Below are positions 1 through 64,000 of a stretch of 64,000 nucleotides of DNA, in pieces. The notes under the pieces are model-generated. The model was not told the DNA's origin, did not search any database, and saw nothing but the letters and a program-made list of their open reading frames with translations. The DNA comes from Heliocidaris erythrogramma (Eukaryota > Echinodermata > Echinoidea > Camarodonta > Echinometridae), in contig CM046856.1 in the NCBI GenBank assembly GCA_025617745.1, positions 32,234,208 to 32,298,207 of the forward strand, given 5' to 3'. The translations under genes were made by a program, and so were the position numbers. Numbering within the stretch: the first letter of the stretch is position 1; each line of letters starts with the position of its first letter.

Positions 1-309
1 AAGGTCAAATAGATAATTAGCTTATTTTCATGTTAATAAATCACAAGATGAGCAGCAATAAACCAATGTGTTTGGCCTATTCGTCCATTGTCAATGTTTG
101 AAGATAATTTTTCATGACTACAAATGTAATAATAATAATAATAAACCATTCTTGTATAGTTCACGAGAAGTTCAAAAAGAGCTCCAATAGAAATCGATAG
201 ATACAATTTCATATCACATCAGTGAAAGTCATTTTAGTGTCGGCTTGAAGTGTGAAAGATGTTTCATAATGAGGAAATCCAAGACAAGAAATTGCAAGGC
301 TGTACCGTG

Positions 310-495
310 ATGAAAAAAGATTTGAGTCATAAAACAACAAGCCTCTGCCTTCTAGGCATTCTAATTTTCTGTATTTATTTCATGAGAATAATAAGGCGGA
401 TAAGCTCCATCGGTCACACACCTCCAAGAGGCAACAAAGTCCTGCCAGCCAGGGAAAAGAAAGGAGATTCAATAAAGTCATATAATAGCGCATAA
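310..495 (+). CDS. Possible short membrane-anchored ORF or first exon
   Basis: An ATG at 310 opens 61 codons to a stop at 495. After a short basic N-terminus comes a hydrophobic stretch (LCLLGILIFCIYF) and then a basic, Pro/Gly-containing tail. This shape (short cytosolic end, one membrane helix, stem) occurs at the N-terminus of type II Golgi enzymes, but nothing downstream supports that and there is no strong splice donor. I do not recognise it, and it may be chance in AT-rich DNA. Confidence 0.18.
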   Translation: MKKDLSHKTTSLCLLGILIFCIYFMRIIRRISSIGHTPPRGNKVLPAREKKGDSIKSYNSA

Positions 496-1758
496 TACAT
501 TACATAAGTATTTCTCAATGTGCTTAGGAAGAAACAGGGGAAAAAAGCAAATAGAAATTAAGTTAATGGGTTCCTTTCATCTGTTTATCGGTTGGAATAG
601 GTGTGCTATAAGGGCAGACTTAAACTTATCTATTGTAAACATTGTTTCTAAATTTTAAAACAGGTCTGAAATTATTTATACTAATTTAAATCTAATTATG
701 TTTTTATTTTTATTATTTAATTATTCTAAAGTGCAATAAACGTATCTTTCCTACTCTTTTACTAGAAATGATATGAGAGATGATTTCGTAAAGAAATAAT
801 GCAGAAAAATATATATTAACAAAATAATGTAGACTTTTGAACACATTTTATTTCACTATTTATTTCCACTATTGTCTTTGGAATGTTGTACTTGTATTCC
901 TCTATTGAAGTCAATGAATCTTACTTTCTCATCATTTTATAAGATGATTTTCAATCATGGAAGGATTGAAACAAATAATAAGTTATTAAAGCTTGTAAAC
1001 TGTAAATTTTATTTTGTGTGTAAGTACATGTACTGTAATATTTGTCTTTCAGTGAGATAAAGGAGGATGAACAAGAAATAAATATTTAAAGGTGAGACTG
1101 TATGCTTGTCAATGGTAGGAACTATAAAATGATGATAAAGAGCAATTTTATGAGAGAGCAATTTTATGAGAGTGCATTTGTTTGTCGGAGGGAAATGGTG
1201 CTTTTTGTTACAGCCCAGTATCCCCCTTTTTTTTTTGGGGGGGGGGGGAGCACAAAGGATAGAACAGAAGGAAATCTTTGAAATGGAAGATGCCAAACTG
1301 TAGCTTTGTGATTCGAAAGGAGTGTGTTTGTGTGTGTGTATGTGTGTGTGGCAGAGAGGGAGATGGTCTATGTTGCTGTGGGGGTAGTTGTTTCCTTGCA
1401 ACAAGAACAAGAAAAACAGAATGATCATGAGTTGAATAGCGAAATGCCATCGTATGCATTATCGAAAAGAGCAATGAAAGTAATTAAAACTTTCCCATTT
1501 TCCCTCTTAAAACAATAATTCAAAGTGTAGCATTTAATGCTTAGTATTAATTTCACGTAAAGAAAGATAGGCTTGTATGAAAAATATATCGAGCTGAAAA
1601 GGAAAAATGGGAAGTGATATAATTTTACCCAAAGACGCAATACTGAAATCATATCATAAATTTAGTAAGGATAAGTGATAAAGTGAGACCACTCATTAAT
1701 GAGGAGACATTACTTTATTCTACAGAATTGACACCAAACCAGAGAGTCATTGTCATAG
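496..1758. other. AT-rich intergenic DNA, no gene seen
   Basis: The stretch is AT-rich with frequent stops on both strands. It contains a (GT)n run at about 1323-1349 and a G tract at about 1239-1249. ORFs over the GT and G tracts are low-complexity artefacts. Confidence 0.6.
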
Positions 1759-1995
1759 GCGGATCCAGAGGGGGGGGGGGGGGGGGGGGGGGGGTCGCTT
1801 TTTTTGGCGCCGTTCTTTTTTTTTTTTTTTTTTCAGGGAATTATGGAGGGAAAGAGGACCCCATAACCCCTTACAGAGCGATTTTTGAATGTTTTTTGAA
1901 TTTTTTGCCAAAAAGGAACCGTGAAAGAAATTTAACCTAATTTGGAACACATTACCGAACTATCCCCCCCCCCCCCTTTCCGCGGATCTTCTTCT
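1759..1995. mobile_element. hAT-type MITE fragment with long G tract
   Basis: It starts with AGGCGGATCCAGAGG followed by more than 20 G residues. Its interior (TATGGAGGGAAAGAGGACC) resembles the interior of the better-bounded elements at 23320-23686 and 30724-30927. The right end is not clear: a C tract and CCGCGGATC lie near 1963-1988. No target duplication was found, so this is assigned by family likeness only. Confidence 0.5.
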
Positions 1996-3088
1996 TCAGA
2001 TTAATCAGACCTTCTTCTGATAAAGTGTCAAATTAGGGTCTGTGCTTGCAGACTATACCGTACCGGTAGCGAACGTCGTGAAACCATAGAGTTACACACA
2101 CACTAAACTGTGTGTATGTGACCATGAAGCTTCAAATGATGTAACTCTGATGATGTACCTGTACACGTGCGAACGAATAACACGTGTGTTGTTGCACCGT
2201 ATATACTAGTACTGTACATTGAAGCCATCCATATGCAGTACTGCCAACCTAAAATCGTATTCCTCACCTTTTACGGTTGATAAGGGGGTATGGCATTGTG
2301 TATCACAGGCAAAAATTTAGAACAGTTCTTGTAACCCATAGCCATAAATAGTTAATGCCAGTGGATAACAAAAGGTTGTTCGAGTAGACAGGTGCGATGC
2401 ATTATGGTAATGTGTTCCAAATTAATTCCAGACATCCATAGATGTTGGTACCCCCTTATCAAGTGTAATAAGCCAGTTCGTAGATACGGTCTGAGCATGA
2501 GCAGATAAAGGTCATCTGTACCAAATTCTAAAACCCACTGACACTAATATTTGATATGTACTCATGAATGTCATGTAATCATTATTCAATTATGCACTAA
2601 TGGTGCATTCCTTGATATCCAGGTGGAAGTATTCTTTTTAAAGGGGGAAACAAAAGCTATTCATGAGGCACCTCCATCACTCCCAGAGTTATTTTTCTGA
2701 AGTGCACATAAAGGGACCCTCCATGTCTAAAATATCTGTGGATATTTGGGGTCATTTGTACCACGCGCTAACTACGAACTGGTCTATAGGAGCGAAATTG
2801 GGTGAGGAATCCGTACTAGTTGCATGTCTGCATATGCATGCAGATATGGCCTTTGAGTATATACACGTCAGGCTGTTCTAATTACTCCCTCCGGAAATTC
2901 AATGTTTAAAAATGAATTTATGAAATATGGACGGCACATCAGCCCTTAAGAAGTGTCTCCCACCACTCTAAGAACCATTCCCCGCCCGTGGGTACCAAAA
3001 GGTGGGGACCGAAACGGCCAGGGGAGGCGCCTATTCAAACAAAAAAATAGGCCCCAAATCCTCAACATATATATATATATATATATAT
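1996..3088. other. Intergenic DNA, no gene seen
   Basis: No coding exon recognised. A short hairpin (GTCTGTGCTTGCAGACTAT, about 2038-2056) recurs in similar form near 23811-23832, suggesting a shared repeat. A (TA)n run occupies about 3067-3089. Confidence 0.5.
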
Positions 3089-3234
3089 AGGGCCCTCTTG
3101 CATGAAAAGTTGCGTTTAACCGAAAGTACAAATATTGAACGAAACTTAAATTAACCAATCAGGATCGCGTATTTTGGACTTACGTTTAATAATTGAGTTG
3201 CGTTTAATCGGAACTCTTTATGCAAGAGGGCCCT
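3089..3234. mobile_element. Palindromic MITE with GGGCCCTCTTGCAT ends
   Basis: Ends AGGGCCCTCTTGCAT and ATGCAAGAGGGCCCT are inverted copies, and TTGCGTTTAA is repeated in inverted orientation inside. A central CCAATCAG recalls the palindromic elements near 26 kb. No coding capacity. A target duplication is not evident, and the left end abuts the (TA)n run. Confidence 0.6.
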
Positions 3235-3709
3235 GGTCTTCAAATGGAGTAAGGTTGTGTTTAAGAAAGTAATTCATGTAAGTTTGAGGGACAAATTAGG
3301 GAATGAATGCAGATCATCTGATCTTCCACTATGGATTTTATAGTTCATGGTTTTCGGAAGGGTATAACCTGGCCCAATAAATCAAATAAAAGTAGAAGAC
3401 TGTATATGAACTGATGAACACCAAACTAATCATCAGTTACCATAGAATGCATGTCACCACACAGTAGGAATCTCGCGCATCATCTCTTACAACTGATATT
3501 TCCCTTCCCTGTGATACGAACGTTTTCAGAGTTTTAAAATCTGACACAAATTGATTTTTTTATTTCATTTTCAAAACAATATCGCTCGGTAAAGCGTGCA
3601 TGGATTAATGACATCAAGGTAGGCCTATCATTAATTTTAAAAGGATAAGGAAAATAAATTAAAGATTATATCATAAATCATGAAGAAAGTAAATGTGAGA
3701 AAATTGCAC

Positions 3710-3781
3710 TGCCCCGACCGGGATTCGAACCCGGGACCCTGGATTACATGACCAGTGCTCTACCAACTGAGCTATCCGGGC
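3710..3781 (-). tRNA. tRNA-Thr(TGT)-like gene, probably a SINE head
   Basis: The minus strand folds as a 72-nt tRNA. The acceptor arm has one mismatch, the D arm is GCTC/GAGC, the T arm CCGGG/CCCGG encloses TTCGAAT, and both internal pol III boxes are intact (TAGCTCAGTTGG and GGTTCGAATCC). The anticodon loop CATGTAA gives anticodon TGT, but base 33 is A instead of the near-invariant U, and pair 31:39 is T-T. It sits at the end of an inverted repeat with a second copy at 4343. I take it as tRNA-derived repeat DNA rather than a working tRNA gene. Confidence 0.6.
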
Positions 3782-3861
3782 TCCCGTCGAAGCAAAGTAA
3801 CAATCTCACAATTAGCCCCTCTCTTTCCATCGAGCGTAGGGGGTACCATCCATACCAATTC

Positions 3862-4033
3862 CGCGCGTACGCTATATAATGGCCTACCAATGAGGAGGGA
3901 AGACCTATCAACGAATTTCTATAGAGGACAATTATTGTCAATTGTCCTGTATAGAAATTCGTTGGCATGGATTTGCCCACTTTAGAGGGAAGACCTGTCT
4001 CATTGGTAGGCCATTATATAGCGTACGCACGGA
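3862..4033. repeat. Nested foldback hairpin
   Basis: Arms at about 3862-3894 and 3998-4031 (CGTACGCTATATAATGGCC and its complement) enclose a second inverted pair at about 3909-3933 and 3940-3964 (CAACGAATTTCTATA and its complement). The centre is a few bases around AATTATTGTCAATT. It has no coding capacity. Confidence 0.75.
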
Positions 4034-4267
4034 ATAGACCTGTTTAATAAGTGTGATTCAAATTTTATGCATACTTTTGAAACAAAGGTTGTTCTTGACA
4101 ACCTGAAAGCTTGCCAGAGGCTTGCCAGACATAGCAACAAGTAATGTATTCAAACTGGATTCCAAGTATTGTAGTTCATTCATTAATAACAGGTTAATGA
4201 ATACCTCGTTACGAGGTTCCCAGGAAAGAAACATCCATAAATTTGAACACTTAGTAAACAGGTCTAT
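4034..4267. mobile_element. MITE with ATAGACC termini, copy 1
   Basis: Terminal inverted repeats run ATAGACCTGTTTAATAAGTG at the left and the near complement CACTTAGTAAACAGGTCTAT at the right. The interior (ACAACCTGAAAGCTTGCC) matches the complement of the element at 6230-6455, so these are two copies of one family in opposite orientation. Confidence 0.65.
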
Positions 4268-4342
4268 TGGTATGGATGTACCCTTTTCGCTCGATGGAAA
4301 GAGAGGGGTTATATGTGAGATTGTTACCTTGCTTCGACGGGA

Positions 4343-4412
4343 GCCCGAGCTCAGTTGGTAGAGCAGTGGTCATGTAAGCCAGGGTTCCCGGGTTCGAATC
4401 CCGGTCGGGGCA
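4343..4412 (+). tRNA. Degraded tRNA-Thr-like copy
   Basis: This is the mirror partner of the unit at 3710-3781. The B box GGTTCGAATCC and T arm are intact and the anticodon loop CATGTAA is the same. Three bases are missing at the acceptor/D-arm junction (GCCCG joins AGCTC), and the D-arm/anticodon region differs slightly. It is unlikely to give a functional tRNA. Confidence 0.55.
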
Positions 4413-4544
4413 TTGTAATTTTCTCACATTTACTTTCTTTATGATATATGCAATTTACTTCAATCCTATCAATTATGATATTAAAATTAAAGATTATTGT
4501 CAGAGCACGTATTGCATGTGGTCACAATAATCCTATGTATTGGG

Positions 4545-4577
4545 GTTTTGTTTTTTCTGGGACACACTGTATGAAAA
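4545..4577. mobile_element. End fragment of the CAGTGCGTCCCAGAAAAAA MITE family
   Basis: TTTTTTCTGGGACACACTGTA closely matches the right terminus of the TA-flanked element at 54550-55281. Only this end is seen here. Confidence 0.45.
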
Positions 4578-4782
4578 CAACGGTGCGCTCGATCGGTTCG
4601 TAATACTTGGTCATTTAGAGGTGCTGTGGTCTAGTGGATAAGTCACCGGACCGCAGATCACACGGTACGGGGTTCGAATCCCACCACGACACTAACGTCC
4701 TTTTGCAAGACACTTATCTACATTTGCCACTCTCCACCTGACCACTTTATATGGCCGTTTCAATCTTTCACCTTTTTGCGAG

Positions 4783-5020
4783 TGCATGCTAGTCTAGTTT
4801 TTTTTTTTTACTGAATTCTTTATTCGCCGACTGTACGCATTATGTCGAGTGATGGCGCGATCCGAAAACATGCTGGCTCGAGCACAGAACTCCTAAAGAC
4901 GTCTTTAGGCGTTCTGTGGCTCGAGCAGGTTTTCGGATCGCGCCATCACTCGGCATAATGCATACAGTCGGCGAATAAAGAATTCAGTAAAAAGAGTCCA
5001 GAACTAGACTAAGTGCATGC
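4783..5020. repeat. Foldback element inside the SINE
   Basis: Arms of about 110 bp meet near 4900 (CTAAAGACGTCTTTAG). The arms share ACTGAATTCTTTATTCGCC, GATGGCGCGATCCGAAAAC and GGCTCGAGCA with their complements, and both outer ends read GCATGC...AGTCTAGTT. No protein is encoded. Confidence 0.75.
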
Positions 5021-5184
5021 GTGCGCGCGCGCTGATCCATACATCTCCACGAAGCCACTCTTCCTCACAAATTCACCCTCCCCGACTCTGTGTCCGTACG
5101 TGCGTAATTTGTGTATAACTGATGTGCCTGTGTGAGAGGCGCGCTTGTCTAGATTATATCCGTTTTTAGATTTGGTTTATTTCC

Positions 5185-5295
5185 TTACGCTGCTCTACAC
5201 GCATATCCCACGCAGAGCGCGACTCTCCACTCATCGCGCGACCCCCTAAAATTTCACCGGTTGATAAAAAAAATGAAAGGACTATTTCAGTTTTA
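5185..5295. repeat. Dispersed repeat shared with 15470-15600
   Basis: GCTGCTCTACACGCATATCCCACGCAGAGCGCGACTCT-type sequence here (shared blocks ATATCCCAC and CAGAGCGCGACTCT) reappears in inverse orientation near 15560-15600. It lies within the insert that splits the SINE. Confidence 0.45.
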
Positions 5296-5546
5296 GCGTT
5301 GAGGGTGTATTATTTTCGCAACGGATCGCGGTCCTACATGCGCGAAGAGTCCAGCCAATACAACACTCCAGGTAGTGGACTACTCTCCACCAGTACTAGG
5401 TGTAAATGGGTACTTGATATGCCTGAGCACATGTTACTTTGGTGGCTCTGCTCTAACCGGGGTAATAATGTCTAAGCACCATGATCGTCACTGCGTGACG
5501 GATATGAGCGCTATATAAATGGCCATTATTATTATCCATACGTTAC

Positions 5547-5780
5547 CGTTTGTCGAGATGATGATCTGTTGACCAGTGCCGTCGAGATAGGTGCGGCCAA
5601 TGTCGTCGCTATTAAAGCCCGACCAGTATACGCGTTGTTCAATGGGATCGTAGTCGACCGAGTCGGGGACTGTTCCCATCAGTCCTATGGTTATGGCCGT
5701 AAATTTTACGTCCATGAGATGAGAATCTTCAGATGGTAATGAAGCGTAGTATATAGATTGACCATCAGTAATAAACAGCT
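5547..5780 (-). CDS. LDL-receptor class B (YWTD) repeat exon
   Basis: This 234-nt minus-strand exon has an acceptor TCTTCTGCAG directly before 5780 and a donor G|GTAACG after 5547. It enters and leaves in phase 1, so it is a symmetrical exon. The 78 or so residues begin LFITDGQSIYYASL and contain SVDYDPIEQRVYWSG...IGRTYLDGTG, the pattern of one to two blades of a YWTD six-bladed propeller as in LDLR, LRP and nidogen-type proteins. Such domains are extracellular and act in ligand binding and release. No EGF or LDL-A module is visible beside it, so the exact member cannot be named and the rest of the gene is outside the window or not recognised. A SINE tail (to 5536) sits within about 10 bases of the donor. 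Confidence 0.75.
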
Positions 5781-6229
5781 CTGCAGAAGACCCTTTGAAG
5801 GCAAAGTTGAATATGGAATCATGATTAAAGGGCGTTGTCGTGGTGGTCGTTATAACATTTGGAATGGGGGGGGGGGGGCGGTGGTCAGGACAAATTTGAT
5901 GAAAAATTTGACAAAATGTTGGCACCCCTCTTCAGCCCCTCAAAATATGTGGGAAAAAAGCTCTTTGGACTTTTAGATCATTGGAAAAGGTTTAACAACT
6001 AATCTCCACCAAACAAAAGAAAAGGAGATCCACGTGTCTTAGGCCTATAGTCTCCGTCAACGAAAATAGAAAAAAAGATGATTCTCAAAACATATGCCAA
6101 GAGCGAATATATATGTAGAGCAAAAAACAAATGTGGACACTCTTTATAGTTAAGATTTTCAAATAAATATTAAGTATAAATTATCTTTCATATATCAATA
6201 TAAATTAATCTTCTTTGAGATGTTATGAA

Positions 6230-6455
6230 ATAGACCGCTTCTGTAATGTATACAATAATTGTATGCACATAATTCTCTGAGCACCGAGTGACGAGCAATT
6301 CCATGAACCTGCTTTTTATAAATGAGCCTCAATCAATGCTTGGAATCCAGTTTGCATACATTATTTGTTGCTATGTCCGGCAAGCTTTCAGGTTGTCAAG
6401 AAAAACCTTTGCTTAAAAGGTATGCATAACATACATACATTAACGAAGCGGTCTA
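6230..6455. mobile_element. MITE with ATAGACC termini, copy 2
   Basis: Ends ATAGACCGCTTC and GAAGCGGTCTAT are inverted repeats. The interior is the reverse complement of the copy at 4034-4267 (GGCAAGCTTTCAGGTTGTC, GGAATCCAGTTTGCATAC). Noncoding. Confidence 0.65.
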
Positions 6456-7399
6456 TTGGAAGCATCCCATTCACGCAGGAGTAAGCATAGTCATTTAACA
6501 ATAAATGAGTCTCTGAAAGAAAATTGCAAAAATGGGGCATCTGGCCAATAGCATTTCCACCTTGGAGAGTCAAATTAAAACCATGCAAAAAAAAATGTCG
6601 AGAAACATTTGGAATTTGCTTGTCAAAACCATGCAGTCCTGAGCCTACAGTTGACATCCAGAGTTAAATCCTCCTCATTGAGTCATTGTTTCTCATTGAT
6701 TTCATTGTTGTCCATATACAGATGCACATGTTCATTAACATTTGTAATATCCCTATTGATAATTTAAGCCAAGGTGCTTGTAAGCTAGTTCCCACACCCA
6801 CACGCTTCCATTCGCTAAATACGCTGTGTCATGTGTGTGTGTAATTAGGTTTTTACCATAGAGATGACATACTATTATGTATCTCTATGATTATTTACGT
6901 CTGGGGACCTTCTTCTTCTTCTTCTTTCGTTGTATGGTATCGGCAATCAGTCAAATTTGACTATTGTTGCCAATGTAATTCAAATTCAGTATTTCTGACT
7001 CCTTCTCGCTTTTAAATTTAATTTACATTTAGAATCAAGTAAACATTTAATACTGTATATGCATCTGTATTTAAAGCTTAATAAGAAAATAACAAAACAC
7101 CACATGCTTCAGCTCAGTTCCAACTAGCGCTTGCCTAGCCCTTTCATAGATGCAATCTTACCGATACGGAGCGGTACTTTGCGCCGTTTTTTCGGACATG
7201 CCTAGGTAACTCATGCATAGACATAGGGGCGCTGTTGTACCTGTGCTTACTGATGGGTTGAACATGTATTTTGGATAATTATCAATTAATGAGATGAAAA
7301 CACTTGTGGGCTAAGTTAGTAGAAAATGGAGCTTCTAAATGCACATAATTGTGTGCGTGCATCATTTATACATTAAGACATAACTTTTATAATATACAC
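6456..7399. other. Intergenic DNA, no gene seen
   Basis: A (CTT)n run lies at about 6911-6926. No exon or clear repeat boundary is seen. The right part may already be 3' untranslated sequence of the LINE that follows. Confidence 0.5.
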
Positions 7400-8307
7400 A
7401 AAGGAAGAAAATACATTTAGCATTGAAACTCAGACCTACATAAAATACAAAATACTAGTATCCCTCACTACGAACACGACAACAAAAGAGAGCGGACAAA
7501 ATACACAGCCCCCACCGCACCCCACAACCGCTCCGGCAGACAAAAGAACACCCCTCACCGCCATTATGCAAAACAAGCAGAACAGGTGAAAATGCATGTG
7601 GCTCCTGTTCCACATAAAAAATTATATTCACATTATAGCAACGAAGGGACGCTCCCCCGTCCACCAGAGGAAATGCCGGAAGCACAGTGAGGAGCCGTAT
7701 ACCCCCGTCCGCCCCTTTGCCTGCCATGCTCATGTAGTGCCTAGTTCTTCTTTACTGAGAAAGGAGGGTTAAAGCCTACCTTCCCCGAAAAACGCTTCGT
7801 TCGCAGAACGAAACGTGTAATAGCCCTTTGTATTTGGGGATCACTACTTTTCAAATACTCAATTATTTTTCTTTCATTGGTTTCATTCAGTTCAGACAGG
7901 AGCATCGCTCTCTCGATAATATATTTTGGGCAATCTATAAGGTAATGGCCGACAGTTTCAACCTGTTGACATCTGTCACAGAAACCAGTTGGATGAATAC
8001 CTAGTCTTAATAGATCATGGTTGAGACCTATCACTCCAACTCGAAGACGATGGAGTATTATTTCTTGTTGTCTACCTAGGTTACAAGTGTAAGTTGATGT
8101 AATTGATGACTGCAGCTCTTTTAAACTGGAATTTGATTGATTCCATCTTTCTTGCCAGAGTACGTTGGAACTCTATAAGTTGTTTTATTTCTGAAAGTGT
8201 TATTTTGTTATATATTTCAATATTTTTGGATAGAGCAGCTTTTGCGCACGAGTCTACTATTTCATTGCCCGTGATTCCGCAGTGTCCTGGGATCCATTCC
8301 AAATATA

Positions 8308-9122
8308 CACTAAAGGAAAAAAGAAACTTATAAAAGTTCAAGAGATCACCAAATTAAATTCTCTGCATGGAAATGTACCAAATTTGGATATAATGTTGAT
8401 TCAATGCATGGCTTTAAATGACAGTCAATAACAAAAAGTTTTCTTCAATGCCACAAAAGAAATGTGCACTGAAACAAAGGACTCTCTAATCCCAAAGTCA
8501 CAAAGACAAACTGCAGCCTTGTACACCATATGCATGTCAATGAATGAAACAAAAGAATTTCAAAAGGGATTTGCACCCCTCGAGCAAGAGGATATTGATG
8601 TTCTGCCATGGTTCGCCCGTTCACCAGACCTTTCCCCAATTGAACATCTCTGGGAAGAGCTTGGTCGACGTGTGTCAAGGCGTGACAATCAACCCATCAA
8701 TAGGGAGACGCTCATTGCAGCACTGCAAGAGGAATGGAACAATGTTCCCCAGGCTACCATCGCGAATCTGATCGGAAGCATGCGAAGACGGTGTACAGCT
8801 TGCCAGCAAGCTAGAGGTGGACATACTGGCTATTAATCTGTTTGGATATGAACTTGCAAATCCCTTTTGAAATTCTTTTGTTTCATTCATTGACATGCAT
8901 ATGGTGTACAAGGCTGCAGTTTGTCTTTGTGACTTGGGGATTAGAGAGTCCTTTGCTTCAGTGCACATTTCTTTTGTGGCATTGAAGAAAACTTTTTGTT
9001 ATTGACTGTCATTTAAAGCCATGCATTGAATCAACATTATATCCAAATTTGGTACATTTCCATGCAGAGAATTTAATTTGGTGATCTCTTGAACTTTTAT
9101 AAGTTTCTTTTTTCCTTTAGTG
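8308..9122. mobile_element. Tc1-like element with about 270-bp inverted repeats
   Basis: Termini CACTAAAGGAAAAAAG and the exact complement are flanked on both sides by the TA dinucleotide (8306-8307, 9123-9124), the target duplication of Tc1/mariner elements. The inverted repeats extend about 270 bp inward. The centre retains the C-terminal part of an IS630/Tc1 transposase. Removing the element and one TA restores the LINE RNase H reading frame exactly (...GIDI|YLEWIPGHC...). Confidence 0.88.
8584..8836 (+). pseudogene. Tc1-type transposase C-terminal remnant
   Basis: About 80 codons read DVLPWFARSPDLSPIEHLWEELGRRV and onward, which is the conserved third-acidic-residue block (xPDLxPIEHLWxE) of the Tc1 DDE transposase, ending at a stop at 8836. 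The helix-turn-helix DNA-binding part and the first two catalytic Asp blocks are missing; the reading frame to the left runs into inverted-repeat sequence. It is non-autonomous and would need transposase in trans. Confidence 0.8.
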
Positions 9123-12100
9123 TATATCTATTCCTTTGTATTTAAGCCTCGTACTAATCGTTAGAATTTCATTAATAGTTGGTTCATTATTTTGGTTTTG
9201 TATGGATAAAAGAGCACTAAGTGAATCACTAAATATAACAACACCCGTGTAAATGTCCATATTTTCTACCCATTCGAGGGCTAGAAGAATAGCAATCAAT
9301 TCAGCCCTGTAAGACGAAGTGAAATTAGTCAATCTCTTCCCTCGATGTCTTGAAAAGTATTGTACATAAAAGGCAGATGAACTTACTCTTTTATCAGGTG
9401 ATTTGGATCCGTCAGTGTATATGTGCAATTGACTTATCCATTTGGTGTGTATTAATTCAAGGCTCTGTTGTTGTAATTGCATGGGATGGTCTGTTTTCTT
9501 TAATTGTAAGTTTAATTCAGTAGATATGATTGGTGGACAGAATAACCATGGGGGGGGGGGAACAGAAGGACTAAGTTTTTCGATAATTTCTTGTCCCATC
9601 TTACTCTGTAACCTGTATCCAAAAGGTTTACAAACACATTTGCCTTTTAGGTATTCAAATTGCCAGCATGGTTCTATATGACTTACCAGTGGGTGATTAA
9701 AATTTCTCTCAATACTTTGTCTGTACTTGCTAGATAACAATTGTCTTCTCAGGTCTAGAGGTAGTTCCCCCATTTCAACCTGTAAAGAACTCAAAGAGGT
9801 TAACGGGAGACACCCCGCACATATCATAAGAGCTTGATATTGCACAGATCTTTTTGGTAGTTTCAGCTGCACTATCATATGCTTGGCAACCGTAGTCCAG
9901 AAGAGATCTAATAAGTGCTCGATAAACAATTAGAAGGGATTTTGATGAACTTCCCCATTTTGTTCCTGTCAAACTACGTAATATGTTTAGTTTTCGTTTA
10001 CATCTTGTAGCTACATTTTCTATATGAGAGTGCCAGGTCAATTTGCTATCAAATAAAATTCCTAAAAAACGGTGAGACGGTTTATATGTTAAAATATTCC
10101 CTTCCAAGTTCAATACTGGTTGAGGAATGTTTGAACTTTTCGTGAATAATACAGGTACAGTTTTCTCATTTGAGAGTTTAAAACCCCAGTCTTTAAACCA
10201 AGAGGATAATCTATCCAAATAAGATTGGATTTTCAATCCAATTATATCAACATGTTTACTAGACGTCCATATTGCACAGTCGTCTGCATACATAGATATT
10301 GTTACGTCTGGGTCTGTTGGAATGTCCCTCATCGTCACATTATAGAGGAGGGGGCTCAAAACACTACCTTGAGGTAAACCGTTATGCATTTTGTATGTGC
10401 TTGATTCTGTATCTAAGATTCTTACTTGAAAAGTACGTTCTGTTAGGTATTCACGTAAATAATTGTACATCCTTCCTTGTATACCACAATGAAATAGTTT
10501 AAATAAAATTCCTTCGACCCACAGGCTATCGTAGGCCTTTTCAACATCCAAAAACACTACCAACGTATGCTCACAACAATTAATACTCTTTTGAATGTCA
10601 TTCTCCAGGAGAACAATATTGTCAGTGGAACTACGCCCTTTTCTAAACCCACTCAAGAAATTAGGCAATAAATTATTTTTTTCTATGTACCATTGTAATC
10701 TGTCATTGGTCATACGCTCAATAATTTTTGCAAAACATGACAGGAGAGATATCGGTCTGTAAGAAGTTCAATTTTTAGAATCCTTACCAGTTTTAAGAAT
10801 TGGAACCAATATGGAATGTTTTAGAGGACGTGGAATATTTCCAGTTTCCCATATTTCATTAATAATTTGTAACATAGTGTTTTTAGCTCTCTCGGGCATA
10901 TTTCCATAGACAATATATGGAATATTGTCCTTTCCTGGCACCGTGGTGCGTTTGGAGGTTTTAACAGCCTTTTCGAGTTCATACATCGAAAAATTTTGGT
11001 TAATCACATGGTCTCTTAAGAAAGGACAATTTTCCGTTCTTGTCAGGATTGTTTTAAGGGTTGCTTCTTTATTTCTCAGTCCCAAAGATTGGAAAAATTT
11101 ACCCAGGGCTTCTGTTTTCTCTTGGGTTGATATAATGTCCTGTCCGTTTTCAACCAATATAGACATATTTTTAGATTCCTTTGTTGATACTCCATTTAAG
11201 CGTTTTATACAAGCCCAAATTTTTGACTCCGGCATATACCTGTCAAGTCTTTTGCAAAAAGCCTGCCAGTATTCCCTTTCCGCTAGACGGAGGACTCGCT
11301 GAGCTTCCGCTTTCTTCTTCTTAAACTCATCTATTGCTTCAAAAGTGAATTCTCTTTTCAATTTGTTACTGAGTCTATTTCTTTCTTTTATTTTATGAGA
11401 ACATTCTTTGTTCCACCATGGAACTGGATTCCTTTCTATATTTCTTTTTTTTGGAATCACTTCCCTAATACATATTTTCAAGTATTTAATAAATGATTCA
11501 TAAGATTTACTAACATCTGCCTCTGTAAGGATTGAACTTTCATCCAGGATATCATTGCATTTATCTGCGAACTTGGCCCAATTAAAATTCTTAAAAGAAA
11601 ATCGTTCCTCATCTATATTTTTCACATTAATATCTTTATATGGTGCGTCTTTCTTTCCTGGTTGAATTTCAATATGTATGGGAGAATGATCACTACCAAA
11701 GGAATTATTCAAAACTTTCCATGAAGCCCTACCTGCCAAGATTGGTGAGGAGATAGTTAATTCTAAATGTGAAAGTTTACCAGAGTAAGGGTCCATCATT
11801 GTACCTGTTTTATCATTTAACACAACCAGATTATATTTATTTAAAAATTGTTCCACTGCGTGGCCATTACTGTCCACTTTCTCGCTTCCCCACAATGGAC
11901 TATGTGCATTAAAGTCCCCTGTGATTATTATCTTATCTCTTTCATTTACAAACTTTAATAATTCTTTTAAAATAAATTCATTTAATTTCTTACATGGATT
12001 GTCAAAATTGATTATAGATATTTTTTCGTTGCCTGCATAAACATTAACTTGTTGTACTTCTAAACTTGGATTGTCAAAAGGGCCTTCATAAGGTACCCCT

Positions 12101-12348
12101 TGATGTATATAAATGGCACATCCCCCTCTGCGTTGTCCATCTCTATTTTTTGAGACACAAGTATATTCGGGGATTATAAAAGAACTATAGTCATGAAACC
12201 AAGTTTCCTGGATACATAGTAAATCATATTTTTCAATTTGATTCAGGTGATAAGAAAGCTCTTGGCCGTGCCCTAATAGCCCCTGGGCGTTCCATTGGAG
12301 TATGGAAAAAAGGGTCATTATGGCAAGGTTAGAGGCCATCTTCTTGTA

Positions 12349-14279
12349 TTATTCGGCATTTTTGTTGAAATCGCTCAAAAGCTGGCATAACGATGACCTT
12401 GATTGCTTCCGGGGTTTTCCATGTGAAGAGGAAACCCCTGGATCTGGGAGATCCCTTGAGGTGGTAGGTTCTGTATTTTGATCAGATGCCATATCGACTT
12501 CAATGTGTTGGGGGTGTTTTCCTTGCGTACTTTGACTAGGTATTTGGCTAGTATTTTGTATCTTAGGTTTTGGGTTGGGTTGTTTTGCTCTAGAATCTTC
12601 AATTACCGGTTTTTTACTTTGCTGTGTCATCCAAATTTGAGACGCCTCTGCATATGTCATTTTTTGGGTGATTTTAATCTCCTGAACTTGTTTTGCCCTG
12701 ATTGCTTGTTCGCAACCTTGAAACGCACCAGAGTGGTCCCCTCCACAATTGGGGCATTTGGGTGATTCTTTATTTGGGCATTCTGCAAAAGTGTGGTGCT
12801 CACCGCATCTAACGCATCTCATTTTTGATTTGCATATGTCGGCCGTGTGCCCATATCGTTGACACTGAAAGCATCTCTTGATTTGGGGGACATACAGCTT
12901 AACCGGGAAGATCTGAAAACATAGATGTATATTGTCAGGAAGGTCTTTCCTATTGAATGTCAGTATTACACTTCTCATGGGTATGTAGGTCGATTGACCT
13001 TCACCAACTTCCTCTACCTGACCAATATTCCTCTTGTCTTTTTTCATGATTCTCCTAACTGCTGTAACATTCTGGAATTTTAGCTCTTGAGGTAACTCTT
13101 CTTCTGTAATTTCAAGAGGGACTCCGTATATGACTCCCTTGATCCCTATCCTACTTTCAGTAACCTTAACAGATATGTTGTCTATTAAAGGGAAATTAAC
13201 CTCAGCGTATGAATTAGCTTATTTTGAATGGTGTAGTATATGCCTCTTATTTGATACATGCAATTTCATGTAAAAACACAGGATATAGATATAAATCACT
13301 ATTTTCCAGCCAAGTTATCGTCTGCTAGCAATAATAAGGGGGCTGCCATTACTTTATGTGTACACGAACATATTTTTCATCCCAAGTAAAATTTCCTTCA
13401 TCGTTAACTTGTAATTGATTTTTAGAGGACAAATATATATTAGATAAAGTCACATATTCTGAAATGTAAGTTTAGTTTTATATATTTTTTAAAAGGTCTT
13501 AATTTGTTCATAAAAAATATACTTCATAAAAAATATACGTCAAGGACGGAGAATTGACGTCAAGGACGGAGACAATCGTAACAATACCAAAACAAAGCGA
13601 GGAATCTGCTTTACAGGATGGCTATTAGAACTCATGGGTCGTCAATTATCTAGGCCCATGGCCAATAACAATCGTAATACAATCAGAACAAAGCGACGTA
13701 TCTGTTGTAAAGGTCGGCTATTATCAATGCATATGGTACCTAATGATCCGTGTCATGCACAAAATGGCAGCCTCCATGGAAAGACGTAGCAGACAATAGG
13801 TGCATCTAGAATATCACGTGGGGTTAATTGTCCTTTAATTGGATCTGTAATATCGCCCTCTTTTGTTTGACATTCATACATTTTACCAATAGTCCTGAAC
13901 TAATAGGTTTTACCAATTCTACCGGTTGATTGTTGCATGCTTCTCTAATAACTTTCGAAATTTTCAGTGGGTTGAGGTTTTTCAAATTCTTCTTCCTGTC
14001 TATGGGTGCTATAAATAGCTTATAATCAGTAGGCCTAGATCTATCCAGTGCTTGTCTAGGAGTACGATAAACAGTACTAGCGTTGTCAGAGTCTGAACTT
14101 GAAGCCGAATCATTTTGACTAAGATTTTCTATCTGATATTCTAAGCTTTCTTGTCTTTTCCTTTTTTCAGGCTGATGGTAAGTACCTTTTTTGCGGACGG
14201 ATTTTTGTTTTACTACCCACTGATGTTCTTCCCCATCACTTACAGTTGGCTCGGGTTCTGAGGCAGAACCCGGAGCCAT
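12349..14279 (-). pseudogene. LINE ORF1, gag-like with CCHC knuckles (broken)
   Basis: The first part (14279-13824) starts MAPGSASEPEP and is acidic, then basic. The second part (about 13213-12349) continues ...VNFPLIDNISVKVT and carries three tandem zinc knuckles, CFQCQRYGHTADIC, CVRCGEHHTFAEC and CPNCGGDHSGAFQGC, then a Gln/Pro/Ser-rich tail. This is the nucleic-acid-binding ORF1 protein typical of I- and R1-like LINEs, which coats the RNA. About 600 bp of unrelated DNA separates the two parts, so the ORF is disrupted. Confidence 0.75.
13217..13818. mobile_element. Roughly 600-bp insertion in LINE ORF1
   Basis: The LINE protein reading stops at about 13824 and resumes at about 13213. The intervening AT-rich DNA has no long ORF but contains short direct repeats (ACGTCAAGGACGGAGA twice near 13538-13572; CAATCGTAA...CAAAGCGA twice). 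Ends and target duplication were not resolved, so the class is unknown. Confidence 0.5.
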
Positions 14280-14530
14280 GACTGGCTGTACTGGGCTGGC
14301 GGGAAATTTGAATTACAGGTTGTGTTAGTAGGGACCGTGCAAACTACAAGTTGAGTGCTGGGTGCTTAAAAGCCCACAAAATGTCTTCTTACTCAAATAA
14401 TGTTCCAATTTGGTCTGCAATTGATGCTTCCTAGAATCAAAAGGAAAATCCAGACTTGTAGAAACTGTAAAATTCTGGTAATTTCAAGTTAGATCCGAAG
14501 ATTTCAGGAGCAGCTGTGTAACCCAGCGGG

Positions 14531-15705
14531 TATCCGTCAATTCTTTATTGGCAAGTCTATGGTGTCTTCGAAACGGGCCGAGGCGGGGCGGGCAAGAACG
14601 GCCGGAACGACGGAATGAAAAAAGGGTACTTCGGAACGGTTTTCTCTCTTCTTTTTCTCAACAAGAAAAAATTTGCTTTGGAACGGAAATTTTAATGTAA
14701 AAATGGGGGTCTTTTGGGCGGCACATACCCACCGCACACTATAATCTGAGTGCCCCCCCCCCCCTCCCGGGGAGTTCACATTAATAAGGTTTTTTTATCA
14801 TATAGCGTAACGGCTATCTGAAAAGGGCGATAGATTCATGGGTGCATAATTTCGTCCTATTTTACACCTATGTTCAATCATTGATTACACCAATGACATT
14901 TTCCTCATTTGGTGGTTTTTATCTATTACATTCACAAACAAAATTAATTATGAACTGCACTTTTATCTAAATAGTTGTAAGATATTTACCTGTATACATA
15001 TGTCCTTGAGTACTAATAATCATGCAATAAACGGCAATGCATAGAAGGAGATGGCACCGCCCAGCATTTGGGCCTACGCCACCGGACATGGTTGCGTGAA
15101 GTACTGGCCAAGGCTTTCGCGACATTTTTAATCCTGCATGTTATAGATTCACTCTCCAATTTCAAGAAAAGATCCTAGGTATATTCCTATTTTTATCACC
15201 AGATTGTACTGGGAGTCACAGTCACAGGTACCCAAAAGGGAAACATCCACCAATTGACCACAATTGAATCAGGGGAGGTGGAAGAGACCTTGTTGAATGA
15301 TGCTCCACCAGGGCTGATCAACGTATCTCATCGAGATCATGCTGAAGATCAAAATGTGATCCTTCGGAGGAAACCGGCAATGCCCCAAACGCAAAAAGCT
15401 GTAATGCAGGGGTCACACTAGTCCAATGCCTGGACTGTCTCCGTGTATCGCGCGATTGCAATCCTTTTACCCTCAGCGCTAACACAATAGCCAGTCCTTT
15501 ATCCCACCGATCTCCACCCTTCGACGGGTTTTTGGGATCGCGCGATTAGTAGAGTCGCGCTCTGTGTGGGATATGAGTGTAGAATTAAAGAGCAGCGAAG
15601 AACGAGCTCCATACGCAACGAGCTATATAGATATCAAAAAATTGTTCATTAAAACTGTACATTCACTTTCTGTGTTGTCGATTTATGAATTTAAGCATCA
15701 TGGAT
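14531..15705. other. Intergenic DNA with repeat fragments
   Basis: 14531-14780 reads like a MITE fragment ending in a C tract and CCCTCCCGGGGAG, similar to the right end of the element at 56228. 15470-15600 is a second, inverted copy of the repeat at 5185-5295 (ATATGAGTGTAG, AGAGTCGCGCTCTG). Nothing coding is recognised. Confidence 0.45.
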
Positions 15706-15738
15706 GTCGATCCAGGGGGGATGGGGTAGGCCTATATA

Positions 15739-15751
15739 CCCCCCCCCCCCC

Positions 15752-15780
<29 letters not shown>
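15739..15780. repeat. Poly-C/poly-A tract
   Basis: About 12 C residues are followed by about 29 A residues, just after GGATGTCGATCCAGGGGGG, which resembles the end of the hAT-type MITEs in this window. Confidence 0.7.
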
Positions 15781-15783
<3 letters not shown>

Positions 15784-15839
15784 GGTCGGGTGGATGGCCT
15801 GTGTTTATCATCCCCCTAATAATTTTGGATTAAATATGT

Positions 15840-16230
15840 AAGAATTATGATACATTAACTTAACACTAATAATCATCCAAACTCATGTTTGATCTTCAAA
15901 TATCACAATATTTTATGATTAGAAGTAAGGAAATAAGAAATTCCATCATTTCAATGCGAAACTATCGAAGAAAATTCGTTAGCTCGCATTGGTGAGAAAG
16001 AAAAAAGGGGGATGAAGAAAACGCATAACCCTTACGGATTATGCGCCCCCAAATCCGTATTCATTTAGAAATCTAATTTTTTAAGGTTTGAAATTCGAAA
16101 AATTTCCAAAGCTCTGTACTTCGCTCCCTCTAATAATTATTTTCTTTCAGGGTCTCGTAATTTCGCACCCCCAATAGGCCTATATAGTTCTTAAATAGCT
16201 TAAAGGGTTAAAAATTGGAAAAAATAAAGA
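15840..16230. other. AT-rich DNA, no gene seen
   Basis: No exon or bounded repeat recognised. The text GCGCCCCCAAATCC and GTTAGCTCGC near 15970-16050 recalls interiors of the large CAGGCCCGT elements but is too short to assign. Confidence 0.4.
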
Positions 16231-16284
16231 TGTGACACTACGGCCCTTCAAGTGCCCAAAACAATTACAAAGTTATGTGAGCGA

Positions 16285-16590
16285 AGTTTTGTATATAGTG
16301 GCCCCAAGGTACGGAACAAACTTCCATGTCAGATGCGCCCCAGTGCATCCGTGGAGTTGTTTAAGAAATGTCTTAAAACATACCTATTTAATAATTAATT
16401 TGTATTGGGCATCCATTTATGTACACGTTTCTAGGCTGTTAATGTTTTGGCTATAATCATCTATGTATGTTATATTACAGTAAAAGTTGTTAGTATTAAT
16501 TGATTTATATAATTTGTAAAGCGCTTTGATCGGTTTGAATTGGATAATGGCGCTATAAAAGAAACAATTTATTATTATTTATTTATTAAT
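16285..16590 (+). pseudogene. LINE 3' end (CR1/L2/Jockey-type), truncated
   Basis: The translation shows the common C-terminus of these RTs: VAPR(YG)N then, after a one-base shift near 16318, KLPCQMRPSASVELFKKC and LKTYLFNN with a stop at about 16398. The 3' untranslated part ends GGATAATGGCGCTATAAAAG followed by ATT/TTA repeats. Everything upstream is missing (5' truncation). Compare WNSLPPEI near the C-terminus of the intact LINE at 58411. Confidence 0.65.
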
Positions 16591-16959
16591 TGCTTTGCTC
16601 CCTATATCATGTAAGTTTCATAATGACTCCTGCTAAATATTGCGCCCCAATATAGGATAAAGTATATAAAACAGCATTTGCAAAGGTTCTCAACTTTAGG
16701 TAGCCTTGCTGAATTTCGTGACTCTTTCGCAAGCCTATTTAGGGTTTTCGTTAGTTTTGCTCCTGATTATAGAAGTGAGTGAATAGAAAACCCTTTAGCA
16801 ATGTATACAATTCGAGCTTTTCTACCGCTCAATTGCGGTGGTCAATTGCAAAATTTCCTGGATAAAATGCACAAGAAATTGGCAATGCGTTATTTAGGGT
16901 TAAAAATTGAAAAATTTACCGCTCGGTTGCTTTGCTCCCTCGCTAACGTTGATAAGTTT

Positions 16960-17062
16960 GGGCACTCGGGGGGGGGGGGGGGGGGACTTTATTTTTTGCC
17001 CCGGGCGCCGCATAATCCCTAGATACGCCACTGGCTACGTTCCCTCGCCGGTCACCCCCCCC
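16960..17062. mobile_element. hAT-type MITE end with G and C tracts
   Basis: On the minus strand CAGTGGCGTATCTAGGG begins near 17034 and runs toward a G/C tract at 16969-16985. A separate C tract follows at about 17057-17074. The other end was not identified. Confidence 0.4.
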
Positions 17063-17281
17063 CCCCCCCCCCTCCCGCCAATCGTGAACACGGATCGATA
17101 CCCCTGCTGCGCATCGTAAACATTCAAATGCCAAAACATCTCTAAATCTTTCCCATTTACTGTGGCGGCATCAGACTTCGACGTCAAAGAATCAAAGCAG
17201 TTTATTAATTCAATTGTACATCCTTTATGGTCTGTCAGGTGTTTGCATTAATTATCGTTAGTTGAGACTTCATCGTTTGAA

Positions 17282-17406
17282 CATGGGCGTCAATCTTCAC
17301 AGGAATTCTATTCAAGTGGGGGGGGGGGGGCACACCTGGATGCAACAATAGGGTGTTCCCCCCCCCCCCCACTTGAATAGAATTCCTGTGAGGATTGACG
17401 CCCCTG
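17282..17406. mobile_element. 125-bp hAT-type MITE with perfect 8-bp duplication
   Basis: Both halves are inverted copies (GGGCGTCAATCTTCACAGG on the left, CCTGTGAGGATTGACGCCCC on the right), each with a run of 12-14 G or C toward the centre. The flanks 17274-17281 and 17407-17414 are both CGTTTGAA, an exact 8-bp target duplication as made by hAT transposases. Confidence 0.85.
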
Positions 17407-17872
17407 CGTTTGAACCTCCTGGATTTGGGTATCCGCAAACTATTTATCATTATAACAGAATATCCTCCATCGTACGTATCCATGGTAATGCATTAAAACA
17501 TAATTTGATTTGTTTTCTCGTTTGGAAGAATGTTTTCGAAGAGCGCATATTTGTCATTTTTTCTGTGGCGGCATCGAAGTTCGCTTCAAATGGAAGCTGT
17601 TTGATATGATTCCATCTGTTTGAACCTCCCTGGTTATACAACGATCTATCATCTGGTATTGTGGCATTTTTGTTCAAAAAAACTAGGCGTTTTCTCAATA
17701 AATTAGTCGTGGGCACAATGAATGATCTTCTCATTCTTTCATGCCAGATGATCTAGTTTGTCCTTTATTGATGACAAGGCTAGGCATAAGTCAAATGAAC
17801 AAAGTACAGTGGCCCTGCCCCACTTTTACGCGATACACTTTTAGGTGATCTCAAGATCCACTTATACATGTA

Positions 17873-18462
17873 CTAGGTGTTAAACAAATTACAGTCGACA
17901 CTTTTGATCATTAATAACTCAATCATTATACTTCTTGAGATTTTTACATTGTACAGATGAAGGATGTAAAACTTATTGGGAGCATGTTTCATGACATTTC
18001 TCTCAACATTTTTCTTTAAATATTGATCTGAATGTTGATTAAATTTTGAAAAATTGAGGCCACAAAATCTGTATGTATCATCAATTAATTTAGAATACAA
18101 CAATTGCCTTTGAGCATTGCAGTTGATATTCCAGAACATCTTTTTAATCCAGAGTCATGAATCATGACTGATACGGGATAGCAAAAGGTGAGCAGAAATG
18201 ACAGTTGCAACACACAATGGCAATATGTGTTTTGAACTAATTACTGATGCACACAGATTTTGCGGCCTTGATTTTTCAAAAAGTGTCAAATCTAATTAAA
18301 TATTCAGATCAATAGTTTAAGAAGAGTATTCAGAGATATGTCATGAAACATGCTCCAATTAAAGTTTAAATCCTTCTACTTTACAAACCTCAGTCTGATA
18401 CGAAGTATATTTTTTTAGTTATTAACGATCAAAAGTGTCCACCGCTTTTTTTTAACACCCAG
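17873..18462. mobile_element. TA-flanked MITE with long inverted repeats
   Basis: Ends CTAGGTGTTAAA and TTTAACACCCAG are inverted repeats, and TA flanks both sides (17871-17872, 18463-18464). Inner blocks are also mirrored (GACACTTTTGATCATTAATAA; GGAGCATGTTTCATGACAT), so the inverted repeats cover most of the 590 bp. No transposase is encoded. Tc1/mariner-type by its TA duplication. Confidence 0.75.
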
Positions 18463-19182
18463 TACAAGTTTATCTGAAGACAAGCTTGTACTACACATTA
18501 CTACACACAATACATGACTTTTGAATACAATTATTTTACAAAGATAATGACATAATGATACAATGTACAAACAAAAGTTCTATAAAAACAATGTACATGT
18601 GTAGAATATAACCAACTAATAAACGCAATGTATGCATAGATTGTGTACAGTGATGTAATATGTAATAGTCTATTTACAAGCTACAATGTAAACAAACAGG
18701 CCGTTTCACTATCCTACCGCTACGAGTACGTATGGGTCCAACTCTAGTTGTATTACCAGAAAATCCTGAGGTATTTTCTTTTTCTGTTTTTTGAGAAAAT
18801 TGAAACATAATAAGGCGTGTAAATCTAGCTAAATTCTTCAACTGAGAAGTGTCCCTAGTATCAAATAGTTCTGTCATGTGCAAAGCACTCGGAAGCCTGG
18901 TCCTATATGTAAAAAACTTTTTTGGCAAATATAAACGTCTCTCCTTTTCAAAAAAGGACCAACAAAAATATAGTGAAATTCATCACCTATATCAGTATTT
19001 AGGCAGAGAGGGCACTGCATGTCACTATGTGGTGTGACCGCATCAAATCGTCCCTTGTTTACAGGTAGTTTATCTACACCGAAACTTACAGAGAGTAAAA
19101 GCATCAGTTTTATTTAGGGTGAGTAAATAACTTTCAAATACATGGCTGTCTTTAAATAATCTATAATAAATAACTTTCAAAT

Positions 19183-21210
19183 CAGGCCCGTAACTAGGGG
19201 GGGGGGGGGGTTCAGGGGGTTCGAACGAACCCCCCCCCCTAAAAAAAAAAGAAGCGAGGGGAGAGATGATGGAAAGGGGAAAATAAAGTGATAAAATATC
19301 GGTCTTTCCGTCTATTTAATACATTTTATTTTGATTTTGTCCCGTAACTTCCTAATCTCGCACATCTATAATTAATCAATGTCGTCTTTCACCATTCATT
19401 TTCGAATTTTGTACATTATGCCATGTTGCAATCGATTTTCTTTCAAAGTGTCATTCAAACGATTATTCAAATTCGTTTGTAGTATCGCCCCCAAACTGGC
19501 GAGCAGAAATCTGCTTCAACAACAACAACAAAAATAATCATTAGGCGAAAAAAATTATCCAAAGTGACATCAGAATAGTGAGTTTTAGGTTAAATAATTA
19601 AAAACATTTACATACCAACTGGCTTCGATAGGGGAGAGGCGCACAAGGGGGTCACGTGAAAGGGGAGAGAGAGGAAGGAAAGTGGAAAATAATGTGAGAT
19701 AATAACTTTTCCAGCCGGGTTTCCTTCAGTTTGAACACTTGCTATTGTCCTCTATCTTAATAATAAAGCGTAGACAATATACGTCTTTGGTTATTCATTT
19801 TCGGAATTTATTGTTCATTGCTATTCGACTTTGTCAAAGACTGAAACAGTATAGAGAGTTATTCAAATCTCACCCGCTCGTATAAGGTCTTGTCTATGTG
19901 ACGAATTTGAATGACAATTTCTTGAAATCGACTTCCCAAAGATGGATTTGATGATAAAATTTTGCAACGGATTGCCAGGTCGGACGAATTCGAATAAAAT
20001 CTGACGAAAATGAATGAGATATGGAAAAGAGAGAGGGGTATTTAATGTGTCTGTTCACTTTAAAATGAAAAATTGTCCCGCTCTCAAATTGCATGGAGTA
20101 CTCCTGGCGGACCCGGTCTAGTCATTCATGGTCCTCTAATACAGCCTGTTCAACCGGAGTGCCATGAGAGTATTTTATAAAACATCGACTTCTTGGAAAC
20201 TCTAATCAGAAATAACAAGATGCCCCAATATAACACTTGGGGTGTTTTGAAAACATTTGGGAGATAGTAAAGTGCGTTTTAGTCGCTCGCTTCGCTCATT
20301 CACAAAACTCTGAAACGAGATAGTTTCAGGCAGCGAGAATATTTCCATAGTATATGTTATTGTAATATGTCCATGAATATTCAATGTTATGACAATTTTC
20401 GGGAACGTCACCGCCTTAACGCCACCGCGCCCAGAAATTAGGGTTACCTTACTTTCTATATTGAAATGAGCAACAAATTAAAGTGCATTTTTCTTCGCTC
20501 ACTTCGCTCGCTCGCAAATCTTAGAAATGAGATAGTTTCAGGCAGCGAGGTCCATGAATATTTCCATAGGATGTTATTGCAATATTCAGGCACGTCGTTG
20601 CCCTATCGCCATGACGCCCGAATACTTGTTATGTCCACTTTCTTTATTGAAATGCGCTACAGCAAAGTCAGTGACTTTTCCTCGCTCGCTTCGATCGCTC
20701 ACAAACCTTATAAACGAGATGTTTCATGCAGCGAGGTCCCTAAATATTCAATGTTATGACAATTTTCGGCACGTCACTGCCCTATCGCCATGGCGCCCAG
20801 ATATTAGGGTTGATTTTCTATAAAAGAACAACAGCAAAGTGCCCCCCCCCCCCCCCGTTCGCTTCACTTCCTAAAACTTTATTAATATGAATGATTCCTG
20901 CATGTGGCAGCTAGATGACCGGAGATATAGCTTTACATTTCACCTATTGGTGACTAATGAAATAAAATTTTGCCATTTAAAAGTACATTTTTATTTTTCT
21001 CTCGCTCGCTTTGCTCGCTCGCAGTATTTGGAATCCAACACAGTGGTAGTATGTGTTCAGGCTTCACATTTGACCCACCCCCTGTCAAATTCTGACTACG
21101 CTCATGCCCATATCCTTGACCCGACACCCCTACTCGGTCGCTTCGCTCCCTCAGAAAGGTCCACTTTTTCCAATGTTGAACCCCCCGCAAAAATCCTAGT
21201 TACGGGCCTG
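19183..21210. mobile_element. 2.0-kb non-autonomous element, CAGGCCCGTAACTAGG termini
   Basis: The terminal inverted repeats CAGGCCCGTAACTAGG / CCTAGTTACGGGCCTG are exact. CAAAT flanks both sides (19178-19182, 21211-21215), and joining the flanks recreates the undisturbed sequence seen in the neighbouring copy at 19121-19167, so CAAAT is the target duplication. The interior has G and C tracts and degenerate tandem repeats, and no transposase. The termini resemble the element at 37239-39124. Likely hAT-related, although 5 bp is short for hAT. Confidence 0.75.
20270..20880. repeat. Degenerate tandem repeat, about 190-210 bp unit
   Basis: Three to four units share a TCGCTCGCTTCGCTC-type run, GAGATAGTTTCAGGCAGCGAG (about 20317, 20530, 20717), AATATTCAATGTTATGACA and GGCACGTCACTGCCCTATCGCCATG. 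The GCTCGCTTCGCTCGC motif recurs near 21003 and in the element at 37.2-39.1 kb. Confidence 0.65.
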
Positions 21211-21310
21211 CAAATACATAGTTGTCTTTAAATAATCTATATATTTTTTATTTCCAACGTTTGCTGGACATACATGTTGCTTTGTTATTAAATGATGTGG
21301 CTGCATTGCC

Positions 21311-23200
21311 CCCTACCCCGAACTGTTTAAATATTCGATTTTCTTGTCTTGACCGGGGAGAGGCGTTCGAGGAGTGGGGAAAAGCCTATAAGAGTACATC
21401 CCACGAAACTTTAGAATTTTCCAAGGAAAAGTATCTCCCTTCCCCTTGAATTCCGGAACCTGCAGGCAATTTGAATAGTTTAAATTAAAGAGGATCAACA
21501 CCCGGGATCAACATTATCATACTAGCCGTGAATTCCAAGCAATTCAAATTCAAATTCAATTTATTAGTATAAATCAAAATGTACAGGACAATTCTCAATG
21601 TCTATTTCATACTTAAAAGTAACAAAAAATGGAAATAATAACACTCTACAGTATCAAAAGGACACTACAAGAAATAATAAATGAAACAATTGTATTTTGG
21701 TTTCAAGATCATATGCATAGAGACACACGATATAATTAATATACGATACGAGTTTCTTGAATTATCAAAATTTCAATACAAGCAATACTGAATAATGTGA
21801 CCCATCACTTCAAAATGAGACAGAAGTTTATTTTTAAATTTCATAGAATTATTGATTATTATTCTCCGTTCCATAGGCTTTAATTTGGTATATAGTTCAA
21901 CTCTAGAGAGTGAATATTAGTGGAGAAAAATGCGTTTGAAACTTGAGTAAAGTAGGACTGTGGTAAAGTATTTATTCGAGAAAAACGCTTCCAAACTTTG
22001 ACTTCCGTTTTGCTGACGTGCAGCATTTTCCTTTTGTAACGTCAACTAGATTTTGGATAAAACCCTTAGCAACCGTTTATTAATTCTAATAAAAACTAGT
22101 CCTTATGTTTCTTTAGGATCTCTTCTCATGAAAACATGAATTTTAATTGATTTAAGCCATGAATTCTAACGCTTTAAGGGGGTAGAAAATCAAGTAGTTT
22201 CACGGCACTGAAAAGCTTCCCGCATCAACTTCGTGCTTTTTCGTTGAGCCTTTCCTATATGCCGGTATGATTTTCTTAAAGGGTTGATTAACCTAGCTAT
22301 AGTCAAAAGGTTTACAAGTCTGTCATTTTGTGCCCGGAAATGTATTAGATTATAGTTCAAACTTTCAGAGGTTTTTATTTCATTACATTTTTTTTTCTAA
22401 ATTAATCATGTAAACTTGATTTCTTTCAATATTAATTGCTTTCTTTTTCAAGCTTTGATTCGATTGTCGCAAAGTCATCCAATTATGGCAAAATTACTGA
22501 ATAGACGAGTCTTTACCAACAATGATATATTGCATATTTGAGGTAGCGAGAATTAGAAATTCACCCTCCTTCTGATGGCATGTTCTGTCAAAATGTACTC
22601 GCACAAAATTTATCAAGTTTTCAATTTTGTAACGAGCGCGTAATACATGTATCCTATATCATTATTAAGATTATACTTCCATAAGTTATAGGAGGAAAAT
22701 AATCCATCTAATAGACTGTAGTGTTATTGATGAATAAATTATTCATATTTTTGCAAAACATTCTAAAGTTTTATCTTTTTGATAATCCGTGCAATAGTTA
22801 TGAGATATGACATGGCATGAATGAAGGACTTGATTTATTCATTATCAAACATTTGGATTTGTTCAACCGTTTCCAAATGAACTGAAATTTCAGGAGTTTC
22901 TGGACGGAGATTTTTGCTAATTACAGAGGATTGCCGTGTTAGGTTTTTTCGTGTCAGTGTTGCCGCGACTCACAGGACCGGTTGACTGACGTCATCAAAA
23001 TAGATGTATTATATGTACGAGCAATCAAGAGAGAGGGGAAAATACTTATATCTCGAATATATTAAGAGCATAAACAACAGGTCCATTAAAATAAATTTAA
23101 AAAAAACAATAATCATAACAGCAATAATTGAACGCAGATGATATTAAACAACAACAAGTTTTAAAATGGTTCCAAGCAGGAAAATAGAGTCGCGAATGTA
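21311..23200. other. Intergenic DNA, no gene seen
   Basis: An (ATTCAA)n run at 21540-21561 looks like the 3' terminal repeat of a minus-strand LINE, as at 57.9 kb, but no coding part follows within reach. The rest is AT-rich with no recognised exon. Confidence 0.45.
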
Positions 23201-23204
23201 CGTG

Positions 23205-23305
23205 GGCCCCTTTTCACAAAACTTATGACAAGTTACGATAGTTGTTACTTGTTATAAGCTATACTGAAATCATTTTATATGATTGGCTAAAAACAAATTT
23301 ATTAT
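23205..23305. mobile_element. Fragment of the ATTGGCT palindromic MITE family
   Basis: GACAAGTTACGATAGTTGTT...GATTGGCTAAAAACAAATT is related to the copies at 25.9-26.7 kb. The hAT MITE at 23320 lies immediately to its right. Confidence 0.45.
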
Positions 23306-23319
23306 AGATCTGCAGCAGT

Positions 23320-23686
23320 CAGTGGCGAATTTAGGGGGCACATCCGGCCCGTGCCCCCCCCCCCCCTTGGAAAAAAGTAGCATTGTGCCCCCTCCCTTTG
23401 GCGATTGTGCCCCCTATTTTTGAACGAAAACCTCTGTTTTTTGGTTGTCTTTTTTTTGCTTGTCGGAGAACTATGGAGGGAAACTGGACCTCCATAACCC
23501 CCCCCCCCCCCCCACTAAGCGAATTTTGGAGGTCTGGCGAAATTTTTGTTTGTCGACACCTACACCCACCCCCCTCCACCCCACTGAGCGACTTTACGAG
23601 AGCTGGCGAGACCAAAAAATAAGTTGACGAACCTGCTTTTGTGTGCCCCCCCCCCCCCTCATTACAAAATCCTGGATCCGCCCCTG
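23320..23686. mobile_element. hAT-type MITE, CAGTGGCGAATTTAG termini
   Basis: Starts CAGTGGCGAATTTAGGG and ends AATCCTGGATCCGCCCCTG. The 8-bp flanks GCAGCAGT (23312-23319) and ACAGCAGT (23687-23694) match at 7 of 8 positions. Three C tracts lie inside. Short ORFs over it reflect the C/G runs and are not genes. Confidence 0.75.
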
Positions 23687-24366
23687 ACAGCAGTTGTTAT
23701 TGAGTTTTAAAAAAAACGGGGCCCAGGTGATGAACATAGCCTCGGTATGTTCATCTTTATATCCGTGACTCACAATTCATTGTGTTGTGCATGAGCGAAC
23801 ATACGTGAATGGAGTCTGTGCATGCAGACTATAAGAACTCGAAGACCTTCACGACGTCTATTCTTTATCAAATGTCATTACGCAACAACAAGGAATGCTA
23901 CCAATCTTATTCGTGACACTCTCCTCGGCCAACGCCTTCTATTATATACTATTCAATAATCAGATACCTTTCTTCTAAGTTCTGTCATCCGTGAGTGCGG
24001 TGGCGTAATGTGCCAACGAACAATTAGGGGACCGGGGATGGGCCACTAAAAAATTTCTCGAGCGCAGGAAACGCAGTTGCATACAGAAGCTGCAATCTGT
24101 TGGATCGAGTAGAAATAAATAATAATGAATCATTTCATGTGGGGATTCACCATCCAAAAAGCAATGCCCCATCATGAAAGAAAGTTTGACATTTTGCTCC
24201 ATGAAATAGGAGCAAATCATGAAAGAAAATATAAAGGGACGCCGGGAATATAACTCAGAGGGCCCTGCGATCCTGGCGAATTTGGCTTCCAAAATTGTGT
24301 ATACATTCTGTTACTGTTTATAGATTCACCGCACACACATACAAAAAGACGAAACGGTATATATGT

Positions 24367-24368
<2 letters not shown>

Positions 24369-24412
<44 letters not shown>
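24369..24412. repeat. (AT)n microsatellite
   Basis: About 20 AT units, followed by GTATGTATGTATTG. Confidence 0.9.
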
Positions 24413-24419
<7 letters not shown>

Positions 24420-24421
<2 letters not shown>

Positions 24422-25900
24422 TGTAGGGCTCAAGGACATACATCATGAACTGAATTGAAGTTTATTAAACATTGATTTACCTCAATATTCTGTTCATAAA
24501 CATAATACATATCGATTTTTCACGATTTCATTCTGTTGATCAATGCATTAACAAACAACCGAGTTCGTTTAAATCGACATGAATTTGGAGGCATGAAGAA
24601 GTCTTTTAATATGTACTTTCGCTTACTACACAGTAAATGGGCTTTTCATGCGAGCGGACATTTTGAAGAAGCTTGGATATTTGGAATACTTCACCTATTT
24701 ATATGGAAATGAAGATGAAGCACCACGCTGAGCAAATGCAGCACACCTCCAGAATGAGAAATGCATCCTGCTTTTCATTACATTTTGGGGTGAAAATTTA
24801 CACAGAATACACATCAATTTTGTAACAGATGCATAGTATCTTATATCGGTGTTAATAGCATACATTGATCTTGCAAAATTATTCATGCAAAATAATCCAA
24901 TTAATAGACTCTTGTATTATTGATAAATAAATTATCATATTTTAAAAAATATTTCGGATTTTGATGATCTTGGGATTTTAACGTCATATAAATACCTGAA
25001 AGACCAAGATTCATACGTCACCATTAGCAGTAATTTGTGCATATTACTTATTATGTCACGTATGTTGTTCCACAGTTATCAAATTTCCATTTCAGTGATT
25101 GGAAACTTTTGATAAATACTTTACATGAGTTCATTCCGTGATTATATTCAATTTAGAGGGGGGGGGGCACTCTCACAGACCCCGTTCGGTAGCTTTCGGC
25201 GTGCCGTCCCGATATGCAATTTATAGGCTAGGGAGTGGCGTCACGCAAAATGGCGGCATTGCATCACACTTCCGACGCTTCGTAAGTTAAAGTGTTGGGC
25301 AGCCTCAGTAAGACTTAGCTTATGTTTGTCATTTTCTACTTGATTGGTTTGCATAGCACAGTCGATGAATTTAGCTTACGTGGAAATCCTCAGAAGGAAA
25401 CGCTTTTATGTATTGTATTAAAAGGAAAAAAAATTGGGCGTAGGTTTCTGAAGACGTGACAAAAGAAGAAAAGCTTTCTTTCACTGACTGAGGTCTTGTA
25501 TTGATTTTGTGGTCGACAGTGCGTAGAGAGCAACTTATATATCCTTAGGGATTACTGCCGATACACAGGAGAGTTGTGCAACAGATTTTCTTTGATAAAG
25601 TCATTTCAAAACAGCTTTGCGTTTATCTCGCTTTTTGTAACCTGTTTCTGTAACTTGTTTCGGAAACCTGTTTCGGAAAGTACAAATTTCCGAACCCCAT
25701 AATCAAAACAGCTTTGCGTTTATCATCTCTAAAAAATCACTGAAAGCCCTTTGGAAAACCTGTTTCTGCCGAGAGAAAGAGTTGATAAATGCACCCTAAG
25801 ATGTAAGGCATTAGTCACAACGCTACCTCGACTCCAAACCAGACCAATTCTTGGTCATTTAGTGCAATGTAATTTTTTGTTCGGTCTGTTACCGGTCTGA
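24420..25900. other. Intergenic DNA, no gene seen
   Basis: No exon recognised. A G tract followed by GGCACTCTCACAGACCCCG at about 25157 has the look of a MITE terminus, without a visible partner. Confidence 0.45.
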
Positions 25901-26400
25901 TTCCTGTTTCATAAAACTGCTTCATTTCTATGACAGTAACAACTGCCTCATTTCTATGACAAATTTGCTCTCAGCCAATTAGATGCAAGGATTTCAGTAG
26001 TTTCAGTAGCTTAACAACTATCGTAACTTGTTATTGATAACAAGTTTTATCAAACCAGTCTGGTGTCGGTCTTGTTGCGGTGTGACTGAGGTATCAGTCA
26101 GGTCAGGGCCCTGTGTCATAAAACTTGTCATCAACGTCATCAACGTCAACTCAAGCTTTTGACGACCCCTTTTTCTATATGTATATAATTTTATGTGACC
26201 ATACATGTTGAAAGATTGTAAATTTATGATGATGTAGATGGAAATAAATGAATATCAAATTAAAAACAAATTAAATCAATGACAAGTTGCAATAACTGTT
26301 ATAAGCTACTGAAATCCTTGCATATGATTGGCTGAGAGCAAATTCGTTGGTAAAAAGCACCGACAAGACACTTGATGAAACGCCCCCTGGAGGTTCTAAG
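25900..26400. mobile_element. Two palindromic MITE copies with CCAAT core
   Basis: Copy one (about 25905-26055) contains TTTGCTCTCAGCCAATTAGATGCAAGGATTTCAGTAG. Copy two (about 26280-26395) holds the reverse complement (CTACTGAAATCCTTGCATATGATTGGCTGAGAGCAAATT). Shared blocks are CTGAAATCCTTGCAT and GCTGAGAGCAAATT. Both are edged by segments like ACAAGTTTTAT and AAACGCCCCC. Noncoding. Confidence 0.6.
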
Positions 26401-26553
26401 ACACACGCTCCGGCGACAATTGATCCGCGTCATTTTCGTACACTACTCGGTTTCTATCTTTCATGATTATTCCAAACATCCATAAACAAAAGTTTGTTTG
26501 ATTTATACAAACCTTAATGGATTTACCCCTTTATGAGCAGTGTTGCAGACCTG

Positions 26554-26690
26554 GGGAGCGTTTCATCAAGCATTTTGTCAGTGATTTTTTACTGACAAAT
26601 TTGCTCTCAGCCAATCAGATGCAAGGATTTCAGTAGCTTATAACAGTTGTCGGTAAAAATCACTGACAAAACACTTGATGAAACGCTCCC
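26554..26690. mobile_element. Palindromic MITE, GGGAGCGTTTCATCAAG ends
   Basis: A 137-bp element whose ends GGGAGCGTTTCATCAAG / CTTGATGAAACGCTCCC are inverted repeats. Inner arms TTTTGTCAGTGATTTTTA / TAAAAATCACTGACAAAA also mirror. The core GCTCTCAGCCAATCAGATGC is the family signature. This is the clearest copy in the window. Confidence 0.75.
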
Positions 26691-26699
26691 CTGATGGCG

Positions 26700-27470
26700 G
26701 AAGGAGCCTTGTGTCTGGGGCCATGGGTCTGCAGACTTCCATTCAGTAAATCAGTCATGTCAGTAAAGGGAAGAGGATGGAAAGGAAAAAAATTAAGGAA
26801 GAAAAAAAAAGAATTCAAAAAGAAAATATTCCTTTCCGCATCTTTTCTTTCTCTCTTTCATTTTTATTTTTTTACGCCCGTCATCTTTTTGTACTGATTC
26901 CAATATCCTCAAGCTATTATTTGTCTACATTTCCATGCAAGGCCTACGTTACAAGACTGATTGTTTTGTATTGCTTTCACTCTACCATTATCAATAAAAA
27001 TGTATACCAAACATGCGCTATATAAAGGTAGCCTAGAATGTATTGTTATAAAGAATTCGTCTTTTTAAAGAATTGATTAGCTGAAGGACCCCTCCCTTAA
27101 ATGTATTAAAGCAGTATTAATGTCTCTTTATATTGTATGTCAAAGGTGGTGAAAAATTATATGTTTAAAACACCATTTTTTATTTTGAACACAAATATGT
27201 CAAAGCGCCCTGTGGTTCTAGCTGAGCTTTTTAAGGAGAATATCAAGACTTCGAGAGGTTGACCACCATGAACACCTCTAACGAAAGGTGATGAGTATTG
27301 AGCATTTAATGCAGATGTCTGATTATACATATATAGGGGAACTCCACCCTGATATTTTCAGGTTGATTTTGATAGAAGTATAAAACGAGAGAAACGGGTC
27401 GGTTATGAATAAAGAATAATAAAGTTATGTTTGGATGATCTTTGAAGGCAGCGGTTTGCATGGTGGTACT
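26700..27470. other. Intergenic DNA, no gene seen
   Basis: Contains an A/T-rich low-complexity patch at 26785-26880. No exon recognised. Confidence 0.45.
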
Positions 27471-27502
27471 GATAACGTTGAGAGGAGGCTTACGGTTCAC
27501 CA

Positions 27503-27531
27503 TGTGGCTAGTCCTGAAAAGGACTGTTGAG
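27503..27531 (-). promoter_or_regulatory. Histone-type mRNA 3' stem-loop, minus copy
   Basis: On the minus strand the hairpin AGTCCTTTTCAGGACT has a 6-bp stem and the loop TTTC, preceded by AAC and followed by AGCCACA. The metazoan histone stem-loop has a 6-bp stem with invariant second pair G-C, pyrimidines at 3-5, U-A at 6, a U-rich 4-nt loop and a 3' ACC. All of these hold except that the first pair is A-T and the 3' flank reads AGCC here. No histone ORF is near. Confidence 0.45.
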
Positions 27532-27661
27532 TTAGAAGAAGAAAGTGGAGAAAGTTAAGAGGAGAAGAAATGGAAAGGCGAGATATCTCACCTTTCCATT
27601 TCTTCTCCTCTTAATGTAGCCTTTCCATTTCTTCTCCTCCTTTCTCAAATTTCTTCTTCTA

Positions 27662-27691
27662 ACTCAACAGTCCTTTTCAGGACTAACCACA
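27662..27691 (+). promoter_or_regulatory. Histone-type mRNA 3' stem-loop, plus copy
   Basis: Hairpin 27669-27684 (AGTCCTTTTCAGGACT) is preceded by ACTCAAC and followed by AACCACA, so the 3' ACCAC flank agrees with the consensus bound by stem-loop-binding protein. A purine-rich histone downstream element is not obvious. The upstream DNA does not code for a histone tail, so the motif is probably carried as part of a repeat. Confidence 0.5.
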
Positions 27692-28140
27692 TGGTGAACC
27701 GTAAGCCTCTTTAACGTTAAAGATATGTTTGTTTTAAAGTTTGAAGATTCACCATAGAAGTTGGCAAGCCTACGATTTCATTCGGGAGGAACTTTTTTTA
27801 TTTAATTCTGTATAAATATTTCATAGATTACCACTTTTCTCCAAAGGAAATGTTTTCTCAAACATATACCAAAAATATACGATTTGGGACATGTCTCAAT
27901 GGCTCTTTCTGTACGAGAACAATACGCCAGGATGCTGGCGTCTCTTGCATGAATATAAACTTTCGAATTTCTGAATTTTGAGAGCGAGCGACGGGAGCAA
28001 GCCAAAAAACTTTCACTTTATCAAAGAGTGATCCACTGTTCGTGCATTTTGTATCCATAAAACCTTTTCATGTAATTTCGTCATAAAAATATAACATCTA
28101 TATAAACAACTGCTACTAATAATAATGGTAATAATGATGA

Positions 28141-28142
28141 TG

Positions 28143-28182
<40 letters not shown>

Positions 28183-28448
28183 TAATAATAATAATAGTAC
28201 AAACAGACGATTGGTACTACAAAACTTAAAGATAACATTTAACAAATTCATAGTGACGAAGCTTTTCGATCTGCACTCATCGGGTCACAACGCAGGAATG
28301 AGAGAATACAAGAAAATACAAAAGTCAAGGAAGTGGGACGCTGTACACACACTTCCTTGACTTTTGTATTTTCTTGTATTCTCTCATTCCTGCGTTGTGA
28401 CCCGATGAGTGTAGGTCGAAAAGCTTCGTCACTATGAATTTGTTAAAT

Positions 28449-28491
<43 letters not shown>

Positions 28492-28503
28492 TAATAATAA
28501 TAA
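28141..28503. repeat. Hairpin flanked by (AAT)n on both sides
   Basis: Arms 28234-28335 and about 28350-28451 are nearly perfect inverted copies (AACATTTAACAAATTCATAG, GGGTCACAACGCAGGAATGA and complements) around a loop of about 15 nt. The outer edges carry (AAT)n runs (28141-28197 and 28452-28503). Noncoding. Confidence 0.8.
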
Positions 28504-28759
28504 AGAGACGGCCTCACTTCCTGAATATGAGGCGACAGTTCCCCTAATAATAGTTACAATATATTGAGTGAGCGGGGGTGCAGCCCCCAACCCCCGTCTC
28601 ATTCTGAATGTATAATATTTAGATATTTTAGGAAGAGAACATCCCAAACAAACAAAGGGAGAGTTGCTTGCAAAGGGAATGTTGCCATTGTATATGGCTC
28701 GTTATTATTAATGAGGTTTTATTTTGCAGTTAAAGCCCCACACAAAAGAGGAGAAGGAA

Positions 28760-31700
28760 ATGAAAATGAAGCGGTTGACAATTCTGCGAAGTTATCTGTT
28801 GAGGTTACACCTGCAAATGTTGGGGATATTCCACTGGGCACCAATTCACTGGCGACTCAAGTGTCTCATGTGTACAGATAGGATGAAGACAAGTACAGCA
28901 GGCAACGAAGGAGCTCAGTTACGTCGTCAAGGTAATCATACTCTATTCGTCATATTTTGATTTAGAAAGCTAGAAATGTTAGAAAATATATGCATGACAG
29001 GAACAAGAGGCAAATTTATTGAGGAGAAATCACAAAAAGTAGTAGGGAAATTCCAAGATATTTTTTAAAATACAAATTTGCATGAAAACTATGATAATAT
29101 ATGATAATGTAATGTAACTCAAAACAAAATTCAATTCATATCTCCATTTTCTTTCTTTTTAAAACTGTAGATGAAAATAGAATCATTTTATTCTTGAGGT
29201 TTTAAGCTTTCTGGTGATATATACATGTACTATATATGAAGAAAATGAATGAATTTCTACTTTAAACACATTAATGGAATACCTACCTATGTAATACGTA
29301 CGAATTACAGAATTTTTACATTATTATAAAATTAAGTGAATCGTAGGAGGGAGTGTAGAAACCGAGCAAGAAAATTTCTATTCTTCCATTCTAGAGCTAT
29401 TCAGAGCTTAAAAAGCGTCTTATAGCCTTTAATCGTTATTTAGTTTTTTTCTCTCTTTTCTCTCGAAATTTCCGAATTTCCAGGGGAACACCCCCCCCCC
29501 CCCCCCATGATCACCACTCCTCTATTATCCGTAGAAGGATACATTAATTATATTCTTATGTAATTTTTCAAACAGATAAATACATGATGAAGGACAATGG
29601 AAACCATTTCAACGGCCCAAACGATGATGATTTCGCTGAGGATATGGACGAAAGCGCGGGTTTATTCGCTCCCACCAACACGACAAAGGAAAATTCTGAG
29701 TATTTGTGGGAAGATGAGGAATTTGGCGAGACTTGTGTCGTCTGTGAAAGTCTGCTATGGAATGGAGAAGGGGACGTCGTTCGTAACATCGAGGAGTGGG
29801 GTAAAGATTATAGTAACAATAACAATGATGACGGGGGTATCACAAGGTCAATAATCTATAACTTGAGTAGTATAAGGTCATAACAACCTAAAATTTTGAT
29901 ATAACAGTGGTCAAATCCTGAACGATAAAATCGTTGGGGTTCTGTCTATCAAACACGATGGACACTGTCCGCAAGGCTTCTTCTTAATTGACTTACATTA
30001 TTATCGTTGGGGACTGTCTTAAAGGCTGTTCAGCCCCGAATGATAACGATAACGATCAATTTATGATAAATCTTTCCCAAATCGCAAGTGTGGAAGATGA
30101 ATTGGAAATCATTGTTTATCAGACCTCGACGATTTATATTATTATGAGCTTCCGTCAACGATTTTACGGTCTCCTTTGGATCGCGCTGCGTGCGATTTTC
30201 TCAGGACAGACCTCAACGATAATATCTGTGAGCCAGTAAGTTTACTCCTTACTCCGTGTACTCCGGAGGAATTCATCGTGCTTAATTGATAGAACCGAAA
30301 GGATTCGTTCGTTCAGGTGTGACCACTTTATTGTTATTGTTGAGGTCTGCTTTGCCGAGCGATCCCAACGAAATAATAAGTCGTTGGGGGAGGCTCCTCA
30401 GCATTTGCCGGGCGTCTGACCTACGATATCCCTTTCATTTCCACATAAACAACAAATAACGATTTTAATAGGAAGTTTATCATTATCGTTTCGTTCAGAT
30501 CGGCTTGTTCCGAAAGGATGGGTAGCGTCACGTCGCGTTGACGCGAACTCCATCATTCGTCCAAAGCCCCCCCCCCCCCGGGTTTGCCGAAAGTGTGCGT
30601 TGGGAGTGTCGGGTCGCGTCTGGTCGCGTCGCGTTGACTGGAACGCCACCATTCGTCCAAAGCTCCCGCCCCCGGTTTTGGCGAAAGGGTGCGTTTGGAC
30701 CTTTTGTTATATAATATTAATGACAGTGGCGGATTTATGGATCCCGACCCGTGCCCCCCACCCAACCCTCCTCTTTGAAAGAAAAGTATGCATTGTGCCC
30801 CCTTTTAGAACTGATAACCTTTATTTTTTTGTTTTTTGTAGCCCGTCAGAGAATTATGCGAGGAAAAGTGTAAAGTTGACAGCCCTGCATTTCTCTGCCC
30901 CCTTACAAAATCCTGGATCCGCTTCTGATTAATGATCATAATCAGAGGCGGATCCAGAGAGGGGAGGGGGCAGTCGAATCGGCCGCTTCCCTTGAAACCC
31001 CAACTGGCATCCCTTTAAGTACACAATTAAAAAAAAATTGTCTCCTTAATTGTGTAATTTTCCGGCTCGATCTGTGCCCCCTCTTTTACAAAATCCTGGA
31101 CCCACCCCTGATAATAATAATAATAATAATGATAACAATATTTAGAACAAGTCAACACACCCTTTCGGAAAAACGGGGGGGGGGGGGGGGGGGGGGGGGC
31201 TTCCAGTCAACGCGGCGCGACGCTACCCAACCTTTCGGAACAAGCCGTTCAGGTCTGACCATCCGTTCACGATCGAAAGATATATAAGTAAATTTCAGTC
31301 TCCCCAAGTGGGGGTGGGGGCGGGGCAGGATCGATATCCACAATGTGTTCTTACCAGGTAGGATGAAAGGAAGCCACATACTCTTTCAAGTAACACTTAA
31401 AGTTAGGGTTTTATAAATATGAACCAAGTGAAGTATATACTTTGTACATATTTTTGATTACATGCCCTCATAATTATCATATTCTGATGAGCTATTTATG
31501 ATCGAACTTTACTATCAATCTTATTATCCCTTAGTGCCTAGTCCATTCCGCAGAGCCGTTGGAACTATATGTTCCTTGGTCTTCGTGATAATCTTAACAG
31601 TGGGCACGTGCTACAACACTGTGCTGTACTTCCGAAACCTTTTTGGTCGCCAAGACGAGGTGATGCATCTGACTTCCTTCATGTCCTTCTCAATCAGCTT

Positions 31701-34382
31701 GAGTTCTGTTGCGTTGATCTGCATCTACGCCAAGATCCGGTACTACCTGACAGGGTATGGCAGTTACCTGGACACACATTACGGTCCAAGGCATTGGGGC
31801 TGGTGCGGGGTGTTTCATCAAGATTACATGGTAAGACTACTATTTCTGGCTATGAATCTGAGAACAACTACAGTATTACATGCCACAACAATTTTCTATT
31901 CGGCAACAACTTTTTCAGAGGACGAAACAAATTATCGCGTCCAATTAACTCATCTTAACGAGAACTAATTCGAGGACGTTCATCTAGCTGTATAATGAAT
32001 ACCCATCAACGATGTTTACTCACATACGATACTTCTATTTCCACCCTATTGACTACCCTCGAAAGCCATCAATTTTCTAGAATAGAACTTTTAACTCCCT
32101 GGTGAATCCTAACTCGGGATCAACTACCTTCAATAATCATCAGACTATTAAGGACAATACAATGAATCTAGATAAGATAGATACAAATTTTCATGATGCC
32201 GATTAATAATAATAATAATAATACCACTGTTCTTGTATAGTGCATATCACATTATAATATAACGTCCCTATATATATGTATATATATATATATAATGATC
32301 TTACCACTGAATCTGTCACTATTCGGCTCCAGACCCGTCGTCTACAATACCTATGCGGAGCTAATGGGTTTCGTCTTCCAAGCATAGCCTTTCACATATC
32401 GTGTATTTTCTGGCCAGTTCTCAACATGGTTTTCGAGATCGTTTACTTTAACAACCTGTGCCAAATCCAGCCCATCATGAACACGATGTTCACCGTGATA
32501 GAGGTTTGAATTGTTTTTTGTTGTTGTTTCTTTCTAGGGAATGGGGGATCTTGGGTCAAGTTTTCATTTTCGTGACACATTTCAGTCACATTTAATAAAT
32601 CGGTGAAGACGGAATGAAAAAGAAAATAGAAAAATAAAAGTCCCTACTGTAAGTTGGTTATGACAGTACTTGATCAGACGCCGAAAGAACATGCACTAGC
32701 AGAAGGTGACGTAATATGCAAACAGTCAATATTCAAACCCTATAAAGAGGTCAGCAGGGTAGAGGAGGGCATATGCCCCAACAGTCTCAGAATTAATGGT
32801 GCATAGCCTATGGAACATTATTTGCGATTAATGCGCTTGACCCAAACCATCTAGGAGAGAGATCGACACCCTTGAAAGTCACTGTACAGCTAAGTGTAAG
32901 GTTTATTTCACCTTTTTTCAAAATGTTGAATATGAACTGTGAAAAGCTACATTACTTTTCAAAAACAGTAATGATATAATATTAATATATTTTGTTTACC
33001 CAGTGTAGCCTAATCATTATTAAATACTGTTCTCCCTGAGGGAGAAGCATTACTCTTCCATCGAGTCTTATCTAAAATTGCACTTTGTCCAAATATCTCT
33101 GTAAGGAAAACTGATAAAAACAACTACTACATATTATAATTGCATATTTTACCGAGATAGAATTTGAAGGTTATGCAGAGGATGTGGGATTCTGGGACAG
33201 GCATGCTTTTCTAAAATGGGAGTAAAACTTTTCTTCCCCCTAGGTAATATCAGTCACAGCTGGGATGCTGTTGTTCGGAGTATTCTGCTACATTCTTTTC
33301 CTACTTCGTTGCTCTTTTGAGACCGAGTGCAACCTCCTGCTGGCCTTCTTCGTCGAGAACGAGGGCCATCTCGACCGATGTCGCATGCGGTTAGTCGAAA
33401 CCTATCGTGATTACAGGCTCTTCCGATCAGCGGTCAGCGCGTGGATCGCTTTCATTGTTGCCATCGGCATCCTCGGTAACACGGATAACTACCTAAATGT
33501 ATTGTATTAGCTCGATAAGATGGGGTTCTAATTCGTTCATTCGTTGCTTATTCGTAAAATATACTGATATTTAAAAAAAAATGTCAATAACATCATTAAA
33601 CTAAGGCACTTTTTTTTGGGGGGGGGGAATCATAAAGCCTTTTTCCAATGAGGTAGGCTCCATTAATTCTTTGGTAAGCCCCCAAAAGCTGGGTTCAGGG
33701 TTTTTACACTTTTATTTGGTAAATTGCTAGTTATTCACAAATCATTAAAGCATCTATAGTTTGTCAGGAGCTAAAATTGTGTTATTCCCTGTAAAAAGTT
33801 TTGGAGTGGATTTCGAGAGACTCTTTTTTCAATAAAACTTGGTTACATCCAAAAGAGGATTTCCTATTTTCTTCACCATTGAATGATTGATGTTTTAACT
33901 TATTTTTTGTATGATCATTGTCGCTGCTGAAACCCATTTATCAGTATGCACAAAGTAACATTTAAGGGACACGATCAACGTTTCTAACCCAGTGCCTTAT
34001 CTTACTTGCAGGCCTTACAATTCATCTTAGCTGGAATTACGATGTTTACAGCGGCAACGAGAAACTTGAGATAAGCGGAAAAGATCTCCTCTTGCTCAAT
34101 GTTCTCATCTTCTCGGAGAAGCTTATGATCCTTACTCTACCCGCCCTCGCAGTCGGCGGGATGGACCTGGGATACCTTTGGCGTCATTTCCACTTGGCGC
34201 TCTCGAGGAATCGTCGAAGCGAACAGGAGTACTTCTGGGAGCGCCTTGCCTATTACCTTCGCGATCTGAAAGAGAACGACAAGGCCACAGGCTTTACGAT
34301 GTTTCTTTCCGTGGTGTCCCTCTATACGGGACTCAGACTCGGCGCACAAAACTTAGATTATTCTCGCATCCCATCGCGTTAG
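28760..34382 (+). CDS. Seven-helix membrane protein, six exons, family uncertain
   Basis: Exons: 28760-28931 (possible acceptor TTTTGCAG at 28729, so more 5' sequence may exist), 29576-29836, 31535-31830, 32333-32503, 33244-33475, 34012-34382 (stop). Every donor is GT and every acceptor AG, and phases match across all five introns (1,1,0,0,1), giving about 500 residues. The first 145 residues are polar and acidic. Hydrophobic helices fall at about 152-177, 190-212, 258-282, 301-321, 362-384, 403-427 and 469-490. A basic/acidic loop of about 40 residues (FETECNLL...RLVETYRDYRLF) lies between helices 4 and 5. There is no signal peptide and no GPCR motif such as DRY or NPxxY. The shape is compatible with gustatory-receptor-like (GRL) proteins, which is inference only. 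Introns hold MITEs, a foldback and microsatellites. Confidence 0.7.
30724..30927. mobile_element. 204-bp hAT-type MITE with exact 8-bp duplication
   Basis: Starts CAGTGGCGGATTTATGG and ends AAATCCTGGATCCGCTTCTG. ATTAATGA flanks both sides (30716-30723 and 30928-30935), a perfect 8-bp target duplication. Interior GAGAATTATGCGAGG ties it to the elements at 1759 and 23320. Confidence 0.85.
30943..31110. mobile_element. 168-bp hAT-type MITE next to the previous one
   Basis: Starts CAGAGGCGGATCCAGAG and ends AAATCCTGGACCCACCCCTG. Flanks ATCATAAT and ATAATAAT agree at 7 of 8 positions. Only about 15 bp separates it from the MITE at 30724-30927. Confidence 0.7.
32200..32294. repeat. (AAT)n and (AT)n microsatellites in intron 3
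   Basis: AAT run at about 32205-32222 and TA run at 32269-32294, the latter about 40 bp before the exon 4 acceptor. Confidence 0.8.
32504..33243 (+). other. Intron 4 of the seven-helix gene
   Basis: Bounded by donor GAG|GTTTGA and acceptor CCCCCTAG|G. No transposon ends or ORFs of note. Confidence 0.65.
33476..34011 (+). other. Intron 5 of the seven-helix gene
   Basis: Donor CTCG|GTAACA and acceptor CTTACTTGCAG. Contains one G tract near 33620. Reading through the donor meets a stop (33508-33510), as expected for an intron. Confidence 0.65.
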
Positions 34383-34825
34383 AGAAGAGAAACTTAAGTT
34401 TGGAGATAGAAGGAGGCGAGCTACGAAATGGGGACACAATCGGTGGAATAAAGATAATTCTAGGTGTACCTAGAATGTTCTCTGTCTCCGACTATTCGCT
34501 GGAAACACTTTTTGCATCAGTTCATTCAAAGCTGATCCTCGTCACATATATTCTACAAATAACACTCCCTGAGAGAAAGGGCTCTGAATCTTCTGAATAT
34601 GAATGCGCTTGCTTCATCTTTAATTCATACATGTTACCAAATCTTTTGTAACCCTTGTTCCTGATGAAATTGTAGGACGACAAAAATTGGAGCGTTGATT
34701 TATAATACTTCATTCATATGTTTACCAAAAGGTGATTAATCTACTGAATCTCAAACTTATCATTATACATATGCGAAGATACCCAACTTTAACATTTCGA
34801 CGGCGTCTCGGTAAATTATTGTATA

Positions 34826-35046
34826 GTGTGAGACAGGAGACATAGGACGTAGCTGAACTTCAACTTTATTGGATCAAGCTTTCGGCCTTCACGGCCTTCT
34901 TCAGGTTCGAAAGTGAAGTTTCGTTGAGGACATACATCAGTCGACCTCAACGAAACTTCACTTTCGAAACTGAAGAAGGCCATGAAGGCCGAAAAGCTTG
35001 ATCCAATAAAGTTGTAGTTCATCTACGTCCTTTGTCTCGTGTCTCA
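34826..35046. repeat. Inverted repeat with hammerhead-like arms
   Basis: Arms of about 105 bp mirror around ACATACATCAGTCGACCTCA (34929-34948). Reading outward, each arm carries CTGAAGAAGGCC, five bases, GGCCGAAA and then AGCTTGATCCAATAAAGTTG. The CTGANGA...stem...GAAA order recalls the hammerhead ribozyme core seen in Penelope-like elements, although the closing pair of stem II would be A-C. Noncoding. Confidence 0.7.
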
Positions 35047-35174
35047 TCAATCCTCACACTATATATATACATATAATGTGAGAAATCAATGGAATTGAAT
35101 GAGAGAAATACTTGTTAAATTCATTGTTCCTCCTTACTGACTTCCTTTTTGTGGAAATAACTGCAGGGTTATAT

Positions 35175-35284
35175 ATATATATATTCAACATTGTTCACGG
35201 AGTGTATTTATTGTTTTTGTTATATATCAGTAATGCGGTATATATTATATTCAACATTGTTCACGGAGTGTATTTATTGTTTTT

Positions 35285-35321
<37 letters not shown>

Positions 35322-35470
35322 GACTAATGGGTACATTAGGAGGACAGTTTTTGTTCTTTTTCTTTGTTCAACTGTCGACCTAATGTACCAACTGTCGACC
35401 TAATGTAGGGGTCGCTATTATGACGGAATAAACTGCATTGTTAGGTGTCGACTTAATGTACCCGTTAGTC
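35175..35470. repeat. Tandem pair, (TA)n and a small foldback
   Basis: ATTCAACATTGTTCACGGAG plus TGTATTTATTGTTTTT is duplicated at about 35184 and 35250. A (TA)n run follows at 35287-35318. From 35322 to 35470, GACTAATGGGTACATTAGG mirrors CCTAATGTAC and TTAATGTACCCGTTAGTC. Confidence 0.65.
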
Positions 35471-35635
35471 AAATATACATACGTATATATGGGAGAATAG
35501 CTTTGAATACGGATACACTGAAGTTAATTATCTTGAACTTATTAGGGCAAAACGCAAGAACGAACTGAAATTTGAAATGAAACAATATAAACGGGAAATT
35601 CAACCGGACACTAATTGCCAAAATTATATGTATAT

Positions 35636-36585
35636 ACATATATGTATATATGCAACAATGGAAATACCCACATGAGAGTCTACCCCCGGGTAGACCAACC
35701 TCGGGCCGATTAGGGAACTTAAACATTTGACATATGTTTCTGGCCATTTAGTCAACCCAGGGTAGATAACACTTCCAACTATTTATATCACGGTTGTCCC
35801 GGCTGTTTTATTTTATTGTCAACCCATAGTATATTTGTGGCCATTTAGTCCACTCAGGGAAGATAAGAATCCGAACTGCCTATATCACAATCGTCCTAGA
35901 CACAGTTTATTGTCAACCCAAAGGTGTCTTTGTGTCCATTAAGTCAACCCAGGGTAGAAAATGATTCCTACTGCCTTTATCACAGGCATCTACGAATACG
36001 AGTCTGGGTTGATAACAAATTAAAACATCTGAGACACGTATGATATAAACAGTTGGAATTGTTATTTACCCTGGCTTGAATAAATAGCCACAAAAACTAC
36101 TCTGGGTTGACAAACTAGAACGTCTAGAATGCCTGTGATATAGACAGTAAGAATTGTACCCTTGGCTGACTAGTTAAAAACTACTCTGGGTTGACAACAA
36201 ACTAAACCGTCAAGGATGCCTGTGATATAGACAGTAGGAATGTTATCTACCCTGGGTTGACTTAATGGACACAAAGACAACTCTGGGTTGACAATGAACT
36301 AAAATGTCTAGGATGATTTTGATATAGGCAGTTGGAATTCTTATCTACCCTGGGTGGACTAAATGGCCATAAATACTACTCTGGGTTGACAATAAATTAA
36401 AGCATCTGGGGCACCTGAGATATGAATAGTTGGAAGTGTTATCTACCCTGCAGGTTGACTAAATAGCCAGAAACACACGTAAAATGTTTAAGTTCCCTAC
36501 TCGACCCGGGATTGGTCTACCGGGGGGGGGGGGGGCTACCCCGATTAGACTCTCATGTGGGTATTTCCATTGCTGCATATATATA
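35636..36585. mobile_element. TU-like foldback element with tandem-repeat arms
   Basis: Outer ends CAATGGAAATACCCACATGAGA (35654) and complement (36548) are inverted, with ATATA runs outside them. Each arm is a degenerate tandem array of about 120-bp units: the right arm has four (CTACCCTGGGTTGAC...ACTCTGGGTTGACAA...GATATAGACAGTAGGAAT), and the left arm about three in the opposite sense. The centre is near 35995-36010. Inverted arms made of tandem repeats are the hallmark of foldback (FB/TU) transposons. No transposase is present. Confidence 0.75.
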
Positions 36586-36594
36586 AATATATAT

Positions 36595-37074
36595 ATACAC
36601 ACACACACACACAGAGTCTTGTATTGCTTTATTTCCGAGGACAAGTATTGTTCCTCTATTGTTCCTCCGTCCTCGGACAGTCGACGGAATAAGGCACAAA
36701 TTCATTGTTCGACGTTCGAGGACTATTGTCCGGCTTCCGAGGACCATGATTGTTCTCATGATATTTTTTTGTTCTCTGTCCGAAAATGTTCTCGGACATA
36801 CGGCTAAACACGCCCAAATACACACACATATATATATATATATATATGTGCGTTTGTTTAGCATTATGTCCGAGGACATTTTCGGACAGAGAACAAAAAA
36901 AAAATCATGACAACAATGGTCCTCGGAAGCCGGACAATAGTCCTCGAACGTCGAACAATGAATTTATGCCTTATTCCGTCGACTGTCCGAGGACGAGTAA
37001 CAATAGAGGAACAATAGTTGTCCTCGGAAGTAAAGCCATGTAAACGTGCGTGTGTGGTGTGTGTGTGTGTGTGT
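36595..37074. repeat. About 475-bp hairpin with (CA)n/(TG)n ends
   Basis: Arms of about 220 bp are close inverted copies (GACAGTCGACGGAATAAGGC, GAGGACTATTGTCCGGCTTC, CTCTGTCCGAAAATGT). A (TA)n loop lies at 36830-36848, and (CA)n and (TG)n runs close the outside at 36597-36613 and 37055-37075. The arms are rich in CCGAGGA/TCCTCGG, which is repeated within each arm. Overlapping ORFs on both strands are mirror images of the hairpin. Confidence 0.85.
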
Positions 37075-37238
37075 GTAACAATATTAATGATGAACGTAAT
37101 AATGATATTGGGATTTATGAACGATTTTTTGTTCTTCTGAGGATAACAAGCACTGAATAGCGTTTTGGGAATTATGAATGGCAGGCTGTAGACTAGTTCT
37201 GTGTTTACAGCCTATGTATCATGCAATATATAGACGTG

Positions 37239-39124
37239 CAGGCCCGTCGGAGACGCTGCGGTATGGACCGTACCACTTTTCAGCATAAAAAGGGGGAAGA
37301 GCGATGGAGAGGGGGAAGAAAGAGAAAGAGAGAGAGGGGGGGGGGGAGAAAAGAGAAGAGAAAAGAAGAGAGAAGGTGAGAGGGTGATAAATGTCACGAT
37401 TGTAGGCTTATTGCCAGCTTAATGGAAGAACACGAACATCAATGTGACTTTGCCCTTTTTCCATCATCATGAAACGCATTATCACATAAACCGAAGAACA
37501 GCATATATGCCACAAAACTTTTTCATTCAATTGCAAATCTTAAACTTAAATAATATCCTCAAGAAAGTGATAAATTAAGCTCACCACCGACCGTGAAACC
37601 TCCCATTTATAGGTTAGGCCTATATAAAGTTTTCCGTCCATTTTCGTGACCTCTTCATTCAATTTTTAAAATTTTGCTTTCAATTCCAAAAAAGGGCCTA
37701 TAGGACACGATTATTTGGACAACATTCCTCCCGCCCTTCTCTGGTAAATTCATGGGACAACCAGGACCTACGCATTTTTGCGAGTCTATTTGACCCATCT
37801 ATTTATTAGATTGGGTCATCCAGGGGGATGGCCGGGGGGGGGGGGGGAGACGTCGGCCAAAAACAAAACAAAACAAAACACTCTGCTGATTTTTTTTATT
37901 CTTTTCATTGCCAGAAAATGTTAAGTAAAAAGGCACCCCAAAAATTCTAGTGACCTTTATTTTCTTCTTTTTTTTCTCTTTTGCTGTCGGCAAAAAAGAA
38001 AAGGAGTGGAAAAAGGGAGAGGGAAGAGGAAAGGGAAAAGGAGAAAAGAGAAAGGAGGGGAAAAAAGAAAAGAAAAAAGAAAGGGGGAAGGAAAGGCAAA
38101 CAAAAGCAGAAAGAAAACATAGAAAGGAAATGGGAAGGATAAAAAGAAGGAAAAACTTACTGGAAAGTTAATATTCGGGCAAACTGCGTCCCCCTTCGGC
38201 AGTAGGGTGTAGCCCCCCCCCCCCCCCCCCGAGGATTTTCAAAGTTCCGATATTCTGCCAACAACCACTTTATATTTGGGCAACAAGGAGAAAGAATATT
38301 TACATATTTGGGCAGCGAGGTTCCGATATAATTATGTAACTTCTCTATGTAACTTCTGTACATTTTCTCTACATAAACTCCAAAAATTTAGAAATTGAAA
38401 AGAGGCGTCGCTCTTCGCAAAGTTCCGATATTCGGGGAAGCCACCACATTATTTGGTCAGCAAGTTTCCCAGATAATTATGTAACTTCTATACATTTTCT
38501 CTACGAACAGTTTAAAAAGGAAATTAGAACGCTCGCTTCGCTCGCTCGCAAAAATTTAGAAAATGAAAAGTTGATATTCGGGCAAAAGGTGTCACTTTTG
38601 GACATTTTCTCTGCAAAGAGCTCAAAAAAAATTTGCTCGCTCGCTTCGCTCGCTTGCAAAAAATTACAAAGTGAATAGTTAATATTCGGGCAAAGGATGT
38701 CCCCCTTCGGAAAAGTTCCGATATTCGGGGAACCACCACATTATTTGGGCATCAAAATATCGTGCCAGAATATCCACATACATTATTTTTGGCAGCGAGG
38801 TTCCCAGATAATTGTGAAACTTCTGTATGTAACTTCTGTACACTTTCTCTACGAAAAGTTAAAAAAAAAAACTTGCTCGCTCGCCAAAAATTAGAAATTG
38901 AAAAGTTGATACTCAGGCAAAAGGCGTCACTTCTGTACATTTTGTCTACAAAAATATCAAAAAAATTAGAAATTGAAAAGTTTGTATTCGGGCACTAAAG
39001 GCGTCATCCCTCTCCTTGCGAAAATGGGCCTGTATGACCAAGATCTCTACATCTGTGATTTTCTATTTTGCCCCTTCGAACACTGCTGAAACCGTACCAC
39101 TTTTAAATCCTTCCGACGGGCCTG
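37239..39124. mobile_element. 1.9-kb non-autonomous element, CAGGCCCGTCGGA termini
   Basis: Terminal repeats CAGGCCCGTCGGA / TCCGACGGGCCTG are exact inverses, followed inside by CCGTACCACTTTT in direct (not mirrored) sense at both ends. Flanks TAGACGTG and AGACAGTG fit an 8-bp duplication AGACAGTG with one base lost on the left. The interior is a purine tract (about 37985-38160) and three to four degenerate repeats with AAAGTTCCGATATTCGGG, GTAACTTCTGTACATTTTCT and CTCGCTTCGCTCGCTCGC. No ORF of substance. Compare 19183-21210. Confidence 0.75.
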
Positions 39125-39391
39125 AGACAGTGTATATGAGTATTACGGTTATCGACTAAAAGAATTGTTGGTATGACTAATATAAGATTATAATTATGTA
39201 CATTTTCCTAAAATGATGTTTTGTTTGTGCGATTTGACTGTTTCATTATGAACGAGTTGAGAAGGGGGTGTGAAGTTTTCTCACCTCCGTCTTGAACCAG
39301 ACAGTTTCCTTACCAACTTTACAGGCTCTGTGAGATTAGCTCTTTGACTGCGAGGGGAATTTAAGTGTAGACCCTGTTTATGCGATACTCA

Positions 39392-41110
39392 TCATGGAAG
39401 TCGTAGTTGTGTCAGGAATGGAAGTCATGGTTGTGACATGAATGGAAGTCAAAGTTGTGACAGGAATGGAAGTCAAGGTTGTGACATGAATAGATGTTAT
39501 GGTTGCGACATATTGTTACGGGAAGGGAAGTCATGGTTGTGACAGGAATGGACGTCAAGTTTGTGACAGGAATGGAAGTCAAGGTCATGACAGGAATGGA
39601 CGTCAAGGTTATGACAGGAATGGGAGTCAAGGTTGTGACAGGAATGGAAGTCAAGGTTGTGACAGGAATGGAGGTCAAGGTTGTGACAGGAATGGAAGTC
39701 GCAGTTGTGGCAGGAATGGAAGTCATAGTTGTCACAGGAATGGAAGTCGTGGTAGTGACAGGAATGGAAGTCGTGTTAGTGACAGGTAGGTAAGTCATGG
39801 TTGTGACAGGTATGGAAGTCAAAGTTGTGATGTGAATGGAAGTCATGGTTGTGGTAGGAATGGAAGTCATGGTTGTGACAGGTATGGAAATCAAGTTTGT
39901 GACAGGAATGGAAATCAAGGTTGTGACAGGAATGGAAGTCATGGTTGTAACAGGAATGGAAGTCATGGTTGTGACAGGAATGGAAGCCATGGTTGTGACA
40001 GGAATGAATATCCAGATTGTGAAATGGATGGAAGTGAAGGTTGTGACGGAAGTGAAGGTTGTAACAGGAAAAGATGTCATTTGTTTTCTTGTACAAGGAA
40101 CTTTATTCATATATCAACAAATATTTACAAAATATGTACATGGCCAACATAAATCATTAATAACATTAAAATCAAAGATAATGAAGTACTTGATCAATTG
40201 CCTTTAAATCACGGTGTTTTAAAATAAATTTACAGCTCAAATTTTGACGTAATTCCAACTTAAAATTTATCCACAAGGCTTTCGCCGATTCATTAGCCCC
40301 TGTTTTTTCCCCATAAATTCTTAACATTCTTTATATATAACATATTGTGCAAATTTATAATGAGATTAATCATGAAATTATGTTCATCTGCTATATTAAA
40401 TCCAGTTATGGTTCAATAATTTTCCACAAGATCTTTACTCCCTTGAATTCAAATAACATGTGAATTGTTGTCTCTTGATATCTACATATATTACATTGAT
40501 TATCACTTGAAATGTGAAATAATGTGAATAAATTGTATTTTGATGGTAAAATCCTGTGAAGAAGCTTAAAATTAAACTGCTTAATTTTGTTTATCTTTTA
40601 TATAGTTAAATTTGAAGATCATAACTTGAACCCATAAAATGTCATCTTGTAAATTTGAAATAATATATCCAAAAATTAAAATTATATGGTTCTGTCTGTG
40701 TCAACTCAATGAATAAATTATTATCATGTTTGGCTTTCATAGTAGAAATTTCGAACAAATCCTCTTGGTTGTACTCAGTATACTGTCTATCTTTTTATTT
40801 TATTTATTTAACCAAATTATCGGGAATGCTTTTTAAAATTTTGATAGTTCAAAATGACACTAATAAATTTGTTGATTCAAAATCATTTAAAATATCAACT
40901 TCCTTCCAGCGTTGGTTGCGCCAGGAATGGAAGTCCAGGTTGTGACATGAATGGAATTAAGTCAAGGTTGTGACAGGAACGGAATTAAGTCATGGTTGTT
41001 ACAGGCATGAATTAAGTCATGGTTGTGACAGGAATGGAATGAAGTCAAGGTTGTGACAGGAATGGAAGTCGCAGTTGTGAAAATAATGAAAGTCGTGGTT
41101 GCAGCGGGAA
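39392..41110. repeat. 24-bp minisatellite
   Basis: About 28 units of AAGGTTGTGACAGGAATGGAAGTC fill 39392-40075, and a shorter, more diverged block fills about 40918-41110. The unit is a multiple of three with few stops, so several frames stay open (one minus frame reads repeated TSIPVTTM). I treat these ORFs as by-products of the repeat. The array is split by a LINE fragment. Confidence 0.9.
40076..40910 (-). pseudogene. L1/Tx1-like LINE 3' end inside the minisatellite
   Basis: The minus strand translates, with stops and shifts, to KILKSIPDNLVK..., then KIKQFNFKLLHRILPSK and DNQCNICRYQETTIHMLF followed by KILWKII. This is the C-terminal region of L1/Tx1-type reverse transcriptases (a CxxC...H block whose last Cys has become Phe). 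RT and endonuclease are missing. It interrupts the 24-bp array; a target duplication was not found. Confidence 0.65.
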
Positions 41111-43190
41111 GAGAATTGTGGTTTTGAAAGAAATGGAGCTTGAATCACTACTTGAAGAAAGGAAGTCATTAGAGGATATATAGTTCTTACACTTGTATAA
41201 AACAAAACACAACTGTAAGCATCAATCTTTGAAAATTGTAAACATTTGTACATCCATGTGAAAAGTTAACATAAAACTATAACCTATAAAATGAGAGAAT
41301 GACCCAAGTGTTAAATTTAATACATAGAGACACACACATTTCGAGTTACAATATGACTTCTTAAGTATCATTGACTCGATCATTGGGAAATATTTGTCAA
41401 ATATGTGGCTCCTATCCTTTTTTGTCCTAAAATCTTTCATCTCAGTTTTTAGAATCTGAACGACTAAGCATTACTACATTTGTAAGAACTAAAACGCACA
41501 GGATAACTTGCATGTAAAATATAGTCCAAGCAGAACAAACACGATGAAACAGTGAAGCTGTAAAGGTAAAGAATATTCTACACAGTAAATGATAAACCAC
41601 CAACTAGGGTTATAACAATTTATCATGTGTACAGTGGTTTGATAAAGAGAATTTACAATGTTTATAATTATGTACTCTGAAAAGTATACAGGCATCCATG
41701 AGCTTATCGTGCATCCATGACCCAGATAAACACAGTATACTAAAATATCAATGCGAGGCACATGACGATATTTATGCACATTTGCATTCAAAATGCATGT
41801 TTTTAGTCCGAATATTTATGTTATCGTTAATATATTTTTGAAACAAGTGAATATCCACGTAATTAGATAATTTACCATATTGTCATTCACAATGCGCAAA
41901 ATCTTAACTCACAAAAATGTTCGCAAATCACTAACCAATTAACTACATATGGTTTTTGATATATTTGAGGATTCTTAGTATTTCATCAATAAAATCCGTC
42001 CTTGAGCACAGAGCGTGACAAGAGTAAATGACCGTTCAGAAAACGGTAAAAGGATGATTCAGAAGCTTTTTTGTGGTGATGTAAATTAAGTGTATATAAA
42101 TAAATACGCCAACTTAAACATGTTTCGTAGATGGTAAGAAAGCAAGAAGGTAAAGGGGTAAAAATAAGTAGATTTGACTGTAACTTCTTACTGTCAATTA
42201 ACAAATGACATGACATTAACATGTTTTCAGGGGAGGGAAGTGGAGAGGGAAGTAGTATATTTTGCTCATGGGAACAAAAGCACTATACGTTCATGTACGG
42301 GATGAGCTCATCTTTCTGTGTTCATCTCCTAGCCTTCTTACGTCTGCAAACCGCTAAAAATGTCCGTTGCAATCGGATGCCAGGATTCCTTCAGTTATAT
42401 CCAAGGGCGTCGTTGGAAAATCTTTCGATGGAATCATGGGGGTATAGGATCATAATTATGTGCCGTCGATTTGCCAACAATCAGAGTTCCTCAAGTAGAT
42501 TTGAAAAATATGGCAAAAGTTTTTGTTAACTATCTCTCTTTTTAATTTGTACGTTTGCCGACAACAATACAGAATCTCCCCTAAAAAGAAAACGGGGGCA
42601 GTCTTCAAACTCCATTCCATCTTATACCTCTATAGGCACCCTTGGTTTCATGCAGATACAGAGATAATTCTACAGAGGTCGTTGGAGAGTGAATGCCATG
42701 TCCTCGAAGTCACTATAAAATGATGTCGCCTGTAGACACAGTAAAATATGGGGGAAAACCATCTTTGATTAGCGAATGTCAATCGGGCATCAGATCATTC
42801 GCTTTTATTAAAAATTAACATATCCTATCTAGATTTTTTTCGTTGGATGGTAGTTGCTCATGCAAAGTATATCACACAGATAAGAACATATTACTGTGCA
42901 TATAAACAGGGAACTCTGAACAGACAAACTTTTAAATGCACCACAAAAGTTGGACACATAGTTCCCCTCTGGATTTGCTTCTGACAAGGGCGTCGATCCG
43001 TTTTTCGGATTGGGTGGCGAGGCAGCCTTTTAATCACCAGCTTTCTCCGCGTTACCATGGTTACATGAAGCACGGATAATTAGAGAATTTTCGCCCAGAA
43101 TCTGATCGGGTAATACCTTTTTATTTCATTGTTTTGGAGGTTTCATCTCCCGAATTTTGCATAATTTTTCCTTATTTCATTTTACACCTC
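41111..43190. other. Intergenic DNA, no gene seen
   Basis: AT-rich with scattered stops. No splice-supported exon or bounded repeat was recognised in this 2-kb stretch. Confidence 0.5.
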
Positions 43191-43195
43191 CAGAT

Positions 43196-43253
43196 TACTT
43201 GGGGGGGGGGGGGCAACTGCCCCTCTGCCAACCCATAATCGACGCCCCTGGCT
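43196..43253. mobile_element. hAT-type MITE end fragment
   Basis: On the minus strand CAGGGGCGTCGATTATGGG starts at about 43252 and runs into a G/C tract at 43201-43214, like the ends of the bounded hAT MITEs. No second end is seen. Confidence 0.45.
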
Positions 43254-43411
43254 GCTGATATATCGTTCACAATAAATCGCGTAATGATGTCTGATTATCG
43301 TGACAACTGTATGAGAATAGCATGCATCAACAAGGTTTAAGGTCGGATGTCCTTTTTCTTTTCCATTCGTAGGCCTATTCATATACATTCCTTTAAAATG
43401 CTAAAATAAGA

Positions 43412-43740
43412 TAAGGGGTTTCGTGGTCTCGTGGATATGAAACTGGCCTGCACAAGGGCAAGATGTATTGACATTGCCTCTATTGCTCAGGAGATAATAG
43501 GTACATAATGAGGATTGCCGAAAGCTGTCTTTTCCACTTTCCTTCATGCCGTAACAGTGCAATTTGTAACAGGATTCTGCAGGAATACACACCCCTGGAG
43601 AGCAGATCGTGTATACTTGTTCGTGGACTTGAAATCCAATCACCAGGGGGTAATGATGAAATTATAATATAATCTGTAATGTTTTTAAAGATATAGAAAA
43701 TGTATTAGGCGCTATATAAGTTCACAATATTATTATTACT
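43412..43740 (+). mobile_element. SINE-like element with GCGCTATATAA tail
   Basis: An A-box-like TGGTCTCGTGG lies near 43424, and the 3' end reads TTAGGCGCTATATAAG...ATATTATTATTAC. A clear B box is missing in the plus sense, so the tRNA origin is uncertain. The tail matches those at 5536 and 16590. Confidence 0.45.
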
Positions 43741-44304
43741 AAAGCACAAGAGGCTTATGATTTGCTACATTTATCATCATTGTCAAAAGGCATGTATGGC
43801 TCACCGTGTCTGTAACTATGTACACCCTAAAATCGGTTGTCATAGTGTTCACTCCATGCCATTTTGTCATTCTTCCATGACCTACGCTCAACGACGCGGA
43901 TACCTTGTGGGGCGAGATCGACATCAGGGTGAGCAGCCTCGTCGTTACGTGAACACAAAGGATTTTCTACATCAGATTCTATAAAAAAAATCTAGGTGAG
44001 AAAGGACAACAGATATTACAAAAATAGTCACAACATCTTAATCAGTTTGCAATTCCAATGAATTCTAAACTATACTTTAGCGATAACGCCTATACCATTT
44101 TTTACTATTTTTTAAAACTGAAATTGAGTAGTACTTTAAAGATGTGCCACAAAAAAATTGGTTACATACTTTGAGACAACCGATATAAAATGAAATTTTT
44201 AAAAGATAAAGCACGGAAAGATATAGTTTGCATTGCAATATACGTACTAATCTTATACATTCTGAAATTTTCAGTCAAAGAGTCATTTTCAAATTGGCGA
44301 AAAG
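43741..44304. other. Intergenic DNA, no gene seen
   Basis: AT-rich. Nothing recognised. Confidence 0.45.
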
Positions 44305-44826
44305 TTATAATATAGGGAGGCGATACCTCATTTTGACAATGGTCGGTCTACGGATGCACGCTTTGATGATATTGATGACGTTATTGTAGCGCATAGGAAC
44401 CTCCAGAATAAGAGCTCTAGGGGACGTCATGTGCGGGAGTGTGCGCTCGAGGAAGAGGTTCACTGTTTCAGTAGAGACGCAGGTAGAGCTGACTAAGACG
44501 ATGAATCCATACATAGGAGAAAGTGCAACATCAGCTTGCCTCCCTGCCGTCTCTAGTATTCCTTTGGCAATCTCGCCCATGAACTCGTCAGCCGTCTTCC
44601 TTCGTTGGAAATTCGGATCTCCTCTACATTGGGTAGACTGGCGAGAAGTAGACGGTGGTCTGTGGTGATGCACATCATATCTAGCTGTCTCACGAAGCAG
44701 AGTTTGTCTAGAGGGCCATCAAAAGGTAGAGTAGATCCTTTCAGGTTCAACCGCTGCAGGGATTTGCAGAGGGCCGGAGATTTCCACAAGAGATGCGCTT
44801 GATGACTGGTGAGTTCGCATCTGTTG
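44305..44826 (-). pseudogene. NLR C-terminal, LRR-like exon (frameshifted)
   Basis: An acceptor-like CCCACAACAG precedes about 44826. The frame reads CELTSHQAHLLW then ALCKSLQRLNLKGSTLPFDG and LASLPNVEEIRISN, a leucine spacing like LRR repeats, and after a frameshift near 44640 continues FMGEIAKGILETAG...NLFLERTLPHMTSPRALILEV to a stop at 44305. The phase does not match the donor at 45287, so either an exon is missed or the splice is ruined. It fits the C-terminal ligand-sensing region of the NLR upstream. Confidence 0.5.
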
Positions 44827-45609
44827 TGGGTTAGTGTGATCCTGATAATTTTGATAATTTTGAATATTCATCACGTATCGCCTATATCTCGTAAACACGA
44901 TATTTTCATAATTTCTTTTTGTTTTACCTCCAAGAAATTCGCTATGAAACGCGATGTTTTCTATTTTATCGAATGAAGGACAAGGACTTACAAAATGCAT
45001 TTTACTTATTAAGTTTCCAGAGCAAAATACATGACAGGGGTTACAAAATATATTCTGTCAACTAGCTATATAGTCTTTAATACGTATTTAGTTGACATCG
45101 AGGTCTCGTAAGGTTTTATGAATATGGGCCCAAGGATCTAAATCATGTTTCATCTCAGAAACTTCCTTGCCATTTATCAAAAGGAATGAAAGAAGTCTGA
45201 CGAAAAGGGTTTTTTTTTACCTACCAAAATGATTAATCAAAACCTTTATATATTGAAGCAAAGTTGAGAAATAGAAACAATATTACCTGTGCTTTTACTT
45301 CCACAGGAAGTCTTGCGAACCCGTATACTGTAGCAGATGAACTTGTCTCCACAAATTGTAAAATCAGCACTGATTTTCTTATTTACTATATAAATCTATA
45401 TACCTACCTTTATGCCTGTAGTCTTGACTACGGGACCCCTTCGAGAATTTATCACACATGAGTCACAATATTGTGCGCACCCCCCGTAATCCTATTGTCC
45501 CCTTCGCCACTCACGCGCGTCAATACGCTACGGCCATCTTCCTCTTTTGCGAGCAACCCCAAGAAGAAACATGTTGCTTGCAAGGTGCGGGGAAGGAGGG
45601 AGGGTCATA

Positions 45610-45702
45610 GGTAGGTATATAGATTTATATAGTAAATAAGAAAATCAGTGCTGATTTTACAAATTTACTGCAATAAATCATATATACCTACCTATTATGC
45701 CA
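45610..45702. repeat. DIRS internal complementary region
   Basis: GGTAGGTATATAGATTTATA (45611) is the complement of 45381-45410 near the left end, and TTTACTGCAATAAATCATAT (45664) is the complement of 49395-49417 at the right end. The two blocks abut at 45662/45663, which marks the circle junction. Confidence 0.85.
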
Positions 45703-45768
45703 GACCAGCGCCAACTCAAAGACCGGGAGGCATGTTTCGAGCAGAAGGGAATAGGATTACACCAAAGA

Positions 45769-46850
45769 CTACAAAGAAGACACAGCGGCCTTCAAGGTGG
45801 CTGACGCAAACAAAGCTTCACCTGCGGGAACATCCCTAAGGTAGCAAGAAATGAAGGAATTGGACGAACGCCAATAAGCAGCCTTCAAAATATCAACAAG
45901 CGCCACACCTTGAAACAGAGCCCAAGAAGTACTGACACTACGAGTATCATGAGCACGAGGCTTACTGTCGGATAAAAGAGCCTCTGTGCCAGCGGCCCTA
46001 ATAGCTTCAACGATCCATCTAGAGATGGAATCAAGAGAGGCAGGAGAAAAAGGCTCTCTAGTGATCAGGAACAACTGATCATCCTTACGATAAGACTTAG
46101 TCTTATCACCATTTGAGAGCCCTTACAGGACACCAAACTTTGTCCTCACGCACCGAAGAAAAGTCAGAAAGCGGACAAAGAAAAATCTCAACAGGGCCAG
46201 AGGCAGCTGTCTGATTCTTGGCAACAAAAGAAGCCCTAAGAATCAATCTAACGCCTTTTCTCTCCCAGCGAACATGACCAGGAGTAAGACAGAGAGCATG
46301 AAGAGTACTGCGCCTCTGCCCAGAGGCAATAGCTACCAAAAAGAGCGTCTTAACCGTAAGATGATGAAGCGAAGCTTCACCTAACGGTTCGAAAGGAGGT
46401 TTCGCCAAGGCCTCCAGGACCTTAGGCAGACTCCAAGACGGCACTAACTTAGAAAAAGAAGGTCGTTTCAGAAAGAACGAACGAATCAAACCACTTAGTA
46501 GCGGGGAATTGGAAATCCCCGAACCATCTGAGAAACCCGAATGAATGGCCCCGATCGCCGAACGGTAGCCTCGGATAGTAGAGATAGATCTCCCTTTGTC
46601 AAATAACGAGATTAAGAAATCCGCAATTGAACCAATAGGAGCCTTAGAAGGGGTTTGATTTCTCTCTTTGCACCAAAGGAAAAAGACCGAGAGACGGGAA
46701 TTGTAAATTTCCCTAGTAGAAACCCTATGACTGGACATTAAAAAGTCCGCGGCTCTATCAGAGAGACCCGACTGTCTTGCAGATTCCCTGACAGGGGCCA
46801 AGCAGTCAAATGAAGAGACTCCGGACTGTGGTGAAGAATCCCCGATAGGG
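45769..46850 (-). pseudogene. DIRS tyrosine recombinase
   Basis: The N-terminal core-binding part starts around SDRAADFLMSSHRVSTREIY and includes STIRGYRSAIGAIH. The catalytic part shows ASGQRRSTLHAL (first Arg), then a frameshift near 46107, and in the next frame AHDTRSVSTSWA (HxxR) and SNSFISCYLRDV (Tyr). This enzyme class joins circular DNA into the target without an integrase. The 5' part overlaps the RT/RNase H frame, a usual DIRS arrangement. The frameshift separates the active-site residues. Confidence 0.8.
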
Positions 46851-48360
46851 GCTGCAACACCAGATCCGCTCTTAACGGGAGAACGAACGGTTGAGCCCTT
46901 AGGAGGCTCATAAGTTCTGGAAACCAATTCCTCCGGGGCCAAAAGGGAGCTATTACAAGCACCCGCGCCCGATCTTCCCTGATTTTCCGCAAGACACGCG
47001 GAATCAGTTGGAAGGGAGGAAAGGCGAATCCCTGAAGGTTCTCCCAGCTGAGGGAGAAAGCATCGAGAGCCCATGCTCCCTGATCGCGAACACAGGAGCA
47101 ATACTTCGGCAGCTGGTGATTTAGCACCGACGCAAATAGATCCACTTCCAGTGGACCTAGGCGACTGCGAATGCGGCAAAATACCTCCGGATGGAGCGTC
47201 CGATGGAAGATACCTGCCCCGAGACAGAAAATCCGCAATGAGGTTTTCCCGACCGGGGATGAAAGAGGCCACGGGTGTGATCGCCATGCGACGACACCAC
47301 CTCCACAGCTGAGCTGCTAGGGCATTCAGGGCAACCGAACGAGTGCCTCCCTGCCGATTGATATATGCCGCCACAGTAACATTGTCCGTGAGAATCAGAA
47401 CCGAACGACTGAGAAGTCGACTTCTGAAATGGAGCAAGGTCAACAGAACTGCCATAAACTCCAGGACATTGATATGAGGAAGAGTCCCAAGATGAGACCA
47501 ATCCCCCGCAACCGTGCTGCCGTTGCAGTGTCCTCCCCACCCCAACCGAGAGGCGTCCGTCGAAACCGATATCGACGGGAGAGGGGCAGAGAAGGACCTG
47601 CCTCGCGCGAGAAACACCTCGCTCGTCCAACAAGAGAGAAGAGACTTGATCCTTACTGGTACTGGAATCCAGACCAAAAGAGAGTCTTTTCCCGGCCTGA
47701 AGAACCTGAGGAGATGTCTCTGAAAGGGTCTCATGAGGAGCCGGCAGTCCTCTAAAACATCGACTAGACTGGCTAGATAACCTAGAAACTGAAGCCAGTG
47801 TCTGGCCGAGACTCTTCTGGCCAGCAAGAGCTTGCGAGCCGCAGAGACAATGGTGAGAATCCTGTCTCGACTGGGCCGAGCCAACTGATTCCTTATGTCT
47901 AACACCGCCCCCAGAAAAACTGGGCTGCGAGTGGGAACTAACTCTGACTTTTCCCAATTTATTAGGAAACCTAAGTCTTGAGTAAGAGAGACGAGCAAAC
48001 GAGTCTCGTCCAACAAACGATCGCGCGACTCCGCAAGGAGAAACCAATCGTCCAGGTAACAAAACAACCGCAGGCCGCGACGCCTCAGAGAGGCCGCTAG
48101 CACCGCTACAACTTTAGTAAAAACCCGAGGGGCCGGGCGCAGCCCGAAGGGAAGAGCACGAAAACGATAAGTCTCCGAGAAGAAGGAGAACCCCAGAAGA
48201 TCGCGGGATGCGCGATGAATGGGAATGTGAAAGTACGCGTCCTTGAGATCTATCGAGACCGCGTAGTTTTCCCTTTTGATCAACGGAGCGTCCATAATTG
48301 TTAGCTCGAGCATTCCCATTAGCTGGCAATGTAGACAGCCCAGGAAGTACTCGTTCCCCC
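46738..48360 (-). pseudogene. DIRS reverse transcriptase / RNase H
   Basis: RT motifs: VSIDLKDAYFHIPI, FRALPFGLRPAPRVFTK and the catalytic FCYLDDW (YLDD). RNase H shows VSTDASRLGWGG, INVLEFMAV, LILTDNVTVAAYI and FIPGRENLIADFLSR. Near 47195 a one-base shift moves the reading to HPEVFCRIRSRLGPLEVDLFAS and on to a stop at 46738. The normal RT N-terminus (K-DG-x-RP-x-LD-x-R-x-LN block) is absent and a TAG lies just upstream of 48360, consistent with an internal deletion. Confidence 0.8.
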
Positions 48361-48475
48361 ATATGGCGTTTGCCGGGGGCTAGGGTTTGAGAACCCAGAC
48401 CAACATGGACTAAGCCCGTGGGTTGCCCTGCAGTAGTGGGGCGCGTCTCCCCTAACGGATCAGAGCGAGTGAACG

Positions 48476-48826
48476 CTACCGTACGGGAAACAACCGCCCC
48501 CCCCCCCCCCCCCCCTCTGGTCTCAGCGACCGGGGGATTGGATTCGAGATATCCAAACCACTAGAATCTGACGCCACCCACCCCGAAACCACGGGCTTCG
48601 GAGTTGACAATCCCGATTCAGTTAACGCCACCCGTCCCGAAGCCGCAAGCTCCGAGACTGGCAAACTCTGCAAGGAAACACCACTAGGCAACTTACCCTT
48701 AGCCCTCCTCCCTCCCCCGTGTACCGAAGTACTCGGGGGAGTTCTGGAAGGCCGAGTCGTCTTGCTAGACGACTCTTCGGAAGAAGCAGGTCTCCTTGAC
48801 CTAGCTGCTTCTTCTTCCGAATCCAT
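48476..48826 (-). pseudogene. DIRS gag-like N-terminal fragment
   Basis: From ATG 48826 the ORF reads MDSEEEAARSRRPASSEESS and is rich in Ser, Arg and Pro, ending in a Gly run coded by the C tract. No recognisable gag core remains. Its place at the 5' end of the element supports the call. Confidence 0.5.
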
Positions 48827-48928
48827 ACCACTGCAATAAAACAGACAATAAAGTATACTTTTCAAAATAAGAAATACTTCAACTGAATGCAGTAAAATAA
48901 GGGTAAATTTTATTTGGGAGATACGCAC

Positions 48929-49229
48929 AAAGAATTTTCACAGCCTAAAAACCGTAAGAACAAACACCGAACCCAAAGGCTCGGTGACAAACGGAAACAC
49001 CCGCAAACACACAGAAATATCTACGTGGGGCTGACCGTGAAAGAGAAAAATAAGTGCCAAGAAAGGGAATCAAAAAATCCCTTGCAATCGGCAAGAGTGA
49101 CTACTAAAACACAAAGTACTATAATCTAAACGAATATAGGTACCTAAAAGTGCTTTAACTATGCGAAAAAGCGCACCTAAAAGATACTATACGACCTGAT
49201 TTCAGGAGCGCTGTGACTATACGTCCTAT
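48929..49229 (-). other. DIRS 5' leader
   Basis: A noncoding stretch between the right inverted repeat and the gag-like start. It probably holds the promoter region of the element. No TATA box was identified with confidence. Confidence 0.45.
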
Positions 49230-50918
49230 CTCGTCGGGGGCAAGCAAGAAAGAGGAAGATGGCCGTAGCGTATTGACGCGCGTGAGTGGCGAAGGGGACA
49301 ATAGGATTACGGGGGGTGCGCACAATATTGTGACTCATGTGTGATAAATTCTCGAAGGGGTCCCGTAGTCAAGACTACAGGCATAATAGGTAGGTATATA
49401 TGATTTATTGCAGTAAATATGAAATTCGCCCTCTTTGAAGTATGGGAGAATCGTAGAGGTCAATTGCATTTCGCTCAGTTTTTCAGATGATTCACAGAGG
49501 AGGTCAAAGACAAGACGATGATGTTCACTTCGCTAATGCTTGCAAGAATGGAGTCGATGTGCACCAGGTAATGTTTTCGAACCTCTTCAAGATGGTTAAA
49601 CACATATTGTCGGACGAACCTGATGCAAATTTGAGCACATTCTCCAGCTCGAGTGCCCTTGATTCGGTGGTGATGCATTCTAGTATTTGTTGCAAGTCTT
49701 CTCCATCAAGGGTCGACACGTAGAACCCTGCGCAATGTTCCTGGGCAAGCTTGTGATAGAACTCTACGAAAACCGTCTCTGATTCGTCCCACTCGCTGGT
49801 TTCTTCCACCACCGTTTGCTTCGACATCAGCCCGATCTCAACAGATATATCCAGCTCGTCATGGCAGTCGGAAAATTCCTCCTCCTCAAATAGAAGCTTG
49901 TTGCTGTCACTGAATAAGCTATTCAGGGCAAATTTTCTGATACGAGACACGACTGATTTGATTAACCCTTTCTTGGGCTTACTTACCAGGCTCTTAGGGC
50001 CGAGAGATGCTTTTGATCGAGCATGCTCAAGGAGGTATTTCCTCACCCTGTTGAACAATGCCGTCAGTGATTTAGCGTAGGAATTCGCCTTGCCAGAGAA
50101 CACAAAATGCCATACAGAAAAAACGGAATATATTAATCAGGGATCCAATGGAAGCTTTACTCTGTAGATAGTCCTTCAGACCCCTAGCATCTGCCTCCTT
50201 ACTGCCGAAGAATCGATCAATATAATCACTAGAATCCTCTGGTGCGAATCCCTCAATATCCATCTTTGCGTACACGAGCGAAAGATCATCGACTTCGAAA
50301 TCTTCTTTCCTATGACGACACGTCACAAGAACTCGACATTTCTGAAAGCGGTGATACAAAAGAAGCTCCTCCAGACTGCTCTTCGGTCTATCAGACGTTA
50401 TTGACCCACTGAACTCATCGTAACCATCAAGAAGAATAACACAGTCGTCTTCGTTTTCATCGATGAACTTCTCTATTTCGTCAGGAGTGACACCCTCTAT
50501 TTTTCCGAGAAGATGTCTCACGATAGCCTCTCCAAGCGACGTACCTTTATCACTCCTTCTGAACTTCAGAGCAAACACCAGTGGTACACCCTTCAGCGGA
50601 AAGTCATCAGCTTCGGTTGCCTAGCCGTTGGCGATCTTTGTCACGGAAGTTGTCTTTCCGTGTCCCGCTCCACCGATCATAAGGATGCGGCTGGGAAGAG
50701 AGCCATCATTCTTGGTCCTGAAGATATCATTGATAGAACCAGGAAGCGGCAATTTCTTTACATCACCACCTTTCTGTCGCCTCTCCGCTACTAATAGGCT
50801 GATTCTCGTGTGGAGATCGTTGCATTCAGCGTAGTTAAGCCTCTCGCATGTTTTGAGTGCAATTTTACATGTCTTCTTGTAATGACCGATAACTTTGTGG
50901 TGAATGATTTAGGCGAAT

Positions 50919-51395
50919 CTAATACAAAAGACAAGACAGCAATGCACATTAAACTCAATTAAACCATTAGTCATTGCAACAATCATTTTATTAAAAAGAA
51001 ACATTAACCCTACCAAAAGGCGGTGATCGGGGGGGGGGGGGCTGTAGGGGAACACTTCACCCCCCCCCCCCCCCCGGAAATGCTGAAGACCTAATAGAAA
51101 TGTATAGTAAAGTATTCTAATCCCCTCCTCCCCCCTCCCTCCCGGCCGTGACTAGAAATCGCCACGCTTGACCCTATCTCATTATGATTTTAACATTTTT
51201 TTCTATGTTCTCATGGTGTCGTATACTATACAGTACAATGTAAAATTACTGTACAATTTATGAATTTGTTCCTTTGGTATGTAATCAATATCCTTTTATA
51301 ATTCATTGTTTAGCACCCTTCTGCAGCGTCTCTTACAGAGTGATTTTCCTCTCAAAGTAATGGAAAATTTGTGTCAGTTTATGATAGCTACCTAC
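50919..51395 (-). other. Intron between Death and NACHT exons
   Basis: Contains a G tract (51030-51041) and a C tract (51061-51075) 20 bp apart, which could pair as a hairpin, then ordinary AT-rich DNA. Confidence 0.5.
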
Positions 51396-51768
51396 CCTTT
51401 CCACTTAGATCATCGAAAGTGGGGCTGATACTCCCCAGCATCTCCGTTAAAGCCTCCAGGTTGGATTCGCTTGGGGGCAGTTTGATCCTCCATTTTTGAA
51501 GCATAACATGGACGATCTCCTTCGTATCATCTCGGTATTGTTTCTTGATGTTGTGTACTTCGGTCAAACTAAAGCCAAGCTTGACTCCGAGATCGCCGAG
51601 ATGATCGTAGGAGACTGTGCGAGAGATGTCCAAAATGTCTTTGTCGGTAAGGCTCCGCCCGGGATCAATTGGACTCCTGGGCTCCATTCTATGATTAAAA
51701 TGTGGATTCGAAAATTTTGATTTCTTTGACTGATGGCCTAAACACTTAAACAGGCTGATTCGCATCAT
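51396..51768 (-). CDS. Death-domain exon of the NLR locus
   Basis: An ATG at 51768 opens about 124 codons to a donor GAAAGG|GTAGGT at 51396. After a basic N-terminus, residues about 40-120 read LTDKDILDISRTV, LGDLGVKLGFSLTEVHNI, VHVMLQKWRIK and LEALTEMLGSI, the six-helix pattern of a Death-superfamily domain including the conserved W in helix 5. In sea-urchin-type NLRs such a domain precedes NACHT and passes the signal on by homotypic binding. This exon has no lesion, but the next one does, so the locus as a whole is probably dead. The true start may lie further upstream. Confidence 0.7.
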
Positions 51769-52552
51769 AATGATGCCCTATTATTAGAACAATCTAGACA
51801 ATACATTATCAAGCATAATTATGTAATGATAGATATCCTCCGCACTCACACCCACACCCACACGCAAAATCAGGCCTAACCCACCCCACCATACCCACGA
51901 CCATAGGCGTAGCCAGGGGGGAGGGCACAAAGGGGCCATGGCCCCCACCCTATTGCTCCGCCAAAACAAAGTCATCCACGGAATTTCGTGTGAGTGTGTA
52001 GATGTGCGTTTGTATCAGGTTTGGTTTGTATGTGTATAACATAGACGTATTATAGATTTATTATATTCCACATACTAAGAATCTTACTGTTAAAAAGGTA
52101 ATCACTTGATAAAACGTAGTTTTCCCCATATCAATCGACCCGAGACAGCCCCCCGGTTTCGCGGTCACTGCGAGAAGAAAAGTTCGTGACCTTGACGGAA
52201 TGGAATACTATGGTATACTGTTTCGCCAATGATCTCTTCAGTCCATTACAGAGTCAAAATGCGTTAGAAATATTTTGGGTGTGCGTGACCTCAATAGTCA
52301 AATTGAAAAGTGCGTGACCTCTACGAATTGTCAAAATGAAAAGTGCGTGACCTTTACGAATAGCTCTTTAGGCCTACTGAAATAATCGCGCGCTTATAAT
52401 AATAAAACAATAATTGTGCGCACCCAGTTATCGTCATGATTATCGATAATAGGCGTTGCATTATTCATATTTCTTGCGCGTGTCAGTTTATTGTGAAACT
52501 TTGATTGGATGCTAGGTCATGAATATGTACATAATTTGATAGTATACAAATA
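51769..52552. other. Intergenic DNA with a MITE end
   Basis: TAGGCGTAGCCAGGGGGG at about 51904 resembles hAT-type MITE ends. TGCGTGACCT recurs three times at about 52285-52352 (with GTCAAATTGAAAAG / GTCAAAATGAAAAG), a short tandem repeat. No exon recognised. Confidence 0.4.
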
Positions 52553-52722
52553 TTGACTGCTCATGAGGATGATAGTGGAAATTACCACTCCCAAGGTGGT
52601 GTTCATACCGGCCCTTCTATCACCCCCCCGAGGCGAAGCCGAGGATGTGATATAAGGGCCGGTATGAACACCACCGAGGGAGTAATAATTTCCACCACCA
52701 TCCGATTACAGAGCAGTCCATA
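52553..52722. repeat. Palindrome with CCGAGGCGAAGCCGAGG centre
   Basis: GACTGCTC...GTGGTGTTCATACCGGCCCT on the left mirrors AGGGCCGGTATGAACACCAC...GAGCAGTC on the right. The centre is CCCCCCCGAGGCGAAGCCGA. Further small hairpins follow (CTGGGGGGCTTC at 52860 with GAAGCCCCCCAG at 52963; TTGGCGTTCTATC at 53121 with its complement at 53147). Confidence 0.7.
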
Positions 52723-53341
52723 GTTATATACCTCATCCTTTTCATTAATTCATTGATTCATGTTGAGTTCTTACGCACTGCGCGCGCGTATATTGATTAA
52801 CGTAGTCGTAGCCTATAGACCAATTCGGATTGGGTGCTGTTTTTTATGGTAATTTCAAACTGGGGGGCTTCAAGTATGTCTAACTAAAGATAATTTATGC
52901 ACTGGCATAGCAACCCATCTGGCTCATTGCATAACATTGAAAGTGCTTTTGTTCTTCTTTGGAAGCCCCCCAGTTATGGCCGCCATAAGTTACAGTGCTC
53001 TGAAGTCGGATTCATCTATAGCTTGCAACTCGCGTAAAGCGCTTTTAAAACCTGAACCAAATTTTGTATACGTACGAGTGTGCAAAAGTCGCGGAGGGGT
53101 TACGCGTTCCATCACAGGTTTTTGGCGTTCTATCCTTAGGTCAGTTGATAGAACGCCAAACCCCTCTGGCGCAGTGACAGATCGAGATGTGCCGTGTCAT
53201 GTTATACAGTTTTGACCAAACAGTGAATAAGAATCTATGTATGAGGTATATAATATCGATTAAAATTTTCTTGACTTCAACTTCGTCAATTCAAGACCTA
53301 TTAATCATGCAGATTATATGCAATGACGTCACCCGCACGAA

Positions 53342-53466
53342 ATGAAAGATGTTAGTTGTGTGTCAGTAACTATGCGACTCTGTGATATTGTGTCATACAA
53401 TCAACGTGCCAAGAATGCTCTTGGCAGCCAGGAAGTTGTGACAACCGCAAAAAATCAGGACATCAG
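53342..53466 (+). CDS. Possible short first exon, unknown product
   Basis: An ATG at 53342 opens 41 codons plus 2 bases up to a strong donor CATCAG|GTGAGC. The peptide includes RLCDIVSYNQRAKNALG and EVVTTAKNQD. It is not low-complexity, but there is no partner exon in the following 10 kb that I can recognise, so this could be chance. Confidence 0.22.
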
Positions 53467-53622
53467 GTGAGCTCCGCATAAACCTATTTTTTCCTGTTTC
53501 TTAAAAATTGGCCTACAAGGGACGTGGTAGGGACACGATCCTCATGTTCATAAACGGTATTGGTTAAAGGGTTAAAATCTACATTATTTTTTTTTACGAC
53601 TACATGTACGTGGTTCAATCAA

Positions 53623-53685
53623 GCTCACCCCCCCCCCCCCCGCGCACACACACACACAGCAAGCACACCCTCCCCCCCCCCCCGA
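53623..53685. repeat. C tracts and (CA)n
   Basis: C tract at about 53627-53641, CACACACACACA at 53645-53657, and a second C tract at 53671-53682. Confidence 0.85.
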
Positions 53686-53699
53686 TTAATAAGACTGTG

Positions 53700-54548
53700 A
53701 AAATAAGATTTAATCAATTATTGGACAGGAATCTTGATTTTCTGCGAGTACCCATCTGCGCGTGTTTTGTCTCTAGTTTGCTATGTAAAGTCCAAAGACC
53801 CATTTGATGTACTTGGCTTCTAAACTGAAATGTTGGACTTGAAGTAAATTTGCACTCGCCTGATTCATATTACACTGTTTCTTTAATATTCATTTTTTTT
53901 AATAAAGCAACTAATAACAATCAACTATTTGTACAACTGGAATGAAAATGAAAAAGGATACAGAAAACAGCAGACTCTGTTTCTAACCTGTTTAAAATAA
54001 GAGTAGTTGAACATAACTGACTTTGGGTTATAGACAGTATGAGTTCGACTCATTAGAACAGATGATCATTCGTGAGCTTACTCTCTCCCAACAGCATGCC
54101 CGCAGAGTCCAAACAAAGCATATGCGCTAAATGCAAACGCACTGTATAATGCTGTTGTACAGTGTATGTAAAGAGATAGTAGCATCACAAAACATAAGCC
54201 AAGACCACCAATTACGTATTCTGTAACTTATTAAATATGGAATATAACTAAGCAATTGTGGTCTCAGATGACTAAGGAAGAGAACATTCATCAAAACATG
54301 TCGAATTAAATCTGCACAAATGCTGGATGGGTGATCTACCTTAGTTTTGGTTAAATGGTTGTAATTGGTTATTGTTATAATTGTTGATCGTATACCTATC
54401 ATATCGACGGAATACAAGTTACCTAGCACCATTAAGACGATCTTCCTTCGCTTTTGATATTTTGAAACATAATGGAAGTAGGCTTTCATTTATGTTTACT
54501 CACACTGTATGATTACTGATAATGTGATGAATATAAATTTAAGTATAT
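53700..54548. other. Intergenic DNA, no gene seen
   Basis: AT-rich. The minus-strand ORF at 54127-54489 has no recognisable domain and is not supported. Confidence 0.45.
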
Positions 54549-54549
54549 A

Positions 54550-55281
54550 CAGTGCGTCCCAGAAAAAAACGAAACCGAGGTTTATCGTTGTTTAATCATA
54601 TCTTAATCACATTTACGATTAATAAATGACAGATATTTGTAAAGCTTAGATCCTCTTCTTTCATGTGATGCCACTCATATGATACATACTTCACGCATGA
54701 GTGAATAAAGACAATAATTATGAAGCAGGGCTACCAAAAAGTCGTTTGGCCAACGATATCTGAACTTTAAAGCGATAATCACGTTTCTAGAAAGTTCATT
54801 TTATGCCCTTTCATGTGACACCTCAATCGGGAAAAATGAGCCAGGGATGACAAAGCTCTGTTGGTGCAAAGTGATGCTTGCATTTCCATGATTTATTAAA
54901 CGAATCAGTTTGCACTAGCTGCTTGTCCTAGCAATAAACAAACATGAGAAAAGAGTTCATGCATGGCTGATTGTCAACAAAATGGAGTGGTGAGTTCAAA
55001 ACGATAAACGCTGATTGATGACGTACGTTTTCATTAACCTACTTGACAGAGCAACTAGTATATCTGGTAACAGAATGGGGACGATCTGGGAGCCTTTAAT
55101 AAAATATTTTTTTTTTTCAATTCAATTCAATTCAAAAGACTCACTCATGCGTGAAGTATGTATCATATGAGTGGCATCAAATCCAGGCTTTACAAATATA
55201 TGTCATTTATTAATCATAATTGTGATTGAAATATGATTAAGCATCGATAAACCTCGGATTCGTTTTTTCTGGGACGCACTG
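54550..55281. mobile_element. 732-bp TA-flanked MITE, CAGTGCGTCCCAGAAAAAA ends
   Basis: Termini CAGTGCGTCCCAGAAAAAAA and its near complement, with TA on both sides (54548-54549 and 55282-55283). The inverted repeats extend about 170 bp (GAAACCGAGGTTTATCG, GCCACTCATATGATACATAC, TTCACGCATGAGTGA and complements). The middle 400 bp codes for nothing recognised. Tc1/mariner type by its TA duplication. Confidence 0.8.
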
Positions 55282-55283
55282 TA

Positions 55284-55630
55284 TAAGGACCAATTCAACT
55301 TACTCTGCGAGATCACTTTGCTGCTTTGACCAATTGTATAATCTTTCCTTTAACAATTAAGAATTAATCCGATGGCAACAATAATATTAGAGCATTTAAC
55401 AGCAACATCCATATGCCCCTCTCATTCAGACAAGACAAGTTGCAGTGGAAAGTGCTTAATAACAACTTGTACAGAACCAGTTGAAAATCTGTTTAGCAGA
55501 GAAACCCCCAAATTTGCGCTGACATGTGAGTAAATGAGGAAAATTACGAGTGCGCTCTTTCGACGGAAGGGGACGGGTTTCTACAGACAGGTATGAGGAG
55601 AGAAATCCATTTACCCAGATTTCGACTTCC
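55284..55630. other. Intergenic DNA, no gene seen
   Basis: Nothing recognised. Confidence 0.4.
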
Positions 55631-56228
55631 TCGAGCCCGGGGGGGGGGGGGGGGTGGTGTTGGGTCACTCACCACATTACGTCTTACGCAACTGCATCCA
55701 CAAAAAGCGTCGAAAAGGGTTTATTTTCAGCCTTTAGGCGTCGTCGACGTTTTCCTTTAAAAATGGGTGTTTTCCAGCTTCAATCGCCATTTAGAGTACA
55801 TGTACTAAATAACAAATTCGATTTGCTATACATTAAGGTATAAATTGCCTGACTTACGAGTATTTTGTTGATATGAATAACACCGATTGGTGATTTGGAT
55901 TGTTTAGCATACAAATTAAATGTGATATCATTAAAAGTTTATCTGCATGTTTGTACTCGAAAAGCGTTATTTTGTTGTTTTCCTGCTTAATAGGGGTTAT
56001 TTATTTTAAACGCCATTGTGGGTATTGTACCAGGTACCGTAATAATTTATACGCCACTTAGGGTATTTTTGGGTGCCGTGATTGAGGCCATTTAGGGTAT
56101 GTTTCACTGATGTGACGCCGTATAGGGTGCAATACGCCATTTAGGGTCCATTTTTTAAGTTTGTGGACGCGCTTGGGTAGCACATTTGTATGAAGTGACC
56201 CCCCCCCCCCCCCCCTCCCGGGCCTCGA
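55631..56228. mobile_element. MITE with CGAGCCCGGG ends and CGCCATTTAGGGT repeats
   Basis: The left end TCGAGCCCGGGGGGG and the right end CCCCCCTCCCGGGCCTCGA are imperfect inverted repeats with long G/C tracts. Inside, a short motif like CGCCATTTAGGGTAT occurs at least six times (about 55787, 56021, 56051, 56087, 56116, 56132). No transposase. Confidence 0.55.
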
Positions 56229-56942
56229 TCATCAAAGATAAAATGTTGGGCAACTATAATGAGTCACAGTGGAAGATTTCTTTGCTCAACTTGGGCTACC
56301 CGTTATTATTACATCATCCAAATACTTGAAACAGTGAGTGTTTACCTGCCAAAATTGAAGGAGACATCAATCTCGACTACTGAGAGCTAATCTTTTTGTT
56401 CTGTTTCATGTCCTGGTATGCCTATTCCACCCCCTATCCCAGTCGAAAATACAAAAATCGTTGCTGTTTAAATTATAAAGTTAATCATTATCAACAGACT
56501 TTTGATGGGATACCCAGATTCACGGTTTAATTTGCAGTATACATAAAAATAATTTTAATATGCTAAAAATGCATATTGTGTTTTGTATTCCTTCTTTTTA
56601 ACTTACAGAAATTGCGTGTCTTTAGCGTCGTCAAAACAAAGGAAAATGCTCATGTACCGACTGACACAAATTTTGCCATTGGTTTACAATTTTCCGGTAT
56701 TATCCGGTGTGTGACGTAGCGGAAAATATCTAGTTTTATACCTACTGTTCTCATGCCACATAATGCCTGATAATTATGCGATACACAATGTTTCATATGT
56801 ATCGGCAAATGCAATATACATGTAAAGCAGAAAAAAACAAAATTAATTAAAAGTAATGTTGAAGAAATATGGAATTTCCGCGGAGTGTCAAGTTTTGTCA
56901 CTTGCTTGTAGTTCTCAGGAAACCCTCAAAGTTTTCACACAG

Positions 56943-56955
<13 letters not shown>
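56229..56955. other. Intergenic DNA, no gene seen
   Basis: AT-rich; no exon recognised. A (TA)n(GA)n run lies at 56946-56981. Confidence 0.45.
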
Positions 56956-56981
<26 letters not shown>

Positions 56982-56982
<1 letters not shown>

Positions 56983-57362
56983 GCAACAAAATAAGTACAC
57001 CTGCAGACGTAGCTGTTAATACCCACACTTTTAATAAGCTTTCGGGCACTTAGCCCTTCTTCGGATCTACATGAGTAGGACAGAAACAGCCTATATGGTC
57101 TAATTACACCTATGAATATGTACATATATTCTAGTTGTACTAGTTGTATCACATTATATGTTCCCTTTATATATTATATATTATTGTTTGTTGTATATAT
57201 ATATATACATATACATATGCGTTCAAATATCTCAGTTATCCTTATTGCTGTTTCTGTCCTACTCATGTAGATCCGAAGAAGGGCTAAGTGCCCGAAAGCT
57301 TATTAAAAGCATGGTACCAACAGCTACGTCTGCAGGTGTACTTATTTTGTTTCCTCTATATA
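56982..57362. repeat. Inverted repeat with (TA)n loop and GAAGAAGGGC hairpins
   Basis: Arms of about 100 bp (CAACAAAATAAGTACACCTG... and complement) mirror around an AT-rich loop with (TA)n at 57195-57209. Each arm, read in one sense, carries GATCCGAAGAAGGGC, five bases, GCCCGAAAGCTT, a small hairpin of the same plan as in the repeat at 34826-35046. Confidence 0.75.
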
Positions 57363-57389
57363 ATTAGCACCCGAGTACACTACCCCACC

Positions 57390-57587
57390 ATGTTAAAGAG
57401 TGTGAGCCAATTGTTGCTCTTATTTACACTTTTCTGGTTCCACTCGCATCCACTAGGCTGGATCCATACTGAGGACTTTGACGGCTGTACCACCACTGCC
57501 ATTACCATCACCATCACCTCTTATACGCACACGTCGCTGACATCGCTGACGGGACGAACACAAACTGCAATGGCGCATTTTTCATGA
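57390..57587 (+). CDS. Short ORF with signal-peptide-like start
   Basis: An ATG at 57390 in the context CCACCATGT opens 65 codons to a stop at 57587. Residues 1-23 (MLKSVSQLLLLFTLFWFHSH) form a typical signal peptide with a basic n-region and a Leu/Phe core. The rest is rich in Thr and Ile and has one Cys. It could be a small secreted protein, a first exon, or chance. I do not recognise it. Confidence 0.25.
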   Translation: MLKSVSQLLLLFTLFWFHSHPLGWIHTEDFDGCTTTAITITITSYTHTSLTSLTGRTQTAMAHFS

Positions 57588-58410
57588 AAATAATACCATA
57601 CACGAAGTTAAGAGTGAGGCAACAGACTAACATTAAGACTGACGCTAGTCAAGTAAGAGAAATAAGTGAAGAGGAGATGACAAAACAGGCACTGAAAAAT
57701 GTGTAAGATGTTATGGGACATCGTCTGCTTAGACAGGACTGGTCCTTCGTGTGTCGTCACACATCTCAGCAGCGTTCAAGGAGCTCTTCAGCTGCTATAT
57801 CGGGGGCTGTATTTTACCGTTTTATAATTGATAATAATCATTAATTCAAATGTTTCCAAGCGTTGAATTTGGATAACCTTGTTTAATTTGATTTGATTTG
57901 ATTTGATTTATTTATTTCTGCTTGATTTCTCAATTCATCAAATAATGCATACGTTATACAAATTATGCGATATACAATTCAATGGAACATCATGACATTA
58001 ATATATCTTAAACTACAAGGCTAACAGTAGGATTATAGAAAGAGAAATCAAACAAGAGGGTTTTCATAATAAGCCGAGGCTTGACAGCATGAAAGCCCTT
58101 TGAGATAAAATATAATTAAAAAAGTAATGAGAGAGAGAATGGGAAGAGGATACAAAGAGAAATAGGGATGAAGATAGGAGGATAAAATGAGGCAATTGTA
58201 CCTTTCCAAATATTTTAAATAACAACTGTATTAACAATAGAGAGTTAATCATCCGGTTTGAGAGGCAGAAATGATATTAACATAATAGCAAGTGGTAAAC
58301 TCGTTTTGTAAACTAATATCATATCTGCCTCCCAAAGAGGTGAAAATGTGCCAAGTCATGGGTCCTATTTACATAATTATACAAGATATTATGGGTGTAC
58401 TACACAATCA

Positions 58411-61344
58411 TTATTGTGGGGAATATTGCTTAATTAGGTGATTTTTTGCTGCTCGCTTGAAAGAGTACATTAAAGTCATGTTTTTTATTTCGGGAGGAAG
58501 GGAATTCCATACATCAGGGCCAGAATGCCTAATAGAATTATGTGCAAGAGCAGTCCTGGGGTTAAGTAAATGCACATTTTTTGATTGTCTGGTAGGATAT
58601 GCGTGAATTTGTGTGTTCGATTGAAATAATGTTGCAAATACTGGGGGTAAAAGGTTGGAGTTATACTTAAACATGAATAGAGCTTTTTGTAGGAAATTAA
58701 TATCATTGACCTTGAGGGACTTAAGACGAAAAAACAGAGGGTCAGTGTGAGAGCAAAAACTTGCCCCACTACACGCCCGGATGGCTTTTTTCTGGAGAAT
58801 TAATATGGGATTTGTATAACATTTATGAGTTGCCCAGATAATATTACAATATGATATGTATGGCAAGACAAGCGTATTATACAGCGTAAATAGTACAGAA
58901 GTAGGTAAAAAATATTTTAGCTTAGTTAACAGACCAACATTACGAGAGATAGGTAAAATTATGTGTTTTACATGATCATTCCATTTTAAATTTTCATTAA
59001 TATACACACCAAGAAATTTAGTCATCATTTTGTTTTCAAGAAGATTACCATCAATATATAAATCATGATTTTGCAAGTCAACTTTTCTTTTACCTCTGAA
59101 ATAAATATAGTTGGTTTTCCTTAAATTGAGTGACAAGATATTACTTTTAAACCATGTAGATAACTTCGGTAATTCATTATTCAAAATAGTAATTAAACGG
59201 TGTAAGTCAGAGTGTGAACAAAATACATTTGTATCATCAGCAAATAAAATATACTGTAACATAGGTGAAGCATTTGAAATATCATTAACATAAATTAGAA
59301 ATAATAAGGGGCCTAAAATTGAGCCTTGTGGGACTCCGCATGTTGTTGGTAACATATTCGAATGAGCGGATTCAAAGGAAACAAATTGTTCTCTGTGTGA
59401 TAAATAATTCTCAAACCAATGAAGTGCAGTACCCCGAATCCCGTAATGTTGTAACTTATATAGTAAAATTTTGTGATCAAGAGTATCAAATGCCTTGCTA
59501 AGATCCATAAATATACCAATTACATGTTCATGATTTGCCAAGGCATCTGATACTCTGTCAAATAACTGCATTAAGGCTAAATCGGTTGAATGATTCTTAC
59601 GGAAACCAAATTGATTAGGATTAAAAAAACTATTTTCAGACAAAAATCCATATAACCTATTATAGACAATCCTCTCAAGAATCTTTGAGAAACTTGACAA
59701 AATAGAAACAGGTCGATAATTACATATACAGGAAGGATCGTCTTTCTTATAAATTGGTATAACCTTTGCAATTTTAAAGGGGGTCGGGAAGACACCAGAG
59801 GAGAGTGAGAGATTAAAAATATGGATTAGAGGTGACAAAATATTATTTATAATCTGTTTCAATAAGTGAGTACTAATTTCATCATGACTAGAGGAGTGAC
59901 TACATTTGAGGGTGCGGACGATTCTTAATATTTCAATAAAGTCAGTGGGGATGAAGAATATGGATGTATCTATTGATTGTGATAAAAATTCTACAAAGTT
60001 ACAATTACTCTCATCAACTTTAGCAGCTTGGTTTGGACCTACATTAACAAAATATTCGTTAAACATGTTTGCTATTTCAGGGGGATTTTTGATAGAATTA
60101 CCATCTCTATTAAATACTTGGGAATTAATATGTGATTTGCTCTTATGAAGGATTTCGTTAATTATTTTCCATGTGGTTGAAATATTACCTTGAGCATTAT
60201 CTATTTTATTAGAAAAGTACATCCGTTTTGATAATCTTATTACACTTGTTAATTTATTTCGATATATTTTGTAATTACGCACATTTATAGGGTTTGGTTC
60301 AGAAAGGCTTATTTTATATAGAGTATTTCTTTTATTAATAGATTTCAGAATTCCTCTTGTAATCCACGGTTTGATAGGTTTATTGCGTTTCCCCCCAACT
60401 TTAACTTTAGGAATACTAATATTAAAATATGACTCAAATTTTGACCAAAATAAATGATATGCTCTTTCAGTGTCATTGCACATTAAAACATCTTCCCATT
60501 CTTCACTCTGTAAATGTTCGTTTAACCTATATATATTTTCTGGGGATAACTTCCGTGTATATTTCGTTTCTTTCTCTCTAAAAGGGGAAGGGATATTAAA
60601 CATTAAAAAAACAGGAATATGATCTGAAATTTCAGAATATAAAAGACCGGAATCAATTTTGTAAGTATCATCATTAAAAATTATATTATCTATGATAGTG
60701 GAAGATTGATTTACAATTCTTGTGGGTTTGTCTATAACAGGAAAACAAGCATTTGAATATATGATACTTTTAAATTGATTGACAGTATTATTATCTTGTT
60801 TAAGGTCTATATTAAAATCTCCCATTAAGCATATTAATTTGCCTTCTGGGTTCAGACTATTCAATAAATTATCAAAATCTTCTAAAAAGGTATCAACATT
60901 GTTGCTAGGTGGACGATAAATAACACATACAATTAAATTTTTCCCATTCTTTATATTAATCTCAATACATAATAATTCAAAGGAGCTATTAACAAGAGAA
61001 AATTCGTGTCTGACTTTGTACGATAAAAATTGGGATATATAAAAGGCAACACCACCACCACGACAGTTCTGTCTATCATTACGGATAAAATGGTAATTAT
61101 TAATATCATATACATTTGGAGATCTATTATTTAACCATGTTTCTGTGACGCCAATTATTGAAAATGAAAAAGAGAGGTTTACCAATAAGTCAGATATGTT
61201 ATCAAAATTCTTATTAAGACTACGGGCATTACAATGCAATAAACTGATTTTTTCAGAACAGTTTGAAAAAGTACGGTTGAACTCATCAGGCAGATAGTAT
61301 TGACATTTCACGTAGGGTTGAACATTACAATTTAGGTGAGACAT
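58411..61344 (-). CDS. LINE ORF2: APE endonuclease plus reverse transcriptase
   Basis: 977 codons with no stop. Endonuclease motifs: HCNARSL (about residue 37), TETWL (67-71), MGDFNID (174-180) and SDH (240-242), the Asn, Glu, Asp/Asn and His of the APE fold. RT motifs: NYRPVSILSSFSKILER, GFRKNHST, FMDLSKAFDTLDH, GVPQGSILGPLLF, FADD (about 700) and FLGVYIN. The C-terminus ends with WNSLPPEIKN and a basic tail. The enzyme nicks the target and copies its RNA there. All catalytic residues are present, so it could be active. Start choice follows the ATG after the spacer. Confidence 0.88.
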   Translation of the reverse strand: MSHLNCNVQPYVKCQYYLPDEFNRTFSNCSEKISLLHCNARSLNKNFDNISDLLVNLSFSFSIIGVTETWLNNRSPNVYDINNYHFIRNDRQNCRGGGVAFYISQFLSYKVRHEFSLVNSSFELLCIEINIKNGKNLIVCVIYRPPSNNVDTFLEDFDNLLNSLNPEGKLICLMGDFNIDLKQDNNTVNQFKSIIYSNACFPVIDKPTRIVNQSSTIIDNIIFNDDTYKIDSGLLYSEISDHIPVFLMFNIPSPFREKETKYTRKLSPENIYRLNEHLQSEEWEDVLMCNDTERAYHLFWSKFESYFNISIPKVKVGGKRNKPIKPWITRGILKSINKRNTLYKISLSEPNPINVRNYKIYRNKLTSVIRLSKRMYFSNKIDNAQGNISTTWKIINEILHKSKSHINSQVFNRDGNSIKNPPEIANMFNEYFVNVGPNQAAKVDESNCNFVEFLSQSIDTSIFFIPTDFIEILRIVRTLKCSHSSSHDEISTHLLKQIINNILSPLIHIFNLSLSSGVFPTPFKIAKVIPIYKKDDPSCICNYRPVSILSSFSKILERIVYNRLYGFLSENSFFNPNQFGFRKNHSTDLALMQLFDRVSDALANHEHVIGIFMDLSKAFDTLDHKILLYKLQHYGIRGTALHWFENYLSHREQFVSFESAHSNMLPTTCGVPQGSILGPLLFLIYVNDISNASPMLQYILFADDTNVFCSHSDLHRLITILNNELPKLSTWFKSNILSLNLRKTNYIYFRGKRKVDLQNHDLYIDGNLLENKMMTKFLGVYINENLKWNDHVKHIILPISRNVGLLTKLKYFLPTSVLFTLYNTLVLPYISYCNIIWATHKCYTNPILILQKKAIRACSGASFCSHTDPLFFRLKSLKVNDINFLQKALFMFKYNSNLLPPVFATLFQSNTQIHAYPTRQSKNVHLLNPRTALAHNSIRHSGPDVWNSLPPEIKNMTLMYSFKRAAKNHLIKQYSPQ

Positions 61345-61664
61345 GGTGTAGATTCAAATAAGTACATATAGCTACCCATGACTTGGCAGAAGAAAATGAG
61401 CTTATCTGGCAAGAATACGAAAAACAGTTGGGGTACAGGCAAAGGAGTATGTATACATTGCGTGGTACAGAATATATTGGAAAAGACTCGAAGAAAATGT
61501 GGCATAAGTGTACGTTGGAAAATAGCAAGTCTCTCGCCAATTACAAATTTAATTACAAAGTAATATAATCTATGCTTAAAGTGGCAAGAGAGAACTAAAG
61601 AAATAGAGGAAGAAACACGAAATAGAGAAATAGAGGAAGAAACAGAGTGTTACCGGAGAGTGTT

Positions 61665-62609
61665 CTAAGCTGAGGAGTTGAAGATGTACGGTGCTCCTCC
61701 TCTGGTTCTCCATCTTCCCGCGTAGAACCGAAGCTTGACGCCGGTGTTGTACAACTCCTGTACGGTAGCGGACCACTTACGCTTCTCTTTGAGGTCATCG
61801 GCTGTCAGGTCGTCTGTCATGTAGTAGCGTTCGTTAGCTAGTTTCTCGCGCTGGGCCTTCATTATGTCGATTTTCTGGCGATACGATAACGTTTTGAAGA
61901 GAATATGCCGTGGGCGATCATTTGCTGGTTTCCCATCGCGATGGGCTCTCTCGACCTTGAGGGTCATGCCGAACTTCTCCTGGGCTATCCTCTCGACCAC
62001 AGCGGCACAATCCTCCTCGCCGGTAGCAGATTCCGCAATCCCAATTACGCGGATGTTGTTCCGTCGCGAGAAGCGTTCGTTCTTGTTAATCTCTTGTTGT
62101 TGCTTGGAAACTTCTGACCTCAGTGCGTTGACCTCCTTCTCCATCTCCTTCATTCGTTTCTCCAGTTGCGAATACTTGGCATTTATCTCGGTAACTCTCT
62201 TGCTTTCATATTCAATAGCTGCCCCCAGCTGAGATTCGACCTGCTTTATGTTGTCGACTAAAGAAGATACGGCCTTTTGTATCATCTTTTCAAAGTTTGC
62301 TGTTGCAGCTTTAAAGTACCGTGCAATGCCAGCAGGAGTTGTTACGTCATGCTCATTGTCATCGTCGCCGTGTATTGTTGGGTGGAATTGAGCTGCCGAA
62401 TCTGGTGGAATTGCCCAATCCGGAGAAGCTGCTGCATTTCCAGCGGTTTTCCGGCGAGCACCCTGGGGGATAGTTGTGGGTGCTGGTCGGGTGGATCCCT
62501 GGAAGGAAGAAAATGGCGACTTGGGCGACGAAGTATTTCGTACCTTCTCTGGTTCAGGGTTGTCTTTCTTGGCCTTCCTGTTGAGGGGTTTCCTGCCCGT
62601 CTGACTCAT
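61665..62609 (-). CDS. LINE ORF1 protein, coiled coil plus RRM-like
   Basis: 314 codons, uninterrupted. The first 90 residues are basic and Pro/Ser-rich. A long coiled coil follows (heptads through VTEINAKYSQLEKRMKEMEK and EVNALRSEVSKQQQEI). Then comes a domain with RRNNIRVIGIAES and VERAHRDGKP...RHILFKTLSYRQK, the pattern of the L1-type ORF1 RRM and C-terminal domain, a trimeric RNA chaperone. It lies 320 bp upstream of ORF2 on the same strand, as expected for one bicistronic element. Confidence 0.82.
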   Translation of the reverse strand: MSQTGRKPLNRKAKKDNPEPEKVRNTSSPKSPFSSFQGSTRPAPTTIPQGARRKTAGNAAASPDWAIPPDSAAQFHPTIHGDDDNEHDVTTPAGIARYFKAATANFEKMIQKAVSSLVDNIKQVESQLGAAIEYESKRVTEINAKYSQLEKRMKEMEKEVNALRSEVSKQQQEINKNERFSRRNNIRVIGIAESATGEEDCAAVVERIAQEKFGMTLKVERAHRDGKPANDRPRHILFKTLSYRQKIDIMKAQREKLANERYYMTDDLTADDLKEKRKWSATVQELYNTGVKLRFYAGRWRTRGGAPYIFNSSA

Positions 62610-62874
62610 GATGACAGTACTCGATCTGGTTTGAAGTCAAAAAACGCTGGGGTACTCGAAAATATCAGATTTAATGAAGAATTCTGAGAGACGTTGCTAT
62701 ACACATCCTGCTTACTCCATCTTTATCTGTCTCTACAATTTATGCCATCTATGCAATAATAAGTATTAAGCCAATATTTATTTTTATGGAATTTTCTTCC
62801 AATGTGATCTTTAAACACAAACAATACTCAGGATGATAATAACTCCACACTGAGTTCTGAGCCTAAATTTATCC

Positions 62875-63475
62875 CATTGTGGAAACCAAACTTATGGGCA
62901 CGAACCCTATCAGACCCACATGTTCGTGTATTTTTAGAAAATCTTAAAAGCTGTTAATGATGCTAATCGATATAACTCATCTAGACATCGTGATAACCTC
63001 ACTCAGCTGGAACGTAAGGCATTAAAAGCGCTCCAATCGAATAAAGATATATTGATTAAACCAGCTGATAAAGGCTCGGCGGTGGTAATTATGTCTACGA
63101 ATGATTATATTGCTGAAGGTAATAGGCAACTATTTGATGAATCCACTTATAAGAAGCTAGATTCGGATCCCACTACCCACCATTTACAACGTGTTAAGGA
63201 AGCAACCCAGGCTCTGGATGTTGATAATGAGACAAAAAAGTCTCTTGTTCCACCAACGTCATCCTGTCCTAACCTATATTTTCTTCCTAAAATTCATAAG
63301 AAAAATAACTCTGGCCACCCAATCGTTTCTGGATGCTCTTGTCCCACAGGCCTTAAATTTTCATTTAAGGCCATTCGCTCAAAAACTTCCGTCATTCCTT
63401 GAAGACACTACACACTTCCTTAATCACATTTCTCACATTAACATCCACCACACGCCTCTCTCTCCCATGAGTCTC
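62875..63475 (+). pseudogene. Penelope-like element RT, N-terminal part
   Basis: The frame reads LERKALKALQSNKDILIKPA, ADKGSAVVIM, NRQLFDESTYKKLDSDPT and LPKIHKKNNSGHPIVSGC, followed after a shift near 63370 by LRPFAQKLPSFLEDT, the conserved N-terminal block of Penelope-like reverse transcriptases. It breaks off at about 63480, before the palm motifs and the GIY-YIG endonuclease, where a probable LTR begins. Penelope-like elements prime at chromosomal ends or nicks. Confidence 0.75.
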
Positions 63476-63484
63476 CACGTAACG

Positions 63485-63678
63485 GCCGAATATCCCCCAT
63501 AGTAGGATATTTGGAGGGGCACTGACAAAGTAAACCAAGACACAAGTTCTACCAGTTCACGTGTGTTTATTGCGCGCTATACGTGCCACCGCGCATGCGT
63601 ACATGTACCAATTACAAGAGGCATATCATTATGCAAATACACCACAGAGGCATATCATTATGCAAATATACCACACTG
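63485..63678 (-). mobile_element. Probable LTR cutting the Penelope-like element
   Basis: On the minus strand a polypurine run AAAAAGGGGGGAGCAG (63694-63679) is followed directly by TGTGGTATATTTGC, the usual junction of polypurine tract and 3' LTR (TG...). The LTR-like stretch contains a 29-bp direct repeat and a polyadenylation signal AATAAA (about 63573). The far end was not fixed and no target duplication was seen. Internal sequence would continue to the right edge. Confidence 0.5.
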
Positions 63679-63694
63679 CTCCCCCCTTTTTAAA

Positions 63695-64000
63695 GAGTAT
63701 GAGTCCTAATACTTAAACAGACCCAACAGCCAGTGCAAATTACACTATAATAATGCAATACCCTATTTCTTGCAATGCCATTGTAATTTCAAGTTTCCTA
63801 AATAACATTTTAACCTGGACGGCAGTGTTTAACATCATGGCACCAGTTATATTGTAATTCCATATTGAGACTCCAAGAAAGTGGATGTTTACTGCACAAA
63901 CAGAATATCACTATCATGCGATAATGCAAGATGTCATGACCACAATGTTATAATACTGTAATTTTAACTAATGTATGGCTTTGAACTACTCAAATTTATA
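63695..64000. other. AT-rich DNA to the window edge
   Basis: If the LTR call is right this is internal sequence of the same LTR retrotransposon upstream of the polypurine tract. No coding part is visible. Confidence 0.35.

Follow-up and report, generated by a model that had tools for sequence, protein, structure and literature searches.

The window, a 64-kb stretch of DNA corresponding to C4:32234208-32298207 in a genome of 1.06 Gb and 26 contigs, harbors a six-exon gene on the plus strand. It is a genuine animal gene and encodes a membrane protein with seven helices. Comparisons with the remaining genome showed that this gene belongs to an expanded family, how large this family is at least, and that its relatives are under coding constraint. 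With slightly better than even confidence, the window gene is considered a functional member of a large family of seven-helix plasma-membrane proteins that has expanded in tandem, most likely acting in the manner of insect OR/GR or GRL proteins.

Structure of the six-exon gene

Splicing of the exons listed in Table 1 results in a protein of 488 residues. The preliminary description had proposed six exons with GT/AG sites at all junctions, phases 1,1,0,0,1 and a product of about 500 residues, and the gene model was found to agree with it. Translation could start at the Met at 28766; a true start within exon 2, giving a protein of 428 aa, is also possible. A near-perfect inverted repeat with TAA repeats on its flanks (28240-28442) is located just upstream of exon 1.

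Table 1. Exons of the window gene, encoded features and sequences supporting them.
Feature	Position	Strand	Encoded part	Support
Exon 1	28760..28931	+	N-terminal, phase 1 donor	Frame matched by L065 ORF
Exon 2	29576..29800	+	Acidic N-terminal stretch, phase 1 donor	Short C..C.SL.W likeness to L065 ORF
Exon 3	31535..31830	+	TM1-TM2 plus most of loop 2-3	Relatives' alignment
Exon 4	32333..32503	+	TM3	Relatives' alignment
Exon 5	33244..33475	+	TM4, loop 4-5, most of TM5	Relatives' alignment
Exon 6	34012..34382	+	Rest of TM5 through TM7, stop	Relatives' alignment

Three of the five junctions (3/4, 4/5 and 5/6) fall within unbroken exons of relatives and are thus spanned by their sequences, with close agreement at 5/6, fair agreement at 4/5 and weak agreement at 3/4, where the alignment contains gaps. 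The matched pieces of the multi-exon relative L049 likewise continue over these three junctions. Another multi-exon relative, L051, possesses a phase-0 intron within a few residues of window intron 5, and the window gene's inner introns are not common to the multi-exon relatives. At junction 2/3 (window intron 2), the phase-1 acceptor directly precedes TM1, and the same arrangement was observed in 10 of 11 relatives inspected.

Regarding exon 1, an ORF that lies upstream of the multi-exon relative L065 (C4:42.60 Mb), at a distance of 2.3 kb, aligns with it gap-free over 26 residues and possesses a candidate phase-1 donor. The alignment score of 57 was equaled or exceeded by none of 1000 shuffles. 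An alternative frame of exon 1, hydrophilic by eye, was rejected, as the other two frames scored 17 and 14. Together with the block-shuffle control of the protein match described below, this frame match rules out chance ORFs as an explanation. Furthermore, hydropathy analysis of the window protein yielded peaks for the seven helices that had been described, several of them overlapping and TM7 being the weakest (1.21).

An expanded family of relatives

Relatives were searched in the genome with a single query, namely the 428-residue form of the window protein. In total, 55 matches were obtained, 48 of them at E≤0.001. After dismissal of the seven matches with E above 0.001, merging resulted in at least 38 places including the window gene, with some broken or partial copies among them; two of the merged places probably hold two copies apiece. 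Most places (33 of 38) are clustered, namely on C5 (13 in one cluster), C2 (7), C14 (7), C7 (4) and C9 (2), and the remaining five, including the window gene, are located elsewhere. Clustering and large family size recall chemoreceptor families.

Intact relatives mostly encode TM1-TM7 in one open exon. This applies to all 26 relatives in the alignment, from which near-identical, broken or partial copies as well as multi-exon relatives were omitted. Residues 133-488 of the window protein, used as query, matched all 26 rows with 43.1-140 bits, compared to 27.7 bits for the best of 100 block shuffles retaining the hydropathy layout and 19.2 bits for the reversed sequence. Identity of the window protein to these relatives ranges from 15.6 to 25.0%. 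The 26 rows are not independent of each other and form about seven groups in the tree, in which the window gene is placed on a long end branch (2.09); its position is therefore unsure.

Seventeen pairs of C5/C14 relatives with dS values of 0.66-1.42 featured dN/dS ratios of 0.12-0.25. Ratios of younger pairs were noisy, reaching 2.13 at a dS of 0.013, and those of C2 pairs ranged from 0.22 to 1.31. As deduced from these ratios, coding constraint acts on the relatives, a statement that refers to them and not to the window copy itself.

Membrane orientation

On the basis of helix bounds placed by hand on the hydropathy profile, the loops of the window protein comprise 15, 48, 18, 38, 21 and 41 residues in order. 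Under the assumed orientation, the loops on the putative inner side (48, 38 and 41 residues) are longer than those on the outer side (15, 18 and 21 residues). A charged loop of 40 residues between helices 4 and 5 had been noted previously; measurement revealed 38 residues with 6 K+R and 7 D+E, and this loop is not basic. Among the 26 aligned relatives, the TM2-TM3 stretch is strongly basic, loop 4-5 is basic and loop 5-6 is acidic. Moreover, a sequon just after TM7 is present in all 26 rows as well as in 12 of 13 further relatives left out of the alignment, the exception being L049. This C-terminal sequon is also absent from the window protein, which carries a single sequon, N92, in its supposedly cytosolic N-terminal part. 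The latter region is net acidic (16 K+R versus 23 D+E), and some relatives carry sequons within supposed inner loops.

Loop lengths, combined with the loop charges and the post-TM7 sequon of the relatives, favor an orientation with the N-terminus inside and the C-terminus outside. Such an orientation is opposite to that of GPCRs and corresponds to that of insect OR/GR proteins. The cytosolic N-terminus considered in the preliminary description is favored by the loops and by the relatives' charges and sequons. The C-terminal sequon missing in the window protein and L049, the acidic window N-terminus holding the only sequon, the non-basic window loop 4-5 and the sequons within supposed inner loops of some relatives speak against it.

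Relation to GRL proteins and alternative explanations

According to a published account, GRL proteins have 350-500 aa, seven TM helices, an N-terminus inside the cell and longer inside loops, and their occurrence in echinoderms is mentioned (PMC7746228). In comparison with animal GRL proteins (7TMIC superfamily), the window protein is alike in length, with 488 aa or, counted from exon 2, 428 aa, in its seven hydropathy peaks (TM7 being weak and bounds set by hand), and in its longer inner loops given the assumed orientation; an inner N-terminus would be a further likeness. The TM7 motif (T/S)Yhhhhh(Q/K/E)(F/L/M), which is diagnostic but not definitive, occurs neither in the window protein nor in TM7 of any of the 26 relatives; a lenient search of the latter returned one match, located in TM2. 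Likewise, the window gene lacks the three phase-0 introns that GRs have at the 3' end, its last introns having phases 0, 0 and 1 and TM6-TM7 being encoded in one exon.

Searches against known families did not retrieve GRL or OR/GR members either. The window protein matched no Pfam family at E≤10. For 27 relatives, the Pfam scan returned eight weak, scattered and mutually inconsistent families below cut-off, none of them a GPCR family, and the NCBIfam scan of 26 relatives returned weak, scattered and likewise inconsistent names below cut-off. PDB matches of the window protein (E 9.2) and of two profiles of 26 or 27 rows (E 0.13-0.16) were rejected, as they covered short stretches of unrelated soluble proteins. 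A comparison with the GR profile had been proposed in the preliminary description and turned out negative: the genome scan with PF08395 (7tm_7) returned eight weak places, none above cut-off and none at the loci of the family. The same profile matched in none of 14 control genomes. The family resembles insect GRs in helix number, probable orientation and large tandem organization, but none of its loci is retrieved by their profile. Plant DUF3537 proteins (PF12056) have seven helices and an inner N-terminus according to PMC7746228, but the window protein had no match to them in Pfam. Prediction of the structure of exon 6 alone from one sequence reached a mean pLDDT of 56.8, which is too poor for fold comparison.

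Outside insects, many GRL members have only part of the TM7 motif or none of it, and they often lack sequence similarity as well (PMC7746228, PMC9998090). Since both are often lacking there, the missing motif and sequence match represent weak evidence. GRL membership of the window protein is a plausible hypothesis. The GRL fit suggested in the preliminary description is partly supported: length, helix number, longer inside loops and a non-GPCR layout hold and an inverted topology is favored, whereas TM7 motif, 3' phase-0 introns and a PF08395 match are absent.

The window protein probably serves as a sensory receptor or channel, with a cytosolic N-terminus and a C-terminus outside the cell, as suggested by loops, charges and sequons. 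In the manner of insect OR/GR or GRL proteins, subunits would assemble into a putative ligand-gated cation channel, which may serve chemical sensing or development. A more far-reaching reading can tentatively be put forward, namely that the family consists of ligand-gated 7TMIC channels, greatly expanded in a deuterostome and too diverged for sequence methods. A few multi-exon genes such as the window gene would then be accompanied by dozens of copies encoding all seven helices in a single exon, and the family would form an independent set of chemoreceptors on a par with insect GRs. Should the fold prove to be 7TMIC, a large receptor repertoire sharing the fold of insect taste receptors would exist in a deuterostome, hidden from sequence searches. 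Otherwise, the family would be an expanded orphan membrane family unnamed in the libraries searched. In either case, the family is open to direct tests by means of its intact single-exon relatives. No echinoderm description of the gene family was found in the literature searched, which for the most part comprised papers outside subscription.

Among the alternatives, a separate inverted seven-helix family that is non-homologous to insect OR/GR proteins and has a receptor, channel or other membrane function is possible but less likely. The lack of sequence links to 7tm_7, Pfam or PDB, even by 26- or 27-row profiles, and the absent TM7 motif and 3' phase-0 introns speak for it. Against it stand the likeness to GRLs in helix number, loop pattern and topology, and the fact that GRLs outside insects commonly lack motif and similarity. 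A highly diverged G-protein-coupled receptor is improbable. Seven helices would suit such a receptor, and large GPCR expansions are known in echinoderm genomes (PMC7042368), but Pfam, including 7tm_1, provided no GPCR identity for the window protein or 27 relatives, and the relatives' C-terminal sequon and the loop pattern favor the opposite orientation. These results are in line with the non-GPCR layout described at the outset. Finally, the long end branch and the missing C-terminal sequon might indicate a decayed or silent family member, yet this is highly improbable given that all six exons are open, splice sites and phases are intact, and exon 1 is still similar to that of L065.

Besides the seven-helix gene, the window contains an NLR-like gene or fragment on the minus strand (49528-51777) with a NACHT domain (50075-50620, E 1.9e-9) and a Death domain (51391-51777, E 4.4e-7). 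Reverse-transcriptase ORFs of retroelements were observed on the minus strand at 9778-12348, 46109-48379 and 58414-61353. Furthermore, a minus-strand tRNA-Thr is located at 3710-3781 and a weaker, plus-strand tRNA match at 4344-4410. In a tandem array of a 24-base unit (39394-40051), both strands retain long open frames.
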